A stretch of DNA of 64,000 nucleotides. Origin: a bacterium. Lineage in GTDB: Bacteria > Fibrobacterota > Fibrobacteria > UBA11236. The notes under the pieces are model-generated. The model saw only the letters and a list, made by a program, of their open reading frames with translations, was not told the DNA's origin and did not search any database. This document shows positions 1 to 64,000 of this stretch, piece by piece. The stretch's first letter is position 1. Every line of letters begins with the position of its first letter. A program made the translations under genes and the position numbers. The stretch is from positions 16,788 to 80,787 of the forward strand of contig OMJM01000062.1 of NCBI GenBank assembly GCA_900299345.1, given 5' to 3'.

Positions 1-456
1 CAAAAACCCGGCCGGCTCGAACCCCGATTTCTGAGTCTCTTGGGAGGTATTGACCTGAAGAAAGACGTCGGGCCTGAGTTGCAACTCTCCGGCGATGCGA
101 TCCACAGCCTCCCAGAGTTCCACTGAATTGATGGAATGGATGGCTGTGCACAGTGGCAGCACCTTGCGCACCTTGTTGCGCTGAAGATGACCGATCAAGT
201 GCAGCCCGTATTCCGGCGCCTGTTCGGGCGGCAGGGGGAATTTCTCCAGAACCTCCTGCACACGGTTCTCCCCAAACAGTCTTGCTCCGGCCACATACGC
301 GTCGATCAACCGCTCTTGGGGGTGATTTTTGCTGACCCAGATCAGGCGGACTTCGGAGGGATCCCGGTTGACCCGCTGGCACGCAGACGTTATGCGGGAC
401 TGGATCTCCGCGCTTCTATCGCGGAAAATGGCAACAACATCCGGATGGGACGACAC
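1..456 (-). CDS. YggS/PLPBP-family pyridoxal phosphate homeostasis protein (3' end cut by window edge)
   Basis: Manual reverse translation from a GTG at 454-456: (M)SSHPDVVAIFRDRSAEIQSR...LIWVSKNHPQERLIDAYVAGARLFGENRVQEVLEKF...LHLIGHLQRNKVRKVLPLCTAIHSINS..LQVNTSQETQKSGF; classic YggS motifs (VSK, FGENRVQE, HxIGxLQxNK, IHSxxS, QVN). Missing from the ORF track because it runs off the window. Confidence 0.9.
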   Translation of the reverse strand, partial: MSSHPDVVAIFRDRSAEIQSRITSACQRVNRDPSEVRLIWVSKNHPQERLIDAYVAGARLFGENRVQEVLEKFPLPPEQAPEYGLHLIGHLQRNKVRKVLPLCTAIHSINSVELWEAVDRIAGELQLRPDVFLQVNTSQETQKSGFEPAGFL

Positions 457-486
457 GGAGGGAAAAATACCCTCCCGCCGCAGCAC

Positions 487-3411
487 TCAGGGAGAGAGGC
501 GCAGAATCTTGTGAAAAGCATCCGCGCGGAAATCCAGGATTGACCAGGAGCCCTTCATCGACTCGGGCAATGGGATTGCATAATACCCCGCATCGCGAGT
601 TTCAGCCAACAACGAGAAACTTTTTCCTTGGGCATCGAGAATACGTATTGAGACATAGGCGCGATTCGGCAGCCCGAAACGCAAAGACCCATCCCCCGAT
701 TTCAGGGATTGTAGGATGAAATCCCGAGGTAGTATGGCCAGTGGCTCCATGTAGAATTGCCATACCGCAGAATACGCACTGGTACCGCCGCGGTTCCGGG
801 CGCTCACACGCCAGTAGTAAGTCGTATAGGTCGAAAGACCGGAAATCGTCCGGTTGGTAGTCGTCAAGCTGGAATCATCGATCACGGTTGTAGCGAAATT
901 TGAATCGGTGGATACCTGCAAACGATAAGCCGTGGCACCCACTGAAGCATTCCATACTAGGCTGGTGACGAGTTCGCAACCACACGGTGACGGCGGACTG
1001 ACCAAGGTAGGTGGCAGGGGGGTGTCAACGATGGTGGTGAATCTCCGCATTGCCGAAAAAGCGCTGGTCCCGGCGGCATTCTTGGAGTTAACTCGCCAGA
1101 AATACATCGTGTTGTTCGCCAAGGGACCGACGGCCCGAGACGTATCCGCTAGCGTAGAGTCGTTGACCAAAGTCGTGGCGAACGTCGAATCTGCGGACAA
1201 TTGTACCCGGTAGGTCACTGCTCTTGCGGATGGGGACCACGTCAGGACGGCCGAAATGGAAACGTCCACGGCATTTGGTGTCGGCGATCTCAACACGGGC
1301 ACCGCGGGTGGGGTGACGATCGTGACGAAAGTGCGGCGTTGGGAAAAGTTGCTGGTTCCGCCGGCATTCTTGGCGTTCACACGCCAGTAATAGCGGGTGT
1401 TGTTCGCCAAAGGACCGACGGCTCGGGTTGTGTCCGTTGCTGTGGAATCGTTGACCAGCATCGTGGCAAACGTTGAATCGGCAGACAATTGCACCCGATA
1501 GGATACTGCGCGATTAGACGCATTCCAGATCAATGTGGTGGAGACGGGAACATTCAGTGCGTTTTGGGCTGGCGCGATTAATGCCGGTGCGGCCGGTGTC
1601 AGAGGTGCCGTGAAAAAAGTTCGAATCGAAGAATACGCGCTGATATCCGAAGAGTTTTGCGCGCTGACACGCCAATAATAACGGGTGCTGTTGACCAATC
1701 CGACAACACGGGACGTGTCCGTCACGGTGGAATCGTTGATCAGTAAGGTGGCAAACGTCGAATCTGCCGTGAGCTGAACCTGATACGAGGTGGCGCCTGC
1801 CGAAGCGTGCCACGTCAACGAGGTGGAAACGGGGACATTGATTGCATTCTGGGCGGGAGAGATCAAAGTCGGCACGGCGGGAGCCAAGGAGTTAGTAGTA
1901 AAGTTCCGCGTCGGGGAATACGCGCTCGTGCCCGCTGAATTCTTCGCGTTCACTCGCCAGAAGTAACCACTATTGTTGGCCAAGGGACCAACAGCCTGGG
2001 ACGTGTCAGTCACCGTGGAATCATCGAGCAAAACCGTCGCAAAGGTTGAATCCGCGGATAACTGCACGTGATAGGAAGTGGCGCCGACAGAAGCGCTCCA
2101 AGTCAACGAAGTCGAAACAGCCACTCCGGTGGCGTTTTGGGCGGGTAACTTCAGAGCAGGAGTCAGGGGAATGGTCACATCCACACAAGCCGTTCCCACG
2201 GCGCGTTGGTAATACGTCTGACCGATGATATTGAGCTGACCACAGGAAAAATTGCCGTCCGTGGGACTGAACGCCGAGTCAACCGCCAAACGCGTGAGTG
2301 GAGGTGACATTTGCGGGAGCAGTGCAAATTGCTGGTCTGCTCCCGTGGCCTTGTAGTAAAACCATCCCCCAATGCCGCTATTGGCCTCGAAGATATCGAT
2401 CAGATCCGATGTTTGCATGGCAATGGCATTTTCCGACATCGAAGGATTGATATTGCCGAATTCCGTGATCCAAACGGGTCGTGTGAAACCGCGATTTCCG
2501 GTGATGGTATCGATGGCGCTGACCAGCGAATCGATTTTGGTTTGAATCTGGGATTTGGTCAACGTCGGAGCGCGATCGTCGAATGGATAAACGTGCAGCG
2601 TGATGTAATCGGGACGTATCGAGGGACTCATGGCCGCGAAACACTGGCTGATATATTCCACCGTCCCCGGATTGAAGACACGGCTGAACAAGGTGTTCTC
2701 GACATCGGCCAACAGCGAATCAAAACGCGCCTGCCCCAGCAGCGTCAAGGCGCCATTACTGATCAGTTGTTGCTCGAGCAATTCTCCGGTAAGGAGTTTC
2801 AAATCTTCACTGGTTTCACGCAAAAAAATGGAGCCAAAGGCCACTTTGGCTGATGAATCCTCGTCTTTGATGATATGATAGTAGCGCGAAAAAATGTCTG
2901 CGTACTGCGCCGGTGTGATGGCCGGAAAAAGGTTGGGCTCATTGCCGATTTCCCAGACGGTTCCGGTAACCTGGGGGTTCCGGGCTTTCTCGCGACGGAT
3001 GGTGGTGACGATTTGCAGGCTCTCCGCCGCCGCCAACGCCGCGCCATCCGGTGAATACCAGGTGAACTGCGGCTTGGGACCGGCGTGGAGGAAATACCAT
3101 GTAGCCAGATTGGTGGCGTAAGTTTGCAAGGCACTTTGAAATTGTGCGTTGGTTTGCCCGAGACCGTCGTTGCGCACATTGAGCTTGGCAACCTCGCGAA
3201 CCACGCTCTGTCCCACCGGAGGATCATTGGCCGTATCCACGGACGAAAAAATCGTCCCGCTGACGGGATAATTCCCTTCCAGGGTATAATATGATACGGC
3301 AAATTTTTGGGCGAAGGCCTTGCCTCCGGTGCCTACGAAACCGAAACGCGGATCAGGAGCGGCTTGCAACAGGAGGGGCAACATCAACAAGGAAGAAAGC
3401 ACGGGCCGCAT
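487..3411 (-). CDS. Secreted multidomain protein: N-terminal glycoside-hydrolase-like (beta/alpha)8 domain (WEIGNEPN, WITEFGN), five FnIII-like repeats, C-terminal tag
   Basis: Signal peptide MRPVLSSLLMLPLLLQAA; start chosen at 3411 because CGGAGG precedes it; five ~95-aa repeats (SLTWSASVGATSYHVQLSADSTFAT...YFWRVNAKNSAGTSAYS) visible in the translation. Confidence 0.8.
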   Translation of the reverse strand: MRPVLSSLLMLPLLLQAAPDPRFGFVGTGGKAFAQKFAVSYYTLEGNYPVSGTIFSSVDTANDPPVGQSVVREVAKLNVRNDGLGQTNAQFQSALQTYATNLATWYFLHAGPKPQFTWYSPDGAALAAAESLQIVTTIRREKARNPQVTGTVWEIGNEPNLFPAITPAQYADIFSRYYHIIKDEDSSAKVAFGSIFLRETSEDLKLLTGELLEQQLISNGALTLLGQARFDSLLADVENTLFSRVFNPGTVEYISQCFAAMSPSIRPDYITLHVYPFDDRAPTLTKSQIQTKIDSLVSAIDTITGNRGFTRPVWITEFGNINPSMSENAIAMQTSDLIDIFEANSGIGGWFYYKATGADQQFALLPQMSPPLTRLAVDSAFSPTDGNFSCGQLNIIGQTYYQRAVGTACVDVTIPLTPALKLPAQNATGVAVSTSLTWSASVGATSYHVQLSADSTFATVLLDDSTVTDTSQAVGPLANNSGYFWRVNAKNSAGTSAYSPTRNFTTNSLAPAVPTLISPAQNAINVPVSTSLTWHASAGATSYQVQLTADSTFATLLINDSTVTDTSRVVGLVNSTRYYWRVSAQNSSDISAYSSIRTFFTAPLTPAAPALIAPAQNALNVPVSTTLIWNASNRAVSYRVQLSADSTFATMLVNDSTATDTTRAVGPLANNTRYYWRVNAKNAGGTSNFSQRRTFVTIVTPPAVPVLRSPTPNAVDVSISAVLTWSPSARAVTYRVQLSADSTFATTLVNDSTLADTSRAVGPLANNTMYFWRVNSKNAAGTSAFSAMRRFTTIVDTPLPPTLVSPPSPCGCELVTSLVWNASVGATAYRLQVSTDSNFATTVIDDSSLTTTNRTISGLSTYTTYYWRVSARNRGGTSAYSAVWQFYMEPLAILPRDFILQSLKSGDGSLRFGLPNRAYVSIRILDAQGKSFSLLAETRDAGYYAIPLPESMKGSWSILDFRADAFHKILRLSP
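750..2175 (-). repeat. Five tandem FnIII-like repeats (about 285 bp each) within the secreted protein
   Basis: Recurring protein blocks 'VQLSADSTFATxLxxDSTxxDTSxxVGPLANNTxYxWRVxAKNxxGTSAxS'; recurrent DNA such as 'gtgttgttcgccaagggaccgacggcc'. Limits approximate. Confidence 0.85.
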
Positions 3412-3494
3412 ATCACACCTCCGGGACATTTCTGAAAAGATCGCGTTTGCTTTGGACGTGTAATTATACCGATTAGGGGACAGCGCACCCGGCC

Positions 3495-4088
3495 CTATTT
3501 TTTCATACCACTGATTTCGAGCGCTTCGTCCACCGTCTTTACCAAGGCGATTTTCAGATTTTCAGCGGATTTCCCAGTCAAGCCGCGCGTTCCCAAGGAA
3601 TTTCCATGGGGGATTAAAAGATGTGTCATCCCGGCTGCAACCGCTGCCCGGGCCTTTTTGGAAATCCCATCAACTGCGAGAACCTCACCCGTAAGCGAAA
3701 GCTCTCCGGTAAAGGCCATCCGCGGATCCACCGGCTTCCGAATCATCGCAGAAACAAGCGCCACAAACATGGCCAGCCCGGCGGAAGGTCCTCCCTTGCG
3801 GGCGACGCCTCCTCCGGGAATATGAATGTGAACATCCGTCCTCAGAAAATCAGCCGGATCAATCCCGAACGTTCGTGCACGACTGCGGGCGAGGCTCAAT
3901 GCCACCTGCGCCGAATCCCGCGCCTCCCCCACCAAATTCCCGGTGAGGATGAGTTTGCCATGACCCGAAAGCAGCAGACACTCTACTGGAGCCGCGATGG
4001 CTCCCGCGGATGTCAATGCAACGGTCTTGGCCACACCGGGAATACCATTCAAACTTGCTGCCATAAGAATCGCAATGATAAAAACCAC
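3495..4088 (-). CDS. Stand-alone Lon-type (S16) peptidase domain protein, possibly with an N-terminal signal/anchor
   Basis: HGKLILTGNLVGEARDSAQVALS...TDVHIHIPGGGVARKGGPSAGLAMFVAL...FTGELSLTGEVLAVDGISKKARAAVAAGMTHLLIP matches the Lon proteolytic domain, with Ser in GGPSAG and Lys in DGISKK. No AAA+ domain. Start uncertain (GTG 4088 or ATG 4064); the 4130 start in the track would lie across a terminator hairpin. Confidence 0.8.
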   Translation of the reverse strand: MVFIIAILMAASLNGIPGVAKTVALTSAGAIAAPVECLLLSGHGKLILTGNLVGEARDSAQVALSLARSRARTFGIDPADFLRTDVHIHIPGGGVARKGGPSAGLAMFVALVSAMIRKPVDPRMAFTGELSLTGEVLAVDGISKKARAAVAAGMTHLLIPHGNSLGTRGLTGKSAENLKIALVKTVDEALEISGMKK

Positions 4089-4094
4089 CCGACA

Positions 4095-4122
4095 ACAAAA
4101 AAGGCCGGCTTGCGGCCGGCCT
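4095..4122 (-). terminator. Rho-independent terminator downstream of the 4148-5287 gene
   Basis: Minus strand AGGCCGGC-CGCAA-GCCGGCCT followed by TTTTTGTTG: 8-bp perfect GC-rich stem plus T-tract. Confidence 0.8.
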
Positions 4123-4147
4123 GAAAACACAAGGAAGCCAGAAAACG

Positions 4148-5287
4148 TCAGCGATTACCGAAAGGCACTGACGCCTGAAAAGTTCCATTTTCGAATTCTA
4201 CGGCGTACACGGCGTGATGCGGTTTTCCCGAATAAAGGTGTGTTTTTCTTCCCTGCAAATCGAAAACCGTCACCACCTTGTTCTGCGCCGTAAGATACGG
4301 ACGGCGCCAGCTCAGAACAGGCACCGCAGTCCCAGTCATCAAAATTTTTCCCCCGCTGCCCACAGCATAACAGGTGCTGAGACCCGTGCAATGGACACCG
4401 GTCAACGTGACCAATCCGACTCCGGCCGTATCCACGGTTTCAACGGTCCATGTCGTACCCCCGTTGGTAGTCTTACGGATGGTGTTGGAGCCGGCCAACG
4501 CCACACCCACCCCGTATCCCGTATTGGCGTCCGGAAAGTGAATCGCCTGGAAACCATTGCTGGTTGTGGATGTGGTCTGCGTGGCCCATGTTTCCCCGGC
4601 GTCTGTTGTTTTGATGGCCGCGCTGGTTCCGCTAAGGCCTCCCGCATAACCCGTGGTTGCGGATGTGAAGTGAATGGCGTTGTAGTTGCCCGCCGGAACG
4701 GTCTTCGCGACCCAGTTCGCTCCTCCATTGGTGGTCTTGAGCAAGGTGGTCGCATTGGCAGCAATGAAACACGTATTAACGTCCGTGCAATAAACACCAT
4801 TGAGAGTATTCGTCGTTCCGCTGGTCTGGGACACCCAGTTGGTTCCGCCGTCCGTGGTCTTATAAATTGCACCACCGGCGGGGCTGAAACTGGCCCCCAC
4901 GACATACGCTGTGGTGGCGCTGGCGGCGAACACAGCGCGGAATGTAACCAAGGTCATGGCCGTGGTTTTTTGCGAAGTCCAAGTCACGCCACCATCCGTG
5001 GTTTTGGTGAGCACATCTCCTACCAGCCAGCCGGTGGAATTGGCGAAATGCATGGCCGTATACGCGTTGCCGGCCGTCACTCCCGTTGCAGGAGCCCAAC
5101 TGGTCCCGCCATTAGTGGTCTTGACCACAACGTTTCCTCCGAATGCAAAACCGGTGGAGCCGCTGATGAAACGAACGCTGTTCAGAACGGTTGTGGTGCC
5201 ACTTGTCAGGCCTCGCCAGTTCTGGGCCATGCCCGTGGAAACGATCGACAATAAAACGAGCACCGGCAGAATGAAACGAATCTTCAT
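4148..5287 (-). CDS. Secreted YCF48/BNR-type beta-propeller repeat protein with C-terminal DLQGRK tag
   Basis: Signal peptide MKIRFILPVLVLLSIVSTGMAQ; repeated 'KTTNGGTSWxxxTxGTxxxLxxVxFxxxxTGYAxG' blades; C-terminus VVTVFDLQGRKTHLYSGK. SD 'ggaggttcac' before ATG. Confidence 0.85.
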   Translation of the reverse strand: MKIRFILPVLVLLSIVSTGMAQNWRGLTSGTTTVLNSVRFISGSTGFAFGGNVVVKTTNGGTSWAPATGVTAGNAYTAMHFANSTGWLVGDVLTKTTDGGVTWTSQKTTAMTLVTFRAVFAASATTAYVVGASFSPAGGAIYKTTDGGTNWVSQTSGTTNTLNGVYCTDVNTCFIAANATTLLKTTNGGANWVAKTVPAGNYNAIHFTSATTGYAGGLSGTSAAIKTTDAGETWATQTTSTTSNGFQAIHFPDANTGYGVGVALAGSNTIRKTTNGGTTWTVETVDTAGVGLVTLTGVHCTGLSTCYAVGSGGKILMTGTAVPVLSWRRPYLTAQNKVVTVFDLQGRKTHLYSGKPHHAVYAVEFENGTFQASVPFGNR

Positions 5288-5336
5288 GTGAACCTCCGCG
5301 ATTCAGACGAAGTTAAAAGTCGAGAGGAAAACGGTC

Positions 5337-5356
5337 TGTCCCATGCGCATGGGACA
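5337..5356. promoter_or_regulatory. 20-bp perfect palindrome TGTCCCATGCGCATGGGACA, candidate operator
   Basis: Exact self-complementarity with no spacer, 49 bp upstream of the 5287 start codon and just downstream of a LuxR-type HTH gene. Confidence 0.5.
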
Positions 5357-5391
5357 TGGAAATGTCTGTAATGAATCCTGACGCGGTCTTG

Positions 5392-5808
5392 TCAGGCCAT
5401 CCATGCACTCAATACAACAAAAAATTCTGGGTCGAAAAATTCTTCCCACTCAAAAACCCGCCCCACTTCGTTGACTGCGACCAAAAACAGGAGCATCCCC
5501 TTTCCATACAACTTCCAGGCTGCCTCGGTTTTAGATCGAACTCCAAGCTTGCGATATATCCTTTTGACGTGGGTCTGTACGGTTCCCATGCCGACGCCAA
5601 GCTTCGAAGCGACGAATGCATAAGACCTGCCCATCGCGAGCAAATGCATCACGCGACTTTCGGCCTGGTACAGGACGGAAAAATTTCCGCCGCCATCAAC
5701 GACCTCAGAACACAAATCGGGATTTTTCATACGATGCGACGTCAAAAAACTGCGTCTCCTCAGGATTTTTTGCAATGCTGTAACGCTATAATCACGACCT
5801 TTTGTCAA
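5392..5808 (-). CDS. Small LuxR/NarL-type HTH protein (138 aa, no recognisable receiver domain)
   Basis: 'YQAESRVMHLLAMGRSYAFVASKLGVGMGTVQTHVKRIYRKLGVRSKTEA' is a LuxR C-terminal HTH. Confidence 0.8.
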   Translation of the reverse strand: MTKGRDYSVTALQKILRRRSFLTSHRMKNPDLCSEVVDGGGNFSVLYQAESRVMHLLAMGRSYAFVASKLGVGMGTVQTHVKRIYRKLGVRSKTEAAWKLYGKGMLLFLVAVNEVGRVFEWEEFFDPEFFVVLSAWMA

Positions 5809-5841
5809 AAGGAAGTGCGGAATTTGGAAGTCTAGGGGGAA

Positions 5842-7101
5842 TTAAGCCGTTTTCTTTTTGGGAGTCTTCCGCAGAACGAGCAACGGTTCCTGGCCCCGCT
5901 CCACCGTTTCGCGCGTGATCAGGCATTCCGCCACATCGCCACGTGAAGGCATGCTGTACATAAAAGGCATCAGCACATTTTCCATCACGGCACGCAAACC
6001 ACGCGCGCCGGTCTTGCGGCGAATCGCGAGATCCACGATGGCGGTCAGCGCTTCGGGCTGGAATTTCAGAGCGATTCCGTCCATGTCGAACAGTTTGGTG
6101 TACTGCTTTACCAGCGCATTGCGTGGTTCGGTCAGCACGCGCAGCATGGCTTCGCGCGAAAGCTCTTCCAACACCGCCAGCACAGGCACACGGCCTACGA
6201 GTTCAGGAATCAGACCGAACTGAATCAGATCGTCAGGTTCGCACTGGCGCAGGACAAGTCCGGTGTCACGTTCCTTTCGGGATTTGATGGACGCGGTAAA
6301 ACCCATACCACTCTCGCGAGTGCGACGTTCAACGATCTTATCGAGCCCTTCAAAGGCACCACCGCAGATGAACAGGATATTGCGCGTGTTGATCTGAATC
6401 AGGTTTTGTTCCGGATGTTTGCGGCCACCCTTAGGAGGAACCGCCGCCAGCGTACCTTCCAGCAATTTCAACAACCCTTGTTGCACACCCTCACCGGATA
6501 CATCGCGAGTGATGGAAGGATTCGCGCTCTTGCGTGAAATCTTGTCCACCTCGTCCACATAGACAATACCCTTCTCCGCTTGTTCGACGTCGTAATCCGC
6601 GGCTTGCAGCAAGCGCACCACGATGTTCTCCACGTCCTCACCGACATAGCCCGCCTCTGTGAGGATGGTCGCATCCACGATGGTGAAAGGAACTTTCAAG
6701 AACTTCGCAATGGTCTGCGCCAGCAAGGTCTTTCCTGAACCCGTGGGACCGAGGAACAATACGTTGGACTTTTCGATCTCGACGCCATCCGAACCTTTTT
6801 TCTGGGAAATACGCTTGTAATGGTTGTACACCGCCACCGCCAAGGCTGTCTTGGCGGCATCCTGTCCAATCACGTATTCGTCGAGATGGCTTTTGATTTC
6901 CGACGGCACGGGAAGCGCGGAGGATGCTCCCGCCTCCGCGGGTTTGCGTCCTTCGTCTGCGAGAATCTCATTGCACATTGCCACACATTCATCGCAAATG
7001 TGCACGGACGGCCCGGTGATGAGCTTGCGCACCAGTTCCGCGTTCTTGCCGCAGAAGGAACAACGGGGCGCGTTGTGAGTACCACCCACGGGACGGTTCA
7101 T
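5842..7101 (-). CDS. clpX: ATP-dependent Clp protease ATP-binding subunit ClpX
   Basis: Zinc finger [15 protein letters not shown], Walker [24 protein letters not shown]..; next to clpP and tig. Confidence 0.98.
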
Positions 7102-7105
7102 AAAA

Positions 7106-7705
7106 TCAGTCGGCCTTCTTCTTGCGATTACCAGGATTGAAAATCTGATCCACCACGCCGTAGGCCACGGCGTCTTCCGCGCTCATGTACAGATCGCGAT
7201 CCGTATCCTTGTCGACCTGCTCGATGGTCTTGCCCGTGCACTCGGCGAGAATCTTGTTCAACTCGCGCTTGGTCTTGACGATTTCCTTGGCATGGATCTG
7301 AATGTCGCTGGATTGGCCGCCCGCGCCGCCACTGGGCTGGTGCAACATCACCTTGCCGTGGGGCAGGATGTAGCGCTTGCCCTTGGTGCCTGCGGCGAGC
7401 AACAACGCACCCATGCTGTAGGCCGAACCCACGCAGATGGTCTGGACGTCGGGCTTCACGTATTTGATCACGTCGTAAATCGCAAGGCCGGCGGTGACCA
7501 CACCACCCGGGGAATTGATGTACACGAGGATGTCCTTGTCCGGATCCTCGTATTCCAGAAAGAGCATCTGCGCGACGATGGTGTTGGCCACCACGTCGTT
7601 GATCTCATATCCGAGAAAAATGATCCGCTCCTTGAGGAGGCGGGAGTAGATGTCGTAAACCCGTTCGGTGCGTCCGGTGGTTTCTATGACGGTAGGGATG
7701 TACAT
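7106..7705 (-). CDS. clpP: ATP-dependent Clp protease proteolytic subunit ClpP
   Basis: [63 protein letters not shown] before ATG at 7705. Confidence 0.98.
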
Positions 7706-7794
7706 GGATTCCTCGAAGTTTGAACGAGTCAATATACCCAAACTTGCGTTGGGTAATCAGTGCACAAGCCGTTCCGTTTTGCGACGTTAGGGGC

Positions 7795-9033
7795 TTAGGC
7801 CGGCGTGAATCCTATGATAAGATCCAGCGTCTTCTCGGCCTTCACCTCTTCGCGGAGATCCATGATACGGCCGTTCTTGCGCAGGTTGGCCTTCAGGCTT
7901 TCGAAGTCCGTGCCATAGCGCATCGCCAGACCGCGGATGCGAAGATCGACTTCTTCCTGAGTCGGCTTCACATTCTCTTTCTGGGCAATGGCGTCAAGCA
8001 GGCGCCAACGGCGGATCTGCATCTCGCCTTCACGCTCCAGATCGCTGTGATCGTGATCATGGCCTTCTCCATCTTTGTGATGGTGGCCCATCTCCTCAAG
8101 GCGGTGATGGACATAGTTGTGAACACGGGCCTTGGGAATCTGTAATGGATGCGAATCCAACAAACGGCGGGTGGCTTCCTCCCATGCGGCTTCACGGGCC
8201 TGACGCGTCGCCGATTCTTCCATGCGCGCCTTGACCTGTGTTTTCATGTCTTCGACGTTTTCATAGCCAACGCTCTTGGCAAACGCGTCATCCACATCGG
8301 GAAGTTTCACTTCCAGCACCTGCTCGATTAAGAGGTTGTAGGATGAAGTCTGGTTTGCGAGAGAAGGGTTCGGATAATCCGCCGGGAAGGTGAAAGAAAC
8401 TTCCTTGGTTTCGCCGGCCTTCACTCCGATCAAGGCTTTATCAAGTTCGGGAATACTGCCCTTGCCCAGTTCCGCGCGGAACACAGGATATTGCGGCAAT
8501 GGTTGATCCTGTCCACCGATTTGAATCTTCTGATAGCGCGAAGCGACCACGTCGCCGGTTTGCGCGGCACGCTCCACCGGAGCTTCCTGCGCGATCTGAC
8601 GGCGGATGTCCTGAATACTGGCTTCGACCGCGGCGGCGTCGATGGTCGGCGGGTTGAGTGGAATGTTGAAACGGTAATCCTTCAGTTCCACCGGAGGGTC
8701 AACTTCGATCAACACCTTCACGAACACGGGCTTGCCGTACTCATTGTCGAGCTTTTCCACTTTTCCGGGCCCGACGGGTTCGATGCTGTTCTGCTTGCAA
8801 GCTTCCTTGACCGCCTCGTCCACCAAAGTTTCCAAAGACTCCGCAGAGATGGGTTCCTTATAGCGGGTGGCGATCACCTGCTTGGGCACGTTGCCGGGAC
8901 GGAATCCATTGACACGGATCTCGCGGCTGTACTTCTTGACTTTGTCGTCGAAAATCCGATCGAGGCGCTCGCGGGGAACTTCGATTTCGAGGACGCGCTC
9001 CGTGGCGCTGGGCTGGCTGACCGTGGCTTTCAC
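7795..9033 (-). CDS. tig: Trigger factor
   Basis: MKATVSQPSATERVLEIEVPRERLDRIFDDKVKKYSREIRVNGFRPGNVPKQVI...; upstream of clpP-clpX. Confidence 0.95.
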   Translation of the reverse strand: MKATVSQPSATERVLEIEVPRERLDRIFDDKVKKYSREIRVNGFRPGNVPKQVIATRYKEPISAESLETLVDEAVKEACKQNSIEPVGPGKVEKLDNEYGKPVFVKVLIEVDPPVELKDYRFNIPLNPPTIDAAAVEASIQDIRRQIAQEAPVERAAQTGDVVASRYQKIQIGGQDQPLPQYPVFRAELGKGSIPELDKALIGVKAGETKEVSFTFPADYPNPSLANQTSSYNLLIEQVLEVKLPDVDDAFAKSVGYENVEDMKTQVKARMEESATRQAREAAWEEATRRLLDSHPLQIPKARVHNYVHHRLEEMGHHHKDGEGHDHDHSDLEREGEMQIRRWRLLDAIAQKENVKPTQEEVDLRIRGLAMRYGTDFESLKANLRKNGRIMDLREEVKAEKTLDLIIGFTPA

Positions 9034-9071
9034 TTGAACACCTTTCTTTAAAACTTCAGGCGCGGAATGTC

Positions 9072-9154
9072 TGGTGCAAAGGGGGGGATTTGAACCCCCA
9101 CACCGAAGTACCGGATTCTAAGTCCGGCGCGTCTACCAATTCCGCCACCTTCGC
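9072..9154 (-). tRNA. tRNA-Leu(UAG)
   Basis: Minus strand GCGAAGGTGGCGGAATTGGTAGACGCGCCGGACTTAGAATCCGGTACTTCGGTGTGGGGGTTCAAATCCCCCCCTTTGCACCA: acceptor pairs, anticodon loop CTTAGAA, T-loop GTTCAAATC, encoded CCA, extended variable arm. Confidence 0.96.
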
Positions 9155-9194
9155 ATGGGGAGGGAAATATACCCACCGAGGGGGTGGGTGTTAA

Positions 9195-10763
9195 CTATCC
9201 CGGTGTTGCGACCGGAATTTCTTCGTTGTTTTTCCCGTTGAAAACGCGGAAATCATCGAGATTGGCGTCCTCGTCCTCGATCAACTGGATCCGGGTCTTG
9301 TGCGCAATCTCGAGATACTTGAACGCCGTCGCTCGGTTTTCCGTGAGCAAATCGATCATGCTCGGATTGAGGGCCAGCGAGATTTCCGACGGGCCTTTCT
9401 TCGCGCGGAAACGGCGAAGCCAGCGATCGATGGAAGCCAGCACCGATTCACGCGAGGGAATGTATCCCGCGCCTTTGCAACTGGGGCACTCCAAAGTCTG
9501 TTCCTGCACCGCATCGGGACGCACGCGCTTCCGGGTGATTTCCATGAGACCGAACTGGGACAACGGCGCAAAGGAAATCGGCGCCTTGTCCTGTCGGATG
9601 GCCTTCTTGAATTCCTTGGTCACGGTTTCCTGGTCGTCCGTGGAATCCATGTCGATGAAATCCACCACGATCAAACCGCCGAGATCGCGCAGGCGCATCT
9701 GCTTGGCTACTTCCCAAGCGGCATCCATGTTGGTTTCAACGATGTTCTTGGCCTGATCCCGGCCTTTGACCTTGCCACCGGTGTTCACGTCGATGGCAGT
9801 GAGCGCTTCGGTGCGATCGATCAGCAAATAGCCGCCGCGTTTCAGCGGCACCTTGCGCAGGAAGGTTTTCTCCAGTTCGTCCTCGATGCCGAAGTGATCG
9901 AACAAAGAGACTTCCCCGGTGTAAAGCTTGATCTTGCCGACCTTGTCCGGCGAAAGGACCTTGAGGTAGTTCACCACGGTGCGACATTCGTCCCGATCGT
10001 CGATCCAGACCGCATCCACGTCCTCGGAGAAATAGTCGCGCAGCGTGGTCTCGCTGGAATCGCTTTCCTGATGCACAAGACCCGGCGCAGCCACTTGAGA
10101 GGCGTGCTGTTTGCATTGTTCCCACTTGGCCTCGAGAATCTTGATCTGCTTGGCGAATTCAGCTTCGCTCTCGTTGAGGCCGTTGGTGCGGACGATGTAC
10201 CCGCATTCCGGGGACTTGAGCTCCCGAATCATGCGCTTGAGCGCGCGGCGTTGCTGGGGATCACGGGCCTTTTTGCTCACCCCGATGAAGGAGGTACCCG
10301 GCATGCACACCAGGAAGGGTCCGGCAAAGGAAAGATGGCAGGTGAGGCGGGCGCCCTTGGTGCTGATGGGCTCCTTGGTCACCTGCACCAGCACTTCCTG
10401 ACCGACCTTAAGGAGTTGATCGATGGGCTTGGACTCGCCGGAGCTTCCTCCGCGCGGATCCTCGTCCTCGTCATCCATGTCCTCGCCGATGGAATCGAGC
10501 AAAGACTGGCTTTCCACGTCCTCAACATGGAGGAACCCGGCTTTTTCCAACCCAAGATCGACGAAGGCGGCCTGCAAACCGGGCAGTACCGCGTTCACGA
10601 CGCCTTTATAGATGTTGCCTACGAGACGAGTCGAATCCGGCCGCTCATAAAACATTTCGCTAAGACGGCCATCCTCGAGAATGGCAATCCGCTTTTCATA
10701 GGGCCGTACATTGATGAGAATTTCCCGCTTGAAGCGGGGCATTCCGCGATGGGAGTGTCCCAT
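9195..10763 (-). CDS. rng: Ribonuclease G / RNase E-G family
   Basis: ILINVRPYEKRIAILEDGRLSEMFYERP...VGNIYKGVVNAVLPGLQAAFVDLGLEKAGFLH...GGYLLIDRTEALTAIDVNTGG...GLIVVDFIDM...CPSCKGAG. Confidence 0.96.
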   Translation of the reverse strand: MGHSHRGMPRFKREILINVRPYEKRIAILEDGRLSEMFYERPDSTRLVGNIYKGVVNAVLPGLQAAFVDLGLEKAGFLHVEDVESQSLLDSIGEDMDDEDEDPRGGSSGESKPIDQLLKVGQEVLVQVTKEPISTKGARLTCHLSFAGPFLVCMPGTSFIGVSKKARDPQQRRALKRMIRELKSPECGYIVRTNGLNESEAEFAKQIKILEAKWEQCKQHASQVAAPGLVHQESDSSETTLRDYFSEDVDAVWIDDRDECRTVVNYLKVLSPDKVGKIKLYTGEVSLFDHFGIEDELEKTFLRKVPLKRGGYLLIDRTEALTAIDVNTGGKVKGRDQAKNIVETNMDAAWEVAKQMRLRDLGGLIVVDFIDMDSTDDQETVTKEFKKAIRQDKAPISFAPLSQFGLMEITRKRVRPDAVQEQTLECPSCKGAGYIPSRESVLASIDRWLRRFRAKKGPSEISLALNPSMIDLLTENRATAFKYLEIAHKTRIQLIEDEDANLDDFRVFNGKNNEEIPVATPG

Positions 10764-10972
10764 ATGGGTAAACGCCTTTCCATGAAAACAACCTCCCCCG
10801 CCGCAATTGGGGTGGACGGTACGAAGAGGATGTTGAAGAGGTTCAAAAACAAAAACATTGCCGTTTTATTTCCTTGATCCACCCAAACGGGCGAAAACAA
10901 AAACTTTACGAATGTTGCCAAAGTAAAAATTTCCGGTGTCGCAGCCACACCCTTTGACGATTTTGGCCAAAA

Positions 10973-13900
10973 TCAGAACCGCATGGTGAATTCCGCGTGG
11001 ATTTCCACGGTGTGGGTATATTCCCGATTCGGCGTGTTGAAGTACTGATCAAAGATGTATTGGGCCCAGAATTTGGCATCGACGTTGTTTGTGAAGTTGT
11101 AGTCGGCCTCGGGTTTGACCATCCCGTTCAAATGATCCTCATCCCGGTGCTTGACCCCGTTCTCCTTAGTTTCCGCATAGGTGTAATTCAGCGCACTGTT
11201 CAACTGCAACCGCAGGCTGTTCTGGAGCTTGATATAATAGCGCCAGAATTGGATGCCCTTCTGCGTCTGCAAATCCCATGACAAGGTCGGCTCCACCCCC
11301 AAGGTCGTGCTGCGACGCGGCGACTCGCGTGTGGTGTCGCGCTGATATGTAGGAACCAGGGGCTGATCATTTCCCAGATACGTGCGCGGCTGTGACTTGC
11401 TCAGGCCGGCGTCTTTGCCATGCCGCTGTTCGTGGGTAAAGGCGCCGTTGAAGGAAATTTCCATGCGCATGTCGTTATTCGCGGTCCCCGAAAGACGCAG
11501 GAAGGGTTTCCAGATGTGCGACTCCTTGTCCACGTCCGGCGAGGGCGAAAACAGGTCAAATGTGGTTTCACGCCGGTAGTTGTAATTGGTATAGGCGGTG
11601 AGCGAGCGCAGCTTGCGCTTGACATAGGGAATCTTGGATGCGAAATCATTGAACGTGCCCGAAATGGTATAGTCCGGCCAGACGATGGTGGTGTCAGAAG
11701 GCTGGAAATAACGGTACAGGGTATACTGCTTGGAGTATTTGAGGCTGCCGGTCAAATCGAGCTGCAGGATGGGAATGCCGAATCCCGACGAAAGATCGAC
11801 CGTGCGGTTAACCACGTGATTCATCTTGTTCGGAAGCGCGGGATCGGGTTCGGAGAGGTAATCGAAGAACGTCGGCTGCGGTTCGCCGTCAAACAGCGTT
11901 CCCAGATTGGAAGGGTTGTAGATGAATCCCATTTCGTACGCCGTGAGCGTCGCGAGGCTGATGCCCTTGTTGCGCAAATAGGAATACGTGTAGGCCTCGT
12001 CGTTGTACTTGTTGGAAACCGTGTAGGTCAAATCCACGGAGCGCACCCGCCAACTATCAAGCCCCTGCTGCACCTTCTTGAACGGTCCCCCGAAACTGCC
12101 CATTAACGTGGACGGATTCACACTGCTGCTCAGACGGACATCGTGATCGGCGTTCGCCTTGAAATAGGCCGGCGTGGAAACACCCACGCCGCTTCCGCTT
12201 TCCTGACGATTGTTCCATGTATGCTGATAACCGGAATTGAATCCCGAACCCAGGGTGAGCCATGACAGCGGATTCAGGTTGACATCGGCGTGGAAGCTCT
12301 GCGTGCGGTTTCGCTCACGCGCTAGAATAGCGTAATCTCCGCCGTAATGGGTTGTGTCCACCAAGGTGGAATCGGAAATGGAATTCTTGCGCCAGTAGCG
12401 CCCCGAGGTTGTGCTGCTGCGATCCCACGCAAAGATCAGTTTGTTGGCAAACATGCCGCAGTCGCTGGAAGAACTGAAAAAATTGTCGCCGTCCATGCAC
12501 TTGCGATCCAGATCGAAATCGCGGCCGATGTCGAGACGGTATCCGAAATTGAAAAAGGTGATGGGCTTCCATTCCAGATCCAGGCCGTGAGACAGGTCCA
12601 CGCTGTACTGCGCCGGATTCACCAGCGGCGCATCGGTCTCGGTGCGCGGCTTGTTGAAGGTGGCGCTGCGGACAAACGAATAATCAGCCAGCACCAGGTT
12701 GATTTTATCCGGCAGAGGCGTCACTTCCACGCCGGAAACGCCATCGGGCACATACTTCCATTTGTCGGAGAAGCCCAGCGGCTTGTAGGAGGCGTTGGAT
12801 TTGGGAGACAGGTTGTACCGGAGCTTGAAACGGTAACTGCGCGTGTTGGCGTCTTGATAGTAATCCGTGTGATCCGTCCGTCCATACTGGTATTCCAGGC
12901 TCGGCCGTTCCAGCAAAGCGCGGGGGAAGAAATTATCGCTGGACATGCTCTTGCTGTAACTGGCCGAAAACGTCTTGGTGATGTTGAGGGTCTGATAAAC
13001 GCGCGCATACCGGTTCTCGATGTCGCTGAGACTGTCCTCCGGATCGTGGATGGAGGAAAGTTTTCCGCTCAACAAATCACCGGCCATGTCGGTCAGCCCG
13101 GTGCCTCCCAAGGTCAGGTCCGAAGAGGGTCGGGTAAATGGACGCTGCAGATCGCCGCTGTAGGTCACACTAAGAGGAATGCTCACCCCCCAGGCATCGG
13201 GCATGAACTTATTGGCATACAGCGACAAGTTGGTGTTGTAATCCACCCGCGACGCGGAATTCGCGGGAGTTTTCTTGCTCTCGGTCAAAGTGGTGAAATC
13301 ACCGCTGCGATACTGGAGATTTCCCGAGACATTGATGAAGTCGGCGAAATCCATCTGGATATGGCTGCGCAAGGCCGTGCCCCATGCTTTGTCCACGCCT
13401 TCGAGCCTCAAATCATTCACCCAAATTTCGCCGCTCTGCCGTTCAGTGGCATTGGAATCCACATAAATCACCAGGCGCATCCAGTCGATGCGCCCCAGAT
13501 TGGGATCGCCGGTGACGGAAAGTGTGAGCGAGGAATCGTTGCGTCCTGAATGCAAGACGCTGTGACTGACGAAGCGACCCCCGAAGGCGCGGTACAACGG
13601 ATCGTTCTTGAGATCGGTGAGATCCGACAGGGACACCGTGAAAGAGTTGCGCAACCATAACTGGGTCTGTTCGGGATCGATCAACGCCGAGGAATCCATG
13701 TGAATCCGGATCTCATAGAAGTCCTTGGAATTTCCATCGCCGCGATCCCTGCCGAGCTGCAAGCCGAAACTCACCTGATTCTGGCCAGGACGGTAATTGA
13801 GACTGTTCAACGCCGAATTCGAATCCGCATGTACTGCGAGACTCAAGCGCGCATACTGGGTCAAATCCTTGGGATCGCTGGATAGCAGGCGCGTGGCTTG

Positions 13901-16900
13901 CACGGCCTCTCCGGCGTGCAGATTGTCGTAACGCAACACCAGCGCACGTTCCGGCAGCGGCTCGTTGGTGCGACTGTCCTTTTCGCGCGGTGTGTTGGGG
14001 GATTGGAGATAGCCGGGTTCTTCCTGCTTGTTCACCACGTCGACGCGCAAGTTGTTGCTGTCGCGCGGATCCGGCGGCACGCGGATGAAGGCCGTATCCC
14101 CCAAATCTCCACTGCCAAAACGGTTGGCGTCGATTTCATAATTGGTGTTGCGGTTCCCCTCTTCCCAGGCGTTGCCCACCAGGTTCACGCGCGCCAGCAA
14201 CACTTCGGTCTTGGCCACGCGCGGCGGCAGATGTCCCACCCACAAACGCATGAGCTTGGCGTTGGTCAACAGGCTTTTTTCCGTTTCCGTGTTGCTGGGA
14301 TCGATGATCTTTCCGCCGCCATAAAGGGGAATCTGATACTTGCGCCATCCGTTGCGCAATTCTTCGCAGTAATAGCGCGCCGTGCACGCGGAGTCCAACG
14401 GCATGGGGAAACGCAGATAGCGGTTCAAAGTGTCCAGCGTGCCGGAACGATCGAGATCTTCGGTGTCGAAAAGCGTTCCTTGTGATCCCTTGTCGTTTCC
14501 CTCCGTACCGTTGACGCCCGGCGGTTCGTCGGTCGCTCCCGCCGATGGCGCCGTGTAATCGTCCTGTCCCGGATCGCGGTAGTCGGGATTGAAGGGTATG
14601 GCATAACACGTGGGTTTGCATTCCCAACGCACACCGCTTTCCCCCTGCCCATCCGCATATCCGTCCAGACCGGCGTCGCGCCGGTTTACATAGTCGCCGC
14701 TGTTGACGTTCACCTCGGATTCCAACCGGCCATCCGGCTTGCCGCTATTCAGTCCTGCAACGCTGATATCCTCGGAGACGCGTCCCAAATCCGCGTACAG
14801 GATACCGCCCTTCCCTTGCACCACCACTTCCAGCGTACGCTTGCGGCTCTGGTTGGTGAGTCCCTGAGTCAGCGCGCGCATCACGCCTCCCCAGGAATTT
14901 CCTTCGAGGTTGTCGTTGGGTTGGAAACTGAGCTTAAGCAAGGTCTGTTCGCGGCTGTTGGTGTAGCTGTTTCCTGAGTTTCCGTAAATCTGGTAGTACT
15001 GCTGTGTGAGACTGCTGTGCCAGACAAGCTGGCCCTGATGCCGGTAATCAAGCCCTGGATCGTACAACCCGGCGTCGTTCAAATTTGGCGGCGACGCCTG
15101 CGTCCAGTTGTAGATCGTCATGGGCATCGAAGTGATGTTTTGGCTGAAGTCGAAATTGTCGACGTAGGCGTTGTCTTTCGTGTTGGGGTTGTAATAGCTG
15201 CGCGCCAACTCCATTTCAAAATTCACCTTGGAGGCAGCCTCAGTGTGCACCAGCGGGAAAAGATTGGCGAAACGCGTCATCCATTTCGGCTCGCCCGCGA
15301 GACGCGTGTTCAGCGCCATCAACACCTGATTGAAAGGTTCGTGCCCCAGCTCCGGCTGCTTTTCGGTCGTGGTCTGGCTCTTGTACAACACGGTCGCGCC
15401 GATCAGACTTTGATCCGAAATCTCGTCCAGCTTGTATTCGAAACGCGATCCGAGCAGCACCTTGTCCTGTATCTGGAAGGGAGGATTGCACTCGTAACTG
15501 ATGTCGAGTTGGGCGGCCGGGTCACGGGCGCGGGCCGAGAGCAAGGTGATTTGTCCCGTTTCATAGATGACGGAGTAGTCCACATCCTTTTGCAACACGG
15601 TGGAGCCGTTGAGCACCAACTTTTCCGTGCCGGGCTCGATGTCCACGCACTGCTGACCGTTGGCCGACAGGGAGTTTTGATGCACGTCGAAGGTGCTCTG
15701 ACGCTGCCGGCCCGTCACGATGAACTTGCTGACGCTGGAGCCGTTCATCACTTCCTCGATGCTTTCCGTGTAGAACTTGACTTCGGGCCGCACACGGCGC
15801 ATGGGAGCCAGACAGTTCGCCGAATCGCCGCCCTTCAGCACATTGGAAAGACAGGGAAGCACCATGTAACCCTGATCGAAGTTGAAGATCAAGGTGTTGT
15901 CGATGTCCAGCTTTCCGGGTTGATCGAATTTTTCAAGACCAAGCTTGCGGATATATCCCGTGTCATTGGGCGCGCGCTCCTGGCCATCGTTGTCGATCAT
16001 CTTCAGAAGAAAGCTGGGGCGATCCTGCGCCGCCACACGGGAAATGGCGTACACGTTGCGCCACATCAAACTGTCGAGAATCGGCACATCCTGATGGTTC
16101 TGCGAATAGAGCAGTTCGTACTTCTTGCGCGACGTAGCCGAATCGCGACTCACGAAATCATTTTCCCAGCGCGCCGCCAAAGTGACATAGCGGTTTCCGC
16201 TGGGCACGGTCACCATGCGCAGGTTTTCATCGTAGGTGAAATCCGTGCCTTCCTTGAGCGGTTTCCACCGGCCGGTCTCGCAAATGTCGGTGCGAACTCC
16301 GGAAATATCGTAGGCACAGGCGGTCCCCGTGTCCCGGATGGTGGGTTCTTCGCCGCTGTAGAGTTGCTGAAAAACAGTCACGGGGCGGCGGTTCCGTCCG
16401 CCATCGGCATATTTGTTGACGCTGCCGATCCAGTTGCTGGCCGTGCCGTAATCGGTGCGATCCGAAAGCTTGAGCCAGAAGTGCTTGTAGAAGTCGATGT
16501 TCTTGTCGTCAACCGTGAATTGGTTTGCTTCGGTGCCGGCGCCCAGTTTCTGACGGCTTTGCGACCCGCCTTCCTGCGAGGCGATGCCGGTCATCTCCAG
16601 ATTGCCAAACCGCAGGCGCATCTTGATTCCGAAGAGGCCCGTGTGGTTGGCGGTATATCCCGTGAGATCGCTCCCTGGAAGACTGAGGGTGGTGTTGCCC
16701 GCCTCGATTTCCTGAACGACATCATCCTCCAGCTCATCGCCCTCGCCGCGGTAACTGATCTTGAGTTGCTGCTTGAGATTGCTGGCGGAAAGTCCCTCTT
16801 CACTGTTAATCTCCACACGGATGAAACGTCCGATGGTTCCCACCACCACGAACGCCGGCTGTTGATCCATGTGCAGATTGGGAAACCAGCCGCTGGTATA

Positions 16901-17482
16901 CGCCACACCCGGCCCGCTCTTGCGGCTGCCTTCCATCACCAGTTTGTACGAACCGTTGATGGTGAGCTTGGGCTTGTCGATGCCCACGCGCCGCGCCCAG
17001 TCGGGAATACGGAAAGGAAGATCGAACACGTAGGTCCCGGGTTCCCCACCCGGCGCGGCATCCTCCTTGCCCATGAATTCAAGCTGCCAACGATTGCGCA
17101 ACAGCATGTTGTACATGTCGGAGGAATAACTGTTCAACTCAGAATAGTAAGCCTGCCACAATGCCGACGAGTCTTGCGCCGTATCAGCACCGATGGTCAG
17201 GTACTCGACGATCTCCACTTCACGAGTGTCGAAGTTGACGTTGTGAACGCGATGCAGATACTGGCTGTTGATCTTCAACATTCCATGCCGCGGTTCGACC
17301 CCTTCTTCAGGTTTCAAACCCCGGAAAGGCTCGGCCGCTTCCGGCACTTGGAAGTACTCTGGCACCGCAGAATCGGCGTTGTTAAAAGCCAGACCGGACA
17401 GCAATAAAAACAGGGCGTGAAATACCCTTTCCGCCGCATGGAGCCACAGCCCGCGGAATTCTGTCTGGCGATTATGCCGCAA
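10973..17482 (-). CDS. sprA: SprA-family outer-membrane protein (type IX secretion translocon / gliding motility)
   Basis: 2169 aa; long extracytoplasmic beta-barrel-like protein with SprA features (VEIVEYLTIGADTAQ.., ILPR-like modules, 'GEIWVNDLRLEGVDKAWGTALRSHIQMDFADFINVSGNLQYRSGDF', C-terminal aromatic EFTMRF). Confidence 0.85.
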   Translation of the reverse strand: MRHNRQTEFRGLWLHAAERVFHALFLLLSGLAFNNADSAVPEYFQVPEAAEPFRGLKPEEGVEPRHGMLKINSQYLHRVHNVNFDTREVEIVEYLTIGADTAQDSSALWQAYYSELNSYSSDMYNMLLRNRWQLEFMGKEDAAPGGEPGTYVFDLPFRIPDWARRVGIDKPKLTINGSYKLVMEGSRKSGPGVAYTSGWFPNLHMDQQPAFVVVGTIGRFIRVEINSEEGLSASNLKQQLKISYRGEGDELEDDVVQEIEAGNTTLSLPGSDLTGYTANHTGLFGIKMRLRFGNLEMTGIASQEGGSQSRQKLGAGTEANQFTVDDKNIDFYKHFWLKLSDRTDYGTASNWIGSVNKYADGGRNRRPVTVFQQLYSGEEPTIRDTGTACAYDISGVRTDICETGRWKPLKEGTDFTYDENLRMVTVPSGNRYVTLAARWENDFVSRDSATSRKKYELLYSQNHQDVPILDSLMWRNVYAISRVAAQDRPSFLLKMIDNDGQERAPNDTGYIRKLGLEKFDQPGKLDIDNTLIFNFDQGYMVLPCLSNVLKGGDSANCLAPMRRVRPEVKFYTESIEEVMNGSSVSKFIVTGRQRQSTFDVHQNSLSANGQQCVDIEPGTEKLVLNGSTVLQKDVDYSVIYETGQITLLSARARDPAAQLDISYECNPPFQIQDKVLLGSRFEYKLDEISDQSLIGATVLYKSQTTTEKQPELGHEPFNQVLMALNTRLAGEPKWMTRFANLFPLVHTEAASKVNFEMELARSYYNPNTKDNAYVDNFDFSQNITSMPMTIYNWTQASPPNLNDAGLYDPGLDYRHQGQLVWHSSLTQQYYQIYGNSGNSYTNSREQTLLKLSFQPNDNLEGNSWGGVMRALTQGLTNQSRKRTLEVVVQGKGGILYADLGRVSEDISVAGLNSGKPDGRLESEVNVNSGDYVNRRDAGLDGYADGQGESGVRWECKPTCYAIPFNPDYRDPGQDDYTAPSAGATDEPPGVNGTEGNDKGSQGTLFDTEDLDRSGTLDTLNRYLRFPMPLDSACTARYYCEELRNGWRKYQIPLYGGGKIIDPSNTETEKSLLTNAKLMRLWVGHLPPRVAKTEVLLARVNLVGNAWEEGNRNTNYEIDANRFGSGDLGDTAFIRVPPDPRDSNNLRVDVVNKQEEPGYLQSPNTPREKDSRTNEPLPERALVLRYDNLHAGEAVQATRLLSSDPKDLTQYARLSLAVHADSNSALNSLNYRPGQNQVSFGLQLGRDRGDGNSKDFYEIRIHMDSSALIDPEQTQLWLRNSFTVSLSDLTDLKNDPLYRAFGGRFVSHSVLHSGRNDSSLTLSVTGDPNLGRIDWMRLVIYVDSNATERQSGEIWVNDLRLEGVDKAWGTALRSHIQMDFADFINVSGNLQYRSGDFTTLTESKKTPANSASRVDYNTNLSLYANKFMPDAWGVSIPLSVTYSGDLQRPFTRPSSDLTLGGTGLTDMAGDLLSGKLSSIHDPEDSLSDIENRYARVYQTLNITKTFSASYSKSMSSDNFFPRALLERPSLEYQYGRTDHTDYYQDANTRSYRFKLRYNLSPKSNASYKPLGFSDKWKYVPDGVSGVEVTPLPDKINLVLADYSFVRSATFNKPRTETDAPLVNPAQYSVDLSHGLDLEWKPITFFNFGYRLDIGRDFDLDRKCMDGDNFFSSSSDCGMFANKLIFAWDRSSTTSGRYWRKNSISDSTLVDTTHYGGDYAILARERNRTQSFHADVNLNPLSWLTLGSGFNSGYQHTWNNRQESGSGVGVSTPAYFKANADHDVRLSSSVNPSTLMGSFGGPFKKVQQGLDSWRVRSVDLTYTVSNKYNDEAYTYSYLRNKGISLATLTAYEMGFIYNPSNLGTLFDGEPQPTFFDYLSEPDPALPNKMNHVVNRTVDLSSGFGIPILQLDLTGSLKYSKQYTLYRYFQPSDTTIVWPDYTISGTFNDFASKIPYVKRKLRSLTAYTNYNYRRETTFDLFSPSPDVDKESHIWKPFLRLSGTANNDMRMEISFNGAFTHEQRHGKDAGLSKSQPRTYLGNDQPLVPTYQRDTTRESPRRSTTLGVEPTLSWDLQTQKGIQFWRYYIKLQNSLRLQLNSALNYTYAETKENGVKHRDEDHLNGMVKPEADYNFTNNVDAKFWAQYIFDQYFNTPNREYTHTVEIHAEFTMRF

Positions 17483-17614
17483 AATATGCCCTTGTCCAGA
17501 CGCTATTGCGCTGTCACTCTCCTGTTTTTGGCGGAATTCCGCTTGTTTAGGCCGGAGTATTATACGAAAAAGCGGAGGGGGTTCCCCTCATTAAATGGCG
17601 TAAATTTGCAATCC

Positions 17615-18757
17615 ATGTCCCATTATCTCGACCATAACGCCACCGCCCCGCTTCTGCCCGAAGCACTTGAGGCCATGACCCTTGCCGCAAAGGAAGGCTG
17701 GGCCAATCCGTCCAGTTTGCATGAACCCGGACGCCGTTCGAAACAATTTATCGAGGATGCACGCGAGAAACTCGCAGCATTGATCCAAGTAGATCCCTCC
17801 ACGCTCGTGTTCACCGGCGGAGGAACAGAAGCCTGCAACTTTGCCTTGTTCGGGGCCGTTCAAGCCTTGCAAACACAACATAAAGGGCGGCATCTCATCA
17901 TCAGTGCCATTGAGCACCCCGCCATCAAATCAGGGGCCAAATCGCTTGAAGAACAAGGATGGCAGATCACCTGGATCAAACCCAACAGCGATGGTGTGAT
18001 TGAAACCGAATCCGTGGAAAAAGCGTTGCGGCAGGACACCGTGTTGTGTTCCGTCATGGCGGCCAACAACGAAGTGGGAACAGTTCAACCCATCCATGAA
18101 ATCGGAACGCTGTTGCGGGAAAAAGGCGTGTTGTTCTTCTGCGATATGACTCAGGCCTTGGGGAAGCTTCCCGTGGATCTTTCCAAAACGCCTGTGGATC
18201 TGGCGGCGTTCGTGGCGCACAAGATCGGCGGCCCCAAAGGCGTGGGCGCCTTGTACATCCGCAAAGGAATCCGGTTGGAATCGCTGTTGCGCGGTGGTGG
18301 TCAGGAACGGGGTTTGCGTGGCGGCACCGAGAATGTGCCCGGCATCGCGGGATACGGCGCGGCGGCGGAGTGGTGGCAACAACACGGTGATGAAGAACGT
18401 CGACGCGTCGAATCCCTGCGCGATCAATTGCAATCAGAGTTGCAGAAAAAAATTCCCGAGATCAAAATCAACGCCGCGAACGTGTCGCGTCTTCCGAACA
18501 CCTTGCACGCCACCTTTCCCGGTTGCCGCAGCGACGTGCTGGTGATGGCTTTGGATCTTCGTAGTATCTCGGCTTCCGCGGGATCGGCGTGCGCTTCGGG
18601 TTCGGTCAAACCGTCTGAAGTGCTGCTGGCCATGGGACGCTCCAGCGAAGAGGCCATGTCTTCTTCACGCTTTTCGCTGGGTTTCGGGAATACGGCCGAA
18701 GAAATTCCCGCGATTGTGGAAGCCTTGGCACAAGTCTGCCAACAAGCCAAGGGATAA
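17615..18757 (+). CDS. Cysteine desulfurase (NifS/IscS family, class V aminotransferase)
   Basis: MSHYLDHNATAPLLPEALEAM...FTGGGTEACNFALFG...VAHKIGGPKGVGALYIRKG...SAGSACASGSVKPSEVLLAMG. Internal ATG at 17615 preferred. Confidence 0.93.
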   Translation: MSHYLDHNATAPLLPEALEAMTLAAKEGWANPSSLHEPGRRSKQFIEDAREKLAALIQVDPSTLVFTGGGTEACNFALFGAVQALQTQHKGRHLIISAIEHPAIKSGAKSLEEQGWQITWIKPNSDGVIETESVEKALRQDTVLCSVMAANNEVGTVQPIHEIGTLLREKGVLFFCDMTQALGKLPVDLSKTPVDLAAFVAHKIGGPKGVGALYIRKGIRLESLLRGGGQERGLRGGTENVPGIAGYGAAAEWWQQHGDEERRRVESLRDQLQSELQKKIPEIKINAANVSRLPNTLHATFPGCRSDVLVMALDLRSISASAGSACASGSVKPSEVLLAMGRSSEEAMSSSRFSLGFGNTAEEIPAIVEALAQVCQQAKG

Positions 18758-18791
18758 GTTCGGCTATATTTTCCCGCGTTCGGAGGAACTT

Positions 18792-19856
18792 ATGACCGCT
18801 TTCGCGGAAACCATTGGCAATGCCCAGGATCTGGCTGAAAAAAGCCTTCAGGGCGAAGAATTATCGCGCGAAGAAGCGCTGGCTGTGCTCAACTGGCCGG
18901 ACGACGATGTATTGTCCTTGCTGCAAGCCGCGTTTCGCGTCCGCCAGACGTATTTCGGCAAGACTGTCAAACTGAACTTTCTGCTCAACGTGCAAAGCGG
19001 CATCTGCCCCGAGGATTGCGGTTACTGCTCCCAGTCCGCGATTTCCGACGCACCGGTGGACAAATACAAGTTGATGGGCGCCGAAGCCATCATGGAAGCC
19101 GCTGAGCGCGCCATCGCGAACAAGGCTACGCGCCTGTGCATGGTCGCCAGCATGCGTGGGCCCAGCGACAAGGATGTCGGCTCCGTGGCCGAAGCCGTGC
19201 GTCAGGTCAAGTCGCAATACCCGCAACTGGAACTGTGCGCCTGTCTGGGTCTGCTCAAGGACGGACAAGCGGAGACGTTGGAAGCCGCGGGCGTCGACGC
19301 CTACAACCACAACCTCAACACTTCGGAACGCCACTACGGGGAGATCTGCTCCACGCATGGCTTCACGGATCGGCTCGACACAGTGCGCAAGGTGCGCGAG
19401 GCGGGAATCTCCTCCTGCAGCGGTGCCTTGTTCGGCATGGGCGAAACCCATGACGACGTGCTGGAAGTGGCTTATCGTCTGCGCGAACTGCAGGTCGAAT
19501 CCATTCCGATCAATTTTCTCGTGCCCATCAAGGGAACGCCCATGGTCGCGCGAAAGGATCTCACGCCGGTGCAGTGTCTGAAAATTCTGTGCCTGTTCCG
19601 CTTGCTGAATCCCCGTTCGACCTTGCGCATCGCGGGAGGCCGCGAACTGCATTTGCGCGCGTTGCAGCCGCTGGGCCTGTACGCCGCCAATTCTTTGTTC
19701 GTGGGTGATTACCTCACGACCGAGGGACAGGCCGCGCATCTCGACATTGAGATGATTCGCGACATGGGCTTCGAGATCATCGGCGATGCACCGGTGGACA
19801 ATGCGCCTGAATCCCTTGCGGATCGCGTTCATTTCACCTCAAAGAAATCCCATTGA
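18792..19856 (+). CDS. bioB: Biotin synthase
   Basis: Radical SAM CxxxCxxC motif (GICPEDCGYCSQS), YNHNLNTSERHYGEICSTH, 'IAGGRELHLRALQPLGLYAANSLFVGDYLTTEGQ'. Confidence 0.97.
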   Translation: MTAFAETIGNAQDLAEKSLQGEELSREEALAVLNWPDDDVLSLLQAAFRVRQTYFGKTVKLNFLLNVQSGICPEDCGYCSQSAISDAPVDKYKLMGAEAIMEAAERAIANKATRLCMVASMRGPSDKDVGSVAEAVRQVKSQYPQLELCACLGLLKDGQAETLEAAGVDAYNHNLNTSERHYGEICSTHGFTDRLDTVRKVREAGISSCSGALFGMGETHDDVLEVAYRLRELQVESIPINFLVPIKGTPMVARKDLTPVQCLKILCLFRLLNPRSTLRIAGGRELHLRALQPLGLYAANSLFVGDYLTTEGQAAHLDIEMIRDMGFEIIGDAPVDNAPESLADRVHFTSKKSH

Positions 19857-19867
19857 TCCTCTGATTT

Positions 19868-19892
19868 GTACGGGCGGACGGCTGTCCGCCCC
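19868..19892. repeat. Copy 1 of palindromic element GTACGGGCGGACGGCTGTCCGCCCC (intergenic bioB-hisH)
   Basis: GGGCGGAC/GTCCGCCC 8-bp arms around GGCT; 23/25 identical to 33165-33189. Confidence 0.75.
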
Positions 19893-19918
19893 AACGTGAA
19901 CGGGCCGCAAAGAGATCC

Positions 19919-20539
19919 ATGATCGCCATCCTTGATTACAACGCCGGCAACCTGACCTCCGTGCAACTCGCCTTGCGCGAAACCGGACTGGATGCCGTGA
20001 TTACGCGTGATGCCAACGTCATCGCGGCGGCGGAGCGTTTGATCTTTCCCGGCGTGGGTGCGGCCGGTTCGGCCATGGAAGGCTTGCGAGAACTGAATCT
20101 GGAAAAAACCGTGCGCGACTTCGTCGCCACTGGAAAACCCTTTCTGGGAATCTGCATCGGCTGCCAGGTCATTCTTGAAACCAGTGAGGAAGACGGCGGC
20201 ACGTCCTGCCTTGGAATTTTTTCCGGCAGCGTGAAAGGCTTCAAGCCCGGCCCCGGAATCAAGGTTCCGCACATGGGCTGGAACCAGGTCCGCTTTGCGC
20301 GCAAGCATCCCGTGATCGACGGCATTCCCGACGGAGCGGAGTTTTATTTCGTGCACGGATTTTATCCCGCGCCCAAGGACAACGCGGTGGTTCTGGGTGA
20401 GACGGAGTACGGCGGCGTGAAATTTCCCTCGCTGATGGCGCGCAATAACGTGGTCGCTTGCCAGTTCCATGCGGAGAAAAGCGGACCGTACGGGTTGCGC
20501 CTGTTGAAAAACTTTTGTGCGTGGAACGGGAAGGCGTAA
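19919..20539 (+). CDS. hisH: Imidazole glycerol phosphate synthase subunit HisH
   Basis: MIAILDYNAGNLTSVQLAL...FPGVGAAGSAM...PFLGICIGCQVI...HMGWNQV...FVHGFY...CQFHAEKSG. Confidence 0.97.
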   Translation: MIAILDYNAGNLTSVQLALRETGLDAVITRDANVIAAAERLIFPGVGAAGSAMEGLRELNLEKTVRDFVATGKPFLGICIGCQVILETSEEDGGTSCLGIFSGSVKGFKPGPGIKVPHMGWNQVRFARKHPVIDGIPDGAEFYFVHGFYPAPKDNAVVLGETEYGGVKFPSLMARNNVVACQFHAEKSGPYGLRLLKNFCAWNGKA

Positions 20540-21310
20540 ATGCTGACCAAGCGTCTCATCGTGTGCCTCGACGTGCGTAACCGCAAGGTGACCAAGGGCG
20601 TCAAGTTCGAGGGCAACGTCGATCTCGGCGATCCCGTGGAGATGGCTGCGCAATACTACCGCGATGGCGTGGACGAACTCGTATTCTACGACATCACCGC
20701 TTCGGCGGAAAACCGCGCCATCGACATCGACATGGTGCGCAACGTGGCGAAGAAGGTGTTCATCCCCTTCAGCGTGGGCGGCGGCATCCGCAATCTCGAG
20801 GACATGCGCGACGTGCTGCTGGCCGGCGCAGAAAAAGTCAGCGTGAATTCTTTGGCCGTGAAGAATCCGGACATCATCCGGCAGGGCGCACGGGCCTTCG
20901 GCAACCAGTGCATCGTGCTGGGCATGGACGCCCGGAAAAGCTCCGATCCGAAATACCCGTCCGGCTATGAGATCGTGATCCAGGGCGGCCGCACGCCGGT
21001 GCAGCTCGACGCGGTGGAATGGGCCCGTAAAGCGGAGTCGCTCGGCGCCGGGGAAATCTGTCTGAACAGCATTGACGCGGATGGGACCAAGGAAGGTTAT
21101 GAACTGGAGCTGACACGGAAAGTTTCAGAAGCCGTAGGCATTCCCGTCATCGCCTCCGGCGGCGCAGGCATTCCGCAACATCTGGTGGATGTGTTGAGGG
21201 AAGGCAAAGCGGACGCTGCCTTGGTGGCAAGCATGGTTCACTATGGAACCTATACGGTGGGTGGGATTAAGGAAGAGATGGCACGCGCCGGTTTACCTGT
21301 CAGGCGTTAA
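20540..21310 (+). CDS. hisF: Imidazole glycerol phosphate synthase subunit HisF
   Basis: [32 protein letters not shown]...[11 protein letters not shown]...[18 protein letters not shown]...IASGGAG. Confidence 0.97.
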
Positions 21311-21325
21311 CAAAGCCACGCCTAC

Positions 21326-22249
21326 TCAATCAGCTTCGAAATAATCAGCGTCTATCTTCTTAATTTCGAATTTGCCCTGAAGAGTGACTCCAACATTATT
21401 TTCGATCATAAACTCAGTTAACTGATCTCCATCGATCAAAATTATTTTCGGATCTATAGCGTTCACGTAGTCATACGCTGACTTTGGAAAATCAGAGGTC
21501 GTGATGAAAATACCCTTCTTTGATTTTCTCTGAAGAAGCGAACCCCCAAAGTCTCGTATTTCCTTAACAGGAACCGTATTCTCCCAACGTTTGGCTTGTA
21601 CATAAATCTGATCCAACCCCAATCGGTCTTCTTTTATGATCCCATCAATACCGCCATCACCGGTTTTACCAATTGCTTGGCCCGCGTCCTTTCTGGAACC
21701 ACCATACCCCATTGTTACCAATAGGTCGATTACAAGATTTTCAAAAAAGCGTGGGCTTGCCGCCTTAATCGTGGAAAGCAAACTCTGTTTCAATTCAAGC
21801 TTGAGTTTAATGTAAGCTGCTTCCAGAATTTCTTCGGGCGTTTCAACTTCACCTAGATCTTCGCCGATTTCATTCTTAACCAGTTTGTCTTGTGATTTAC
21901 TTGGCTCGGACTCGGCCTTAAATTTCCGAAATGCTTCGAATTGATCCAGAAGCTTAGTGTTTAGGTCTTGAGGATTTTTGGCAAGAAAAAGTTTGCCCTC
22001 ATCCGAAATCTGCATGTAACCGCGACGTTCCGACTGAATCAAACCCGCCTTGATCAAATAGAATCTCGTCCACCCAACTCTGTTGTCAATTAATGGCTGC
22101 CTTCCACTTGGTAAAAGTTCATTGCGTTCTGCGTCTGTTAGTTTGAAATGACTGGAAATTTTTTCCACCAAGTCGCCGAATTTATACACCTTGCCATCCT
22201 CTAACTGTTTAAGAAGTGGAAGCATGATTTTTTCGTAATTAGGAATCAT
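21326..22249 (-). CDS. mrr: Mrr-family type IV restriction endonuclease (solitary)
   Basis: N-terminal winged-helix Mrr_N (RVGWTRFYLIKAGLIQSERRGYMQISDEGK); catalytic Mrr domain FFENLVIDLLVTMGYGG..GKTGDGGIDGIIKEDRLGLDQIYVQAKRW. Visibly more AT-rich than its neighbours. Confidence 0.93.
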   Translation of the reverse strand: MIPNYEKIMLPLLKQLEDGKVYKFGDLVEKISSHFKLTDAERNELLPSGRQPLIDNRVGWTRFYLIKAGLIQSERRGYMQISDEGKLFLAKNPQDLNTKLLDQFEAFRKFKAESEPSKSQDKLVKNEIGEDLGEVETPEEILEAAYIKLKLELKQSLLSTIKAASPRFFENLVIDLLVTMGYGGSRKDAGQAIGKTGDGGIDGIIKEDRLGLDQIYVQAKRWENTVPVKEIRDFGGSLLQRKSKKGIFITTSDFPKSAYDYVNAIDPKIILIDGDQLTEFMIENNVGVTLQGKFEIKKIDADYFEAD

Positions 22250-22369
22250 GTGTTAGTTCCTTTTGGGTTAGCCTTCGCTTGATTTCTTACGAGTGTGCTT
22301 GAGTAATCTTGGAATCCATGCGCATAAAAGCGTACGAAACCGGAGGAAAAAGGGCTACCTTTCCCCCGC

Positions 22370-23465
22370 ATGGAAAGCATCGATTCACTGAAGGACCGTG
22401 TCCTCAAACTCCGGGGGTATCTTTGACATCCCGGGCAAACAAGAACAACTAGCGATCCTCGAGCGCAACGCGTCGTCCCCGGAATTCTGGAACGACGCCG
22501 CCAAGGCGCAAAAAGTCCAGCGACAGATCAAGGAACTGCAGGAGTGGGTCGAGGCGTGGCAAAGCCTTGACCGCGAAGTGCAGGATCTGGCCTCGCTCGC
22601 CGAACTGGCCGCAGAAGAAAAAGACGCCGAGGTTCTGAAGGACGCGGAGGCTTCGGTTCCCGGACTGGAAAAACGGCTCAGCGAGCTTGAACTCCGAAAA
22701 ATGCTCGGCGGCGAAGACGACGCGCGTCCCGCGATCATCTCCATTCATCCCGGCGCAGGCGGCACCGAATCGCAGGATTGGGCCCGCATGCTCCTGCGCA
22801 TGTACAGCAACTGGTTCGTCAAAAAGGGATTCAAGGTCGATGTGCTTGACGAGCAGCCCGCCGAGGACGCAGGCATCAAGGGCGCCACACTTGAAGTCAC
22901 CGGCGATCACGCCTACGGCTACCTGAAGTCGGAGAACGGCGTGCACCGCCTCGTCCGCATTTCACCCTACGACGCCAATGCGCGGCGGCACACCTCCTTC
23001 GCGGCCGTGAACGTGTATCCCGAAGTCGAAGACGTGGAACTCGAAATCAACGAGGCCGACATCAAGGTGGACACCTTCCGCGCCGGCGGCGCGGGTGGAC
23101 AGCACATCAACAAGACCGATTCGGCCGTGCGCATGACGCACATCCCAACCGGGATCGTGGTGGCCTGCCAGAGCGAACGCAGCCAGCACAAGAACCGCGC
23201 CAGCGCCATGAAAATGCTGCGCGCCAAGGTGTTCCAGCACATCAAGGACGAGGAAGAAAAGAAGCGCGATGCCAAAAAGGCCTCCAAGTTGAAAATCGAA
23301 TGGGGCAGCCAGATCCGTTCCTACGTGCTGCAGCCCTACCAGCTGGTCAAGGACGTGCGCACCGAACACGAAACCTCGGACGCACAGGGCGTGCTGGACG
23401 GCGATCTCGACGATTTCGTCACAGCTTATCTATTGGCATTGGATGCGGAAAGGACGGCTGGGTAG
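22370..23465 (+). CDS. prfB: Peptide chain release factor 2 with programmed +1 frameshift: join(22370..22423,22425..23465)
   Basis: ATG GAA AGC ATC GAT TCA CTG AAG GAC CGT GTC CTC AAA CTC CGG GGG TAT CTT TGA C: shift site CTT-TGA-C with SD-like GGGGG; +1 frame continues DIPGKQEQLAILER..., with GGAGGQHINKTDSAVR (GGQ) and the SPF-like codon-recognition region of RF2. Confidence 0.97.
22408..22426 (+). promoter_or_regulatory. RF2 autoregulatory frameshift signal (CTCCGGGGGTATCTTTGAC context)
   Basis: Matches the known bacterial prfB recoding site (GGGGGTAT CTT TGA C); in-frame UGA at 22424-22426. Confidence 0.95.
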
Positions 23466-23500
23466 GAGCGACCCGGCGGGTTATCCCTACCCAGCCGTCC
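23451..23500. repeat. Inverted repeat GGACGGCTGGGTAGG ... CCTACCCAGCCGTCC overlapping the prfB stop codon
   Basis: 15-bp perfect arms with ~20-nt GAGCGACCCGGCGGGTTATCC loop; the prfB TAG lies in the left arm. Terminator or REP-like element. Confidence 0.7.
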
Positions 23501-23525
23501 CTGTTTCTAATTTCCCGAAAATCTC

Positions 23526-25016
23526 ATGGAAACCAACGATCAAGTCGAAGCGCGGCTGGAAAAACTGACCCGGTTGCGCGAAATGGGGATCAATCCCTAT
23601 CCGTACCGCTTCCCTCTCACCCACGACTCCGCTGCGTTGACCGCCGCACGCGAAGAACTGCTGGCGTCGAATCAAATCGTCGCCTTTGCGGGCCGCATCG
23701 TGCGCTACAACATCAAGGGCAAGATCGCGTTCATCCACCTCAAGGATGGCGCAGGCCGTTTGCAGGTCATGTTCGGTCGCGATGCCGTGGGCGAAGCCAG
23801 TTTCGAACTGGTGAAGATGCTCGACATCGGCGACTGGATCGGCGTGCACGGTCCCATGTTCGTCACCAAGACCGGCGAATACAGCGTCAAGGCGGAGAAG
23901 GTCGAACTGCTTTCCAAGGCCCTGCGTCCGCTGCCCATTCCCAAGGAAAAGATCGAGAACGGCGAAAAGTTGATCTTCGACGAGTTCAAGGACGTCGAAA
24001 CCCGCTACCGCCAGCGCTATGTGGATCTGACTTTGAACGATCCGGTGCGCGACACCTTCCTCAAGCGTTCCCGCGTGCTGCAAGCCATCCGCGAATACTT
24101 GATTGGCCAGAGCTATCTCGAAGTCGAGACGCCGGTGTTGCAGCCGATTTACGGCGGCGCCAATGCGCGGCCTTTTTCCACGCACCACAATGCGCTGGAC
24201 ATTCCCCTCTTCCTGCGCGTGTCCAACGAGTTGTACCTCAAACGCTGTATCGTCGGTGGCTTTCCCAAAGTGTTCGAGTTCGCCAAAGATTTTCGCAACG
24301 AAGGCATCGACCGCACGCACAATCCCGAATTCACCTTGCTCGAATTTTATCAGGCCTACGCCGATTACAACGACATGATGAAGCATTTCGAGAACGTGTA
24401 CGCCGCGGCCTGCACAGCGGCCAACGGCTCCCCGAAATTCACCTTCCAAGGCAAGGAATTCGATCTCACGCCGCCCTGGCCCCGCATGACCATGAAGGAT
24501 TCGCTGAAGAAGTTCGCGAACCTCGACGTGGACGCCATGGACGACGCGGCACTGAAAGCCGCGCTGGCGAAGGATCAGATCGAATTGAAGGGCCATTACC
24601 TCCGCGGACTCGCCATCAAGTCCTTGTTCGAGTTCCATTGCGAGCCGAACCTCGAAGGCCCGATCTTCATCATCGACTTTCCCAAGGAAAGCACGCCGCT
24701 GTGCAAGCAGCACCGTGATGATCCGGCGCTTGTGGAGCAATTCGAACCCTACATCAATGGCTGGGAAGTGGGCAACGCTTATTCCGAGCTGAACGATCCG
24801 CTGGCGCAGCGCCGGTTGCTGGAAGAACAGGTCGAGCGCGGCCGCGGTGGCGAGGATGAAACCCATCCGCTGGACGAAGACTTCCTGCGCGCCTTGGAAT
24901 ATGGCATGCCGCCCACGGGCGGCGTGGGCATCGGCATCGACCGCATGATCATGCTGCTGACCGACAATCCGAACATCAAGGACGTGCTGCTGTTCCCGCT
25001 GATGAAACCGGAGTAA
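23526..25016 (+). CDS. lysS: Lysyl-tRNA synthetase (class II)
   Basis: [20 protein letters not shown]...RYRQRYVDL...[22 protein letters not shown]...[27 protein letters not shown]. Confidence 0.98.
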
Positions 25017-25039
25017 ATTTCAAGAAACACGGAGGTCCT

Positions 25040-26035
25040 GTGAAACTCATTTCCTTATCCACCCTTTGCCTGGCGATTCCCCTTTCGGTCTTCGCCAAGG
25101 ATGCCGCCGCACCCGGCGTGTATGCCAACATCTATACGTCGAAAGGCAAGATCGTCTGCAAGCTCGAATTCGAGAAGGCTCCCCTGACGGTCACCAACTT
25201 TGTCGGGTTGGCGGAAGGAACCAAGACGCACAGCCGCAACGAGTCCAAGCGTTTCTATGACGGCTTGACCTTCCACCGCGTGGAACCCAACTTCGTGATT
25301 CAAGGCGGTGACCCCGCGGGCAACGGCAGCGGCGGTCCCGGCTACCAGTTCCAGAACGAAGTCCGCCCGGATCTCAAGCACGACAAGGCGGGTACGCTGG
25401 CCATGGCCAATGCCGGGCCCAACACCAACGGCAGCCAGTTCTATATCACTCTGGCGCCCACACCCTTCCTCGACGGCAACTACAACGTCTTCGGTTACAC
25501 CACCGAGGGAATGGATGTGGTGAAGGCCATCAAGGTCGGCGATAAAATCGACAGCGTTCGCATCACGCGCATCGGCGCGAAAGCAAAAGCCTTCAAGGCC
25601 ACCGACGAATCGTTCCAAACTATCATCCAAAAAGGAAAATCCGCGGAAACCGCCAAGCAGAAAAAAGCGGAAGCCGATTTTCACAAGCTTGAAAAGAAGG
25701 CCATCACCACCAAGTCCGGACTCAAGTACATCGTGACCCAGGTCGGCAGCGGCCCGAAGCCAGCCAAGGGCGTCAGCATCAAGGTGCACTACACCGGCAC
25801 GTTGGTGGACGGCACCAAGTTCGACAGCTCGCGCGATCGCAACCAACCCTTCGATTTCGCCGTCGGCACGGGACAGGTCATCGCCGGCTGGGATGAGGCG
25901 CTGCTCGACATGCAGAAAGGCGAACGCCGCACCTTGATCATCCCGCCGAATCTCGCCTACGGTCCTGAAGGCCGTCCGCCGGTGATTCCCGCCAACGCCA
26001 CCTTGATCTTCGACGTGGAGTTGCTCGACTTCTGA
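25040..26035 (+). CDS. Exported dual-domain peptidyl-prolyl isomerase: cyclophilin (N) fused to FKBP (C)
   Basis: Signal peptide; cyclophilin [112 protein letters not shown]. Confidence 0.96.
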
Positions 26036-27531
26036 TGCGCTACGCGCGACTGTCGATCGCTTTCCTTTGCCTGTCCACGCTGTCTGCGTGGGCGGCGGAC
26101 GGGGTGCGTCAAGCTTTGCGCGGCGCCATCCCCATTTCCTCCTCGGATTCCATCGCGTCGTTGACGCGCTATTCCGCCACGCGTCTCGGTGTCACTCTCG
26201 TGGATGAGGAGTCCGGAAAAAAGAGTCGTCAATGGACGGATCTCTCGCCGGAGACGATGCAAACCGTTTTGGAGGCGGCCTCGGTGGAAGGGTTGGCAGT
26301 CACGGTGGCAGACCCGGGAGAAGAACCCGCCGCCTCTTCCCCGTCTCGCGTGGTCAGAACCGCCTCCGTGGCTTCCGCTTCTCCGCGGTCTTCTTCCATC
26401 CAAAGGTCGCACAGAAGTTATGCGCGCGCGCCGGATGAATCCGAAGATCGCCGTTCCCGCGATCCCGATGCGGCTCACAATCGTCTGGTACACGTCAGCT
26501 ACCAAACGCTATTGTCCACTTACATCTACGGCATCGCCATCCCCGTGGCTTTTGGCGTGGACAATCCGCGCCTGTTGATTGCTTCACCACTGGTTGTCGC
26601 ACCGCTGGCGTTTGGAACCCACCTGTGGTTTTCGCGCAATCTCGATTTCACCGAGTCACATCTCAAGGGCACGATCTACATGCCCACCTTGGCCACCTAT
26701 GCCGCGACCGCGTTGCCGCTGGCATTCACCAGAGATTTCAAATCGGGTTATCAACTCGCATCGTTGATGGGCGCGGTCGCTTATCCTCTGAGTGTGTGGT
26801 ATGGCTATCAACTCGGTGAAACGTACCGCTCGCACCCGGAACAGATCGACGCCAAATGGAAATTCGCGTTGGGTTACGCCTTTGTCGGCTTTGTGACGCC
26901 CACCTTGTACTTCGAACATCCCAGCGATCACTCCAACGACATCCTGCGGGTCAGCCTCGCGCAAAGCGTGGGCATGGCCGCTGTGGGACATTTCGTCGCC
27001 GACTATTATCCCGCGTACTCGGACATGTCCTCCGGGGTGATGTGGGGCATGTTCTCCCACGCCTTGCTGGGAGCCATGGGCGGCATGGAATTGGCCGCGT
27101 TGTACGACGCCTCCTCGTTGCGGCCGTGGCTGGGTGCGACGGTCATTGGAGCGACGGCGGGATTCACCGAGGGCGTTTTCTTTTTCCAGGACAGCCACGA
27201 CAGTTTTGACCGCGCGCGTTACGGCCTGCTCGGCATGGCCGGCGGCGCCATGGTGGGAACCGGTCTCGAATTGATCTTCTACGACTCCAAAGCCTCGGCC
27301 TATGAACAGAAGGTTGCCTGGTCGAGCGCGTTGATCGGCGGCGCGTGGCTGGGTTACGCGGCGGTCTATCTCCTCACTTCGAACATGACGGAAAGCGGAC
27401 GCGCGCGCACGGAAACGCCGGCAGATCCATCCGCGTGGGCTTTCAATCCTCTGCCGACGCTCGAGCCCGCCATTTCGCGCGGCGAGCTGGAAATGCGTTT
27501 GAAGATCCCCGGTTTTTCCCGTCATTTTTGA
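26035..27531 (+). CDS. Uncharacterised polytopic membrane protein with N-terminal exported segment
   Basis: 498 aa; N-terminal signal, ~70-aa STN-like soluble segment, low-complexity Ser/Arg linker, then many hydrophobic helices. Starts in ATG overlapping the PPIase stop (TGATG). No family recognised. Confidence 0.8.
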   Translation: MRYARLSIAFLCLSTLSAWAADGVRQALRGAIPISSSDSIASLTRYSATRLGVTLVDEESGKKSRQWTDLSPETMQTVLEAASVEGLAVTVADPGEEPAASSPSRVVRTASVASASPRSSSIQRSHRSYARAPDESEDRRSRDPDAAHNRLVHVSYQTLLSTYIYGIAIPVAFGVDNPRLLIASPLVVAPLAFGTHLWFSRNLDFTESHLKGTIYMPTLATYAATALPLAFTRDFKSGYQLASLMGAVAYPLSVWYGYQLGETYRSHPEQIDAKWKFALGYAFVGFVTPTLYFEHPSDHSNDILRVSLAQSVGMAAVGHFVADYYPAYSDMSSGVMWGMFSHALLGAMGGMELAALYDASSLRPWLGATVIGATAGFTEGVFFFQDSHDSFDRARYGLLGMAGGAMVGTGLELIFYDSKASAYEQKVAWSSALIGGAWLGYAAVYLLTSNMTESGRARTETPADPSAWAFNPLPTLEPAISRGELEMRLKIPGFSRHF

Positions 27532-27618
27532 CGATCTCTCGCCGACGGTTGGGCACAGCGGCCCGTTCTCGCTACCTTGTTAATCCCGCCCATGTCCCGT
27601 CTTGAAAGGAAAACCACC

Positions 27619-28446
27619 ATGGTCAAACCGAGCAAGCCCGCGAAAAAACCGCTGGTCTCCATTGCCGACGTGCAGGGACTTGAGGACACGCGCCGCATCG
27701 ACATCGACAAGGTGGGCATCAAGGGCATCCGCCATCCCGTGCGCGTCAAGGATCGCAGTGGCGGCGAGCAACATACCATCGCCACGTTCGATATGACCGT
27801 GTGCCTGCCGCACAACTTCAAGGGCACGCACATGAGCCGGTTCGTGGAAATCCTGAACCACCGCGAAAAGGAAATCACGGTCGAGTCGTTTCAGGAAATG
27901 CTGCCGGAGATGCTGAAGCGTCTCAACAGCGAACACGGCGTGATCGAAATGCGCTTCCCCTACTTCGTGAACAAGAAGGCCCCCGTGTCCAAGGTGGAAA
28001 GCCTGATGGATTACGACGTGACCTTCATCGGCGAAAGCGGAAAGACCGGAACAACAATGACCCTCAAGGTCGTTGTGCCCGTCACCTCGCTGTGCCCCTG
28101 CTCCAAGGAAATCTCGGATTACGGCGCGCACAACCAACGGTCGCACGTCACCCTCACCGCCAAGCTGGCTCCGGGTCCGCACTTCGTCTGGATTGAAGAA
28201 CTCATCGATCTGGCCGAGGACGTGGCATCCTGCGAACTGTATGGCCTGCTCAAGCGACCCGACGAAAAATTTGTGACCGAACGCGCCTATGACAATCCGA
28301 AGTTCGTGGAAGATTTGGTGCGCGACGCTGCGCATCGACTCAACAAGGATTCACGCATCGCGCATTACGTGGTGGAATCGGAGAATTTCGAATCCATCCA
28401 CAATCACTCGGCGTATGCGATGATTGAAAAAAACAAAGGGGCTTAA
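27619..28446 (+). CDS. folE2: GTP cyclohydrolase FolE2
   Basis: [25 protein letters not shown]...[34 protein letters not shown] before ATG 27619. Confidence 0.94.
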
Positions 28447-28453
28447 CGCCCCT
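28437..28453. terminator. Bidirectional hairpin AGGGGC-TTAAC-GCCCCT between folE2 and clpS
   Basis: 6-bp perfect stem; A-rich flank gives a T-tract for the minus-strand transcript; both stop codons overlap in the loop. Confidence 0.65.
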
Positions 28454-28772
28454 GAACCTCGGCGTTCATCGATCCCATGCTTTGCGGCAGACGGTGATCC
28501 GGGCCATAAGCGCGGATTTGCCGGCACGTCGCGCTGCAATCATCCCGTGATCCATAGCGAACCGTGGTGCGACCGGTGAGATCCACCTCCACCGCGCAGC
28601 GGAAAGCGTTTTCCTTGGACAGCTTGCAGACGGAAGTCAGCATCTCGACCACGTAGTCGTAGGTGTGCTCCTCGTCGTTGAACAGGACCACCTTGAACGG
28701 CGCGCGCGTCTGGGGCAAGACTTCGGTTTCGGTCTCCCCTGTTCCTTCGGGATTTTCAGGTTCACCGGTCAC
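28443..28772 (-). CDS. clpS: ATP-dependent Clp protease adaptor ClpS
   Basis: [47 protein letters not shown] is the ClpS core. Confidence 0.93.
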
Positions 28773-29275
28773 TTGGACATGACCCGATCCCAGAAATATT
28801 CCCAGGCTTTTTCCTGCTCCCCGACGAGAAACCCGTGGCCGCCCTCGAACACGTCGTCGAGATACTCGTTGATCACGTCGATGCGCTGCCGCAGGAAAAA
28901 GGGCTGGCGACTTTGCACGAACGCCAGATCATCGAACACGTGCGGAGGCAGATACACTTCCAAAGGATTAAAGTTGAGGGGCTCCTCGGCGTTGGAAAGC
29001 ACCGCCTTGAAGTAGCGGTTGAAAAAGGCGTCCACCAAAGGACGATTCTCCTCTTCGTGATCGCCCATCAGCTTGTCGAACAAGGATTCCCCGCCGCCGC
29101 CGGTTTTTAGCAATTGAACGAACAACCCCAACGCCGCGTCATCCACCTTGCGAGCCAGCAACAAAAGGTCGCGCGCCGAAAGCGCGGACAAATCATCAAG
29201 GCAGCGGAAACGCGGCCCTTTCCCCAACCCTGACAAATACGCCAGCATCATTTGTTGATGCTCTTCAGATAGCAT
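28769..29275 (-). CDS. Hypothetical protein (168 aa), translationally coupled to clpS
   Basis: Stop overlaps clpS start by 4 bp (ATGA); no recognised family; acidic, largely helical sequence. Confidence 0.8.
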   Translation of the reverse strand: MLSEEHQQMMLAYLSGLGKGPRFRCLDDLSALSARDLLLLARKVDDAALGLFVQLLKTGGGGESLFDKLMGDHEEENRPLVDAFFNRYFKAVLSNAEEPLNFNPLEVYLPPHVFDDLAFVQSRQPFFLRQRIDVINEYLDDVFEGGHGFLVGEQEKAWEYFWDRVMSK

Positions 29276-29312
29276 GCGTTGCCCGCCTTACAATTCATAA
29301 TATATACCCATC

Positions 29313-29810
29313 ATGTTCACGCGCGCCGCCTTCCTTCTGACCGCAATCGCCGTCTTCTCCCAAGGCGATGGGTTCCGTTTTCCGGCCCAACTCAAGGACG
29401 TGGACGGCCGGAAAGTCGCGATGGATTCCCTGGCGCGAACCCGCAAATTGATCGTGGTCACCGTCAAAGCCTCATGGTGTCCCATATGTCATGAACAATT
29501 GCGTCGTCTGCGGAACCGGTTGTCCGAAGCGGAAGCCTGCGGCATCTCCTTCGTGGTGCTCGGCCCCGGTCCCGCAGAGGAACTGGCCTCCATGCGCGGC
29601 AAATCCAAGGCGCCGTTCTTTTTCGTGGAAGACAAGCAAATGCGCTTCTCCTCCGCGCTCGGCCTGCAGCTTTCCGAGGGGCAAATCGAACCGGCGCTGA
29701 TCGGAATCAAAAAAGATCTCTCCATCGGCTGGATGCAGATCGGACGCGGCCCGTCGAGCTACGGTGACTCGACGGCGTTCAAGGAAACCGGCTGCTCCGA
29801 CTGGATTTAA
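29313..29810 (+). CDS. Exported thioredoxin-fold/redoxin protein
   Basis: Signal peptide plus FRFPAQLKDVDGRKVAMDSL..VTVKASWCPICHEQLRRL with CPIC. Confidence 0.75.
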   Translation: MFTRAAFLLTAIAVFSQGDGFRFPAQLKDVDGRKVAMDSLARTRKLIVVTVKASWCPICHEQLRRLRNRLSEAEACGISFVVLGPGPAEELASMRGKSKAPFFFVEDKQMRFSSALGLQLSEGQIEPALIGIKKDLSIGWMQIGRGPSSYGDSTAFKETGCSDWI

Positions 29811-29880
29811 ACCCCTGCGGCGTCGAAGGCACAATCCGCCGGACGCTTGCTACTCTTTGATCATCCAACAGGGGTTTTTC

Positions 29881-31281
29881 ATGGCGCGCAAAGGCAAAAA
29901 GGAAAAGGGCAAGGGCGTAGCGGCGATGTGGGCCGGCCGTTTCACCGGGGGGATGGCGGCCAGCATGGAGCGGCTTTCGGTCAGCCTCGACGTGGACAGC
30001 AAGCTCTATCGCGAAGACATCGAAGGCAGCATGGCCCATTCGCACGGCCTGCACGCGGCGGGTGTGCTCACGTCCAAGGAGCGCGACAAAATGATCGCGG
30101 GACTCAAGAGTGTGCTCGATGATTTGGAAGCGGGCAAGGATCTCTTTTCATCGTCGGATGAAGACATCCACATGGCCGTGGAACGGATCCTCACGGAACG
30201 GATCGGCGATCTGGGCAAGAAGCTGCACACCGGGCGGAGCAGGAACGATCAGGTGGCTACGGACTTCCGGCTCTACGTCATGCGGCGGACCGAAGAACTC
30301 GTGGAACAGATCGAGGGTCTTCAACACGCGCTGCTGCAACGGGCCAAAGAATATCGCAAGGATGTGATGCCGGGTTACACCCATGTGCAGCAGGCGCAGC
30401 CGATTTCCACGGCGCATTATCTGCTGTCGTTTTTCTTCGCGCTCGAACGCGACAAGTCGCGGCTGCGGCATGCCTGGGAAACGGCGGGAGAAATGCCGTT
30501 GGGTTCCGGCGCATTGGCCGGTTCTGCGTTCCCCTATCCACGGAATCTCGTGGCACAGCGGCTCGGCTTTCCAACCGCGACGCGCAACAGCATCGATGCC
30601 ACGGCGCATCGCGACTTTGCCCTCGAGTTCCTCGGCGCGCTGGGGTGTCTCGGAGTGCTGCTCAGCTCCTATGCCGAGGATTTCGTGATCTGGTCCTCTT
30701 CGGAGTTCGGGTTTCTCAAGCTGGGCGAGGCGTACACTTCGGGCTCGAGTATGATGCCGCAAAAGCGGAATTCCGACTCGATGGAGCTGGTGCGTGGCAA
30801 AGCCGGACGGATGCTCGGCGCCTATTCGCGGTTGTTCACGGTTCTCAAAGGCCTGCCGCACGGTTACGATCGAGATTTGCAAGAAGACAAGGAGCCGGTG
30901 TTTGACGCGGCGGAGACAGCGGAGGTTTGTCTTCAGGTCATGACTGAGGTCGTGTCCACCTTGCAATTCCAGCGCGAAGCGATTCTGAAAAAAATGCAGC
31001 CCGCATTGCTGGCTACGGATCTTGCGGATCTATTGGTGGAAGCTGGCATTCCCTTCCGGGAAGCGCACCACATCGTCGGCCGGTTGATCGGTGAGGCGGA
31101 AGCCAAAGGCATTTCCTTTCTCGACCTTCCGGAAAAATCGTGGAAGGATGTTCCGAATGCTGCCGCTTTGCGGAAGAAGCTCACGTTTGCCGAATCGATC
31201 GAGCGAAGAAACATCCAAGGCGGCACCGGCAGCAAGTCCGTTGCGGCGCAGTTGAAGGAAGCGGAGAAGTTGTTGAAGTAG
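29881..31281 (+). CDS. argH: Argininosuccinate lyase
   Basis: MWAGRFTGGMAASMERLSVSLDVD...TGRSRNDQVATDFRLYVM...GSSMMPQKRNSDSMELVRGKAGR; internal ATG preferred. Confidence 0.97.
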   Translation: MARKGKKEKGKGVAAMWAGRFTGGMAASMERLSVSLDVDSKLYREDIEGSMAHSHGLHAAGVLTSKERDKMIAGLKSVLDDLEAGKDLFSSSDEDIHMAVERILTERIGDLGKKLHTGRSRNDQVATDFRLYVMRRTEELVEQIEGLQHALLQRAKEYRKDVMPGYTHVQQAQPISTAHYLLSFFFALERDKSRLRHAWETAGEMPLGSGALAGSAFPYPRNLVAQRLGFPTATRNSIDATAHRDFALEFLGALGCLGVLLSSYAEDFVIWSSSEFGFLKLGEAYTSGSSMMPQKRNSDSMELVRGKAGRMLGAYSRLFTVLKGLPHGYDRDLQEDKEPVFDAAETAEVCLQVMTEVVSTLQFQREAILKKMQPALLATDLADLLVEAGIPFREAHHIVGRLIGEAEAKGISFLDLPEKSWKDVPNAAALRKKLTFAESIERRNIQGGTGSKSVAAQLKEAEKLLK

Positions 31282-31298
31282 CTGGCCTCGGCCAGCTA
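31279..31298. terminator. Bidirectional palindrome TAGCTGGCCTCGGCCAGCTA; its two ends are the argH and pyrG stop codons
   Basis: 9-bp perfect arms, TC loop; TAG 31279-31281 ends argH, CTA 31296-31298 is the pyrG TAG on the minus strand. Confidence 0.8.
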
Positions 31299-32927
31299 TT
31301 CTAGTGCTGCCTTGACCAGATTGTAAAACAGCGGCGAGGGATTGCGGAGGCTGCTGGTCAGCTCCGGATGGAACTGACTTCCCATGAAGTACTTGTGCCC
31401 TGGAAGTTCCATCACCTGCATGATGTTCTCCTCTGGATGCTTCCCGGAAAAGACGAGTCCCTTGGCTTCCAGCCGTTCGATGTAGTCCGGATTCACCTCA
31501 TAGCGATGACGGAAGCGTTCACGGATGACAGCCTGATCCCCGTAGATGGAATAAGCGCGGCTGCCGGGTTTGATCTGCACGTCGTGCCCGCCCAACCTCA
31601 TCGTGCCACCCTTTTGCAGCACGTTTTTCTGTCCCGGCAGAATATCGATCACCGGATGATCCACCACCACACCTTCCTCGCGCACTTCCGTGGTGTTGGC
31701 GCCTTGCAGTCCGCACACGTTGCGGGCGAACTCCACAACGGCCAGTTGCATGCCATAGCAAATGCCCAGATACGGCAGGCCTTTTTCGCGGGCGTGCTGG
31801 ATGACCCGCATCTTGCCCTCGATCCCGCGCTTGCCAAAACCACCGGGCACGATCACACCGTCTGAACCGTCCAACAAGGTCGCTGCGTCTTCCACGGTCG
31901 CAACCTTGGACGTATCCACCCACTTCAGGTTCACACGCACGTCGAGATGCGCCCCCGAATGCACCAGCGCTTCCACCACCGAGGCGTAGGAATCCTCCAG
32001 CGCCGTGTACTTGCCGCAAAGAGCAATAGTCACGGTGCGTGTCGGGTTCACGAGATTCTTCTTGATGTTGCGCACCCAGCCTTCCCACTGGCGGAGATCC
32101 GGCGGGGAGTAAATGCCTAGCGCGGAATGCAGGATGGCGGGCAGGCCTTCCTTCTCGTAGATCAACGGAATTTCATAGACGGTCTTCACGTCCGGGCCGG
32201 AGATGACATGGCTGGCGGGAATGTTGCAATAGGACCCGATCTTCTCCTTGATGGGCGGCGTCAGCATTTCCGGACAGCGGCCGATCACCACGTCGGGATC
32301 GATGCCCTTCTCGTTCAGCATGCGCACCGACATCTGGGTGGGTTTGCTCTTCTGCTCATTCACGCCTTCCGGAATCGGAACATAAGTGAGATGGATGTAG
32401 ATGATGTTCTCGTCACCCACGTCGCGCTTGAGCTGGCGGATGGCTTCGAGATAGAACTGGTTTTCCAAGTCACCCACCGTGCCACCCACTTCGATCAACA
32501 TCACGTCAGCTTCTTCCGCCTTGGCGATGTCGAAGAACCAGTGCTTGATGCTGTCGGTGACGTGCGGGATGAATTGCACGGTCTTTCCGAGATAATCACC
32601 GCGGCGTTCCTTCTCGAGGATGTTCTTGAACACCTTGCCCATGGTCAGGTTCCAGTGGAACTTGGTGGTGATTCCCATGAAGCGTTCATAGTGGCCGAAG
32701 TCCATGTCCACTTCGCCGCCGTCGTCGAGCACAAACACTTCGCCATGCTCAATGGGGTTCATGGTTCCGGGATCGGTGTTGAGGTAGCCGTCGCATTTCA
32801 CCGACACCACCTTCAACCTTCCCGAGAGAAGATTGCCGATGGAGGCGGCCGCAATGCCCTTGCCGAGTCCCGACAGCACGCCGCCGGTGACCACGATGTA
32901 TTTGCAACCCGAGGTGCGGTTTTTCAT
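31296..32927 (-). CDS. pyrG: CTP synthase
   Basis: KYIVVTGGVLSGLGKGIAAASIGNLL...DPGTMNPIEHGEVFVLDDGGEVDMDFGHYERF...GGFGKRGIEGKM..GICYGMQLAVVEFARNV. Confidence 0.98.
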   Translation of the reverse strand: MKNRTSGCKYIVVTGGVLSGLGKGIAAASIGNLLSGRLKVVSVKCDGYLNTDPGTMNPIEHGEVFVLDDGGEVDMDFGHYERFMGITTKFHWNLTMGKVFKNILEKERRGDYLGKTVQFIPHVTDSIKHWFFDIAKAEEADVMLIEVGGTVGDLENQFYLEAIRQLKRDVGDENIIYIHLTYVPIPEGVNEQKSKPTQMSVRMLNEKGIDPDVVIGRCPEMLTPPIKEKIGSYCNIPASHVISGPDVKTVYEIPLIYEKEGLPAILHSALGIYSPPDLRQWEGWVRNIKKNLVNPTRTVTIALCGKYTALEDSYASVVEALVHSGAHLDVRVNLKWVDTSKVATVEDAATLLDGSDGVIVPGGFGKRGIEGKMRVIQHAREKGLPYLGICYGMQLAVVEFARNVCGLQGANTTEVREEGVVVDHPVIDILPGQKNVLQKGGTMRLGGHDVQIKPGSRAYSIYGDQAVIRERFRHRYEVNPDYIERLEAKGLVFSGKHPEENIMQVMELPGHKYFMGSQFHPELTSSLRNPSPLFYNLVKAALE

Positions 32928-33661
32928 AAGGCTCCTTGCAAGGCCAGCGCTTCGAGACGCTGGCGGGCAAAAACAAGATCCGCAGGCGTGTCCACCGGTG
33001 CTCCCGGTTGCGACGCATGCGCACGGATGGGCGCGAGATTCAAATCGCGCAGAATTTCATGGGACTCTTCGACTTCACGTTTCGAGGACGGCAATGCGGC
33101 GTAACGCCGCAGGAAATTTTTGGAATAGGCGTATGCGCCCAGATGCAACCGCCACGCATTTTCCGTACGGGCGGACGGCCGTCCGTCCCGACAAAAATCC
33201 AATACAAATCCATTTGCATCCAATATCGCCTTGACGCGATTCGGATTTTCGAGATCTTGCTCGGAGGTTTCTTCTTCATGCACCAAGGTGTGCATCCATT
33301 CCGGATTTTGACACAAGGCTTCACGGAGAGTTTGCAATCCTTCGATGGGAAATGCGGGTTCATCGCCTTGAAGATTCACCACCAAATCCGATTCGATGGA
33401 GTCGAGATTGCGGGCAATGCGCTCGGTGCCATTCGCAGCATCGCCGGAAAGAATGAATCGATGCCCATACGCGGAAACCGTTTCTCCGATTTCGGAAGAA
33501 TCGGTCAAGCAAACAACTTCGGAAAAGCATCCAGCTTCCATGGCACGATCCAGCGCGTGCACCACCACGGGTTTTCCCAAAAGCGGCTTCAGCAGCTTAC
33601 CCGGAAAACGGGACGACCCGAGGCGGGCCGGAACCACGCAGGAAACATCGGCGTCGATCAT
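32924..33661 (-). CDS. kdsB: 3-deoxy-manno-octulosonate cytidylyltransferase (KdsB), carrying an in-frame palindromic element
   Basis: VVPARLGSSRFPGKLLKPLLGKPVVVHALDRA...LVVNLQGDEP...HLGAYAY...GAPVDTPADL; ATGA overlap with pyrG. The segment FCRDGRPSARTENAWR sits where KdsB normally has an FSRxxIPxxRD-type motif. Confidence 0.88.
   Translation of the reverse strand: MIDADVSCVVPARLGSSRFPGKLLKPLLGKPVVVHALDRAMEAGCFSEVVCLTDSSEIGETVSAYGHRFILSGDAANGTERIARNLDSIESDLVVNLQGDEPAFPIEGLQTLREALCQNPEWMHTLVHEEETSEQDLENPNRVKAILDANGFVLDFCRDGRPSARTENAWRLHLGAYAYSKNFLRRYAALPSSKREVEESHEILRDLNLAPIRAHASQPGAPVDTPADLVFARQRLEALALQGAL
33165..33189. repeat. Copy 2 of palindromic element GTACGGGCGGACGGCCGTCCGTCCC, inside kdsB
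   Basis: 23/25 identical to 19868-19892; encodes RDGRPSART on the kdsB strand. Confidence 0.75.
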
Positions 33662-33663
33662 GA

Positions 33664-33954
33664 CTAACCGCCGATGACCTTGGGGATGGAGAAATGCTCG
33701 AGATTGATTTCGGGGGCATTGCGCAGGGCAAGTTCCTTGGGAAGCATGGCCGCCTGCTCGTCGGGCCGCAAGGGCCGGGGTGAGGAATCCACGGCTGTCA
33801 TGGGTTCCACGTTGTCCAGCTTCAACTGCTTCAACATGTCGAGGTATTCGACCAGCTGACCGAGCGAATCTCCCATGCGGGCGATTTCTTCGTCGGTGAA
33901 TTCGAGGCGGGCCAGCTTCGCCAGTTTGAGGATTTCTTCCTTTTCAACGCGCAT
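33664..33954 (-). CDS. gatC: Asp/Glu-tRNA amidotransferase subunit C
   Basis: VEKEEILKLAKLARLEFTDEEIARMGDSLGQLVEYLDMLKQLKLDNVEPM...RPDE. Confidence 0.93.
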   Translation of the reverse strand: MRVEKEEILKLAKLARLEFTDEEIARMGDSLGQLVEYLDMLKQLKLDNVEPMTAVDSSPRPLRPDEQAAMLPKELALRNAPEINLEHFSIPKVIGG

Positions 33955-34050
33955 AACCGGCCTTCCTCCAACGGGGAAAACGACCCGGAAATACCTACCA
34001 TGAAAAGCGGAATTCCGGGCTGGGGCTTCCCCTATGCCCGGGCCTCAAAG

Positions 34051-36378
34051 TTAATCCAGGACTTCGAGTTTAGCAAACCGCAGCATCAGCGTTCTGGGAA
34101 CGCGATCGCTGAACAAAACCACGGCGCTGGCCGACTCGCCGGAGCCATCCACCCGCATGACCTTGCCTTCGCCGAATTTGACGTGCATTACCCGCCGCCC
34201 CGGACGCAGTGCGCCGCTGTCATCCTGATTGACATCTTCATAGCGGGGCATGGGATCGGATTTGGCGGAATATCGGCCTTGCGACGGAATTGCGGAACGT
34301 TCCTGCGTGGCCGCATGCGCAATGTCCAGAAATTGCTTGTCAATTTCCAACAAAAATCTCGACCCGAACGCATCCTCATAACCTCCATACCGGCGACGAC
34401 GGCGTGCATAGGTTAGTGAAAGCTTCTGCCGGGCACGGGTCACGGCCACGTAAAACAGTCGACGTTCTTCCTCGAAATCCTGATCGTCATTGCGCATCAG
34501 CGGGAACAACCCGTCTTCCAGACCGGTGACAAAGACGCGGGGAAATTCCAGGCCCTTGGCGCTGTGCACGGTCATCAAAGTGACCGCTTCCTGATTGGCC
34601 TTCAGCGAATCCGCGTCGGAGACCAGTGAAATTTCCTGAAGGAACAACTCCAACGGGGTTCCTTCAAGAACTTCCTCCGGAGCTTCTCCGTCGACGACAT
34701 TCATCGCCTCGGTGGCGCGGTCCAGATAATCCTGCGCGGCCGCAACCAATTCCTCGATGTTGGCCAGACGATCCAGCGCTTCGTCCGTACCGTCGTTTTC
34801 CAGCGCCGCCTTGTAACCCGATCGCGTCAACACATCGGCCACGAGTTCGGGAAGCGGCTTGGTGTTCATCACAGACCGCAATCCCGTCAGCAGCTCATGG
34901 AACTCGCGCATTTTCTTGGCGGCTGCCGTGGCAATCCCTGCTTCAGCGGCGAATGGCAGCGCTTCCGTCAACGGCATTCCGTGTACGGAAGCGAACTCCA
35001 GCAATTGTTCGAGCGACTTGTCGCCGATTCCCCGGCGCGGAACATTGATGACGCGCTGAAAGGACACATCGTCACGCGGATTCGCGAGCAAACGAAGATA
35101 CGCCAGCAAATCCTTGACTTCCTTGCGCTCGTAAAAACGGATGCCGCCCACGATGAGATAAGGAATCTGCCGGCGGCGGAACTCGTCTTCCAAGGCGCGC
35201 GACTGGGCGTTGGTGCGGTAAAACACTGCCGTTTCCCCGGGCCGGAATGTTTCGTCACCGCGAATGTGCCGACCCACCCAGGAGGCTTCGGCTACTTCGT
35301 CGTCCAACTCCATCAAGGTCACTTTTTCGCCGGGCGGATTTTCCGTCCACAAGGTCTTGTCCATGCGATCGTGGTTCTTGCGAATCACCGATCCGGCCAC
35401 GCCGAGAATGTTGGACGTGGAGCGGTAGTTCTGTTCCAGCTTCGTGATGCGCGCTTCGGGAAAATCCTCCTTGAAGTTGAGGATGTTGCCGATGTCCGCG
35501 CCGCGCCAGCCATAAATGCTCTGGTCATCGTCGCCCACGACCACGAGATTCCGGTGCGGCCCCAACAACAACTGGATGAGCTGGTATTGCGCTTTGTTCG
35601 TGTCCTGATACTCGTCGATGAGGATGTAGCGGAAGGACGATGCAAAAACCTGCCGAATCTCGGGAAAGGTTTGCAGCAGCCTAATGGACAGGAAAATCAG
35701 ATCGTCGAAATCCATGGCGTCCTGCGCCTGCATTTCATTCTGATAGCGGCGATACAACGCGGCCATGCGCTGGGTATAGGGATCAAGTGCGCGTCGGGCG
35801 GCCTCTTCGGGGCCTTGCCCCTGATTTTTGGAATTGCCGATGAACCGCCGCACTGCGTCCACGGAGAAACGCATATCGTTCTCCAGACCCTCGGCCTGCA
35901 GAATTTTCTTGACGTGCCGCTTCTGATCGTCGGTATCGTAAATAGTGAAGTGTGAAGTGTAGCCGAGGCGATCCGCGTGGAACCGCAACAACCGGGCGCA
36001 CACGGAATGAAAGGTTCCCATCCAACGCAGCGAGGCATCGTAGCCCAGCAACGCAGCCACGCGTTCCCGCATTTCACGCGCCGCCTTGTTGGTGAAGGTC
36101 ACGGCTAGGATTTCATACGGTCGGTAACCGTGTTCCCGGATCAGCCACGCAATTTTATAGGTCAGAACGCGGGTCTTGCCGCTCCCGGCACCGGACAAGA
36201 CCAACTGCGGGCCCGGAGCATGCAGCACGGCCTCCAATTGGGCCGGATTGAGGAGCCGACGCAGGGATTCTTCGCTTAATTCGGGGCGTGAAGAGCGGGT
36301 TTCGAACGATGTTTCCACGGATTTGCAATGGTAGCATTCCGGCCCTGTAACGAGGTGTAACCCGACATTCGTTGCCAC
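34051..36378 (-). CDS. pcrA: UvrD/PcrA-type superfamily 1 DNA helicase
   Basis: LLNPAQLEAVLHAPGPQLVLSGAGSGKTRVLTYKIAWLI...IDEYQDTNKAQYQLIQLL...VVGDDDQSIYGWRGAD...VTLMTVHSAKGLEFPRVFVTGLEDGLFP. Confidence 0.95.
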   Translation of the reverse strand: MATNVGLHLVTGPECYHCKSVETSFETRSSRPELSEESLRRLLNPAQLEAVLHAPGPQLVLSGAGSGKTRVLTYKIAWLIREHGYRPYEILAVTFTNKAAREMRERVAALLGYDASLRWMGTFHSVCARLLRFHADRLGYTSHFTIYDTDDQKRHVKKILQAEGLENDMRFSVDAVRRFIGNSKNQGQGPEEAARRALDPYTQRMAALYRRYQNEMQAQDAMDFDDLIFLSIRLLQTFPEIRQVFASSFRYILIDEYQDTNKAQYQLIQLLLGPHRNLVVVGDDDQSIYGWRGADIGNILNFKEDFPEARITKLEQNYRSTSNILGVAGSVIRKNHDRMDKTLWTENPPGEKVTLMELDDEVAEASWVGRHIRGDETFRPGETAVFYRTNAQSRALEDEFRRRQIPYLIVGGIRFYERKEVKDLLAYLRLLANPRDDVSFQRVINVPRRGIGDKSLEQLLEFASVHGMPLTEALPFAAEAGIATAAAKKMREFHELLTGLRSVMNTKPLPELVADVLTRSGYKAALENDGTDEALDRLANIEELVAAAQDYLDRATEAMNVVDGEAPEEVLEGTPLELFLQEISLVSDADSLKANQEAVTLMTVHSAKGLEFPRVFVTGLEDGLFPLMRNDDQDFEEERRLFYVAVTRARQKLSLTYARRRRRYGGYEDAFGSRFLLEIDKQFLDIAHAATQERSAIPSQGRYSAKSDPMPRYEDVNQDDSGALRPGRRVMHVKFGEGKVMRVDGSGESASAVVLFSDRVPRTLMLRFAKLEVLD

Positions 36379-36424
36379 GTCTTTTTTTTAGTTTAGCCCT
36401 GACTTCAAAACGCATCTCGGAGCC

Positions 36425-37492
36425 ATGAAGAAAAACCCCTCACGCCTCTTGTTGGGCCTTGCGCTCGTCTCGTCTCTTGGTTTGTCCGGTTGCGGCAAAC
36501 GCGATGCGGCAAATGCAAGCACGCCGGGTGCAGTTCCCGGAAGCGCGCTTCCTCCGGCGAGACTTTCCGCAGTGGTGTTGCAACCGACTCTCGCCACCAC
36601 GCATGTGACGGCTGCCGGAACCGTAATGGCAGAACGTGAAGTCGAACTCAAGACGGAAATTTCCGGTCGCGTCGCGCGCATCGCTTTCCGCGAAGGTTCG
36701 TATGTGGATTCCGGCCAACTGCTGGTTAAACTCGAAGACTCGGAATTGCGCGCGCAGTTGGAACGGGCACAGGCCCGGTTGATGCTGGCACAGACCCAGG
36801 AAAAACGACTCAAGGATCAGATCGAAGCCCAAGCCGCGAGCCAGCGGGATTACGATGCGGCCAGGGCGGATCTCCAAACGGCCAAAGCCGATGCGGACAT
36901 GGCTAAGGCGATGTTCGATAAAACCGAAATCCGCGCACCGTTTGCCGGGATCGCTGGGTTGCGGCGGGTGGATCCCGGAGCGGTGCTGCAAAGCGGAACC
37001 AAGCTGACCACCTTGCAGGATTTGGCTTCGCTCCGGATCGAATTCTCCATTCCGGAAAATCTTTCCTCCGCGCTGAAAGACGGAATGTCGGTGCGCTATA
37101 CCTGTTCCGGCGTTGCCGATACGCAAAAGGCGGAAGTGTACGCCATCGAACCGCGCATCGACGCGGAAACCCGGTTGATCGATGTCCGTGCGCGCGGCAG
37201 GACTACGGTTCGAATTCTCCCGGGCGCCTTCGCCCGCGTGGAACTTCCCCTGTCGTCGGACTCCGCGCTGTGGATTCCCTCACAGGCCGTGGTGCAAAGC
37301 GCGCGCGGCTCGATGGTGTGGCGCGTGAATGGAGGCGTGGCCGGGTTGCAACCCTTTATTCCCGGAATGCGCTCCGCACAGGCCGTGGAAGCAGCGCGTG
37401 GCTTGTCCGCCGGAGACACCATCCTGACCTCGGGCCTCATGCAATTGCGACCCGGCGCGCCGGTCATCCCGATCCTCGGCCCCCAACCCTGA
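36425..37492 (+). CDS. RND efflux periplasmic adaptor (lipoprotein)
   Basis: Lipobox LGLSGCG; VMAEREVELKTEISGRVARIAFREGSYVDSGQLLVKLEDSELRAQLERAQARL...APFAGIAGLRRVDPGAVL. Confidence 0.95.
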   Translation: MKKNPSRLLLGLALVSSLGLSGCGKRDAANASTPGAVPGSALPPARLSAVVLQPTLATTHVTAAGTVMAEREVELKTEISGRVARIAFREGSYVDSGQLLVKLEDSELRAQLERAQARLMLAQTQEKRLKDQIEAQAASQRDYDAARADLQTAKADADMAKAMFDKTEIRAPFAGIAGLRRVDPGAVLQSGTKLTTLQDLASLRIEFSIPENLSSALKDGMSVRYTCSGVADTQKAEVYAIEPRIDAETRLIDVRARGRTTVRILPGAFARVELPLSSDSALWIPSQAVVQSARGSMVWRVNGGVAGLQPFIPGMRSAQAVEAARGLSAGDTILTSGLMQLRPGAPVIPILGPQP

Positions 37493-37511
37493 ACTTTCAG
37501 CGGCAGTCTTA

Positions 37512-40500
37512 ATGCGCGCATCCCACATCAGCATCGATCGCCCGGTCCTCACATGGGTGATGTCGCTGTTCCTGCTGGTGCTGGGGTTCATCGCTTTGCC
37601 CTTCCTCGGCGTGCGCGAGTTCCCGGCCGTGGATCCGCCCATTATCACGGTGAACACCTATTACCCCGGCGCCAACGCGGAGGTGATTGAATCGCAAATC
37701 ACCCAGCCGCTGGAACAGTCCGTCAATGGCGTGGACGGCATCCGTTCCATCACCTCGGTGAGCCGCGAGGGACGCAGCATCATCACCGTGGAGTTCAACC
37801 TCGGCAATGATCTGAACGTCGCGGCCAACGATGTCCGCGATCGCGTGGCGCGCGTCATCCGCAGCCTCCCCGCCGACATCGATCCACCCGTGGTGGCCAA
37901 AGCGGACGCCAACGCCTACCCCATTCTGTTGATGACGGTGCAAAGCGACAGCCGCGACATCCTCGCCACGGACGAGGAAGGCATGCGCATTCAGGAGCAG
38001 TTGCAGACCATTCCCGGCGTGGCCGAGGTGCGCATCTGGGGCGAAAAGAAATACGCCATGCGTCTGCGCCTCGATCCGGAAAAACTGGAAGCGCACGACC
38101 TCACCTTCGCAGACGTGGCCGCGGCCCTCGGCACGGAAAACGTGGAGCTTCCTTCGGGAACCATTCAGGGTGACAACACAGAACTGACCGTGCTCGCGCA
38201 CGGCCGCATGCGCACACCCGAGGAATTCAACCGCCTCGTGATCAAGGCCAACGGGGCCGAACTGGTGAGGCTCGAAGACGTGGGCAACGCGAGGCTCGGA
38301 GCCGAAAACGAACGCACGATTCTCAAACGCGACGGCATTCCCATGATTGGCCTCGCCGTGATCGCGCAACCGGGCGCCAACAGTATTGCCATCGGCGACG
38401 AATTCTTCAAACGCTTCGAGCAAATCAAGAAGACCGTGCCACCGGACATCCATCTCAAACTCGGCTTCGACGGAACCCGTTTCGTGCGACGTTCGCTGCA
38501 TGAGGTGTCGAACACCATTATCATCGCGTTCATCCTCGTGCTGCTGGTGCTCTTCTTCTTCCTGCGCGACTGGCGTACCTCGCTCATTCCCGTGCTCGCC
38601 ATTCCCGTGTCGTTGATCGGCGCGCTGTTCCTGCTATACATGGCGGGCTTCACCATCAATGTGCTCACATTGCTCGGTCTCGTGCTGGCCATCGGTCTGG
38701 TGGTGGACGACGCCATCGTGGTGCTGGAAAACATCTACCGTAAAATCGAAGACGGTGACGAGCCGAAGCACGCGGGCTATTCCGGCACCGAGGAAATTTT
38801 CTTCGCGGTCATCTCCACCACCACCGTGCTGGCTGTGGTGTTTCTGCCGTTGCTCTTCATTCCGGGTTTTGTGGGCCGTCTGTTCCGCGAGTTCGGCGTG
38901 GCCGTGGCCGGTTCTGTGGTGCTCTCCGCCTTCGTCTCACTGACGCTCACGCCCATGCTCTGCACGCGCATGCTGCGTCGCCGCCATTCCACGCTGTATG
39001 AACGCACCGAGCCGGGATTTCAGGCCTTCTACGGAGGCTATGGAAACCTGCTCCGCAAATTCCTGCGCAACCGTGCCACCGCCATCATCTTGTTGCTGCT
39101 GATCGTGGCGGGAGCGGTCGGGTTGCTGTTCACGCTCAAAAAGGAACAGGCGCCAACGGAGGATCGCAACCAACTCGACCTGTTCATCACCGGACCCGAG
39201 GGAGCGACCTTCAACTTCATGGACCGCATCATGGATCGGTTGACAGATGTCGTGCACCGCGACGCGCAGGAAGTTTCCGCCATGGTGGCCGTGACCTCGC
39301 CAGGTTTCTCCGCCTCCGGCTCCGTCAATTCGGGTTTCATGCGGCTCTTCCTCGCCGATGCCGAGACGCGCAAGCGCACCCAGCAGCAAATCTTCGGCGC
39401 GCTCAGCAAAAGCACCAAGGCCTTGACGGACGTACGCATCAGCGTGGTGCAGAATCCCACCATCTCCACCAGCCCTGTTTCCGGGTTGCCCGTGCAGTTC
39501 GTCATCCAGGCGCCGGACTTCGAGCGACTGGCAAAGGCGCTTCCTCTCTTTGTCGCCGAGGCGCGCAAGGAAAAAACTTTCGCCATCGTGGACGAAAACC
39601 TCAAGTTCACCCGGCCCGAAATCCAGGTTACGGTGGATCGCGATCGTTTGCGTTCGCTGGGCGTGTCCTATCTCGCGGTGTCACGCGCGCTGCAACTGGC
39701 GCTTGGTGAAGTACGGATCGGATATTTCATCAAGGGCGATCGACAGTATCAGGTCATCGGTCAGGTGGATGACGCCTACCGCCGCAAACCGGACGACATC
39801 CGCCAGATTCCCGTACGAGGCAATGACGGCAAGCTCATTCCGCTCGGCAACCTCGTTGAGTTCCGCGAAGAGGCTGGACCGCCCGCGCTTTACCGCTTCA
39901 ACCGCACGGTCTCGGCCACAGTCTCGGCGGGTCTTGCGCCCGGCATGGTGATCAGCGATGGCATCGCGGCCATGCGCAGAGTCGCGGCAAAAACACTGGA
40001 CCCATCGTTCCGCACCGAACTGGCGGGACAGTCGCGCGACTACACGGAAAGTTCTTCCAGCCTGCTCTTCGCCTTTCTGCTGGCGCTGTTGTTGATTTAT
40101 CTCGTGCTGGCCGCGCAGTTCGAGAGCTTCAAGGATCCGATCATCATCCTCATCACCGTGCCGCTCTCGTTGTTCGGCGCGCTGCTGGCATTGAAAGTCA
40201 CCGGACAGACGCTCAACATCTTCAGTGAGATCGGCATCATCATGCTCGTCGGACTGGTGACCAAAAACGGCATTTTGATCGTGGAGTTCACTCGGCAGAA
40301 GCGCGAAAAGGGCATGGCTTTGGCCAACGCCGTTTTGGAAGCCGCTCAGGCTCGCCTTCGCCCCATTCTCATGACGTCGCTGACCGCGGCGCTGGGAATG
40401 TTGCCCATCGCGTTGGCCTTGGGTGCGGGCGCGGAAAGCCGCCGGCCCATGGGTATCGCGGTGGTGGGTGGTTTGTTGTTCGGCATGGTGCTGACCTTGT

Positions 40501-40565
40501 TTGTCATCCCTGCCATGATTCTGCTCTTCCACGGCGCGCGCACCGAAGAGGTTTCGGATGCTTAA
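37512..40565 (+). CDS. RND efflux transporter (AcrB/HAE1 family)
   Basis: SISIDRPVLTWVM...VDPPIITVNTYYPGANAEVIESQITQPLEQSVNGVDGI...LGLVLAIGLVVDDAIVVLENIYR; 1017 aa. Confidence 0.97.
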   Translation: MRASHISIDRPVLTWVMSLFLLVLGFIALPFLGVREFPAVDPPIITVNTYYPGANAEVIESQITQPLEQSVNGVDGIRSITSVSREGRSIITVEFNLGNDLNVAANDVRDRVARVIRSLPADIDPPVVAKADANAYPILLMTVQSDSRDILATDEEGMRIQEQLQTIPGVAEVRIWGEKKYAMRLRLDPEKLEAHDLTFADVAAALGTENVELPSGTIQGDNTELTVLAHGRMRTPEEFNRLVIKANGAELVRLEDVGNARLGAENERTILKRDGIPMIGLAVIAQPGANSIAIGDEFFKRFEQIKKTVPPDIHLKLGFDGTRFVRRSLHEVSNTIIIAFILVLLVLFFFLRDWRTSLIPVLAIPVSLIGALFLLYMAGFTINVLTLLGLVLAIGLVVDDAIVVLENIYRKIEDGDEPKHAGYSGTEEIFFAVISTTTVLAVVFLPLLFIPGFVGRLFREFGVAVAGSVVLSAFVSLTLTPMLCTRMLRRRHSTLYERTEPGFQAFYGGYGNLLRKFLRNRATAIILLLLIVAGAVGLLFTLKKEQAPTEDRNQLDLFITGPEGATFNFMDRIMDRLTDVVHRDAQEVSAMVAVTSPGFSASGSVNSGFMRLFLADAETRKRTQQQIFGALSKSTKALTDVRISVVQNPTISTSPVSGLPVQFVIQAPDFERLAKALPLFVAEARKEKTFAIVDENLKFTRPEIQVTVDRDRLRSLGVSYLAVSRALQLALGEVRIGYFIKGDRQYQVIGQVDDAYRRKPDDIRQIPVRGNDGKLIPLGNLVEFREEAGPPALYRFNRTVSATVSAGLAPGMVISDGIAAMRRVAAKTLDPSFRTELAGQSRDYTESSSSLLFAFLLALLLIYLVLAAQFESFKDPIIILITVPLSLFGALLALKVTGQTLNIFSEIGIIMLVGLVTKNGILIVEFTRQKREKGMALANAVLEAAQARLRPILMTSLTAALGMLPIALALGAGAESRRPMGIAVVGGLLFGMVLTLFVIPAMILLFHGARTEEVSDA

Positions 40566-41871
40566 GGCATTGGCCACAAGCCTCGCTGTGTTCACCACAG
40601 CGCAGGCCGCGCAACTGACGTTGTCGCAAGCATTGAAAGAAGCGTTGGCTCAAAACCCCGCGTATCAAGCAGCGCAAAACGATGTCGTCCTCGCCGAAAA
40701 ATCGCGCGACTCGGCCATCGGAGGGTATCTGCCCGTCATCACGGCCAGCGGAGGCTACGGAAAAAGCTGGCAGAACACGCATCAGCAGCGCGCCTCGGAC
40801 GGCAGTGTCCGCGATGTGAACAATGCACTCACAACCACCGCGACCGCAGGCGTGAACGCGGACTGGACCTTGTTCCAGGGATTTTCCACGCCTCTGACGC
40901 AAAAGCGTTTGCGGTTGCAGGCGGATCAGGCGCGGGCTTACGAAGCCAAATCACGTGAGGATCTGGTGCGCGGTGCGGTGCTGGCCTATGCCGAACTGGC
41001 GCGACAGACGCGCTTGTATCACGCGCTCGACACGGTGGCGGTGATTTCGGAGGAACGCGCGCGTATTCTGGAACAAAGCCTGAAAGCCGGTGCGGCGTCG
41101 CGCTCGGACTGGCTTTCAGCCCGCGTGGATCTGAATGGCGATCAAGCTTCGTTGAAACGTCAGGCTGCGGATTTGCAAGCGGCGCGCGTGGAACTCGGTC
41201 GGGTTCTCGGCCGCAGCCAGCCCGTATCCGAGGAGGTGGACGAGGTCGCCTTGCCCGCCATTGCAATGGATCTCGAAAAGCTATTGCTCGGCTTGCCGGA
41301 GCATCGTCCCGAATTGCAGGTGGCGGAAAATTCCGTGGCCATCGCCCATGTGTCCGCACAGCAACGCGCTACGAACTGGCTGCCCAAACTCGATGCGCTG
41401 GCCGGGTACAATTACACCGAGACAAAGTCCGACGCGGGCATCTATCTGAAAAACCGCACGCTCGGGCCGTCCGTCGGATTGCAACTCAACTTCAACCTGT
41501 TCTCCGGTGAATTCCCCTGGTCGTCATACCAACGGGCAAAGGTCGCGCTCACGTCGGCAGGATTGCGTCAAAAAGATCTCCAGTCCTCCGCCGAAGCCGA
41601 AGTGCGGCGTAACTTTGCGGAGTTCGAAGCCACAGATTCAGCATTGACGTTGGAAAGTGAAGGACTCGGTTTCGCACACGAAAACCTGTCGCTCACCTTC
41701 ACACGCTGGAAGGCCGGGTCCATCTCCTATCTCGACGCAAGACGCGCACAAGAGCAGTATCTCGACGCAGTCGTCCGGTCGGAGAACACGGCCTACGATG
41801 CCCTTCGCGCAAGACTCGATCTACTCCGCTCGGCGGGACGCATGGAATTGTTGGTTGGTACTCCGCGCTAG
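40558..41871 (+). CDS. TolC-family outer membrane efflux protein
   Basis: LTLSQALKEALAQNPAYQAAQNDVVLAE...; overlaps the RND stop by 8 bp. Confidence 0.93.
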   Translation: MLKALATSLAVFTTAQAAQLTLSQALKEALAQNPAYQAAQNDVVLAEKSRDSAIGGYLPVITASGGYGKSWQNTHQQRASDGSVRDVNNALTTTATAGVNADWTLFQGFSTPLTQKRLRLQADQARAYEAKSREDLVRGAVLAYAELARQTRLYHALDTVAVISEERARILEQSLKAGAASRSDWLSARVDLNGDQASLKRQAADLQAARVELGRVLGRSQPVSEEVDEVALPAIAMDLEKLLLGLPEHRPELQVAENSVAIAHVSAQQRATNWLPKLDALAGYNYTETKSDAGIYLKNRTLGPSVGLQLNFNLFSGEFPWSSYQRAKVALTSAGLRQKDLQSSAEAEVRRNFAEFEATDSALTLESEGLGFAHENLSLTFTRWKAGSISYLDARRAQEQYLDAVVRSENTAYDALRARLDLLRSAGRMELLVGTPR

Positions 41872-42724
41872 TTCCGTTCCCTATCCTCATTCCGGATTTG
41901 ACGTCCGCACGTGCCTGTCCGGACAAAGGACGATCCACTTCGGACTTCCCGGCGACACGTTAAAACTCGCAACGGTAAGACAAAGCCGAGGCATCCATAT
42001 CGGCGATGCCCCGCTCTATGACTTGAAGCAATGGCGCACTCCGTGGCGTATCCCGAAAAACATCCTGCATCAGATTCGACGCGCCGAGAAAAAAGGCATC
42101 CGCGTCCGGCATCTCAGCGCTCCTCCTAGCGACCTGACACCGCTACGGGAATACTTGTCGACATGGCTGCGAAACAAAAAGATGCCGCCTCTGGGATTCG
42201 CCACGAATCCTTTCCTATTGGCACCGTGGCCGGAATACGGGATTTTCGTCGCCGAATCCAATGGCCGCTTATGTGGATTTCTCATTGCATCACACGCACC
42301 GTTCCACAGCCTGTTCCGCGTTGATCTCATAGTCCGGACGCAAGCTTCGCCCAACGGATGTTCGGAACTGCTGGTCGCAACGGCGTTTCAAGCGGCTGCG
42401 AGATGGGGTTTTCAAAAAGCGACCTTGGGACTCGCGCCTCTCTCACGCCGATCCGTATCTGAACGTTTTCGTTCGCCTTTCTGGTTCCGTATTCTTTCGC
42501 GAGTTGCTCGGCGTTTGGGTTCGCCGTGGTATTCCTTCGCCGGACTGGAAGCATTCAAAGCCAAGTTTCATCCCGATGAATGGCAACCGATGTTTTGTAC
42601 GACGCAAGGCCCGCGTTTCCGAGTTACGGATCTGATCGCAGTATTACGGGCCTTTGCTGGTGGCTCGTTAATGTGTTACGGAATGCGGACGGTATTATGG
42701 AAAATGGGAAGACGGAGTTTTTGA
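41855..42724 (+). CDS. DUF2156 / MprF C-terminal-type (GNAT-fold aminoacyltransferase-like) protein
   Basis: GDAPLYDLKQWRTPWRIPKNILHQIRRAEKKGIRVRHL...LREYLSTWLRNKKMPPLGF...GIFVAESNGRLCGFLIAS...LGLAPLSRR...GLEAFKAKFHPDEWQPMF. Likely TTG start near 41855; the 41657 start is inside tolC. Confidence 0.75.
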   Translation: MVLRASSVPYPHSGFDVRTCLSGQRTIHFGLPGDTLKLATVRQSRGIHIGDAPLYDLKQWRTPWRIPKNILHQIRRAEKKGIRVRHLSAPPSDLTPLREYLSTWLRNKKMPPLGFATNPFLLAPWPEYGIFVAESNGRLCGFLIASHAPFHSLFRVDLIVRTQASPNGCSELLVATAFQAAARWGFQKATLGLAPLSRRSVSERFRSPFWFRILSRVARRLGSPWYSFAGLEAFKAKFHPDEWQPMFCTTQGPRFRVTDLIAVLRAFAGGSLMCYGMRTVLWKMGRRSF

Positions 42725-42741
42725 ACCTGCGGTAAAAAGGC

Positions 42742-43140
42742 TCACCCCCACAATCCCAGCACCAATCCATACACCGCGAACTGGACGGAAAAATATCCGC
42801 CGTCGATCAACCATAACTTCAGGCTCCGGTCCGCGAATTGATGGTTGATGCCAAACCCCATGGCCACCAAGCCGCTTCCGGCAATCGCACCCTTTGCGAC
42901 CGCCACGGGCAAGCGCGGATGCGCGCCGAGGCACCACCGCAAAGTGAGAATGGCAACCAGTGCAAACACACTGCTGAGGAGGAAAACCCGCAGTGGATGA
43001 TTGCTGTTTGCGGGACGCCGATCTCCCACTTCCCGTTGCCAAATCCCTCCAAAGACTCCCTTGGAATACCATAAACCTCCCACCAGGAAAGTCGAGAGCA
43101 CCCCGATGAGCAAAGCCCAAAGATTTATATCCAGTGTCAT
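42742..43140 (-). CDS. DUF1761-family membrane protein
   Basis: INLWALLIGVLSTFLVGGLWYSKGVFGGIWQREVG..., four hydrophobic segments. Confidence 0.8.
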   Translation of the reverse strand: MTLDINLWALLIGVLSTFLVGGLWYSKGVFGGIWQREVGDRRPANSNHPLRVFLLSSVFALVAILTLRWCLGAHPRLPVAVAKGAIAGSGLVAMGFGINHQFADRSLKLWLIDGGYFSVQFAVYGLVLGLWG

Positions 43141-43386
43141 TGTCTCTCCTCACAGCCCTGACCGCGAAAAATCAACCCGATTCTTCGCCTTCACGACCGG
43201 CATCACCATGTCATTCGCGGGCAAAACTGTCTTTCGTGTCGCCCAATAAACAGACAAAATTAAAACAATAACTCGCGTTAACCTTCCGCGATGATGCCGG
43301 AATGACTGACAACAGTCACAGAAAATGACTTTCCAACGACTTCGCAATCCCGTATCTTATCCCTGCGTTCAATTCAGGAGTTCCGA

Positions 43387-44142
43387 ATGCAAAAAGCCTC
43401 CCTGTTACTTGCCATTCTTTGTGCTGTGCCGCCCGGATTGACGGGTTGCTTCCCTAGTTCATCCTCGGACGCTGGCATCAAAACCGGCCCCGGTGTGCGC
43501 GACAGTTTGAATGCGGCTTACAAGGCATTCGACTCCAGCATCTACGTCGCCAAGGACGGGGATTGGGCGACCATTGAATCCAAGGGCATTCCCAATCACG
43601 GCAGCCCCTACTTCGCCACAACAGATTCGCGCTACGAAGCCGACACCAACGCGGGCTTCGCCAAGAATCCGAACAATATCTCGGAACAAAACCTTGTCTT
43701 CAAGATTCCCCTGAATCCATCCGTGGCCACCACGCACCAAAGCACGGCGTTGGGTCCCATCGGCGTTTCGGTGAACGGCGTTCCTCTCTACAATCAATAT
43801 GCCGGGCCCAATCAGCCGCTGACGAATGAGATTTATTCGTTTGATCAATACAACGGACACCCTCAACAGTCTGGACAATATCACTACCACTGGGAACCGC
43901 TGTATCTGACCGCGAAGAAAGGAAAGTCTTCGCTGATCGGGTTCCTGCTGGACGGGTTCCCTGTGTATGGCCCACAGGAGAGCGGATCTAATGTCGCAGG
44001 AAGCAATCTGGACACTTACCACGGTCATTTCGGCGTGACGGCCGAGTACCCTGCCGGCATCTACCACTACCACATCACAGCCACAGATCCCTACATCAAT
44101 GGTGGGCAATACTACGGTACGCCCGGAACCGTGACCCAGTGA
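43387..44142 (+). CDS. YHYH-domain lipoprotein
   Basis: Lipobox LTGCF; SGQYHYHWEPLYL..LIGFLLDGFPVYGP...DTYHGHFGVTAEYPAGIYHYHIT. Confidence 0.9.
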   Translation: MQKASLLLAILCAVPPGLTGCFPSSSSDAGIKTGPGVRDSLNAAYKAFDSSIYVAKDGDWATIESKGIPNHGSPYFATTDSRYEADTNAGFAKNPNNISEQNLVFKIPLNPSVATTHQSTALGPIGVSVNGVPLYNQYAGPNQPLTNEIYSFDQYNGHPQQSGQYHYHWEPLYLTAKKGKSSLIGFLLDGFPVYGPQESGSNVAGSNLDTYHGHFGVTAEYPAGIYHYHITATDPYINGGQYYGTPGTVTQ

Positions 44143-44588
44143 AACAACGCCGTGTGCTGCTCCGGATCTTCTCCGGGCTCTTGATTACACTGCTGGGGGC
44201 TGTGTTGTTTTTCTCCTGTAGAAACAAGGAGGCGGTGAACGTACGCTATTATCCCTCCGGCAAGCTGATGTGGAAGCGCACGTATGTCCATGGCATCAAG
44301 GATGGCATACATGAAGGTTGGTGGGAAAACGGAAAAAAGAAATTCGAATACCACTTCAGCCGAGGACTTCAGGATGGTGACATGAAGGAATGGTATTCCG
44401 ACGGCACCCTCGCGAGACAGTTGCATTACGAGAACGGCCGAGAGATCGGCTTGCAACGTGCGTGGCGGGAAAATGGAACGTTGTACGCGAATTACGAAAT
44501 GAGGGACGGAAAACCCTACGGCATAGTTAACGCACGGCTTTGTTATTCAATTAAAGATGGAAAAGGTGTTTTCCGCGCTCCGCAATAA
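44139..44588 (+). CDS. YwqK/MORN-like repeat lipoprotein
   Basis: LFFSCRN lipobox; repeated 'YYPSGKLMWKRTYVHGIKDGIHEGWWENGKKKFEYHFSRGLQDGDMKEWYSDGTLARQLHYENG'. GTG start overlaps the YHYH stop. Confidence 0.85.
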   Translation: MKQRRVLLRIFSGLLITLLGAVLFFSCRNKEAVNVRYYPSGKLMWKRTYVHGIKDGIHEGWWENGKKKFEYHFSRGLQDGDMKEWYSDGTLARQLHYENGREIGLQRAWRENGTLYANYEMRDGKPYGIVNARLCYSIKDGKGVFRAPQ

Positions 44589-45228
44589 CATTGGACTGTG
44601 GCTTGCGTTTTCCCTATTGCTCACGGGATGCGAACACGTTGCCAAACTTCCCTATTACAACTCCAAGGATTTCACGCCGATGTGGATCAAACCTTCCGCA
44701 GCGACATCGTTGCACCGCATAGCGCCATTTTCCTTTGTGGACCAGAATGGTCAACCCGTCACGGAGAAGACCGTGGCGGGGAAAATCTCCGTGGCCAACT
44801 TCATGTTCACAGGTTGCCCGGGTTTGTGTCCGCGCATGACCACGAATCTCGAAACGGTTCAGAAGGCGTTCGAGCACGACAGCACTGTGGTGCTGATCTC
44901 ACACTCTGTCGCGCCGGAAAGCGACTCGATTCCTGCGTTGAAGCGTTTTGCGGCTGAGCATCATGCCGTGGACGGGCAATGGCATTTCGTGACCGGGGAT
45001 CGCGCCGCCATCTACCGCACCGCCCGTGAGTCCTACTTCGCCGACGAAGCCGGTTCGGTCCCGGACGCAGGTGGAGACTTTCTGCACACGGAGAAGGTTT
45101 TTTTGGTGGATGATAACGGACATTTGCGGGGGGTTTACAACGGCGAATTGCCCACCGAAATGGAACGCCTGAAGGAAGATATCCGTACCCTGAAAAGAGC
45201 GTTTTTCAGAGCAGCCCCTCCCCAGTGA
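44557..45228 (+). CDS. SCO1/SenC-family copper chaperone/redox lipoprotein
   Basis: LLLTGCE lipobox; ANFMFTGCPGLCPRMTTNLETVQ...DFLHTEKVFLVDDNGHLRGVYNG. Confidence 0.92.
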   Translation: MEKVFSALRNNIGLWLAFSLLLTGCEHVAKLPYYNSKDFTPMWIKPSAATSLHRIAPFSFVDQNGQPVTEKTVAGKISVANFMFTGCPGLCPRMTTNLETVQKAFEHDSTVVLISHSVAPESDSIPALKRFAAEHHAVDGQWHFVTGDRAAIYRTARESYFADEAGSVPDAGGDFLHTEKVFLVDDNGHLRGVYNGELPTEMERLKEDIRTLKRAFFRAAPPQ

Positions 45229-45433
45229 CGAACCTCACATTCCTGCGGGGAGGTAATCCGGGATTGCTGAAATTGATAATAAAACGCCATTTATAATCTC
45301 CAAACTATCCACAGAGTGTTGAAACAGCCGTCGTTGCAACCATTCGATTTCATTGACGTTACGCGCCTATTGCAAGGGGGTTTTTAGGGTCGAAAAGCGG
45401 ACCGCCCAGAGTACTCTTTTAGTCGATGTTAAA

Positions 45434-46003
45434 TCAGAATTTCCTGCGGATTGTGTCGATCGCCTTGTCCTTCAACTTGTTCATTTGATCTCGTGGCAGC
45501 GGAATGTTTTCCGTGCGGCTGACTTTCAAGGTGAACGGGATCAACGAACCCTCCTTCTTGTCGTCATACAACGTCGGATTACCCGTCAGTACTGCGTCGA
45601 TCCTTACTGGCACAGCCTTCTGTCCCAGTAAAATCTTTTCAGCCTCGGGACCAACGACTGCGATAATCTCACGATAAACGACTTCCGCCGGCACGGTAAT
45701 GCGGGACGTATCCTGCGGCTTCAACTCCACTTTGATGTCGTTCCCCTTTAGAAACCGCTTGCCCTCGTTGAACAATTCATAGCTGAGCGAAACATTCTTG
45801 AGGCCAACCTTGTTGGGGTTATACGCCGACAGCACAATGTTCACATTGGTCTGGGTGAGATTGACTCCCATGACCTCACAACGGACATAGGCGAAATCCG
45901 GGGCTTTCAGCTTTTCGGAAAGCGCAAGATTCAGGAAAGAGCAGGACGACAGGAACAACCCCGCCAATACTAAGGCCGTCCATTTCAGAATCGTCGTTTT
46001 CAA
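45434..46003 (-). CDS. LEA2-type (water-stress/hypersensitive-response domain) lipoprotein
   Basis: LFLSSCSF lipobox; VMGVNLTQTNVNIVLSAYNPNKVGLKNVSLSYELFNEGKRFLKG. Confidence 0.75.
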   Translation of the reverse strand: MKTTILKWTALVLAGLFLSSCSFLNLALSEKLKAPDFAYVRCEVMGVNLTQTNVNIVLSAYNPNKVGLKNVSLSYELFNEGKRFLKGNDIKVELKPQDTSRITVPAEVVYREIIAVVGPEAEKILLGQKAVPVRIDAVLTGNPTLYDDKKEGSLIPFTLKVSRTENIPLPRDQMNKLKDKAIDTIRRKF

Positions 46004-46021
46004 TCTCGCACTCTTTAGCGA

Positions 46022-47515
46022 TTATCGCGAACGGTACAGCTTCGCAACATATTCCTTCGCTGCGGTGGACCATAGGAACCGCTGCTTGAATCCGCGCTTC
46101 TGCATATCCAAGAATTTCTCCGGTTGCTCACGGTACATCCGCTCAGCCGCTTTCACAGCTTGGACCAGATTCTCGAGCACTTCCCGTGCCGTGCGGCCGT
46201 CGAATCCGAATCCAGTTCCCTTGGGATCGGTGTGCGGCTTCACGGTGTCCACCAGCCCCCCGGTCCAACGCACGAGTGGCGGTGTTGCACAGCTCAAAGA
46301 TTCCATCTGCGTAATCCCGCACGGCTCGAACAGGCTCGGCATCAAGAACACGTCAGCACCCAGGCTGATCTCCTGTGCCTTGCCGGGAGCGAACTCAAGT
46401 GTGGCCGAAAAATTCGACCGGCCGACGAATCCGTGCAGGAAGTCCTCGTACTCCTTCATTCCCGTCGCCACCAAGGCGATATTGACGTTGGGAATTTCAA
46501 GAATGTGTTCGAGCACGCATTTCCCGTCGAGCGATTCCTTGAGCAGTTTGAACTTCTGTTCCACGGCCCGGCCCACAAATCCCAGCAGCAGGCCTTTCGG
46601 TTTTGCAAATCCTCTGGACAGGGATTTCTTCGTCTTCGACTTCTCCGCGATCAATTTCTCAAAGGCCGCATCCGTGGGATCACTTTTGTATTCGAAACCA
46701 TTGAGGATGCCGTGCAGTTTTCCCGCATCGTCGAGCCGCTGGGACACCTTCTCCAACCCCTTGCCGCCTTCGAAGTAGCGCGCAGGATTTTCGGCCTCGG
46801 TCATTTCACGCTTGTACGTCGGGCTCACGGTATTGACCTGATCCGCCAGTTCCATCGCCAGCCGCAGGGCATTGACACTTTTCCATTTCGGCCGCGGGTC
46901 AGCGAACAATTTTCCGACGGACTTGTGCTTTGCAATCCGTTCGATGTTCCATCCTTTGATGGATTCCCGGCCGATGTTGCCCTGATAACCGATGTTGTGA
47001 ATGGTCAGCACACGCTTTTGCGGCATCTTCTCCAAAGCCATGTACCCGAAGAGATATCCCAGTACCCAGTCGTTGATATGCACAACGTCGGGCTTCTTTC
47101 GGCGGATCAATTCCAGGCAGGCTTCGGAGAAAAAGGAAAACCGCAGCGCGTCGTCGTAGAAGGGGATTTTTCCGCTGTCCACGTAAGGACGGGAATAATC
47201 CTTTTTGAACAAATCCGGATTTTCGAACGGGGGGCGCACAAGGCCTCTGGAATAATCCGTTTCGAAATAAGCGGAGTTCCGGATGAAGTTGACCGGAACA
47301 CCTTTGACATCGGTGGTGACAATTCCGGCCCGTTCCGCGCGACCGTTAAAAGGAATATCCGCGCCGGGGAGCGTGATGCTGCCATACCACGGTGTGACGA
47401 TCTCGATGTCCACGCCCTGTTGCTTCAAAGCCACGGGCAACTCGCCCGCCACGTCCCCCACCCCGCCGGTTTTGGAAAATGGCTTGCACTCGGCGGCGAT
47501 GTACAGAACCTTCAT
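46022..47515 (-). CDS. glgA: Glycogen/starch synthase (ADP-glucose type, GT5)
   Basis: MKVLYIAAECKPFSKTGGVGDVAGELPVAL...HINDWVLGYLFGYM...LTIHNIGYQG...MPSLFEPCGITQMESLSCATPPLVRWTGGLVDTV. Confidence 0.95.
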   Translation of the reverse strand: MKVLYIAAECKPFSKTGGVGDVAGELPVALKQQGVDIEIVTPWYGSITLPGADIPFNGRAERAGIVTTDVKGVPVNFIRNSAYFETDYSRGLVRPPFENPDLFKKDYSRPYVDSGKIPFYDDALRFSFFSEACLELIRRKKPDVVHINDWVLGYLFGYMALEKMPQKRVLTIHNIGYQGNIGRESIKGWNIERIAKHKSVGKLFADPRPKWKSVNALRLAMELADQVNTVSPTYKREMTEAENPARYFEGGKGLEKVSQRLDDAGKLHGILNGFEYKSDPTDAAFEKLIAEKSKTKKSLSRGFAKPKGLLLGFVGRAVEQKFKLLKESLDGKCVLEHILEIPNVNIALVATGMKEYEDFLHGFVGRSNFSATLEFAPGKAQEISLGADVFLMPSLFEPCGITQMESLSCATPPLVRWTGGLVDTVKPHTDPKGTGFGFDGRTAREVLENLVQAVKAAERMYREQPEKFLDMQKRGFKQRFLWSTAAKEYVAKLYRSR

Positions 47516-47841
47516 GGAACCCCCGGCCCAAGAATATGCCAGTGCATATGCGGCGTCACGTCAGGATCCGCCGCGTTGGCGCGGATGTAAAACCCCTTTT
47601 TGTCCAGTTTGAATTTTTTCGCCGTTTTCTGAATGGCATACAACATGGAGGATAATAGTTCACCGTCCCGCGCCTTGCGGTGGAGCAATGAAGACACGTG
47701 CTTTTTCGGGATCACCACCACGTGGATTTTGGACTTGGGTCGCGGATGCTTGAACGCAAGCACGCGCGTATCCTCCCAGACTTTCTTGATTTTCATCTCA
47801 CCGGAGAGGACGTCCTCGCAATACCAGTCACGCCGAGCCAT
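47512..47841 (-). CDS. HIT/HINT-family nucleotide hydrolase
   Basis: YCEDVLSGEMKIKKVWEDTRVLAFKHPRPKSKIHVVVIPKKHVSSL...DVTPHMHWHILGPGVP (HxHxH). Confidence 0.9.
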   Translation of the reverse strand: MARRDWYCEDVLSGEMKIKKVWEDTRVLAFKHPRPKSKIHVVVIPKKHVSSLLHRKARDGELLSSMLYAIQKTAKKFKLDKKGFYIRANAADPDVTPHMHWHILGPGVP

Positions 47842-47915
47842 GTTACAGCCTCCGGGTCAAATCTAAACAGCCGCAACGAGTTTTTATTCTTTGGAACTGA
47901 AGAAAGGGGACGAAG

Positions 47916-48965
47916 ATGCACCACCTCAGCCGATGGATTCTTGCTGCCGCGATTCTCACCACAACCTGCGCCACCACACACGCACAAGTGAGCTGGACGG
48001 GGCGCACTTCAGGAACAACCAACACGTTGTTGGGAAATGTCTGGGCCAACAATCAGGTGGTAACCGTGGGGCAACAGGGTACCATTCTGACATCGCCCGA
48101 TGGAATCACTTGGACAAAACGGACATCAGGAACGACCAAGACCTTGACCACCGTGATCTGGACCGGCCCTTCGATAGGCTCAGGGGCCGGACAACTTGTG
48201 GCCGTGGGTGATTCCGGAACCATACTGACATCGTCCGATGGAATTACTTGGACGTCCCGTACTTCAGGGAGCTTGCGTGCGTTCGGTTCCGTCACCTGGA
48301 CCGGGAGCCAATTGGTCACGGTGGGGCAGCTCGGCACTATCCTCACATCACCTGATGGAATCGCCTGGACCTCACGCACCTCCGGTACCACGAGCTATCT
48401 CGGCGACGTGGGTTGGGGAAACAATCTGTTGGTGGCCACAGGAAACAACGGCACCCTAGTCACATCACCAGACGGCATCACTTGGACGACTCGCACTTCG
48501 GGAACTACACAGTCGATAACCGCCGTGGTGTGGATGGGAACTCAATGGGTTGTCAGTGGAACTTTTGGTGTGGTGTTTACTTCCCCGGATGGGACGACTT
48601 GGACTTCCCGCACGTCGGGAACTACGGTCACAATGTCCTCTCTGACATGGACAGGCAGCCAGTTGATCGCGGTTCCGGGTGGAGGAGGAACCGCCGAGAT
48701 CTATACGTCTCCCAACGGAATCAACTGGACGACACGGGTGTTGAGCGCGACCTTGTATTCCGTAGCATGGACTGGAACATTACTCGTGGGCGTGGGGGGG
48801 AACGGTACCATTCTGACATCACCGCAGACCACTGCGATTCTTCCACGAGCGCCCCTCCACCACACGGAAAACACAGGCTCATTCTATACTGTTTCGGGAA
48901 GAAAATTTCCGGGATATGGGACGCAGAATCCACACCAGCTTCCGTTGCTGTATCTCAAGAAATAG
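47916..48965 (+). CDS. Secreted seven-blade-like beta-propeller protein with C-terminal VSGRK tag
   Basis: Signal peptide; seven repeats of 'VxWTGxQLVxVGxxGTILTSPDGITWTxRTSGTT'; C-terminus SFYTVSGRKFPGYG. Confidence 0.85.
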   Translation: MHHLSRWILAAAILTTTCATTHAQVSWTGRTSGTTNTLLGNVWANNQVVTVGQQGTILTSPDGITWTKRTSGTTKTLTTVIWTGPSIGSGAGQLVAVGDSGTILTSSDGITWTSRTSGSLRAFGSVTWTGSQLVTVGQLGTILTSPDGIAWTSRTSGTTSYLGDVGWGNNLLVATGNNGTLVTSPDGITWTTRTSGTTQSITAVVWMGTQWVVSGTFGVVFTSPDGTTWTSRTSGTTVTMSSLTWTGSQLIAVPGGGGTAEIYTSPNGINWTTRVLSATLYSVAWTGTLLVGVGGNGTILTSPQTTAILPRAPLHHTENTGSFYTVSGRKFPGYGTQNPHQLPLLYLKK

Positions 48966-50895
48966 ACACCGCGTCGATCACGCTGCGCGCCTTGATCACG
49001 GCTTCACGCCACTCGGCCTCCGGATTGGAATCCGCCAGCACGGCGCCGCCGCACCCGATGCGCCAATGGTTGCCGCGATTTTCCAGCGTACGGATCACCA
49101 TGGACAGATTGAAGGCCCCACTGTCAGTGAAATAACCCAGCGCACCGGAAAAAGCTCCGCGCGGTTCCACTTCCACCGCAGTAAGCAGCTCCATCGTGCG
49201 CTCCTTGGGTGCTCCAGTCATGGATCCACCCGGGAAACAGGATCGAATCGCATCGAACGGATGACATGTCGCCTCAAGTTTTCCCCTCACCTCGGAAACC
49301 AGTTGGAACACGGCGGGATGAGATTCGACTTCCATCAAGGAGGGCACTTCCACACTGGACAACTCGCTCACGCGGCAGAAATCGTGCCGGGTCAAATCCA
49401 CGATCATCAAGTTCTCGGCGCGTTCTTTCGCACTGTCCGCCAAATTCTTTTTGGCCGAATCATCCTGTTCATGAGTCGCCCCTCGCGACCGCGTGCCCTT
49501 GATAGGCCGACTCCGCAAGACACCATCACGCGATAACTCCAGAAACAGTTCCGGAGAAGCGGAGAGAAGATGAAAACCCGGAAATGCAAGGTATGCGGAA
49601 TAGGGTGCGGGATTTTTTTTCCGCAACCGAAGAAAAATGGCCAAAGAGTCTGCGTTTGATTCAACAGAAAACGCATGTGTCAAGCAAGCTTCGTAGGTAT
49701 CCCCCGAGGCAATGGCTTCCTGAAGTTGTTCGACCTTCTTAGCGTACTGTCCGGATTCCAGCAGGGGTTTCCACTCCGAAAATGATGGCAGACTGGATTT
49801 GGAAACGGTCGAAGTGCTTGAAGTTGTTTCCCACTGGTCAATGATTGCTTGCAACCAAATTGGCGGAGTCGCTTTTTCCCATGTGGCAAAAACTTTTCGT
49901 CTTTCGATATCGAAGACAAGGTATCCTTCGGGAACCATCCAACGGCTTCCGGAAACGTTTTGTCCGTATTCAAAATGTCCGATGGGGCCGCCTCGGTAAC
50001 CTCGCCACGGAGCATCGCTTCGGTCACGAAGATTGAGTCCATCGTACCATGCCTGAAACGATTTTCCGTCCCGGAATTCAACCTCAGATTCTGCGCGGCC
50101 CATACAAGTTGTGGACCATCCTTTTTTATCCCCCCCACTGATGTGGACGGCATGTTCGCCGTCAATCCAGAAAGCGGGTTCCACTCCGGCGAGAAAACTC
50201 ATGAACACAGATTCTGGATCTCTCCAAGGAAGTTCATGATAAACCGGGTCCTTCTCATCATTGGATGATCGCATGCTCGGCACATCGATTTTGGCTTTTT
50301 GAACCCTTCCGTGTTGAGCGATCTCCAAAAAATTGACCAGCAAATCTTTCCCATGTTCCGTGCCAATGGACTCGGGATGAAATTGCACACCGAACCACGG
50401 GCGATCCGTGAACTGAAACCCCATCAACTGGCTGTCTTCGATGGCCCATGCGACGGGCTGAATGTTCTTCGGCAGCGATTGTGCGTCCACAACCAGCGAG
50501 TGATACCGGATTGCCTTGAATCCTTGCGGCAACCCGGAAAACAATCCCGTTCCATTATGACGGATCGAAGAAGGCCGCCCATGCAAAGCGCCTCGCAATG
50601 GAATCACGCTCGCTCCGGCGAAATACGCCAATCCCTGATGACCCAGACAGACTCCAAGAATGGGAAGTGAGGGATACAGTTCCATCAGATCTCGACAAAC
50701 GCCGAAGTCGCGCCCCTTAGTGGGATGACCCGGCCCCGGTGAAATGACGGCCGCGTCAAAATCCAGTGTCCTTAATTCCTCCCGAGTCAACTCATCATTG
50801 CGGTAGAACAACGGTTTTTCGCCGGTCAATTCCCACAAATAATGATGAAGGATGGCGCTGAAAGAGTCGTGATTGTCAAGCAGAAGCAAGCGCAT
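48955..50895 (-). CDS. Aminodeoxychorismate synthase, PabA-PabB fusion (glutamine amidotransferase + component I)
   Basis: N-terminal MRLLLLDNHDSFSAILHHYLWELTGEKP..GVCLGHQGLAYFAG..GVQFHPESIGTEHG; C-terminal SASPELFLELSRDGVLRSRPIKGTRSRG...MIVDLTRHDFCRVSELSSVEVPSLMEVE...PGGSMTGAPKERTMELL. Confidence 0.93.
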   Translation of the reverse strand: MRLLLLDNHDSFSAILHHYLWELTGEKPLFYRNDELTREELRTLDFDAAVISPGPGHPTKGRDFGVCRDLMELYPSLPILGVCLGHQGLAYFAGASVIPLRGALHGRPSSIRHNGTGLFSGLPQGFKAIRYHSLVVDAQSLPKNIQPVAWAIEDSQLMGFQFTDRPWFGVQFHPESIGTEHGKDLLVNFLEIAQHGRVQKAKIDVPSMRSSNDEKDPVYHELPWRDPESVFMSFLAGVEPAFWIDGEHAVHISGGDKKGWSTTCMGRAESEVEFRDGKSFQAWYDGLNLRDRSDAPWRGYRGGPIGHFEYGQNVSGSRWMVPEGYLVFDIERRKVFATWEKATPPIWLQAIIDQWETTSSTSTVSKSSLPSFSEWKPLLESGQYAKKVEQLQEAIASGDTYEACLTHAFSVESNADSLAIFLRLRKKNPAPYSAYLAFPGFHLLSASPELFLELSRDGVLRSRPIKGTRSRGATHEQDDSAKKNLADSAKERAENLMIVDLTRHDFCRVSELSSVEVPSLMEVESHPAVFQLVSEVRGKLEATCHPFDAIRSCFPGGSMTGAPKERTMELLTAVEVEPRGAFSGALGYFTDSGAFNLSMVIRTLENRGNHWRIGCGGAVLADSNPEAEWREAVIKARSVIDAVSIS

Positions 50896-50918
50896 GGCGG
50901 TTGCGCAAAAATAGAACG

Positions 50919-50959
50919 TCCCATGTCGGGGCAATCCTAGTGATTGCCCCGACATGGGA
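50919..50959. terminator. 18-bp perfect inverted repeat TCCCATGTCGGGGCAATC-CTAGT-GATTGCCCCGACATGGGA (terminator or REP-like)
   Basis: Perfect arms, 5-nt loop, followed on the minus strand by CGTTCTATTTTTG; downstream of the GH10 gene. Confidence 0.8.
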
Positions 50960-50973
50960 ACGCAAATCAAAAA

Positions 50974-52113
50974 TCAGGGAACTGGAAGAGCGACCAGTTT
51001 GCGGCCACGAAGATCAAACATCGAACCGTTCAATTCGAACCGGCCCAAATGGCTTTGACGCAGGACTCCCGGCCGGCCATTGGCGACCTGCCAGACGCTT
51101 GAGACGCCTGAAATGGCCTCGGAGATGCCAGACGCAGCGGGTTTCGCGGTAATCGTGGTGGTTCCGGTAAAAAGCAAAGCAACCGCGCCGGCTCCTTTCC
51201 AGGATTGCGCATCGTTCACACCCCAAGTGATGAAGGTCTTGCAACGCGGATGGTGCACGCACAGGGTCATTAGGGATTTGTAATTGGCCTTCTGCGCGTC
51301 CAGATTGGCGGTGGTGTTGGAAGTGGAGATATCCAGTTCTGTGATGGAAATATTCAATCCGAGCGCCTCAATGCGGCTCATGTTGGCGCCGATGGAAGCC
51401 GTATCAAAACCATTCAGATTAAAATGCGACTGCAACCCCACACCATTGATCGGAATCCCGCGGGTTTTGAGACCCGACACGAGGTTGTAAACGCCCGTGG
51501 ATTTCGTGGCCGTGGAACCGGTCATGCCTTCGGCGCCGTAGTCGTTGTACACTAGCAGGGCGTTGGGATCAGCACGGTGGGCATATACAAACGCTGAATC
51601 GATGAAATCCGCCCCAATACGTTGGTACCAGAAGGACGTGCGGAATCCGGTACTGCCATCAGCAATGGCTTCGTTGACCACATCCCACTCATAAATCTTT
51701 CCCTTGTAATGTCCCGCGAGCTGGTTGATGTGATTCTTCATGACCGCGAGCAACGTGTCGCGATTGGTGATGTTGCTGACCCAACCGGGAACTTGGCTGT
51801 GCCAGACGAAGTTATGGCCGCGCATATACATACCGTGCGACAACGTGAAATCCACGATGGCATCTGCGGCGGTGAAATTGAAAACGTTGCGCGTGCCTTC
51901 GGTATTCTGCCATTTCATGGCGTTCTCGCACACCGAGGTATTGAACTGCTGCGACAAGGTGCTTTCGTATGGCGCCAGATTCGCGCCGGTGGGGAGCGTC
52001 ACTGCCGCACCGAAATGGATTCCTCTCGAATCCGCCAATTGACGCAGCGTCTGCGCCCCAGACAATGCGGGCATCGAAATCGACACAGCGATGAGAAGTG
52101 CAATGCGTTTCAT
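50974..52113 (-). CDS. GH10 endo-1,4-beta-xylanase with C-terminal DLRGRK tag
   Basis: VCENAMKWQNTEGTRNVFNF..MRGHNFVWHSQVPGW..YEWDVVNEAIADG..ISITELDIST..FITWGVNDAQSW. Confidence 0.95.
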   Translation of the reverse strand: MKRIALLIAVSISMPALSGAQTLRQLADSRGIHFGAAVTLPTGANLAPYESTLSQQFNTSVCENAMKWQNTEGTRNVFNFTAADAIVDFTLSHGMYMRGHNFVWHSQVPGWVSNITNRDTLLAVMKNHINQLAGHYKGKIYEWDVVNEAIADGSTGFRTSFWYQRIGADFIDSAFVYAHRADPNALLVYNDYGAEGMTGSTATKSTGVYNLVSGLKTRGIPINGVGLQSHFNLNGFDTASIGANMSRIEALGLNISITELDISTSNTTANLDAQKANYKSLMTLCVHHPRCKTFITWGVNDAQSWKGAGAVALLFTGTTTITAKPAASGISEAISGVSSVWQVANGRPGVLRQSHLGRFELNGSMFDLRGRKLVALPVP

Positions 52114-52135
52114 AAGACCTCCAATAAAATTCCGC

Positions 52136-53368
52136 TTATTTCGGATTGACGGTTTTTTTTGTCACAAAGATCGGATTATAAGGCAACGCTGTCACCAACC
52201 GGCCTCGCAGATCGAAACGATGGCTCTGGTGATCATCCGCGATGATTTTAAGGTTTGTCTTGTGTCCCCAGATGCTGGTGGCGGTCAAGGCTTCCTGCAC
52301 ACCGTAATAAACCGCCTTTCGGTTGTACACGCCGTTGGCGGAGGTGTTGTCGAACAACAGAGCCTGGCCGTACCCGCTGAAGGCGCCGGGAATCCAGGAC
52401 TGGGAGTCGTTCACGCCCCAGGTGAAGAACGCCTTGCAGGCCGGCTGCGCCAAGCAAATGCCCATGAGGGTTTTGTATCCCTCGCGTTGTTTGGCGAGCA
52501 GGGCGGAATCCGGGGCCGGATTGGTCTGGATGCGCATGTCCACCTCGGTAAGCGAAATGCGCAGCCCGAGGGCCGCCAGGCGCTGGAAGTTGGAAACCAT
52601 TTCCGCTGGAACCCAAGCGCCGTTGGATCCACTGGTGCTGGGTCCGACGTAGAAGTGACACTGTAAACCGATCCCGTCCACCAGCCCCTTGTTCTTGAGT
52701 CCCGCAACGATGTTGTATACGTAGTTGGACTTCTTGCCCATGCCCTCGCAGTCGTAGTCGTTGTAAATCAAGAGCACGTTGGAGTCGGCACGACGGGCAT
52801 ACGCAAATGCCGAATCGATATAGTCGAAATTGTGATTGGGGGCGTCCGTCAATGCGGCCCATTTGCTGTTCTGGCTTGCGTCGGAATAACCCGAACCGAG
52901 ACGCATGCCGCTGCTGTCGCGGGCCACCGCCTCGTTCACGATGTCCCATTCGTTGATCTTGCCCCGGTAATGCGCCATGACGTTGTTGATGTATTTCTTC
53001 ATCATCCGGAAGGTCGAATCGCGGGAAGGGACGTAGGTCGTGCCGGAAAACCAGCCTGGCATTTGTTTGTGCCAGATGAAATTATGGCCGCGAACATACA
53101 TGCCACGCGCTACGCCGAAGTTGACGATGGCATCGGCTCCAGAATAACTGAAGGCGTTTTCGCCAGTCATGATGCTCCCGAATTTCATGGCATTCTCGCA
53201 GACGATTCCGTTGAACTCGCGGTTCAGAGTCGTGTCGTAGGTGGCGTTGGTCACACCCGATGCGGCGGCTCCCACGTAAATGCCGCGGGACTGGGCCAAA
53301 GATTTCAAGGTTTGGGCATGTGAAATTCCCGCGCATATTAGAAGAGCCGGGACAAAAAGAAATCGCAT
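52136..53368 (-). CDS. GH10 endo-1,4-beta-xylanase (paralogue) with C-terminal DLRGRL tag
   Basis: VCENAMKFGSIMTGENAFSYSGADAIVNFGVARGMYVRGHNFIWHKQMPGW..NEWDIVNEAVARDSSG..LRISLTEVDMRIQ..FFTWGVNDSQSW; internal ATG with signal peptide MRFLFVPALLICAGISHAQ. Confidence 0.95.
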   Translation of the reverse strand: MRFLFVPALLICAGISHAQTLKSLAQSRGIYVGAAASGVTNATYDTTLNREFNGIVCENAMKFGSIMTGENAFSYSGADAIVNFGVARGMYVRGHNFIWHKQMPGWFSGTTYVPSRDSTFRMMKKYINNVMAHYRGKINEWDIVNEAVARDSSGMRLGSGYSDASQNSKWAALTDAPNHNFDYIDSAFAYARRADSNVLLIYNDYDCEGMGKKSNYVYNIVAGLKNKGLVDGIGLQCHFYVGPSTSGSNGAWVPAEMVSNFQRLAALGLRISLTEVDMRIQTNPAPDSALLAKQREGYKTLMGICLAQPACKAFFTWGVNDSQSWIPGAFSGYGQALLFDNTSANGVYNRKAVYYGVQEALTATSIWGHKTNLKIIADDHQSHRFDLRGRLVTALPYNPIFVTKKTVNPK

Positions 53369-53471
53369 GACTTTCTCGTGATTAAATGGGTGTTCCGATT
53401 GTAACCTAGGCCCTTTCGTGCAACCTCGCATGAGAAAAACATCCAGCACAATCCCTGTTACCTTTTAATTC

Positions 53472-54308
53472 GTGAAATCTGGTAAGATCGCGACAGCCGT
53501 TTGCCTGTTCAGTACCATATTATCGGCCTTTGCCCAAGAAAAGGATCCGCTGAAAACTTCATGGTCGACGGAAACGGCCCTGCTGGCAACAGGCATTTCG
53601 GCGCAGATTTTGGGCCAATACCGACTCAAACAAATGGCGACCGTGCGTTCCATCGATCTTCAAAAATCAGATCTCCCCCCCTGGGATCGCTTCGCAGCGG
53701 GCTGGTACAATCCGGCAGCCTCCACGACCAGCGATGTGCTCGTATTCGTAGTGGGCGGCGCCATGATTTATTCTGATCTATGGGATAAAACACAAGCGGA
53801 CGCATCTTGGAAACCGCTACTGGAAGACGGCCTGATTCTAGGCGAGGCCTTTGCGTGGTCCTCTGCGCTCAATCTCAATGTTCGTGCGTTTCGCATTCAC
53901 CCCAGGCCGTTCGTCTACGATACCACCAACGGTTCTTCCGCATCGGAACGGAATGCCCCCGAAGCTGCGGGAAGTTTTTATTCAGGACACGCATCCGAAG
54001 CGTTTTTGGGTGCCGCTTATTTTGCCACAGTCTATCCCCTGCGGCATCCTGAATTCAAACACACAGGATGGTTGTGGGCTGGAGCCATGACCGCGGCATC
54101 CGGCGTAGCGACGTTGCGCGTCGTTTCAGGAAAACACTTTCCATCGGATGTGATTGCAGGCGCAGCCGTTGGCACGGCATTGGGTTGGGGTTTCGCCACG
54201 CTGCATCAACGATACGGCAAAGATTCGGAAACCGGCTGGCAATTCAACGCATGGCCGCAAGTCGGCGGCGTTGCGATTCAGGCCGTCAAACCCCTTGCAG
54301 CCTGGTAA
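53472..54308 (+). CDS. PAP2-family acid phosphatase, exported
   Basis: NVRAFRIHPRPFVYDT..GSFYSGHASEAFLGAAYF..RVVSGKHFPSDVIAGAAVGTALG. Confidence 0.88.
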   Translation: MKSGKIATAVCLFSTILSAFAQEKDPLKTSWSTETALLATGISAQILGQYRLKQMATVRSIDLQKSDLPPWDRFAAGWYNPAASTTSDVLVFVVGGAMIYSDLWDKTQADASWKPLLEDGLILGEAFAWSSALNLNVRAFRIHPRPFVYDTTNGSSASERNAPEAAGSFYSGHASEAFLGAAYFATVYPLRHPEFKHTGWLWAGAMTAASGVATLRVVSGKHFPSDVIAGAAVGTALGWGFATLHQRYGKDSETGWQFNAWPQVGGVAIQAVKPLAAW

Positions 54309-55579
54309 AGATTCTCGAACAACCTGGCGAGCTTGTCCGTAGGCGTGGCGGAAAACGCGACGCGCAATATCCCGCCGAAGTTCACCGTACCGGTGGAATA
54401 TTCCGCCAGTAATTTCTTGCGCAACGCCTCAGCCTCAGCTTTCACCGGCTTGATACACATGAAGTAGCCCGAATTGAAAGGCAGGGCGGTGAACGCTTCC
54501 CGGTATTCCGGATGCGCGGCCAGAATTTCCCGAACCTTGTCGTAACGCGTCTTTAGAAGATCATAAGCCCGCTTCTTTTCCTCGGCGTAGCCGGGTGAAG
54601 ACCATGCCGCCAGCAGTAACGATTGCGCCGGATGCGAACTGTTCGAGATATTGCCACGAATGGCTCCGCCGGTTTTGGCTTCCAGCGACTCGTATAATGC
54701 CGGAGTGCCGCCTTGCACACCATAGGTCATGAAACCCACGCGGAAACCCCAGACATAATCCTCTTTGGTCGCACCATCGATCTTCACCGCCAAAAGGTTG
54801 GGATGGGCATCGCACAACGGAGCAAATATGGATTCCTCGTAAACACCTTTTTCGAACACCAATCCGAAATAAGCATCGTCCAGAAGCGCCACAACTTTGT
54901 CACCCGCTTCGGCGGCCTGCTTCAACACGGATACGATGGCTTGCGCCTCTTCGATCGTCGGCGTATACCCCGATGGATTGTTGGGAAAATTAAGGCAGAC
55001 GATTTTCTTGCCTCGCGCGCCTTGATTCAGTTTCGCGCGCAAGCCTTCGACATTGAACCCTCCGGCAGCATTGAACGTTGGGAACGTTTCGAGTTCCGCC
55101 CCATATGCCAGATTGAAAATCAGGTCGTAATTCTCCCAATACAGATCGGGCAGAAGAACCTTGTCCCCCGCGTCGCAGAACAAATAGGCTGCCATGGAAA
55201 GTCCATGAGTCAGCGCAGAGCAAACGACCGGTTGGCTGAAGGTCTTTCCCTGTAACCCCGGGCTCTTGCGCACCATCATTTCCTTCCACAGTTTGCGCAA
55301 ATCCGGGCGGCCGGGACTGGGCGCATAGGTGAAGGCATTCGATTTCGGGAGCTTGATGGAATCGGAGAGGCTTGGAAGGCACAATGGGCTTCCATCTTCT
55401 TCCAAGGCGATGCCGATCGTCGCGTTGATTTCCTTGCCGTTCGCCTCAGCAGACTGGGACAACACACCCAATTTGGGGAAATAAATGGCCTGCCCACGCT
55501 TTGAAAGCATTTCAAGCACTTGCGGGTGTGTTTGTGCGATGGCGTCGTTGAGTTGGCGGGCTTGGGGATCCAAGGACAT
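54278..55579 (-). CDS. PLP-dependent class I/II aminotransferase
   Basis: FTYAPSPGRPDLRKLWKEMM..VCSALTHGLSMAAYLFCDAGDKVLLPDLYWENYDLIF..CLNFPNNPSGYTPT..KIDGATKEDYVWGFRVGFM. Overlaps PAP2 3' end by 31 bp. Confidence 0.9.
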   Translation of the reverse strand: MSLDPQARQLNDAIAQTHPQVLEMLSKRGQAIYFPKLGVLSQSAEANGKEINATIGIALEEDGSPLCLPSLSDSIKLPKSNAFTYAPSPGRPDLRKLWKEMMVRKSPGLQGKTFSQPVVCSALTHGLSMAAYLFCDAGDKVLLPDLYWENYDLIFNLAYGAELETFPTFNAAGGFNVEGLRAKLNQGARGKKIVCLNFPNNPSGYTPTIEEAQAIVSVLKQAAEAGDKVVALLDDAYFGLVFEKGVYEESIFAPLCDAHPNLLAVKIDGATKEDYVWGFRVGFMTYGVQGGTPALYESLEAKTGGAIRGNISNSSHPAQSLLLAAWSSPGYAEEKKRAYDLLKTRYDKVREILAAHPEYREAFTALPFNSGYFMCIKPVKAEAEALRKKLLAEYSTGTVNFGGILRVAFSATPTDKLARLFENLYQAARGLTA

Positions 55580-55687
55580 GATTGAAAACTCCGTGTGAGA
55601 CCGGGAAAAGTTAGCTCCCTGTCCGGCTTTCCGGGAGAGTGACAACTGTCACCCATGACGTCAAAATCGCGCTTTAATTTACGGAAC

Positions 55688-56251
55688 ATGAAGCTTCCAA
55701 GATTTTCCATTCCCGTTCTCACCAAAGCGGAAAAGACTGCTGTCATCGTATTGGCCCTGGTTCTTTCCAGCGGTACCGCGTTGCGCGCCTGGGAACACTC
55801 CGGAACTCAAATCGGGCCGGTCAAGGATTGGGATACTTTGAGGGCTCTTGTCCTTCAGGCAAAACAGGCGGCTGGTAGCGACACGATTTACCCGTGTTTC
55901 GAACCTCCTCCAATGGCAACAGGGGAACATTGGCCGGAGCGTTCTCAAGATTCTTCAGAGAAAGGCCTTGCCGGGGCTTCTCCCCTCCGACATGCGGTCT
56001 CCAAAAAGAGCCCACCCACTGCACCAATGGACATCAATGTGGTCGGCGCCTTTGAACTACAAAGCCTGCCCGGAATCGGCCCTTCCACTGCGAAAATCAT
56101 CATCTCTCACCGTAATACACACGGAAAATTCACTACCCCGGAAAGCTTGATGGAGGTGAAGGGGATCGGACCAAAAAAATTCGCCCGGATCAAGGAATTC
56201 ATTCGAACCGGTCCCATTGCCATGAAGTCAAAGAAACCCGAGGAGCCATAA
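55688..56251 (+). CDS. ComEA-like helix-hairpin-helix protein with N-terminal TM
   Basis: MDINVVGAFELQSLPGIGPSTAKIIISHRNTHGKFTTPESLMEVKGIGPKKFARIKEFI. Confidence 0.85.
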   Translation: MKLPRFSIPVLTKAEKTAVIVLALVLSSGTALRAWEHSGTQIGPVKDWDTLRALVLQAKQAAGSDTIYPCFEPPPMATGEHWPERSQDSSEKGLAGASPLRHAVSKKSPPTAPMDINVVGAFELQSLPGIGPSTAKIIISHRNTHGKFTTPESLMEVKGIGPKKFARIKEFIRTGPIAMKSKKPEEP

Positions 56252-56276
56252 AGGGCAATTGGCTATAATTCACGCC

Positions 56277-57215
56277 ATGGCGCAAAAAACGCGCAGCGTG
56301 ATCGCGGTCGAACTCAGCCCTGCTTTTTTGAAACTGGTGGAAATCCTTCCCGACGAAAAGCGCATAGCTGCTGTGGCCATCGAGCCCCTCGACCGGGCGC
56401 GCTGGGAAAAAGACGATTACCTCGCGGAACAGATCAAAACCGCCATTGCGCGTCATTGTCAGGCACACGACGCTGAACTGATTACCGCAGTCTCGGGCAA
56501 TCATGCCATACTGCGTTTTATTGAAGTTCCCGAAGGCGAGCAAAATATCCTCGATGCAGTGCAATGGGACATGGAACAGTATCTGGCCCGACCACTTTAT
56601 GAATACCTGATGGATTATCAGGAAGTGGGAGGCAACGCCACCAAGAACGGTACGGTGTATCTCGTAGCCGCCTACCGTCGCCGTCAGGTGGAACGGATTC
56701 AAGGGATTATGGAATCATGCGGGTTGACCCTTGCAGTTCTGGATGTGGACATATTCGCCGCTCTCAACGCCCTGGAAGCCAACTATCCAGGCATGGCCGT
56801 CGGGAAAACGCTTCTGATCAAAGCCGACGTCTCGGCGTTGCTGTGCATACGTGCACAGGATGGAATGTTTGCCGGTTGCGAGTCGATTCCCATTGAGTCG
56901 GATGTTTTCGATTTGGATGCCAGCGCACGCGCGGATCGTTTTCTCGATCTGGCGCGCCAGATTCGTTTGCATTTCGAGAATACCGCCCGCACATGGGGAA
57001 CCATCGATCATGCCGTGCTTTGCGGTGATCTTGCCGCGCAGGAAACCTTCCGGGAAGCGATGGAGGACAACCTTTCGACCCCCCTCATCTGCCTCGACGC
57101 ATTCAAGGAAATGTCCTTTGTTCCTGGCACGGACGCCAATGCCGCGTTCATGCCGGGCGCAGCGCAATGTGCCGGAGCCCTGGGGTTGGCTTTGCGTCGC
57201 GCGGGAGATTGCTGA
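56277..57215 (+). CDS. PilM-like (actin-fold type IV pilus assembly) protein
   Basis: VIAVELSPAFLKLVEI..., ITAVSGNHAILRFIEVPEGEQNILDAVQWDMEQYLARPLYEYLMDYQEVG..VYLVAAYRRRQVERIQGIMESCGL; directly followed by a PilN-like ORF. Confidence 0.75.
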   Translation: MAQKTRSVIAVELSPAFLKLVEILPDEKRIAAVAIEPLDRARWEKDDYLAEQIKTAIARHCQAHDAELITAVSGNHAILRFIEVPEGEQNILDAVQWDMEQYLARPLYEYLMDYQEVGGNATKNGTVYLVAAYRRRQVERIQGIMESCGLTLAVLDVDIFAALNALEANYPGMAVGKTLLIKADVSALLCIRAQDGMFAGCESIPIESDVFDLDASARADRFLDLARQIRLHFENTARTWGTIDHAVLCGDLAAQETFREAMEDNLSTPLICLDAFKEMSFVPGTDANAAFMPGAAQCAGALGLALRRAGDC

Positions 57216-58160
57216 ATGATCCGCCTCAACCTTCTCAAATCCACGCAGCCCCGCACACAAGAATTCCGACCACTGCAAGAGCCGCGAGAAACTGAAGACG
57301 TTGAGGAAATGTCGGACGACCAGCCGAAGTCGAAACGCCTATGGCTGCTTATTCCGGTGGTGTTGGTTGCGGCAGGCGCCGCAGCTTTCTGGTCGATCCG
57401 TATTTCGCACAAAAAGTCCGCGGCACAAAATGATTTTCCAGTCGCAGCCGTGAGCGCTCCGACGGTGGACACAACGGAACATGCGGTGACCCAAACGGTG
57501 CCGGATACCGCAATCCCTGTGCCTTCGCAAACCTCCGCCGACAGTGTCCCCACCCCGATCCTTGTGGATCCCTCGCGTCAACTCGCACTTCAAGCTTTCA
57601 CTGCTGGAAAATGGCTGCGAGATCTGCAAAGTGCCACACCGGTGGGAGTGGGTTTCACGCGCGTAGAATTTCATCCTCCCGCGGAATTCTTCGTCCACGG
57701 CGTCGCGTCCACGGAACAAGACATGCAACGGTTTCAGGATGCGTTCTCCTCCCTGCCTTTGCAATTGGGACAAAATGAAATTCGTCCGGTGGGCCGCGAT
57801 AGAATCGCCCGGGAGTTCACTTTTTCAGGCACCGTCCGCTATGATACCACGGGTTTGAACACGGCATACATCCGGATTCCTCCAAAAGCAGAACTCGACA
57901 GGACGATCAAGATGTTTATGGAAAATTCCCGCGCTCTGGACATGGCATGGGAAGTCCAACTTCGGGATTCAATGGACGCTGGGGATGCTCGCCTGTTTCA
58001 TTATCATGCCGAAGCGGCTGGCGACTATTCGCGCATGTTATCGCTGCTGGAGAAACTGAAAAAAACAGCGTCGAATATCGGGTTCGAACGCATGGGGCTG
58101 GAAGCACGCGGAAGCGAAAGCATGACCGCGAGCCTGGATCTGGCCGTGTACGCCAAGTGA
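57216..58160 (+). CDS. PilN/PilO-like bitopic membrane protein
   Basis: Starts MIRLNLLK (PilN-type), one TM (LWLLIPVVLVAAGAAAFW) and a periplasmic domain; coupled to pilM-like gene. Confidence 0.6.
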   Translation: MIRLNLLKSTQPRTQEFRPLQEPRETEDVEEMSDDQPKSKRLWLLIPVVLVAAGAAAFWSIRISHKKSAAQNDFPVAAVSAPTVDTTEHAVTQTVPDTAIPVPSQTSADSVPTPILVDPSRQLALQAFTAGKWLRDLQSATPVGVGFTRVEFHPPAEFFVHGVASTEQDMQRFQDAFSSLPLQLGQNEIRPVGRDRIAREFTFSGTVRYDTTGLNTAYIRIPPKAELDRTIKMFMENSRALDMAWEVQLRDSMDAGDARLFHYHAEAAGDYSRMLSLLEKLKKTASNIGFERMGLEARGSESMTASLDLAVYAK

Positions 58161-58723
58161 GCCTCTCCATTACCGGAGGCCGATTCAAGGGATTCGCCTT
58201 GCAATCCCCTTCCGGAAAAGATCTGACACGCCCGACATCCGGCAAAGTGCGTCAGGCGCTTTTCAATATTCTCCGCGATCGCATTGACGGTGTCAATTTC
58301 CTCGATCTTTATGCGGGAACCGGAGCCGTTGGATTGGAAGCGTTGAGCCGTGGCTGCAACCATGTCACTCTGGTGGAACAACACCCCGCCGCATTTCGGG
58401 CGCTTGAATCCAATTGCCAACTCCTGCTTTCGCGGGGAGCAGAACCCGGGCGACTCGAATGGTTGAAAATGGAAGCTTCGAAATTTTGCGAACGGGCTTC
58501 ATCCCAAGGCAGGCGTTTCGGTGTGGTATTCGCCGATCCCCCTTTCTCTCGCGATTTCTCGGGTATGCTAGAACTTGTTTCCTCATTGCTGACCGATGAC
58601 GGAATCGGTGTGATCCAGTTTCCCACCCGGAATCCGCCGGATTTCACTGCGGAAGCCCTGCGAACATATGCGTATGGCGAATCTTCGCTGGCTTTTTTTG
58701 AAGCCGCGCCGTTGTTAGCTTAA
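58157..58723 (+). CDS. rsmD: 16S rRNA (guanine(966)-N2)-methyltransferase RsmD
   Basis: ITGGRFKGFALQSPSGKDLTRPTSGKVRQALFNIL..FLDLYAGTGAVGLEALSRGC..VVFADPPF; GTG start overlapping previous stop (GTGA). Confidence 0.93.
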   Translation: MSLSITGGRFKGFALQSPSGKDLTRPTSGKVRQALFNILRDRIDGVNFLDLYAGTGAVGLEALSRGCNHVTLVEQHPAAFRALESNCQLLLSRGAEPGRLEWLKMEASKFCERASSQGRRFGVVFADPPFSRDFSGMLELVSSLLTDDGIGVIQFPTRNPPDFTAEALRTYAYGESSLAFFEAAPLLA

Positions 58724-58751
58724 CAGCGGCCCATTCTTGAGGAAGAAACGA

Positions 58752-59243
58752 GTGACCCGAGCCCTGTATCCCGGTACTTTTGATCCCATCACCAACGGGC
58801 ATCTGGACATCATCCAGCGCGCCTCGCAATTATTTGGCGTTGTGGATGTGGTCGTCGCGGTCAACACGCGAAAGACATCCCTGTTTTCGGTGGAAGAACG
58901 CTTGGAAATGATCCGCGAATGCACACGGCACATTCCCAATGTCGAAGTCCTTTCCCACGCCGGCCTCATGGTGGATTGTCTCCGCAAACGCAACGCCCAG
59001 GTTCTGTTGCGCGGTCTGCGCGCAGTGAGTGATTTCGAGTACGAATTCCAGATGGCGTTGATGAACAAGAAACTGGATCCGGTCTGCGAGACTGTTTATC
59101 TGATGCCTTCTGAGAAGTACACCTACCTCGCTTCAAGCCTTGTGCGGGAGCTTGCCGGATTGGGCGGAGACATTTCTGAATTTGTTCCGGCTGTGGTCGA
59201 AGCGCGTCTCCGCCGCAAACTATCGGGATCGGAGGGCGTTTGA
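58752..59243 (+). CDS. coaD: Phosphopantetheine adenylyltransferase
   Basis: RALYPGTFDPITNGHLDIIQRASQLF..LLRGLRAVSDFEYEFQMALMN..PSEKYTYLASSLVRELA. Confidence 0.97.
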   Translation: MTRALYPGTFDPITNGHLDIIQRASQLFGVVDVVVAVNTRKTSLFSVEERLEMIRECTRHIPNVEVLSHAGLMVDCLRKRNAQVLLRGLRAVSDFEYEFQMALMNKKLDPVCETVYLMPSEKYTYLASSLVRELAGLGGDISEFVPAVVEARLRRKLSGSEGV

Positions 59244-60055
59244 GTTTCGGTGCTCCGGACGGCGTGCTGCCTCGTCCTATCCGGATCCTGATCGGAATCA
59301 ATGTGGCCGTATTCCTCGCAGATTTCCTGACGCGGGGCAATTACCTGTTCACATGGATGGCGCTCGACCCCCTGCTTGTAACGCACGGACATTACCAGTA
59401 CTGGCGCCTGCTCACCTACATGTTCGCCCATGACTATTCGGGGTTCATTCACATTCTCTTCAACATGCTGACCTTGTGGATGTTCGGCACTCCGGTGGCT
59501 CACGAAATGGGCGAAGGAAAATTCTGGCGGTTCTACCTGTTCTCGGGTTTGTTCGCCGGATTGTGTTCGCTGGCTTTTTATGCCTTCACCGGGAACAACG
59601 CCGTGATTGTGGGAGCATCCGGCGCCATTTTCGCGCTCATGTTCGCCTTCGCCCGTTTTTTTCCCAACAGTCAGATTCTGCTGTTCTTCATCTTTCCCGT
59701 GTCCGCCAAATACGCGGTGCTCATCATCGGCGCCATTGAACTGTTGCTTATTACCAGCAACGACCACATTGCCCATGTCGCACATCTCGGCGGCGCCTTG
59801 TTCGCGTGGCTGTATCTGCGCTGGGATGACGGGGAAGGCGGGCTGCTGGACGGCCTCCAGCGCTGGCGAACCCGGCGGCGTTGGAAAAAAGTCCAGCGGG
59901 AAACCGAAAGAACCCGGGAAGCGATGGAGGACATCGATCCCATCCTCGAAAAAATCGCGCGGCAGGGAATTCAGTCCCTGACACGCGATGAAAGAGAAAA
60001 ACTCGATCGCGCCAGCGCGCTCAAGCGCAGCCAGCGCACCCCGTCTTCATTCTAG
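59240..60055 (+). CDS. Rhomboid-family intramembrane serine protease
   Basis: YWRLLTYMFAHDYSGFIHILFNMLTLWMFG..VIVGASGAIFALMFAF..HVAHLGGALFAWLYLR. Confidence 0.95.
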   Translation: MSFGAPDGVLPRPIRILIGINVAVFLADFLTRGNYLFTWMALDPLLVTHGHYQYWRLLTYMFAHDYSGFIHILFNMLTLWMFGTPVAHEMGEGKFWRFYLFSGLFAGLCSLAFYAFTGNNAVIVGASGAIFALMFAFARFFPNSQILLFFIFPVSAKYAVLIIGAIELLLITSNDHIAHVAHLGGALFAWLYLRWDDGEGGLLDGLQRWRTRRRWKKVQRETERTREAMEDIDPILEKIARQGIQSLTRDEREKLDRASALKRSQRTPSSF

Positions 60056-61950
60056 GGTTTGAAGATGGCCCGATAAATTCCGGTCGTCAAATCCACCGGA
60101 ATCGAGGAAGCAGCCTCGTCGTCCACACGCCCTCCGGTCCACACTTTACGGCCGTGCAAATCATAGATCTCGGCTGTGCGCATGCCTTCGGGCCAAGTCA
60201 ATCGACCATGATCCAGATTGCTTAGCAACACCCCGCGCGCCGGATCTTTCTTGATTCTTTGCGATAGTACAGGTGATGAGCCGGTGCAGCTCCCCTGATA
60301 TTCCACCCTTGATATGCGCGTCGTGGCGGCGGATTGAAAGTACGCGGAGGAATAATGCACGATATACAGCACACCTTCCGGACCCATCTTCATGTCAATG
60401 ATGCCGTAGGAGCCGGAGGGGCGAAAAACAGTGGCATCCCCGGGAATGACCTGCGCATCCGTGATGGCCGTGCCCGTGCTGTTCGGTGTGGCGATATACA
60501 CGTGATTGCGCGCCGACTCGGCGATGATCCATTTTCCATCCAAATGCGGGGGCCATTTCTTGGCACTGTTGGGATACTGGTTATAGTGGTAAATGGGACC
60601 CGTTGTGGCAGCCGTACCACCGCTGGTTCCAAACACGGCCGGAACGCCGGTATTCCATGCCCCCTGCTTGGATTCAGGAAGCACGCAATCCGTGGCGGGG
60701 ATCAACTTGGTGACGCCTGTGTTGTTCGGTGAGTTGTTATAGACTGAGTCCATGCTTTGACGCGGCAGCGTGTATCCAGCTGTGGTGCCGACAGCGGGAT
60801 CCATCATCACATATGCCGAAGAATCCCAACCCGCCGGGTCAGGACGGCGGCGGCCGACAAAATAAGGCCAACCGTTGAATTGCGGCTTCGTATTGATGTC
60901 GAATTCATCATTGCCCGCGGGACCGCGGCTGGCGTTATAGGTCGTTTGATCGTTGCCTACCGTGCCATTGGTCACCCAACCATTGATGGTATCCACCGAA
61001 ACGGAATAGGCGTTGCGTGTTCCAAAGCTGTAGATCTCGGGCAGAATCTTGTTCGTGTCCTGTCCCACAACCCAAGCACCACCAAGTTCGAAAAACCGCG
61101 CGCGCAAATTCCCGGCGGGAATACTGTAGCCTTTGGAGGAGCTATCGGGATGAATGCGCAAAAGTTTTCCCCGCCAGTCATTGGTATTGGAAGCGCGGGC
61201 TTGGTTGTCCTGGGTGGCGCGATCCTTGTTCTCACCGGTAGAACCCAAAAGAGTGGTAACCATGGGCGCATAGCCATCGGAATTTTCCGCGTTATTGCCC
61301 GTGGTGATGTACAGGTTTCCTTTGTTGTCCCAATCCATGGCTCCGCCTTGATGACAGCAGATGCCGGGATTCCACGGCATCTTCAGGATGATTTTCTCAC
61401 TGGTGGTGTCAAACATGCCGCTGGACAGCACGTTAAAGCGCGATACGCGCATGGTATCCACGCCTCTTGCAGTCGCCGAGGTGCGGGGCATGTAATAAAT
61501 GAAGGCCCAACGATTCACACTGAAATTCGGATGGAGCGTGACGAACCGAAGGCCCAACTCAGAATTTCCGCTCTGGCCGGAGGCTACGCCTGCGGCAACA
61601 GGAAGAGTCAGCACGGTGGTTACTGAATTGTTGGTGGGATCAAACACTTTGACGCGTCCCACACCCGTTTGCACACCGCTGTTTCCCGCCGTGGTCCGCT
61701 CGGCCCAGTACACCTTGCCGTCCTTATGGACGTACATCCCAACGGGTTCCAGGAGGTTGGCATCCACAGCCAGCGGAGTGATCCCGTTCACAGAGTTCGA
61801 GCGTCCGACCAGTACAATTTCCTTGAAATCGCTCGCGGCAAGATCAGTACACCCAGGGTAGGAAAAATTAGCGAACGAAGGGCTCCATATTGCAACCGCC
61901 AACAATGCTGCAAATGCTCCTTCTCGCGCAACACGCTTGTTTCCACGCAT
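60052..61950 (-). CDS. Exported glucose/sorbosone dehydrogenase-type (PQQ-like beta-propeller) protein with C-terminal DLHGRK tag
   Basis: Signal peptide from ATG 61950; NLLEPVGMYVHKDGKVYWAER..; HQGGAMDWDNKGNLYITTGNNAENSDGYAPM; PEIYSFGTRNAYSVSVD; C-terminus TAEIYDLHGRKVWTGG. Confidence 0.85.
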   Translation of the reverse strand: MRGNKRVAREGAFAALLAVAIWSPSFANFSYPGCTDLAASDFKEIVLVGRSNSVNGITPLAVDANLLEPVGMYVHKDGKVYWAERTTAGNSGVQTGVGRVKVFDPTNNSVTTVLTLPVAAGVASGQSGNSELGLRFVTLHPNFSVNRWAFIYYMPRTSATARGVDTMRVSRFNVLSSGMFDTTSEKIILKMPWNPGICCHQGGAMDWDNKGNLYITTGNNAENSDGYAPMVTTLLGSTGENKDRATQDNQARASNTNDWRGKLLRIHPDSSSKGYSIPAGNLRARFFELGGAWVVGQDTNKILPEIYSFGTRNAYSVSVDTINGWVTNGTVGNDQTTYNASRGPAGNDEFDINTKPQFNGWPYFVGRRRPDPAGWDSSAYVMMDPAVGTTAGYTLPRQSMDSVYNNSPNNTGVTKLIPATDCVLPESKQGAWNTGVPAVFGTSGGTAATTGPIYHYNQYPNSAKKWPPHLDGKWIIAESARNHVYIATPNSTGTAITDAQVIPGDATVFRPSGSYGIIDMKMGPEGVLYIVHYSSAYFQSAATTRISRVEYQGSCTGSSPVLSQRIKKDPARGVLLSNLDHGRLTWPEGMRTAEIYDLHGRKVWTGGRVDDEAASSIPVDLTTGIYRAIFKP

Positions 61951-62080
61951 CACAAGTTCCCCCTTTTTAGTCGCTTCTAAAAAATTGAAGCTCGCGCAAT
62001 AAAGATATCCCTGAACCGCCTTTTCGAAGGACGAAATAATCAAGCAGGCGATCATTTCTACGTTCTGAAATGAGGTTTTT

Positions 62081-63400
62081 TTGTACAAAAACAACAAAAA
62101 ACATTTCCTGCTTCGTCTGATCATTTCCCTCTTGCTGACGCGAGTTGGCGCTGCTTTCTCATCTGAAGGAGGCAAATGCTTCGTATCAAACGTTCCTATC
62201 GCTTCAATCAAATATGAGGGCTTGCACCAAACCCGTGCTTACGTTGTACAAGCCGCCTTGGAAAATCAAGCGGGAACTCCTTTCTCCTGTGCGGCGTGGG
62301 GGCGGGAACGCAACCGTCTCCGGGATTTGGACATCTTTGCCAAAATTGATCTGGATACGGTGATACGGGGAGATTCCGTTGCCTTGATTTACCGCTTTCG
62401 AGAATTGCCCCCTTACATCCCTCTCGCCTCCTTCAGCAAAACGGATCAGGATGGCCTCAGCGTCGGACCTTCCATTTCAGCCCTAAACTTTCTGGGAACT
62501 GGAAAACGGGTGGATCTCATGGCGCGCTTCGGCGGTTCCACCGAATATCAAGCCGCCGTTTCAGGAAGGCAACTTTTCGGTCATTCCGCCGAATTCAGCA
62601 GCGCCTGGATTCATGTCGATAGCCACAATCCTTTCGAGAAATTTCACGAAAACTCTCATCGGCTCAAGCTCGAGGGATTCTGGCCATGGCTGGAAGATCG
62701 GCGTTTCGGAATGACGGGAATGGCCGAATACTTTTTCATTCGCTCCGATACTTCCGGAATTACGCTGGGTAAAAACTCGGACGTGGTACCACGGCTTGGA
62801 ACCGGGTTGCGGTGGGATTCGCGAGATCGCGTCCTGCACGCCCGCGAAGGTTTATTTGCCGAAACCCGCTTTGCGGAAAATGGCGGTTTGTTGGGAGGTC
62901 CTGCGGATTATTGGGAACAATTGGCAGACATTCGAGGTTATCTGCCCATCACGGCACGACAAGGTCTTGCAGCCTACGGACTCTACCAATATCGCAATGG
63001 AATCCTCTCACAAAATCTGGGCCTCTACGATGCATTCCATGCCGGTGGTGCCAACACTCTCCGTGGTTACCGCGAAAACGCCTTTCAGGGACAAAATGAA
63101 TGTCTTGTAAACGGAGAATATCATTTCGAATTGATCCCGGAACGAACACAAGGGTTGGGTCCTTGGAGTCTGAATTACGGATTCCAATTTGTAACAGGCT
63201 TGGAAGCTGCCAGCCTGTGGAACGGAAGGCAGGCACACACGGGAAGTTTTCATCCTGCGATATACGGTGGTTTCCACCTTTTTCTTCCCGGAATCGATCG
63301 AATCCGCGTCGAAATTGGAAGCCCTGTCGACGATTTCGATATGCGTGTGCAAGTGGGGCTTTTCGAAAAAGCCGTCGCCCAACGCTTCCGCACCCGGTGA
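62081..63400 (+). CDS. Omp85/BamA-TamA-family outer membrane protein with one POTRA-like domain
   Basis: Signal region, ~70-aa POTRA-like segment (SIKYEGLHQTRAYVVQAALENQAGTPFS..), barrel with GGANTLRGYRENAFQGQNECLVNGEYHFEL. TTG start in the track. Confidence 0.8.
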   Translation: MYKNNKKHFLLRLIISLLLTRVGAAFSSEGGKCFVSNVPIASIKYEGLHQTRAYVVQAALENQAGTPFSCAAWGRERNRLRDLDIFAKIDLDTVIRGDSVALIYRFRELPPYIPLASFSKTDQDGLSVGPSISALNFLGTGKRVDLMARFGGSTEYQAAVSGRQLFGHSAEFSSAWIHVDSHNPFEKFHENSHRLKLEGFWPWLEDRRFGMTGMAEYFFIRSDTSGITLGKNSDVVPRLGTGLRWDSRDRVLHAREGLFAETRFAENGGLLGGPADYWEQLADIRGYLPITARQGLAAYGLYQYRNGILSQNLGLYDAFHAGGANTLRGYRENAFQGQNECLVNGEYHFELIPERTQGLGPWSLNYGFQFVTGLEAASLWNGRQAHTGSFHPAIYGGFHLFLPGIDRIRVEIGSPVDDFDMRVQVGLFEKAVAQRFRTR

Positions 63401-63570
63401 TCATTCTCACTTCGACCGTGTTATCACCCTAGTAATCGAGCTATTTTCGAGTTTTAGGCCTGTTTGGTTTGATTTCACCCGCACAACTAGGTACTTTTCC
63501 GGGGGCGCAAGCCTGGGATATCCATTGACTTGTAGATTGACCTAGCCGCTTTGACCGGAGGCCGATTTTT

Positions 63571-64000
63571 ATGAAGGTTGTTTTTCTGAATCCGCCGTAC
63601 TTCCCGATGTTTTCCCGGGAATCGCGCAGTCCGAGTGTGACAAAATCCAGCACATTGTACTGGCCCATGTTCATGTGCTATGCCGCCGGTTGCGTGGAAG
63701 AGGATGGGAATGAGCTTTTGGTGCTTGATTCCCCTGCCATGGATCTGGATCTTGACGCAACACTTGAAAAAATCAAGGCTTTCAAACCGGAATTTGCCGT
63801 TCTCAACACCTCGACCCCCTCCATCAACAACGACATGCGGGTCGGCAAGGCCATCAAGGAGGCGCTCGGCTGTCCTGTGGCTATGATGGGAACCCACGCC
63901 ACGGCAGAACCGATCGAGATTCTCGAACGCGAACCGGCCATCGATTATGTGATTATCGGTGAAGCCGATTACACAGCCCGTGAACTGGTACGACATCTTC
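63571..64000 (+). CDS. B12-binding-domain radical SAM protein, N-terminal part (cut by window edge)
   Basis: MKVVFLNPPYFPMFSRESRSPSVTKSSTLYWPMFMCYAAGCVEEDGNELLVLDSPAMDLDLDATLEKIKAFKPEFAVLNTSTPSINNDMRVGKAIKEAL..GTHATAEPIEILEREPAIDYVIIGEADYTARELV. Confidence 0.85.
   Translation, partial: MKVVFLNPPYFPMFSRESRSPSVTKSSTLYWPMFMCYAAGCVEEDGNELLVLDSPAMDLDLDATLEKIKAFKPEFAVLNTSTPSINNDMRVGKAIKEALGCPVAMMGTHATAEPIEILEREPAIDYVIIGEADYTARELVRHL

Follow-up and report, generated by a model that had tools for sequence, protein, structure and literature searches.

The palindrome inside a kdsB-like gene is, with a probability that we put at roughly 0.7, one copy of a short, non-autonomous, GTAG-REP-like family whose sites were inherited and whose stems were later replaced. 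Under such a history a site and the sequence that fills it have separate ages, and core replacement becomes directly testable across three species. It bears on the unsettled question of how REP-like palindromes spread and how their in-gene copies persist.

Palindromes in the window

The 25-mer GTACGGGCGGACGGCCGTCCGTCCC lies at 33165-33189 of the window (the whole 64,000-nt stretch of DNA analysed), antisense to an intact kdsB-like ORF, and forms part of a full element with three unpaired positions (Table 1). On the minus strand the element is translated as (C)RDGRPSAR(T). The ORF stays open and reads ...VLDFCRDGRPSARTENAWRLHLGAYAY..., and all three frames of the element's sense strand are open. 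Pfam assigns the product to the cytidylyltransferases, and its best PDB matches are KdsB/CKS enzymes. The sequence-only reading had translated the palindrome in frame inside kdsB and had found the flanking family motifs intact. The sister copy that it had placed at 19868-19892 is likewise confirmed: it matches the kdsB 25-mer at 23 of 25 positions (two mismatches) and occupies the gap between a bioB-like ORF ending at 19856 and a hisH-like ORF starting at 19919 (both names from sequence alone, with no profile behind them). When the window was shuffled 100 times with its dinucleotides kept, no such match arose.

A third locus, at 50919-50959, is a long perfect palindrome with extended arms, GTCGGGGCAATCCTAGTGATTGCCCCGAC, and has a strong predicted hairpin (z -10.5). 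Judging by its GGGGC...GCCCC frame and its extended arms, it would seem to be another family relative.

Table 1. Palindromes and the kdsB-like gene in the window, and palindrome sites shared between species
Feature	Position in window	Strand	Genomes	Description
kdsB palindrome	33165..33192	.		28 bp, core GGACGGCCGTCC; plus strand ends GTAC...CGAC
kdsB-like ORF (CMP-Kdo synthetase family)	32924..33661	-		245 codons; element in loop between beta strands
Sister palindrome GTACGGGCGGACGGCTGTCCGCCCCAAC	19868..19895	.		intergenic, between bioB-like and hisH-like ORFs
Third, longer palindrome GTCGGGGC-AATCCTAGTGATT-GCCCCGAC	about 50919..50959	.		locus-specific arms CCCAT/ATGGG and beyond
Shared site, kdsB			G000, G002, G003	
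Shared site, murG 3' end			G000, G002, G003	
Shared site, murB 3' end			G000, G002, G003	G003 arms GTAAGGGCGCGAT, ATCGCGCCCTTAC 35 nt apart
Shared site, nosL fusion			G000, G002	same codon; cores GGACGGCCGTCC and GAGGCATGCCTC
Shared site, queG			G002, G003	
Shared site, pseudouridine-synthase-like gene end			G000, G002	name from sequence only
Shared site, intergenic				L138/L177

A dispersed family with variable cores

The family consists of 27–29 bp palindromes of the form GTA[G/C]GGGC-core-GCCC[C/G]TAC. Pattern searches and fetched stretches together give about 25–30 copies in this genome (2.24 Mb) and up to 58 in one congener. About eight copies in this genome are of the GGGCGGACGGCCGTCCGCCC type, with small variations, and about 15–20 have other cores (GAACGGCCGTTC, GGATTTTAAATCC and GGGATTATCCC, among others) in the same frame, GTA[G/C]GGGCG...CGCCC[C/G]TAC. 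The kdsB palindrome had been proposed as one member of a dispersed family, a proposal that called for further genomic copies, and these exist. The pattern GTAGGGGC-N10-15-GCCCCTAC was found 17 times in this genome (G000) and 3, 58 and 27 times in the other genomes of the four-genome genus (G001, G002 and G003, respectively), with no occurrence in the sister genus. Across the phylum, at least one match was present in 41 of 168 genomes, and a reversed control matched one genome. A chance origin of the family is ruled out by the shuffles and these control patterns. Metagenomic viral contigs of IMG/VR frequently carry the motif as well, which is uninformative on mechanism.

In the symmetric copies (n = 74), GTAG pairs with CTAC, and beyond this pairing run locus-specific inverted arms that are 68% complementary over eight positions, versus 29% in re-dealt controls. 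At murB and murG the arms have a species-specific sequence and are complementary within each species. Complementary arms are missing from the sub-family to which the window copies belong (GGACGGCC core; ends GTAC/GTTG/GTCG). Inner mismatches, scored as G-U versus A-C by transcribed strand, were mostly transitions and, at n = 38, too few to orient. Reading the fetched sequences by eye, we saw after most symmetric copies no T-run of the sort that follows the GC-rich hairpin of an intrinsic terminator. Two copies with the GAACGGCCGTTC core stand at the extreme ends of G000 contigs (C26, 38606-38633 of 38635; C69, 7953-7972 of 7972); such contig-end palindromes may interrupt assembly or vary within the population.

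Sites shared between species

Site sharing was compared in G000, G002 and G003, at first from the flanking genes of all fetched copies and then among orthologues. At least seven sites are common to two or three of these species (kdsB, murB, murG, the nosL fusion, queG and two others), against about 0.04 coincident sites expected over the three genome pairs under random placement. L154 and L225 probably represent one further shared pair. Family copies are absent at the compared orthologous sites in G001 and the sister genus, and the murB and murG 3' ends are empty in G001 and the outgroups. At the murB 3' end of G003, the 35 nt between GTAAGGGCGCGAT and ATCGCGCCCTTAC hold another small hairpin, like a central insertion.

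Probable replacement of cores at fixed sites

At the shared sites every pair differs in its core, while the palindrome is kept in both copies. Both sides had changed at 37 of 47 differing core pair positions, with pairing in both copies, although these 37 double changes do not equal 37 independent events, since a whole core may change in one step. Identical cores were commoner between copies of one genome than between copies of different genomes: such pairs made up 27/325 within G000, 18/990 within G002 and 8/210 within G003; between genomes the values were 12/1170 (G000 versus G002), 2/546 and 8/945. In G000, GGACGGCCGTCC recurs at kdsB, nosL and L138, and GGATTTTAAATCC at both murB and murG, whereas in the other species no two of these sites have the core in common that they have in G000, each site being filled by a different one. 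Because such sharing of cores across loci of the same genome is not readily made by base-by-base compensation, we infer that cores were replaced at fixed sites, and the sites appear older than the sequences filling them.

The elements would have reached their sites ahead of the split into three species and would have been passed down with the gene; their stems would later have been replaced, and two or three amplified core types would account for most of the replacements in G000. A fuller version of this history holds that fixed sites in and beside essential genes, rather than sequences, were inherited through speciation, and that stems were overwritten by the lineage's spreading core type, the 12-bp core being exchanged between loci without a resident RAYT and the locus-specific arms being kept complementary; this version we advance tentatively, at somewhat less than even odds. 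The likely agent would be an HUH/RAYT-type transposase acting on single strands, or else template switching when the hairpin is replicated, and the complementary arms could reflect selection on the hairpin or, again, template switching. A profile search of G000–G003 found no gene with Y1_Tnp (PF01797), which counts against our reading; the Y1 transposase that would go with an IS200/IS605-derived MITE is missing on the same result. Y1 transposase genes do have GTAGGGGC hairpins nearby in three more distant genomes of the class (L078, L082 and L086). Another counterpoint to our reading is that exchange of a 12-bp core between loci is without a known mechanism here.

Each species might instead have gained its own element independently, the sites coinciding because they are permissive or favoured by structure, as gene ends and loops may be; we regard this as unlikely. 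Such hotspots would account for the different cores at every shared site, for kdsB offsets and phase that differ between species, and for the family's preference for gene ends, but they would hardly place the nosL elements at the same nucleotide and those of the murB and murG ends at the same place in three species. The flanks, moreover, are locus-specific and share no common target sequence, and fewer than 0.5 coincidences would be expected even if insertions were restricted to a tenth of the genome.

A comparable, low probability attaches to a selected RNA or DNA structure, that is, functional hairpins (for example, at mRNA 3' ends) in which compensatory mutations alter the stems without loss of pairing. 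The compensated double changes in cores and arms, the conservation of sites and the frequent position exactly at stop codons are all consistent with this; however, identical 12–13 bp cores occur at unrelated loci within a genome and not at orthologous loci, the in-gene copies in unrelated proteins suggest no single function, and G001 has few copies. We give very little credence to the idea that RDGRPSART is an ordinary KdsB loop with an accidental palindrome. GC-rich Arg, Gly and Pro codons favour such sequences, and a natural QueA motif fits the pattern too, yet the loop peptides of relatives are unrelated, and recurrence of the same DNA outside kdsB, both intergenically and in other genes and frames, refutes it.

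The element in the KdsB loop

The window's KdsB loop has 13 residues versus 11–12 in element-free relatives (the sister genus and G001), so that the element seems mostly to have replaced loop sequence, with a net gain of about 1–2 residues and no clean added insert. Loop length varies naturally from 11 to more than 20 residues. In G002 and G003 the loops also hold in-frame palindromes, with cores GAAAAATATTTC and GCCTCGCGAAGC, and the loop peptides of relatives are unrelated: the same peptide written in unrelated codons was not what we found, but different peptides from different palindromes. The kdsB site is probably the same across the three species, though not exactly, since the distances from the element to the flanking conserved codons differ (1, 18 and 28 nt on one side; 19, 14 and 13 nt on the other); the frame phase of the G002 element also differs.

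In the AlphaFold model of KdsB (mean pLDDT 93), the stretch that includes RDGRPSART, residues 158–168, is a coil flanked by two strands. Mean confidence is lowest, at 70, in the block 161–170, and the fold is otherwise intact. Arg158 is invariant in 13 of 13 aligned sequences, and its codon in the window lies inside the element. The sequence-only reading had seen here the remodelling of an essential enzyme; a variable surface loop with so small a net gain in an intact predicted fold does not support this. The element would be tolerated in kdsB because the loop is variable in length and the sense strand is open in three frames, and the most likely view is that it rides along neutrally and does not modify function.

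Copies inside genes and at stop codons

In-frame copies were found in G000 in kdsB, ileS, a penicillin-amidase-like gene and a nosL-like fusion, and in G002 in kdsB, the nosL fusion, queG, aroA, smc, dprA, priA and an hrpB-like helicase gene, which substantiates the earlier claim that the family enters genes in frame. The cleanest insertion case is queG, where nine extra codons in G002 correspond to the element GTAGGGGCGACCCATGGGTCGCCCCTAC and are missing from the G000 and sister-genus orthologues. G003 has a different queG element at most one codon from the G002 site, and G000 may keep an element remnant. When compared with PDB chains, the ileS element falls in a variable stretch with no clean gap, and this copy was tallied as in frame but excluded as a proven insertion; the alignment of aroA with PDB covers only the C-terminal half and is uninformative at the element. 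The G002 aroA product (L175) contains both VGAGFNPAPTGG and GRGDSRVAPTG, each a family-like peptide, which suggests two insertions in one gene. A QueA locus (L135) also matches the pattern and was discarded, its peptide LHVGAGTFRP being the natural QueA motif.

Symmetric copies often supply stop codons: 33 of the 74 contain the TAG that ends an upstream gene whose frame is open for 100 codons or more, versus about 9 expected from background GTAG sites. At the murG 3' end of G002 (L380), a 610-aa open frame has a single internal TAG, that of the element, and runs on through the palindrome. For annotation, peptides such as VGADGRPPV and VGAxxxxPL that recur in unrelated proteins should be treated with caution as translated repeats, not domains.

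Comparison with known repeats

The closest known kind is the GTAG-tagged REP super-family (Di Nocera et al. 2013, PMC3733652). These REPs are 20–40 bp dispersed palindromes of several phyla, with sub-families defined by complementary stem residues and an unpaired GTAG end; they often lie near gene ends, where they supply TAG stops, and intragenic in-frame copies are known, including in tRNA synthetase genes (PMC3733652). The present family shares with them the short dispersed palindromes, stem sub-families, terminal GTAG, in-gene units and TAG stops. It differs in that its GTAG pairs with CTAC and the pairing runs into locus-specific arms, in the ends of the window copies, which are GTAC and CGAC/CAAC (GTAC/GTTG/GTCG across their sub-family), and in its cross-species shared sites with swapped cores. 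Because the GTAG end is paired rather than unpaired and no Y1 transposase or RAYT was found in the genus, we do not file the family as a full member.

The sequence-only reading had likened the element to Rickettsia palindromic elements (RPEs; Ogata, Claverie). The likeness holds for in-frame insertion into conserved protein genes with the frame kept and fails for length and tag: long RPEs measure 105–146 bp (PMC2229807) and the short RPE-4/6 are CGTC repeats (PMC3733652), whereas the present element has 28 bp and no CGTC, so that "Rickettsia-type" stands as an analogy only. REPINs of Pseudomonas are also small, palindromic and non-autonomous, but they consist of two inverted REPs about 70–110 bp apart that move as a unit (Bertels and Rainey 2011, PMC3116915), unlike the single palindromes described here.

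Different repeat types at orthologous places have been reported before. Two Xanthomonas species have different REPs at about the same recB site (PMC3733652), and in the REP orthoswitch the REP class found at an orthologous place differs between related strains; this switch has been described where REPs flank RAYT genes, while copies elsewhere decay (Nunvar et al. 2013, PMC3686654). Here, by contrast, the switch affects ordinary sites, coding ones included, in genomes where no RAYT was detected. We know of no account of cores being replaced at many fixed sites of a genome from the open-access literature that we searched, where text matches to GTAGGGGC and GCCCCTAC were unrelated and nothing useful was returned for TAGAGACG or the element peptides. 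Repeats inside genes are a known kind, whereas the replacement of cores at sites that stay fixed has seemingly drawn little description.

Other repeats in the window

Two further repeat arrays of longer units occur in the window. At 779-2174 there are four to five tandem units of about 288 nt, 60–80% alike, which are probably repeated protein domains, and at 47973-48823 a direct repeat unit of 117–138 nt is present in seven copies with 62–77% identity to the reference.
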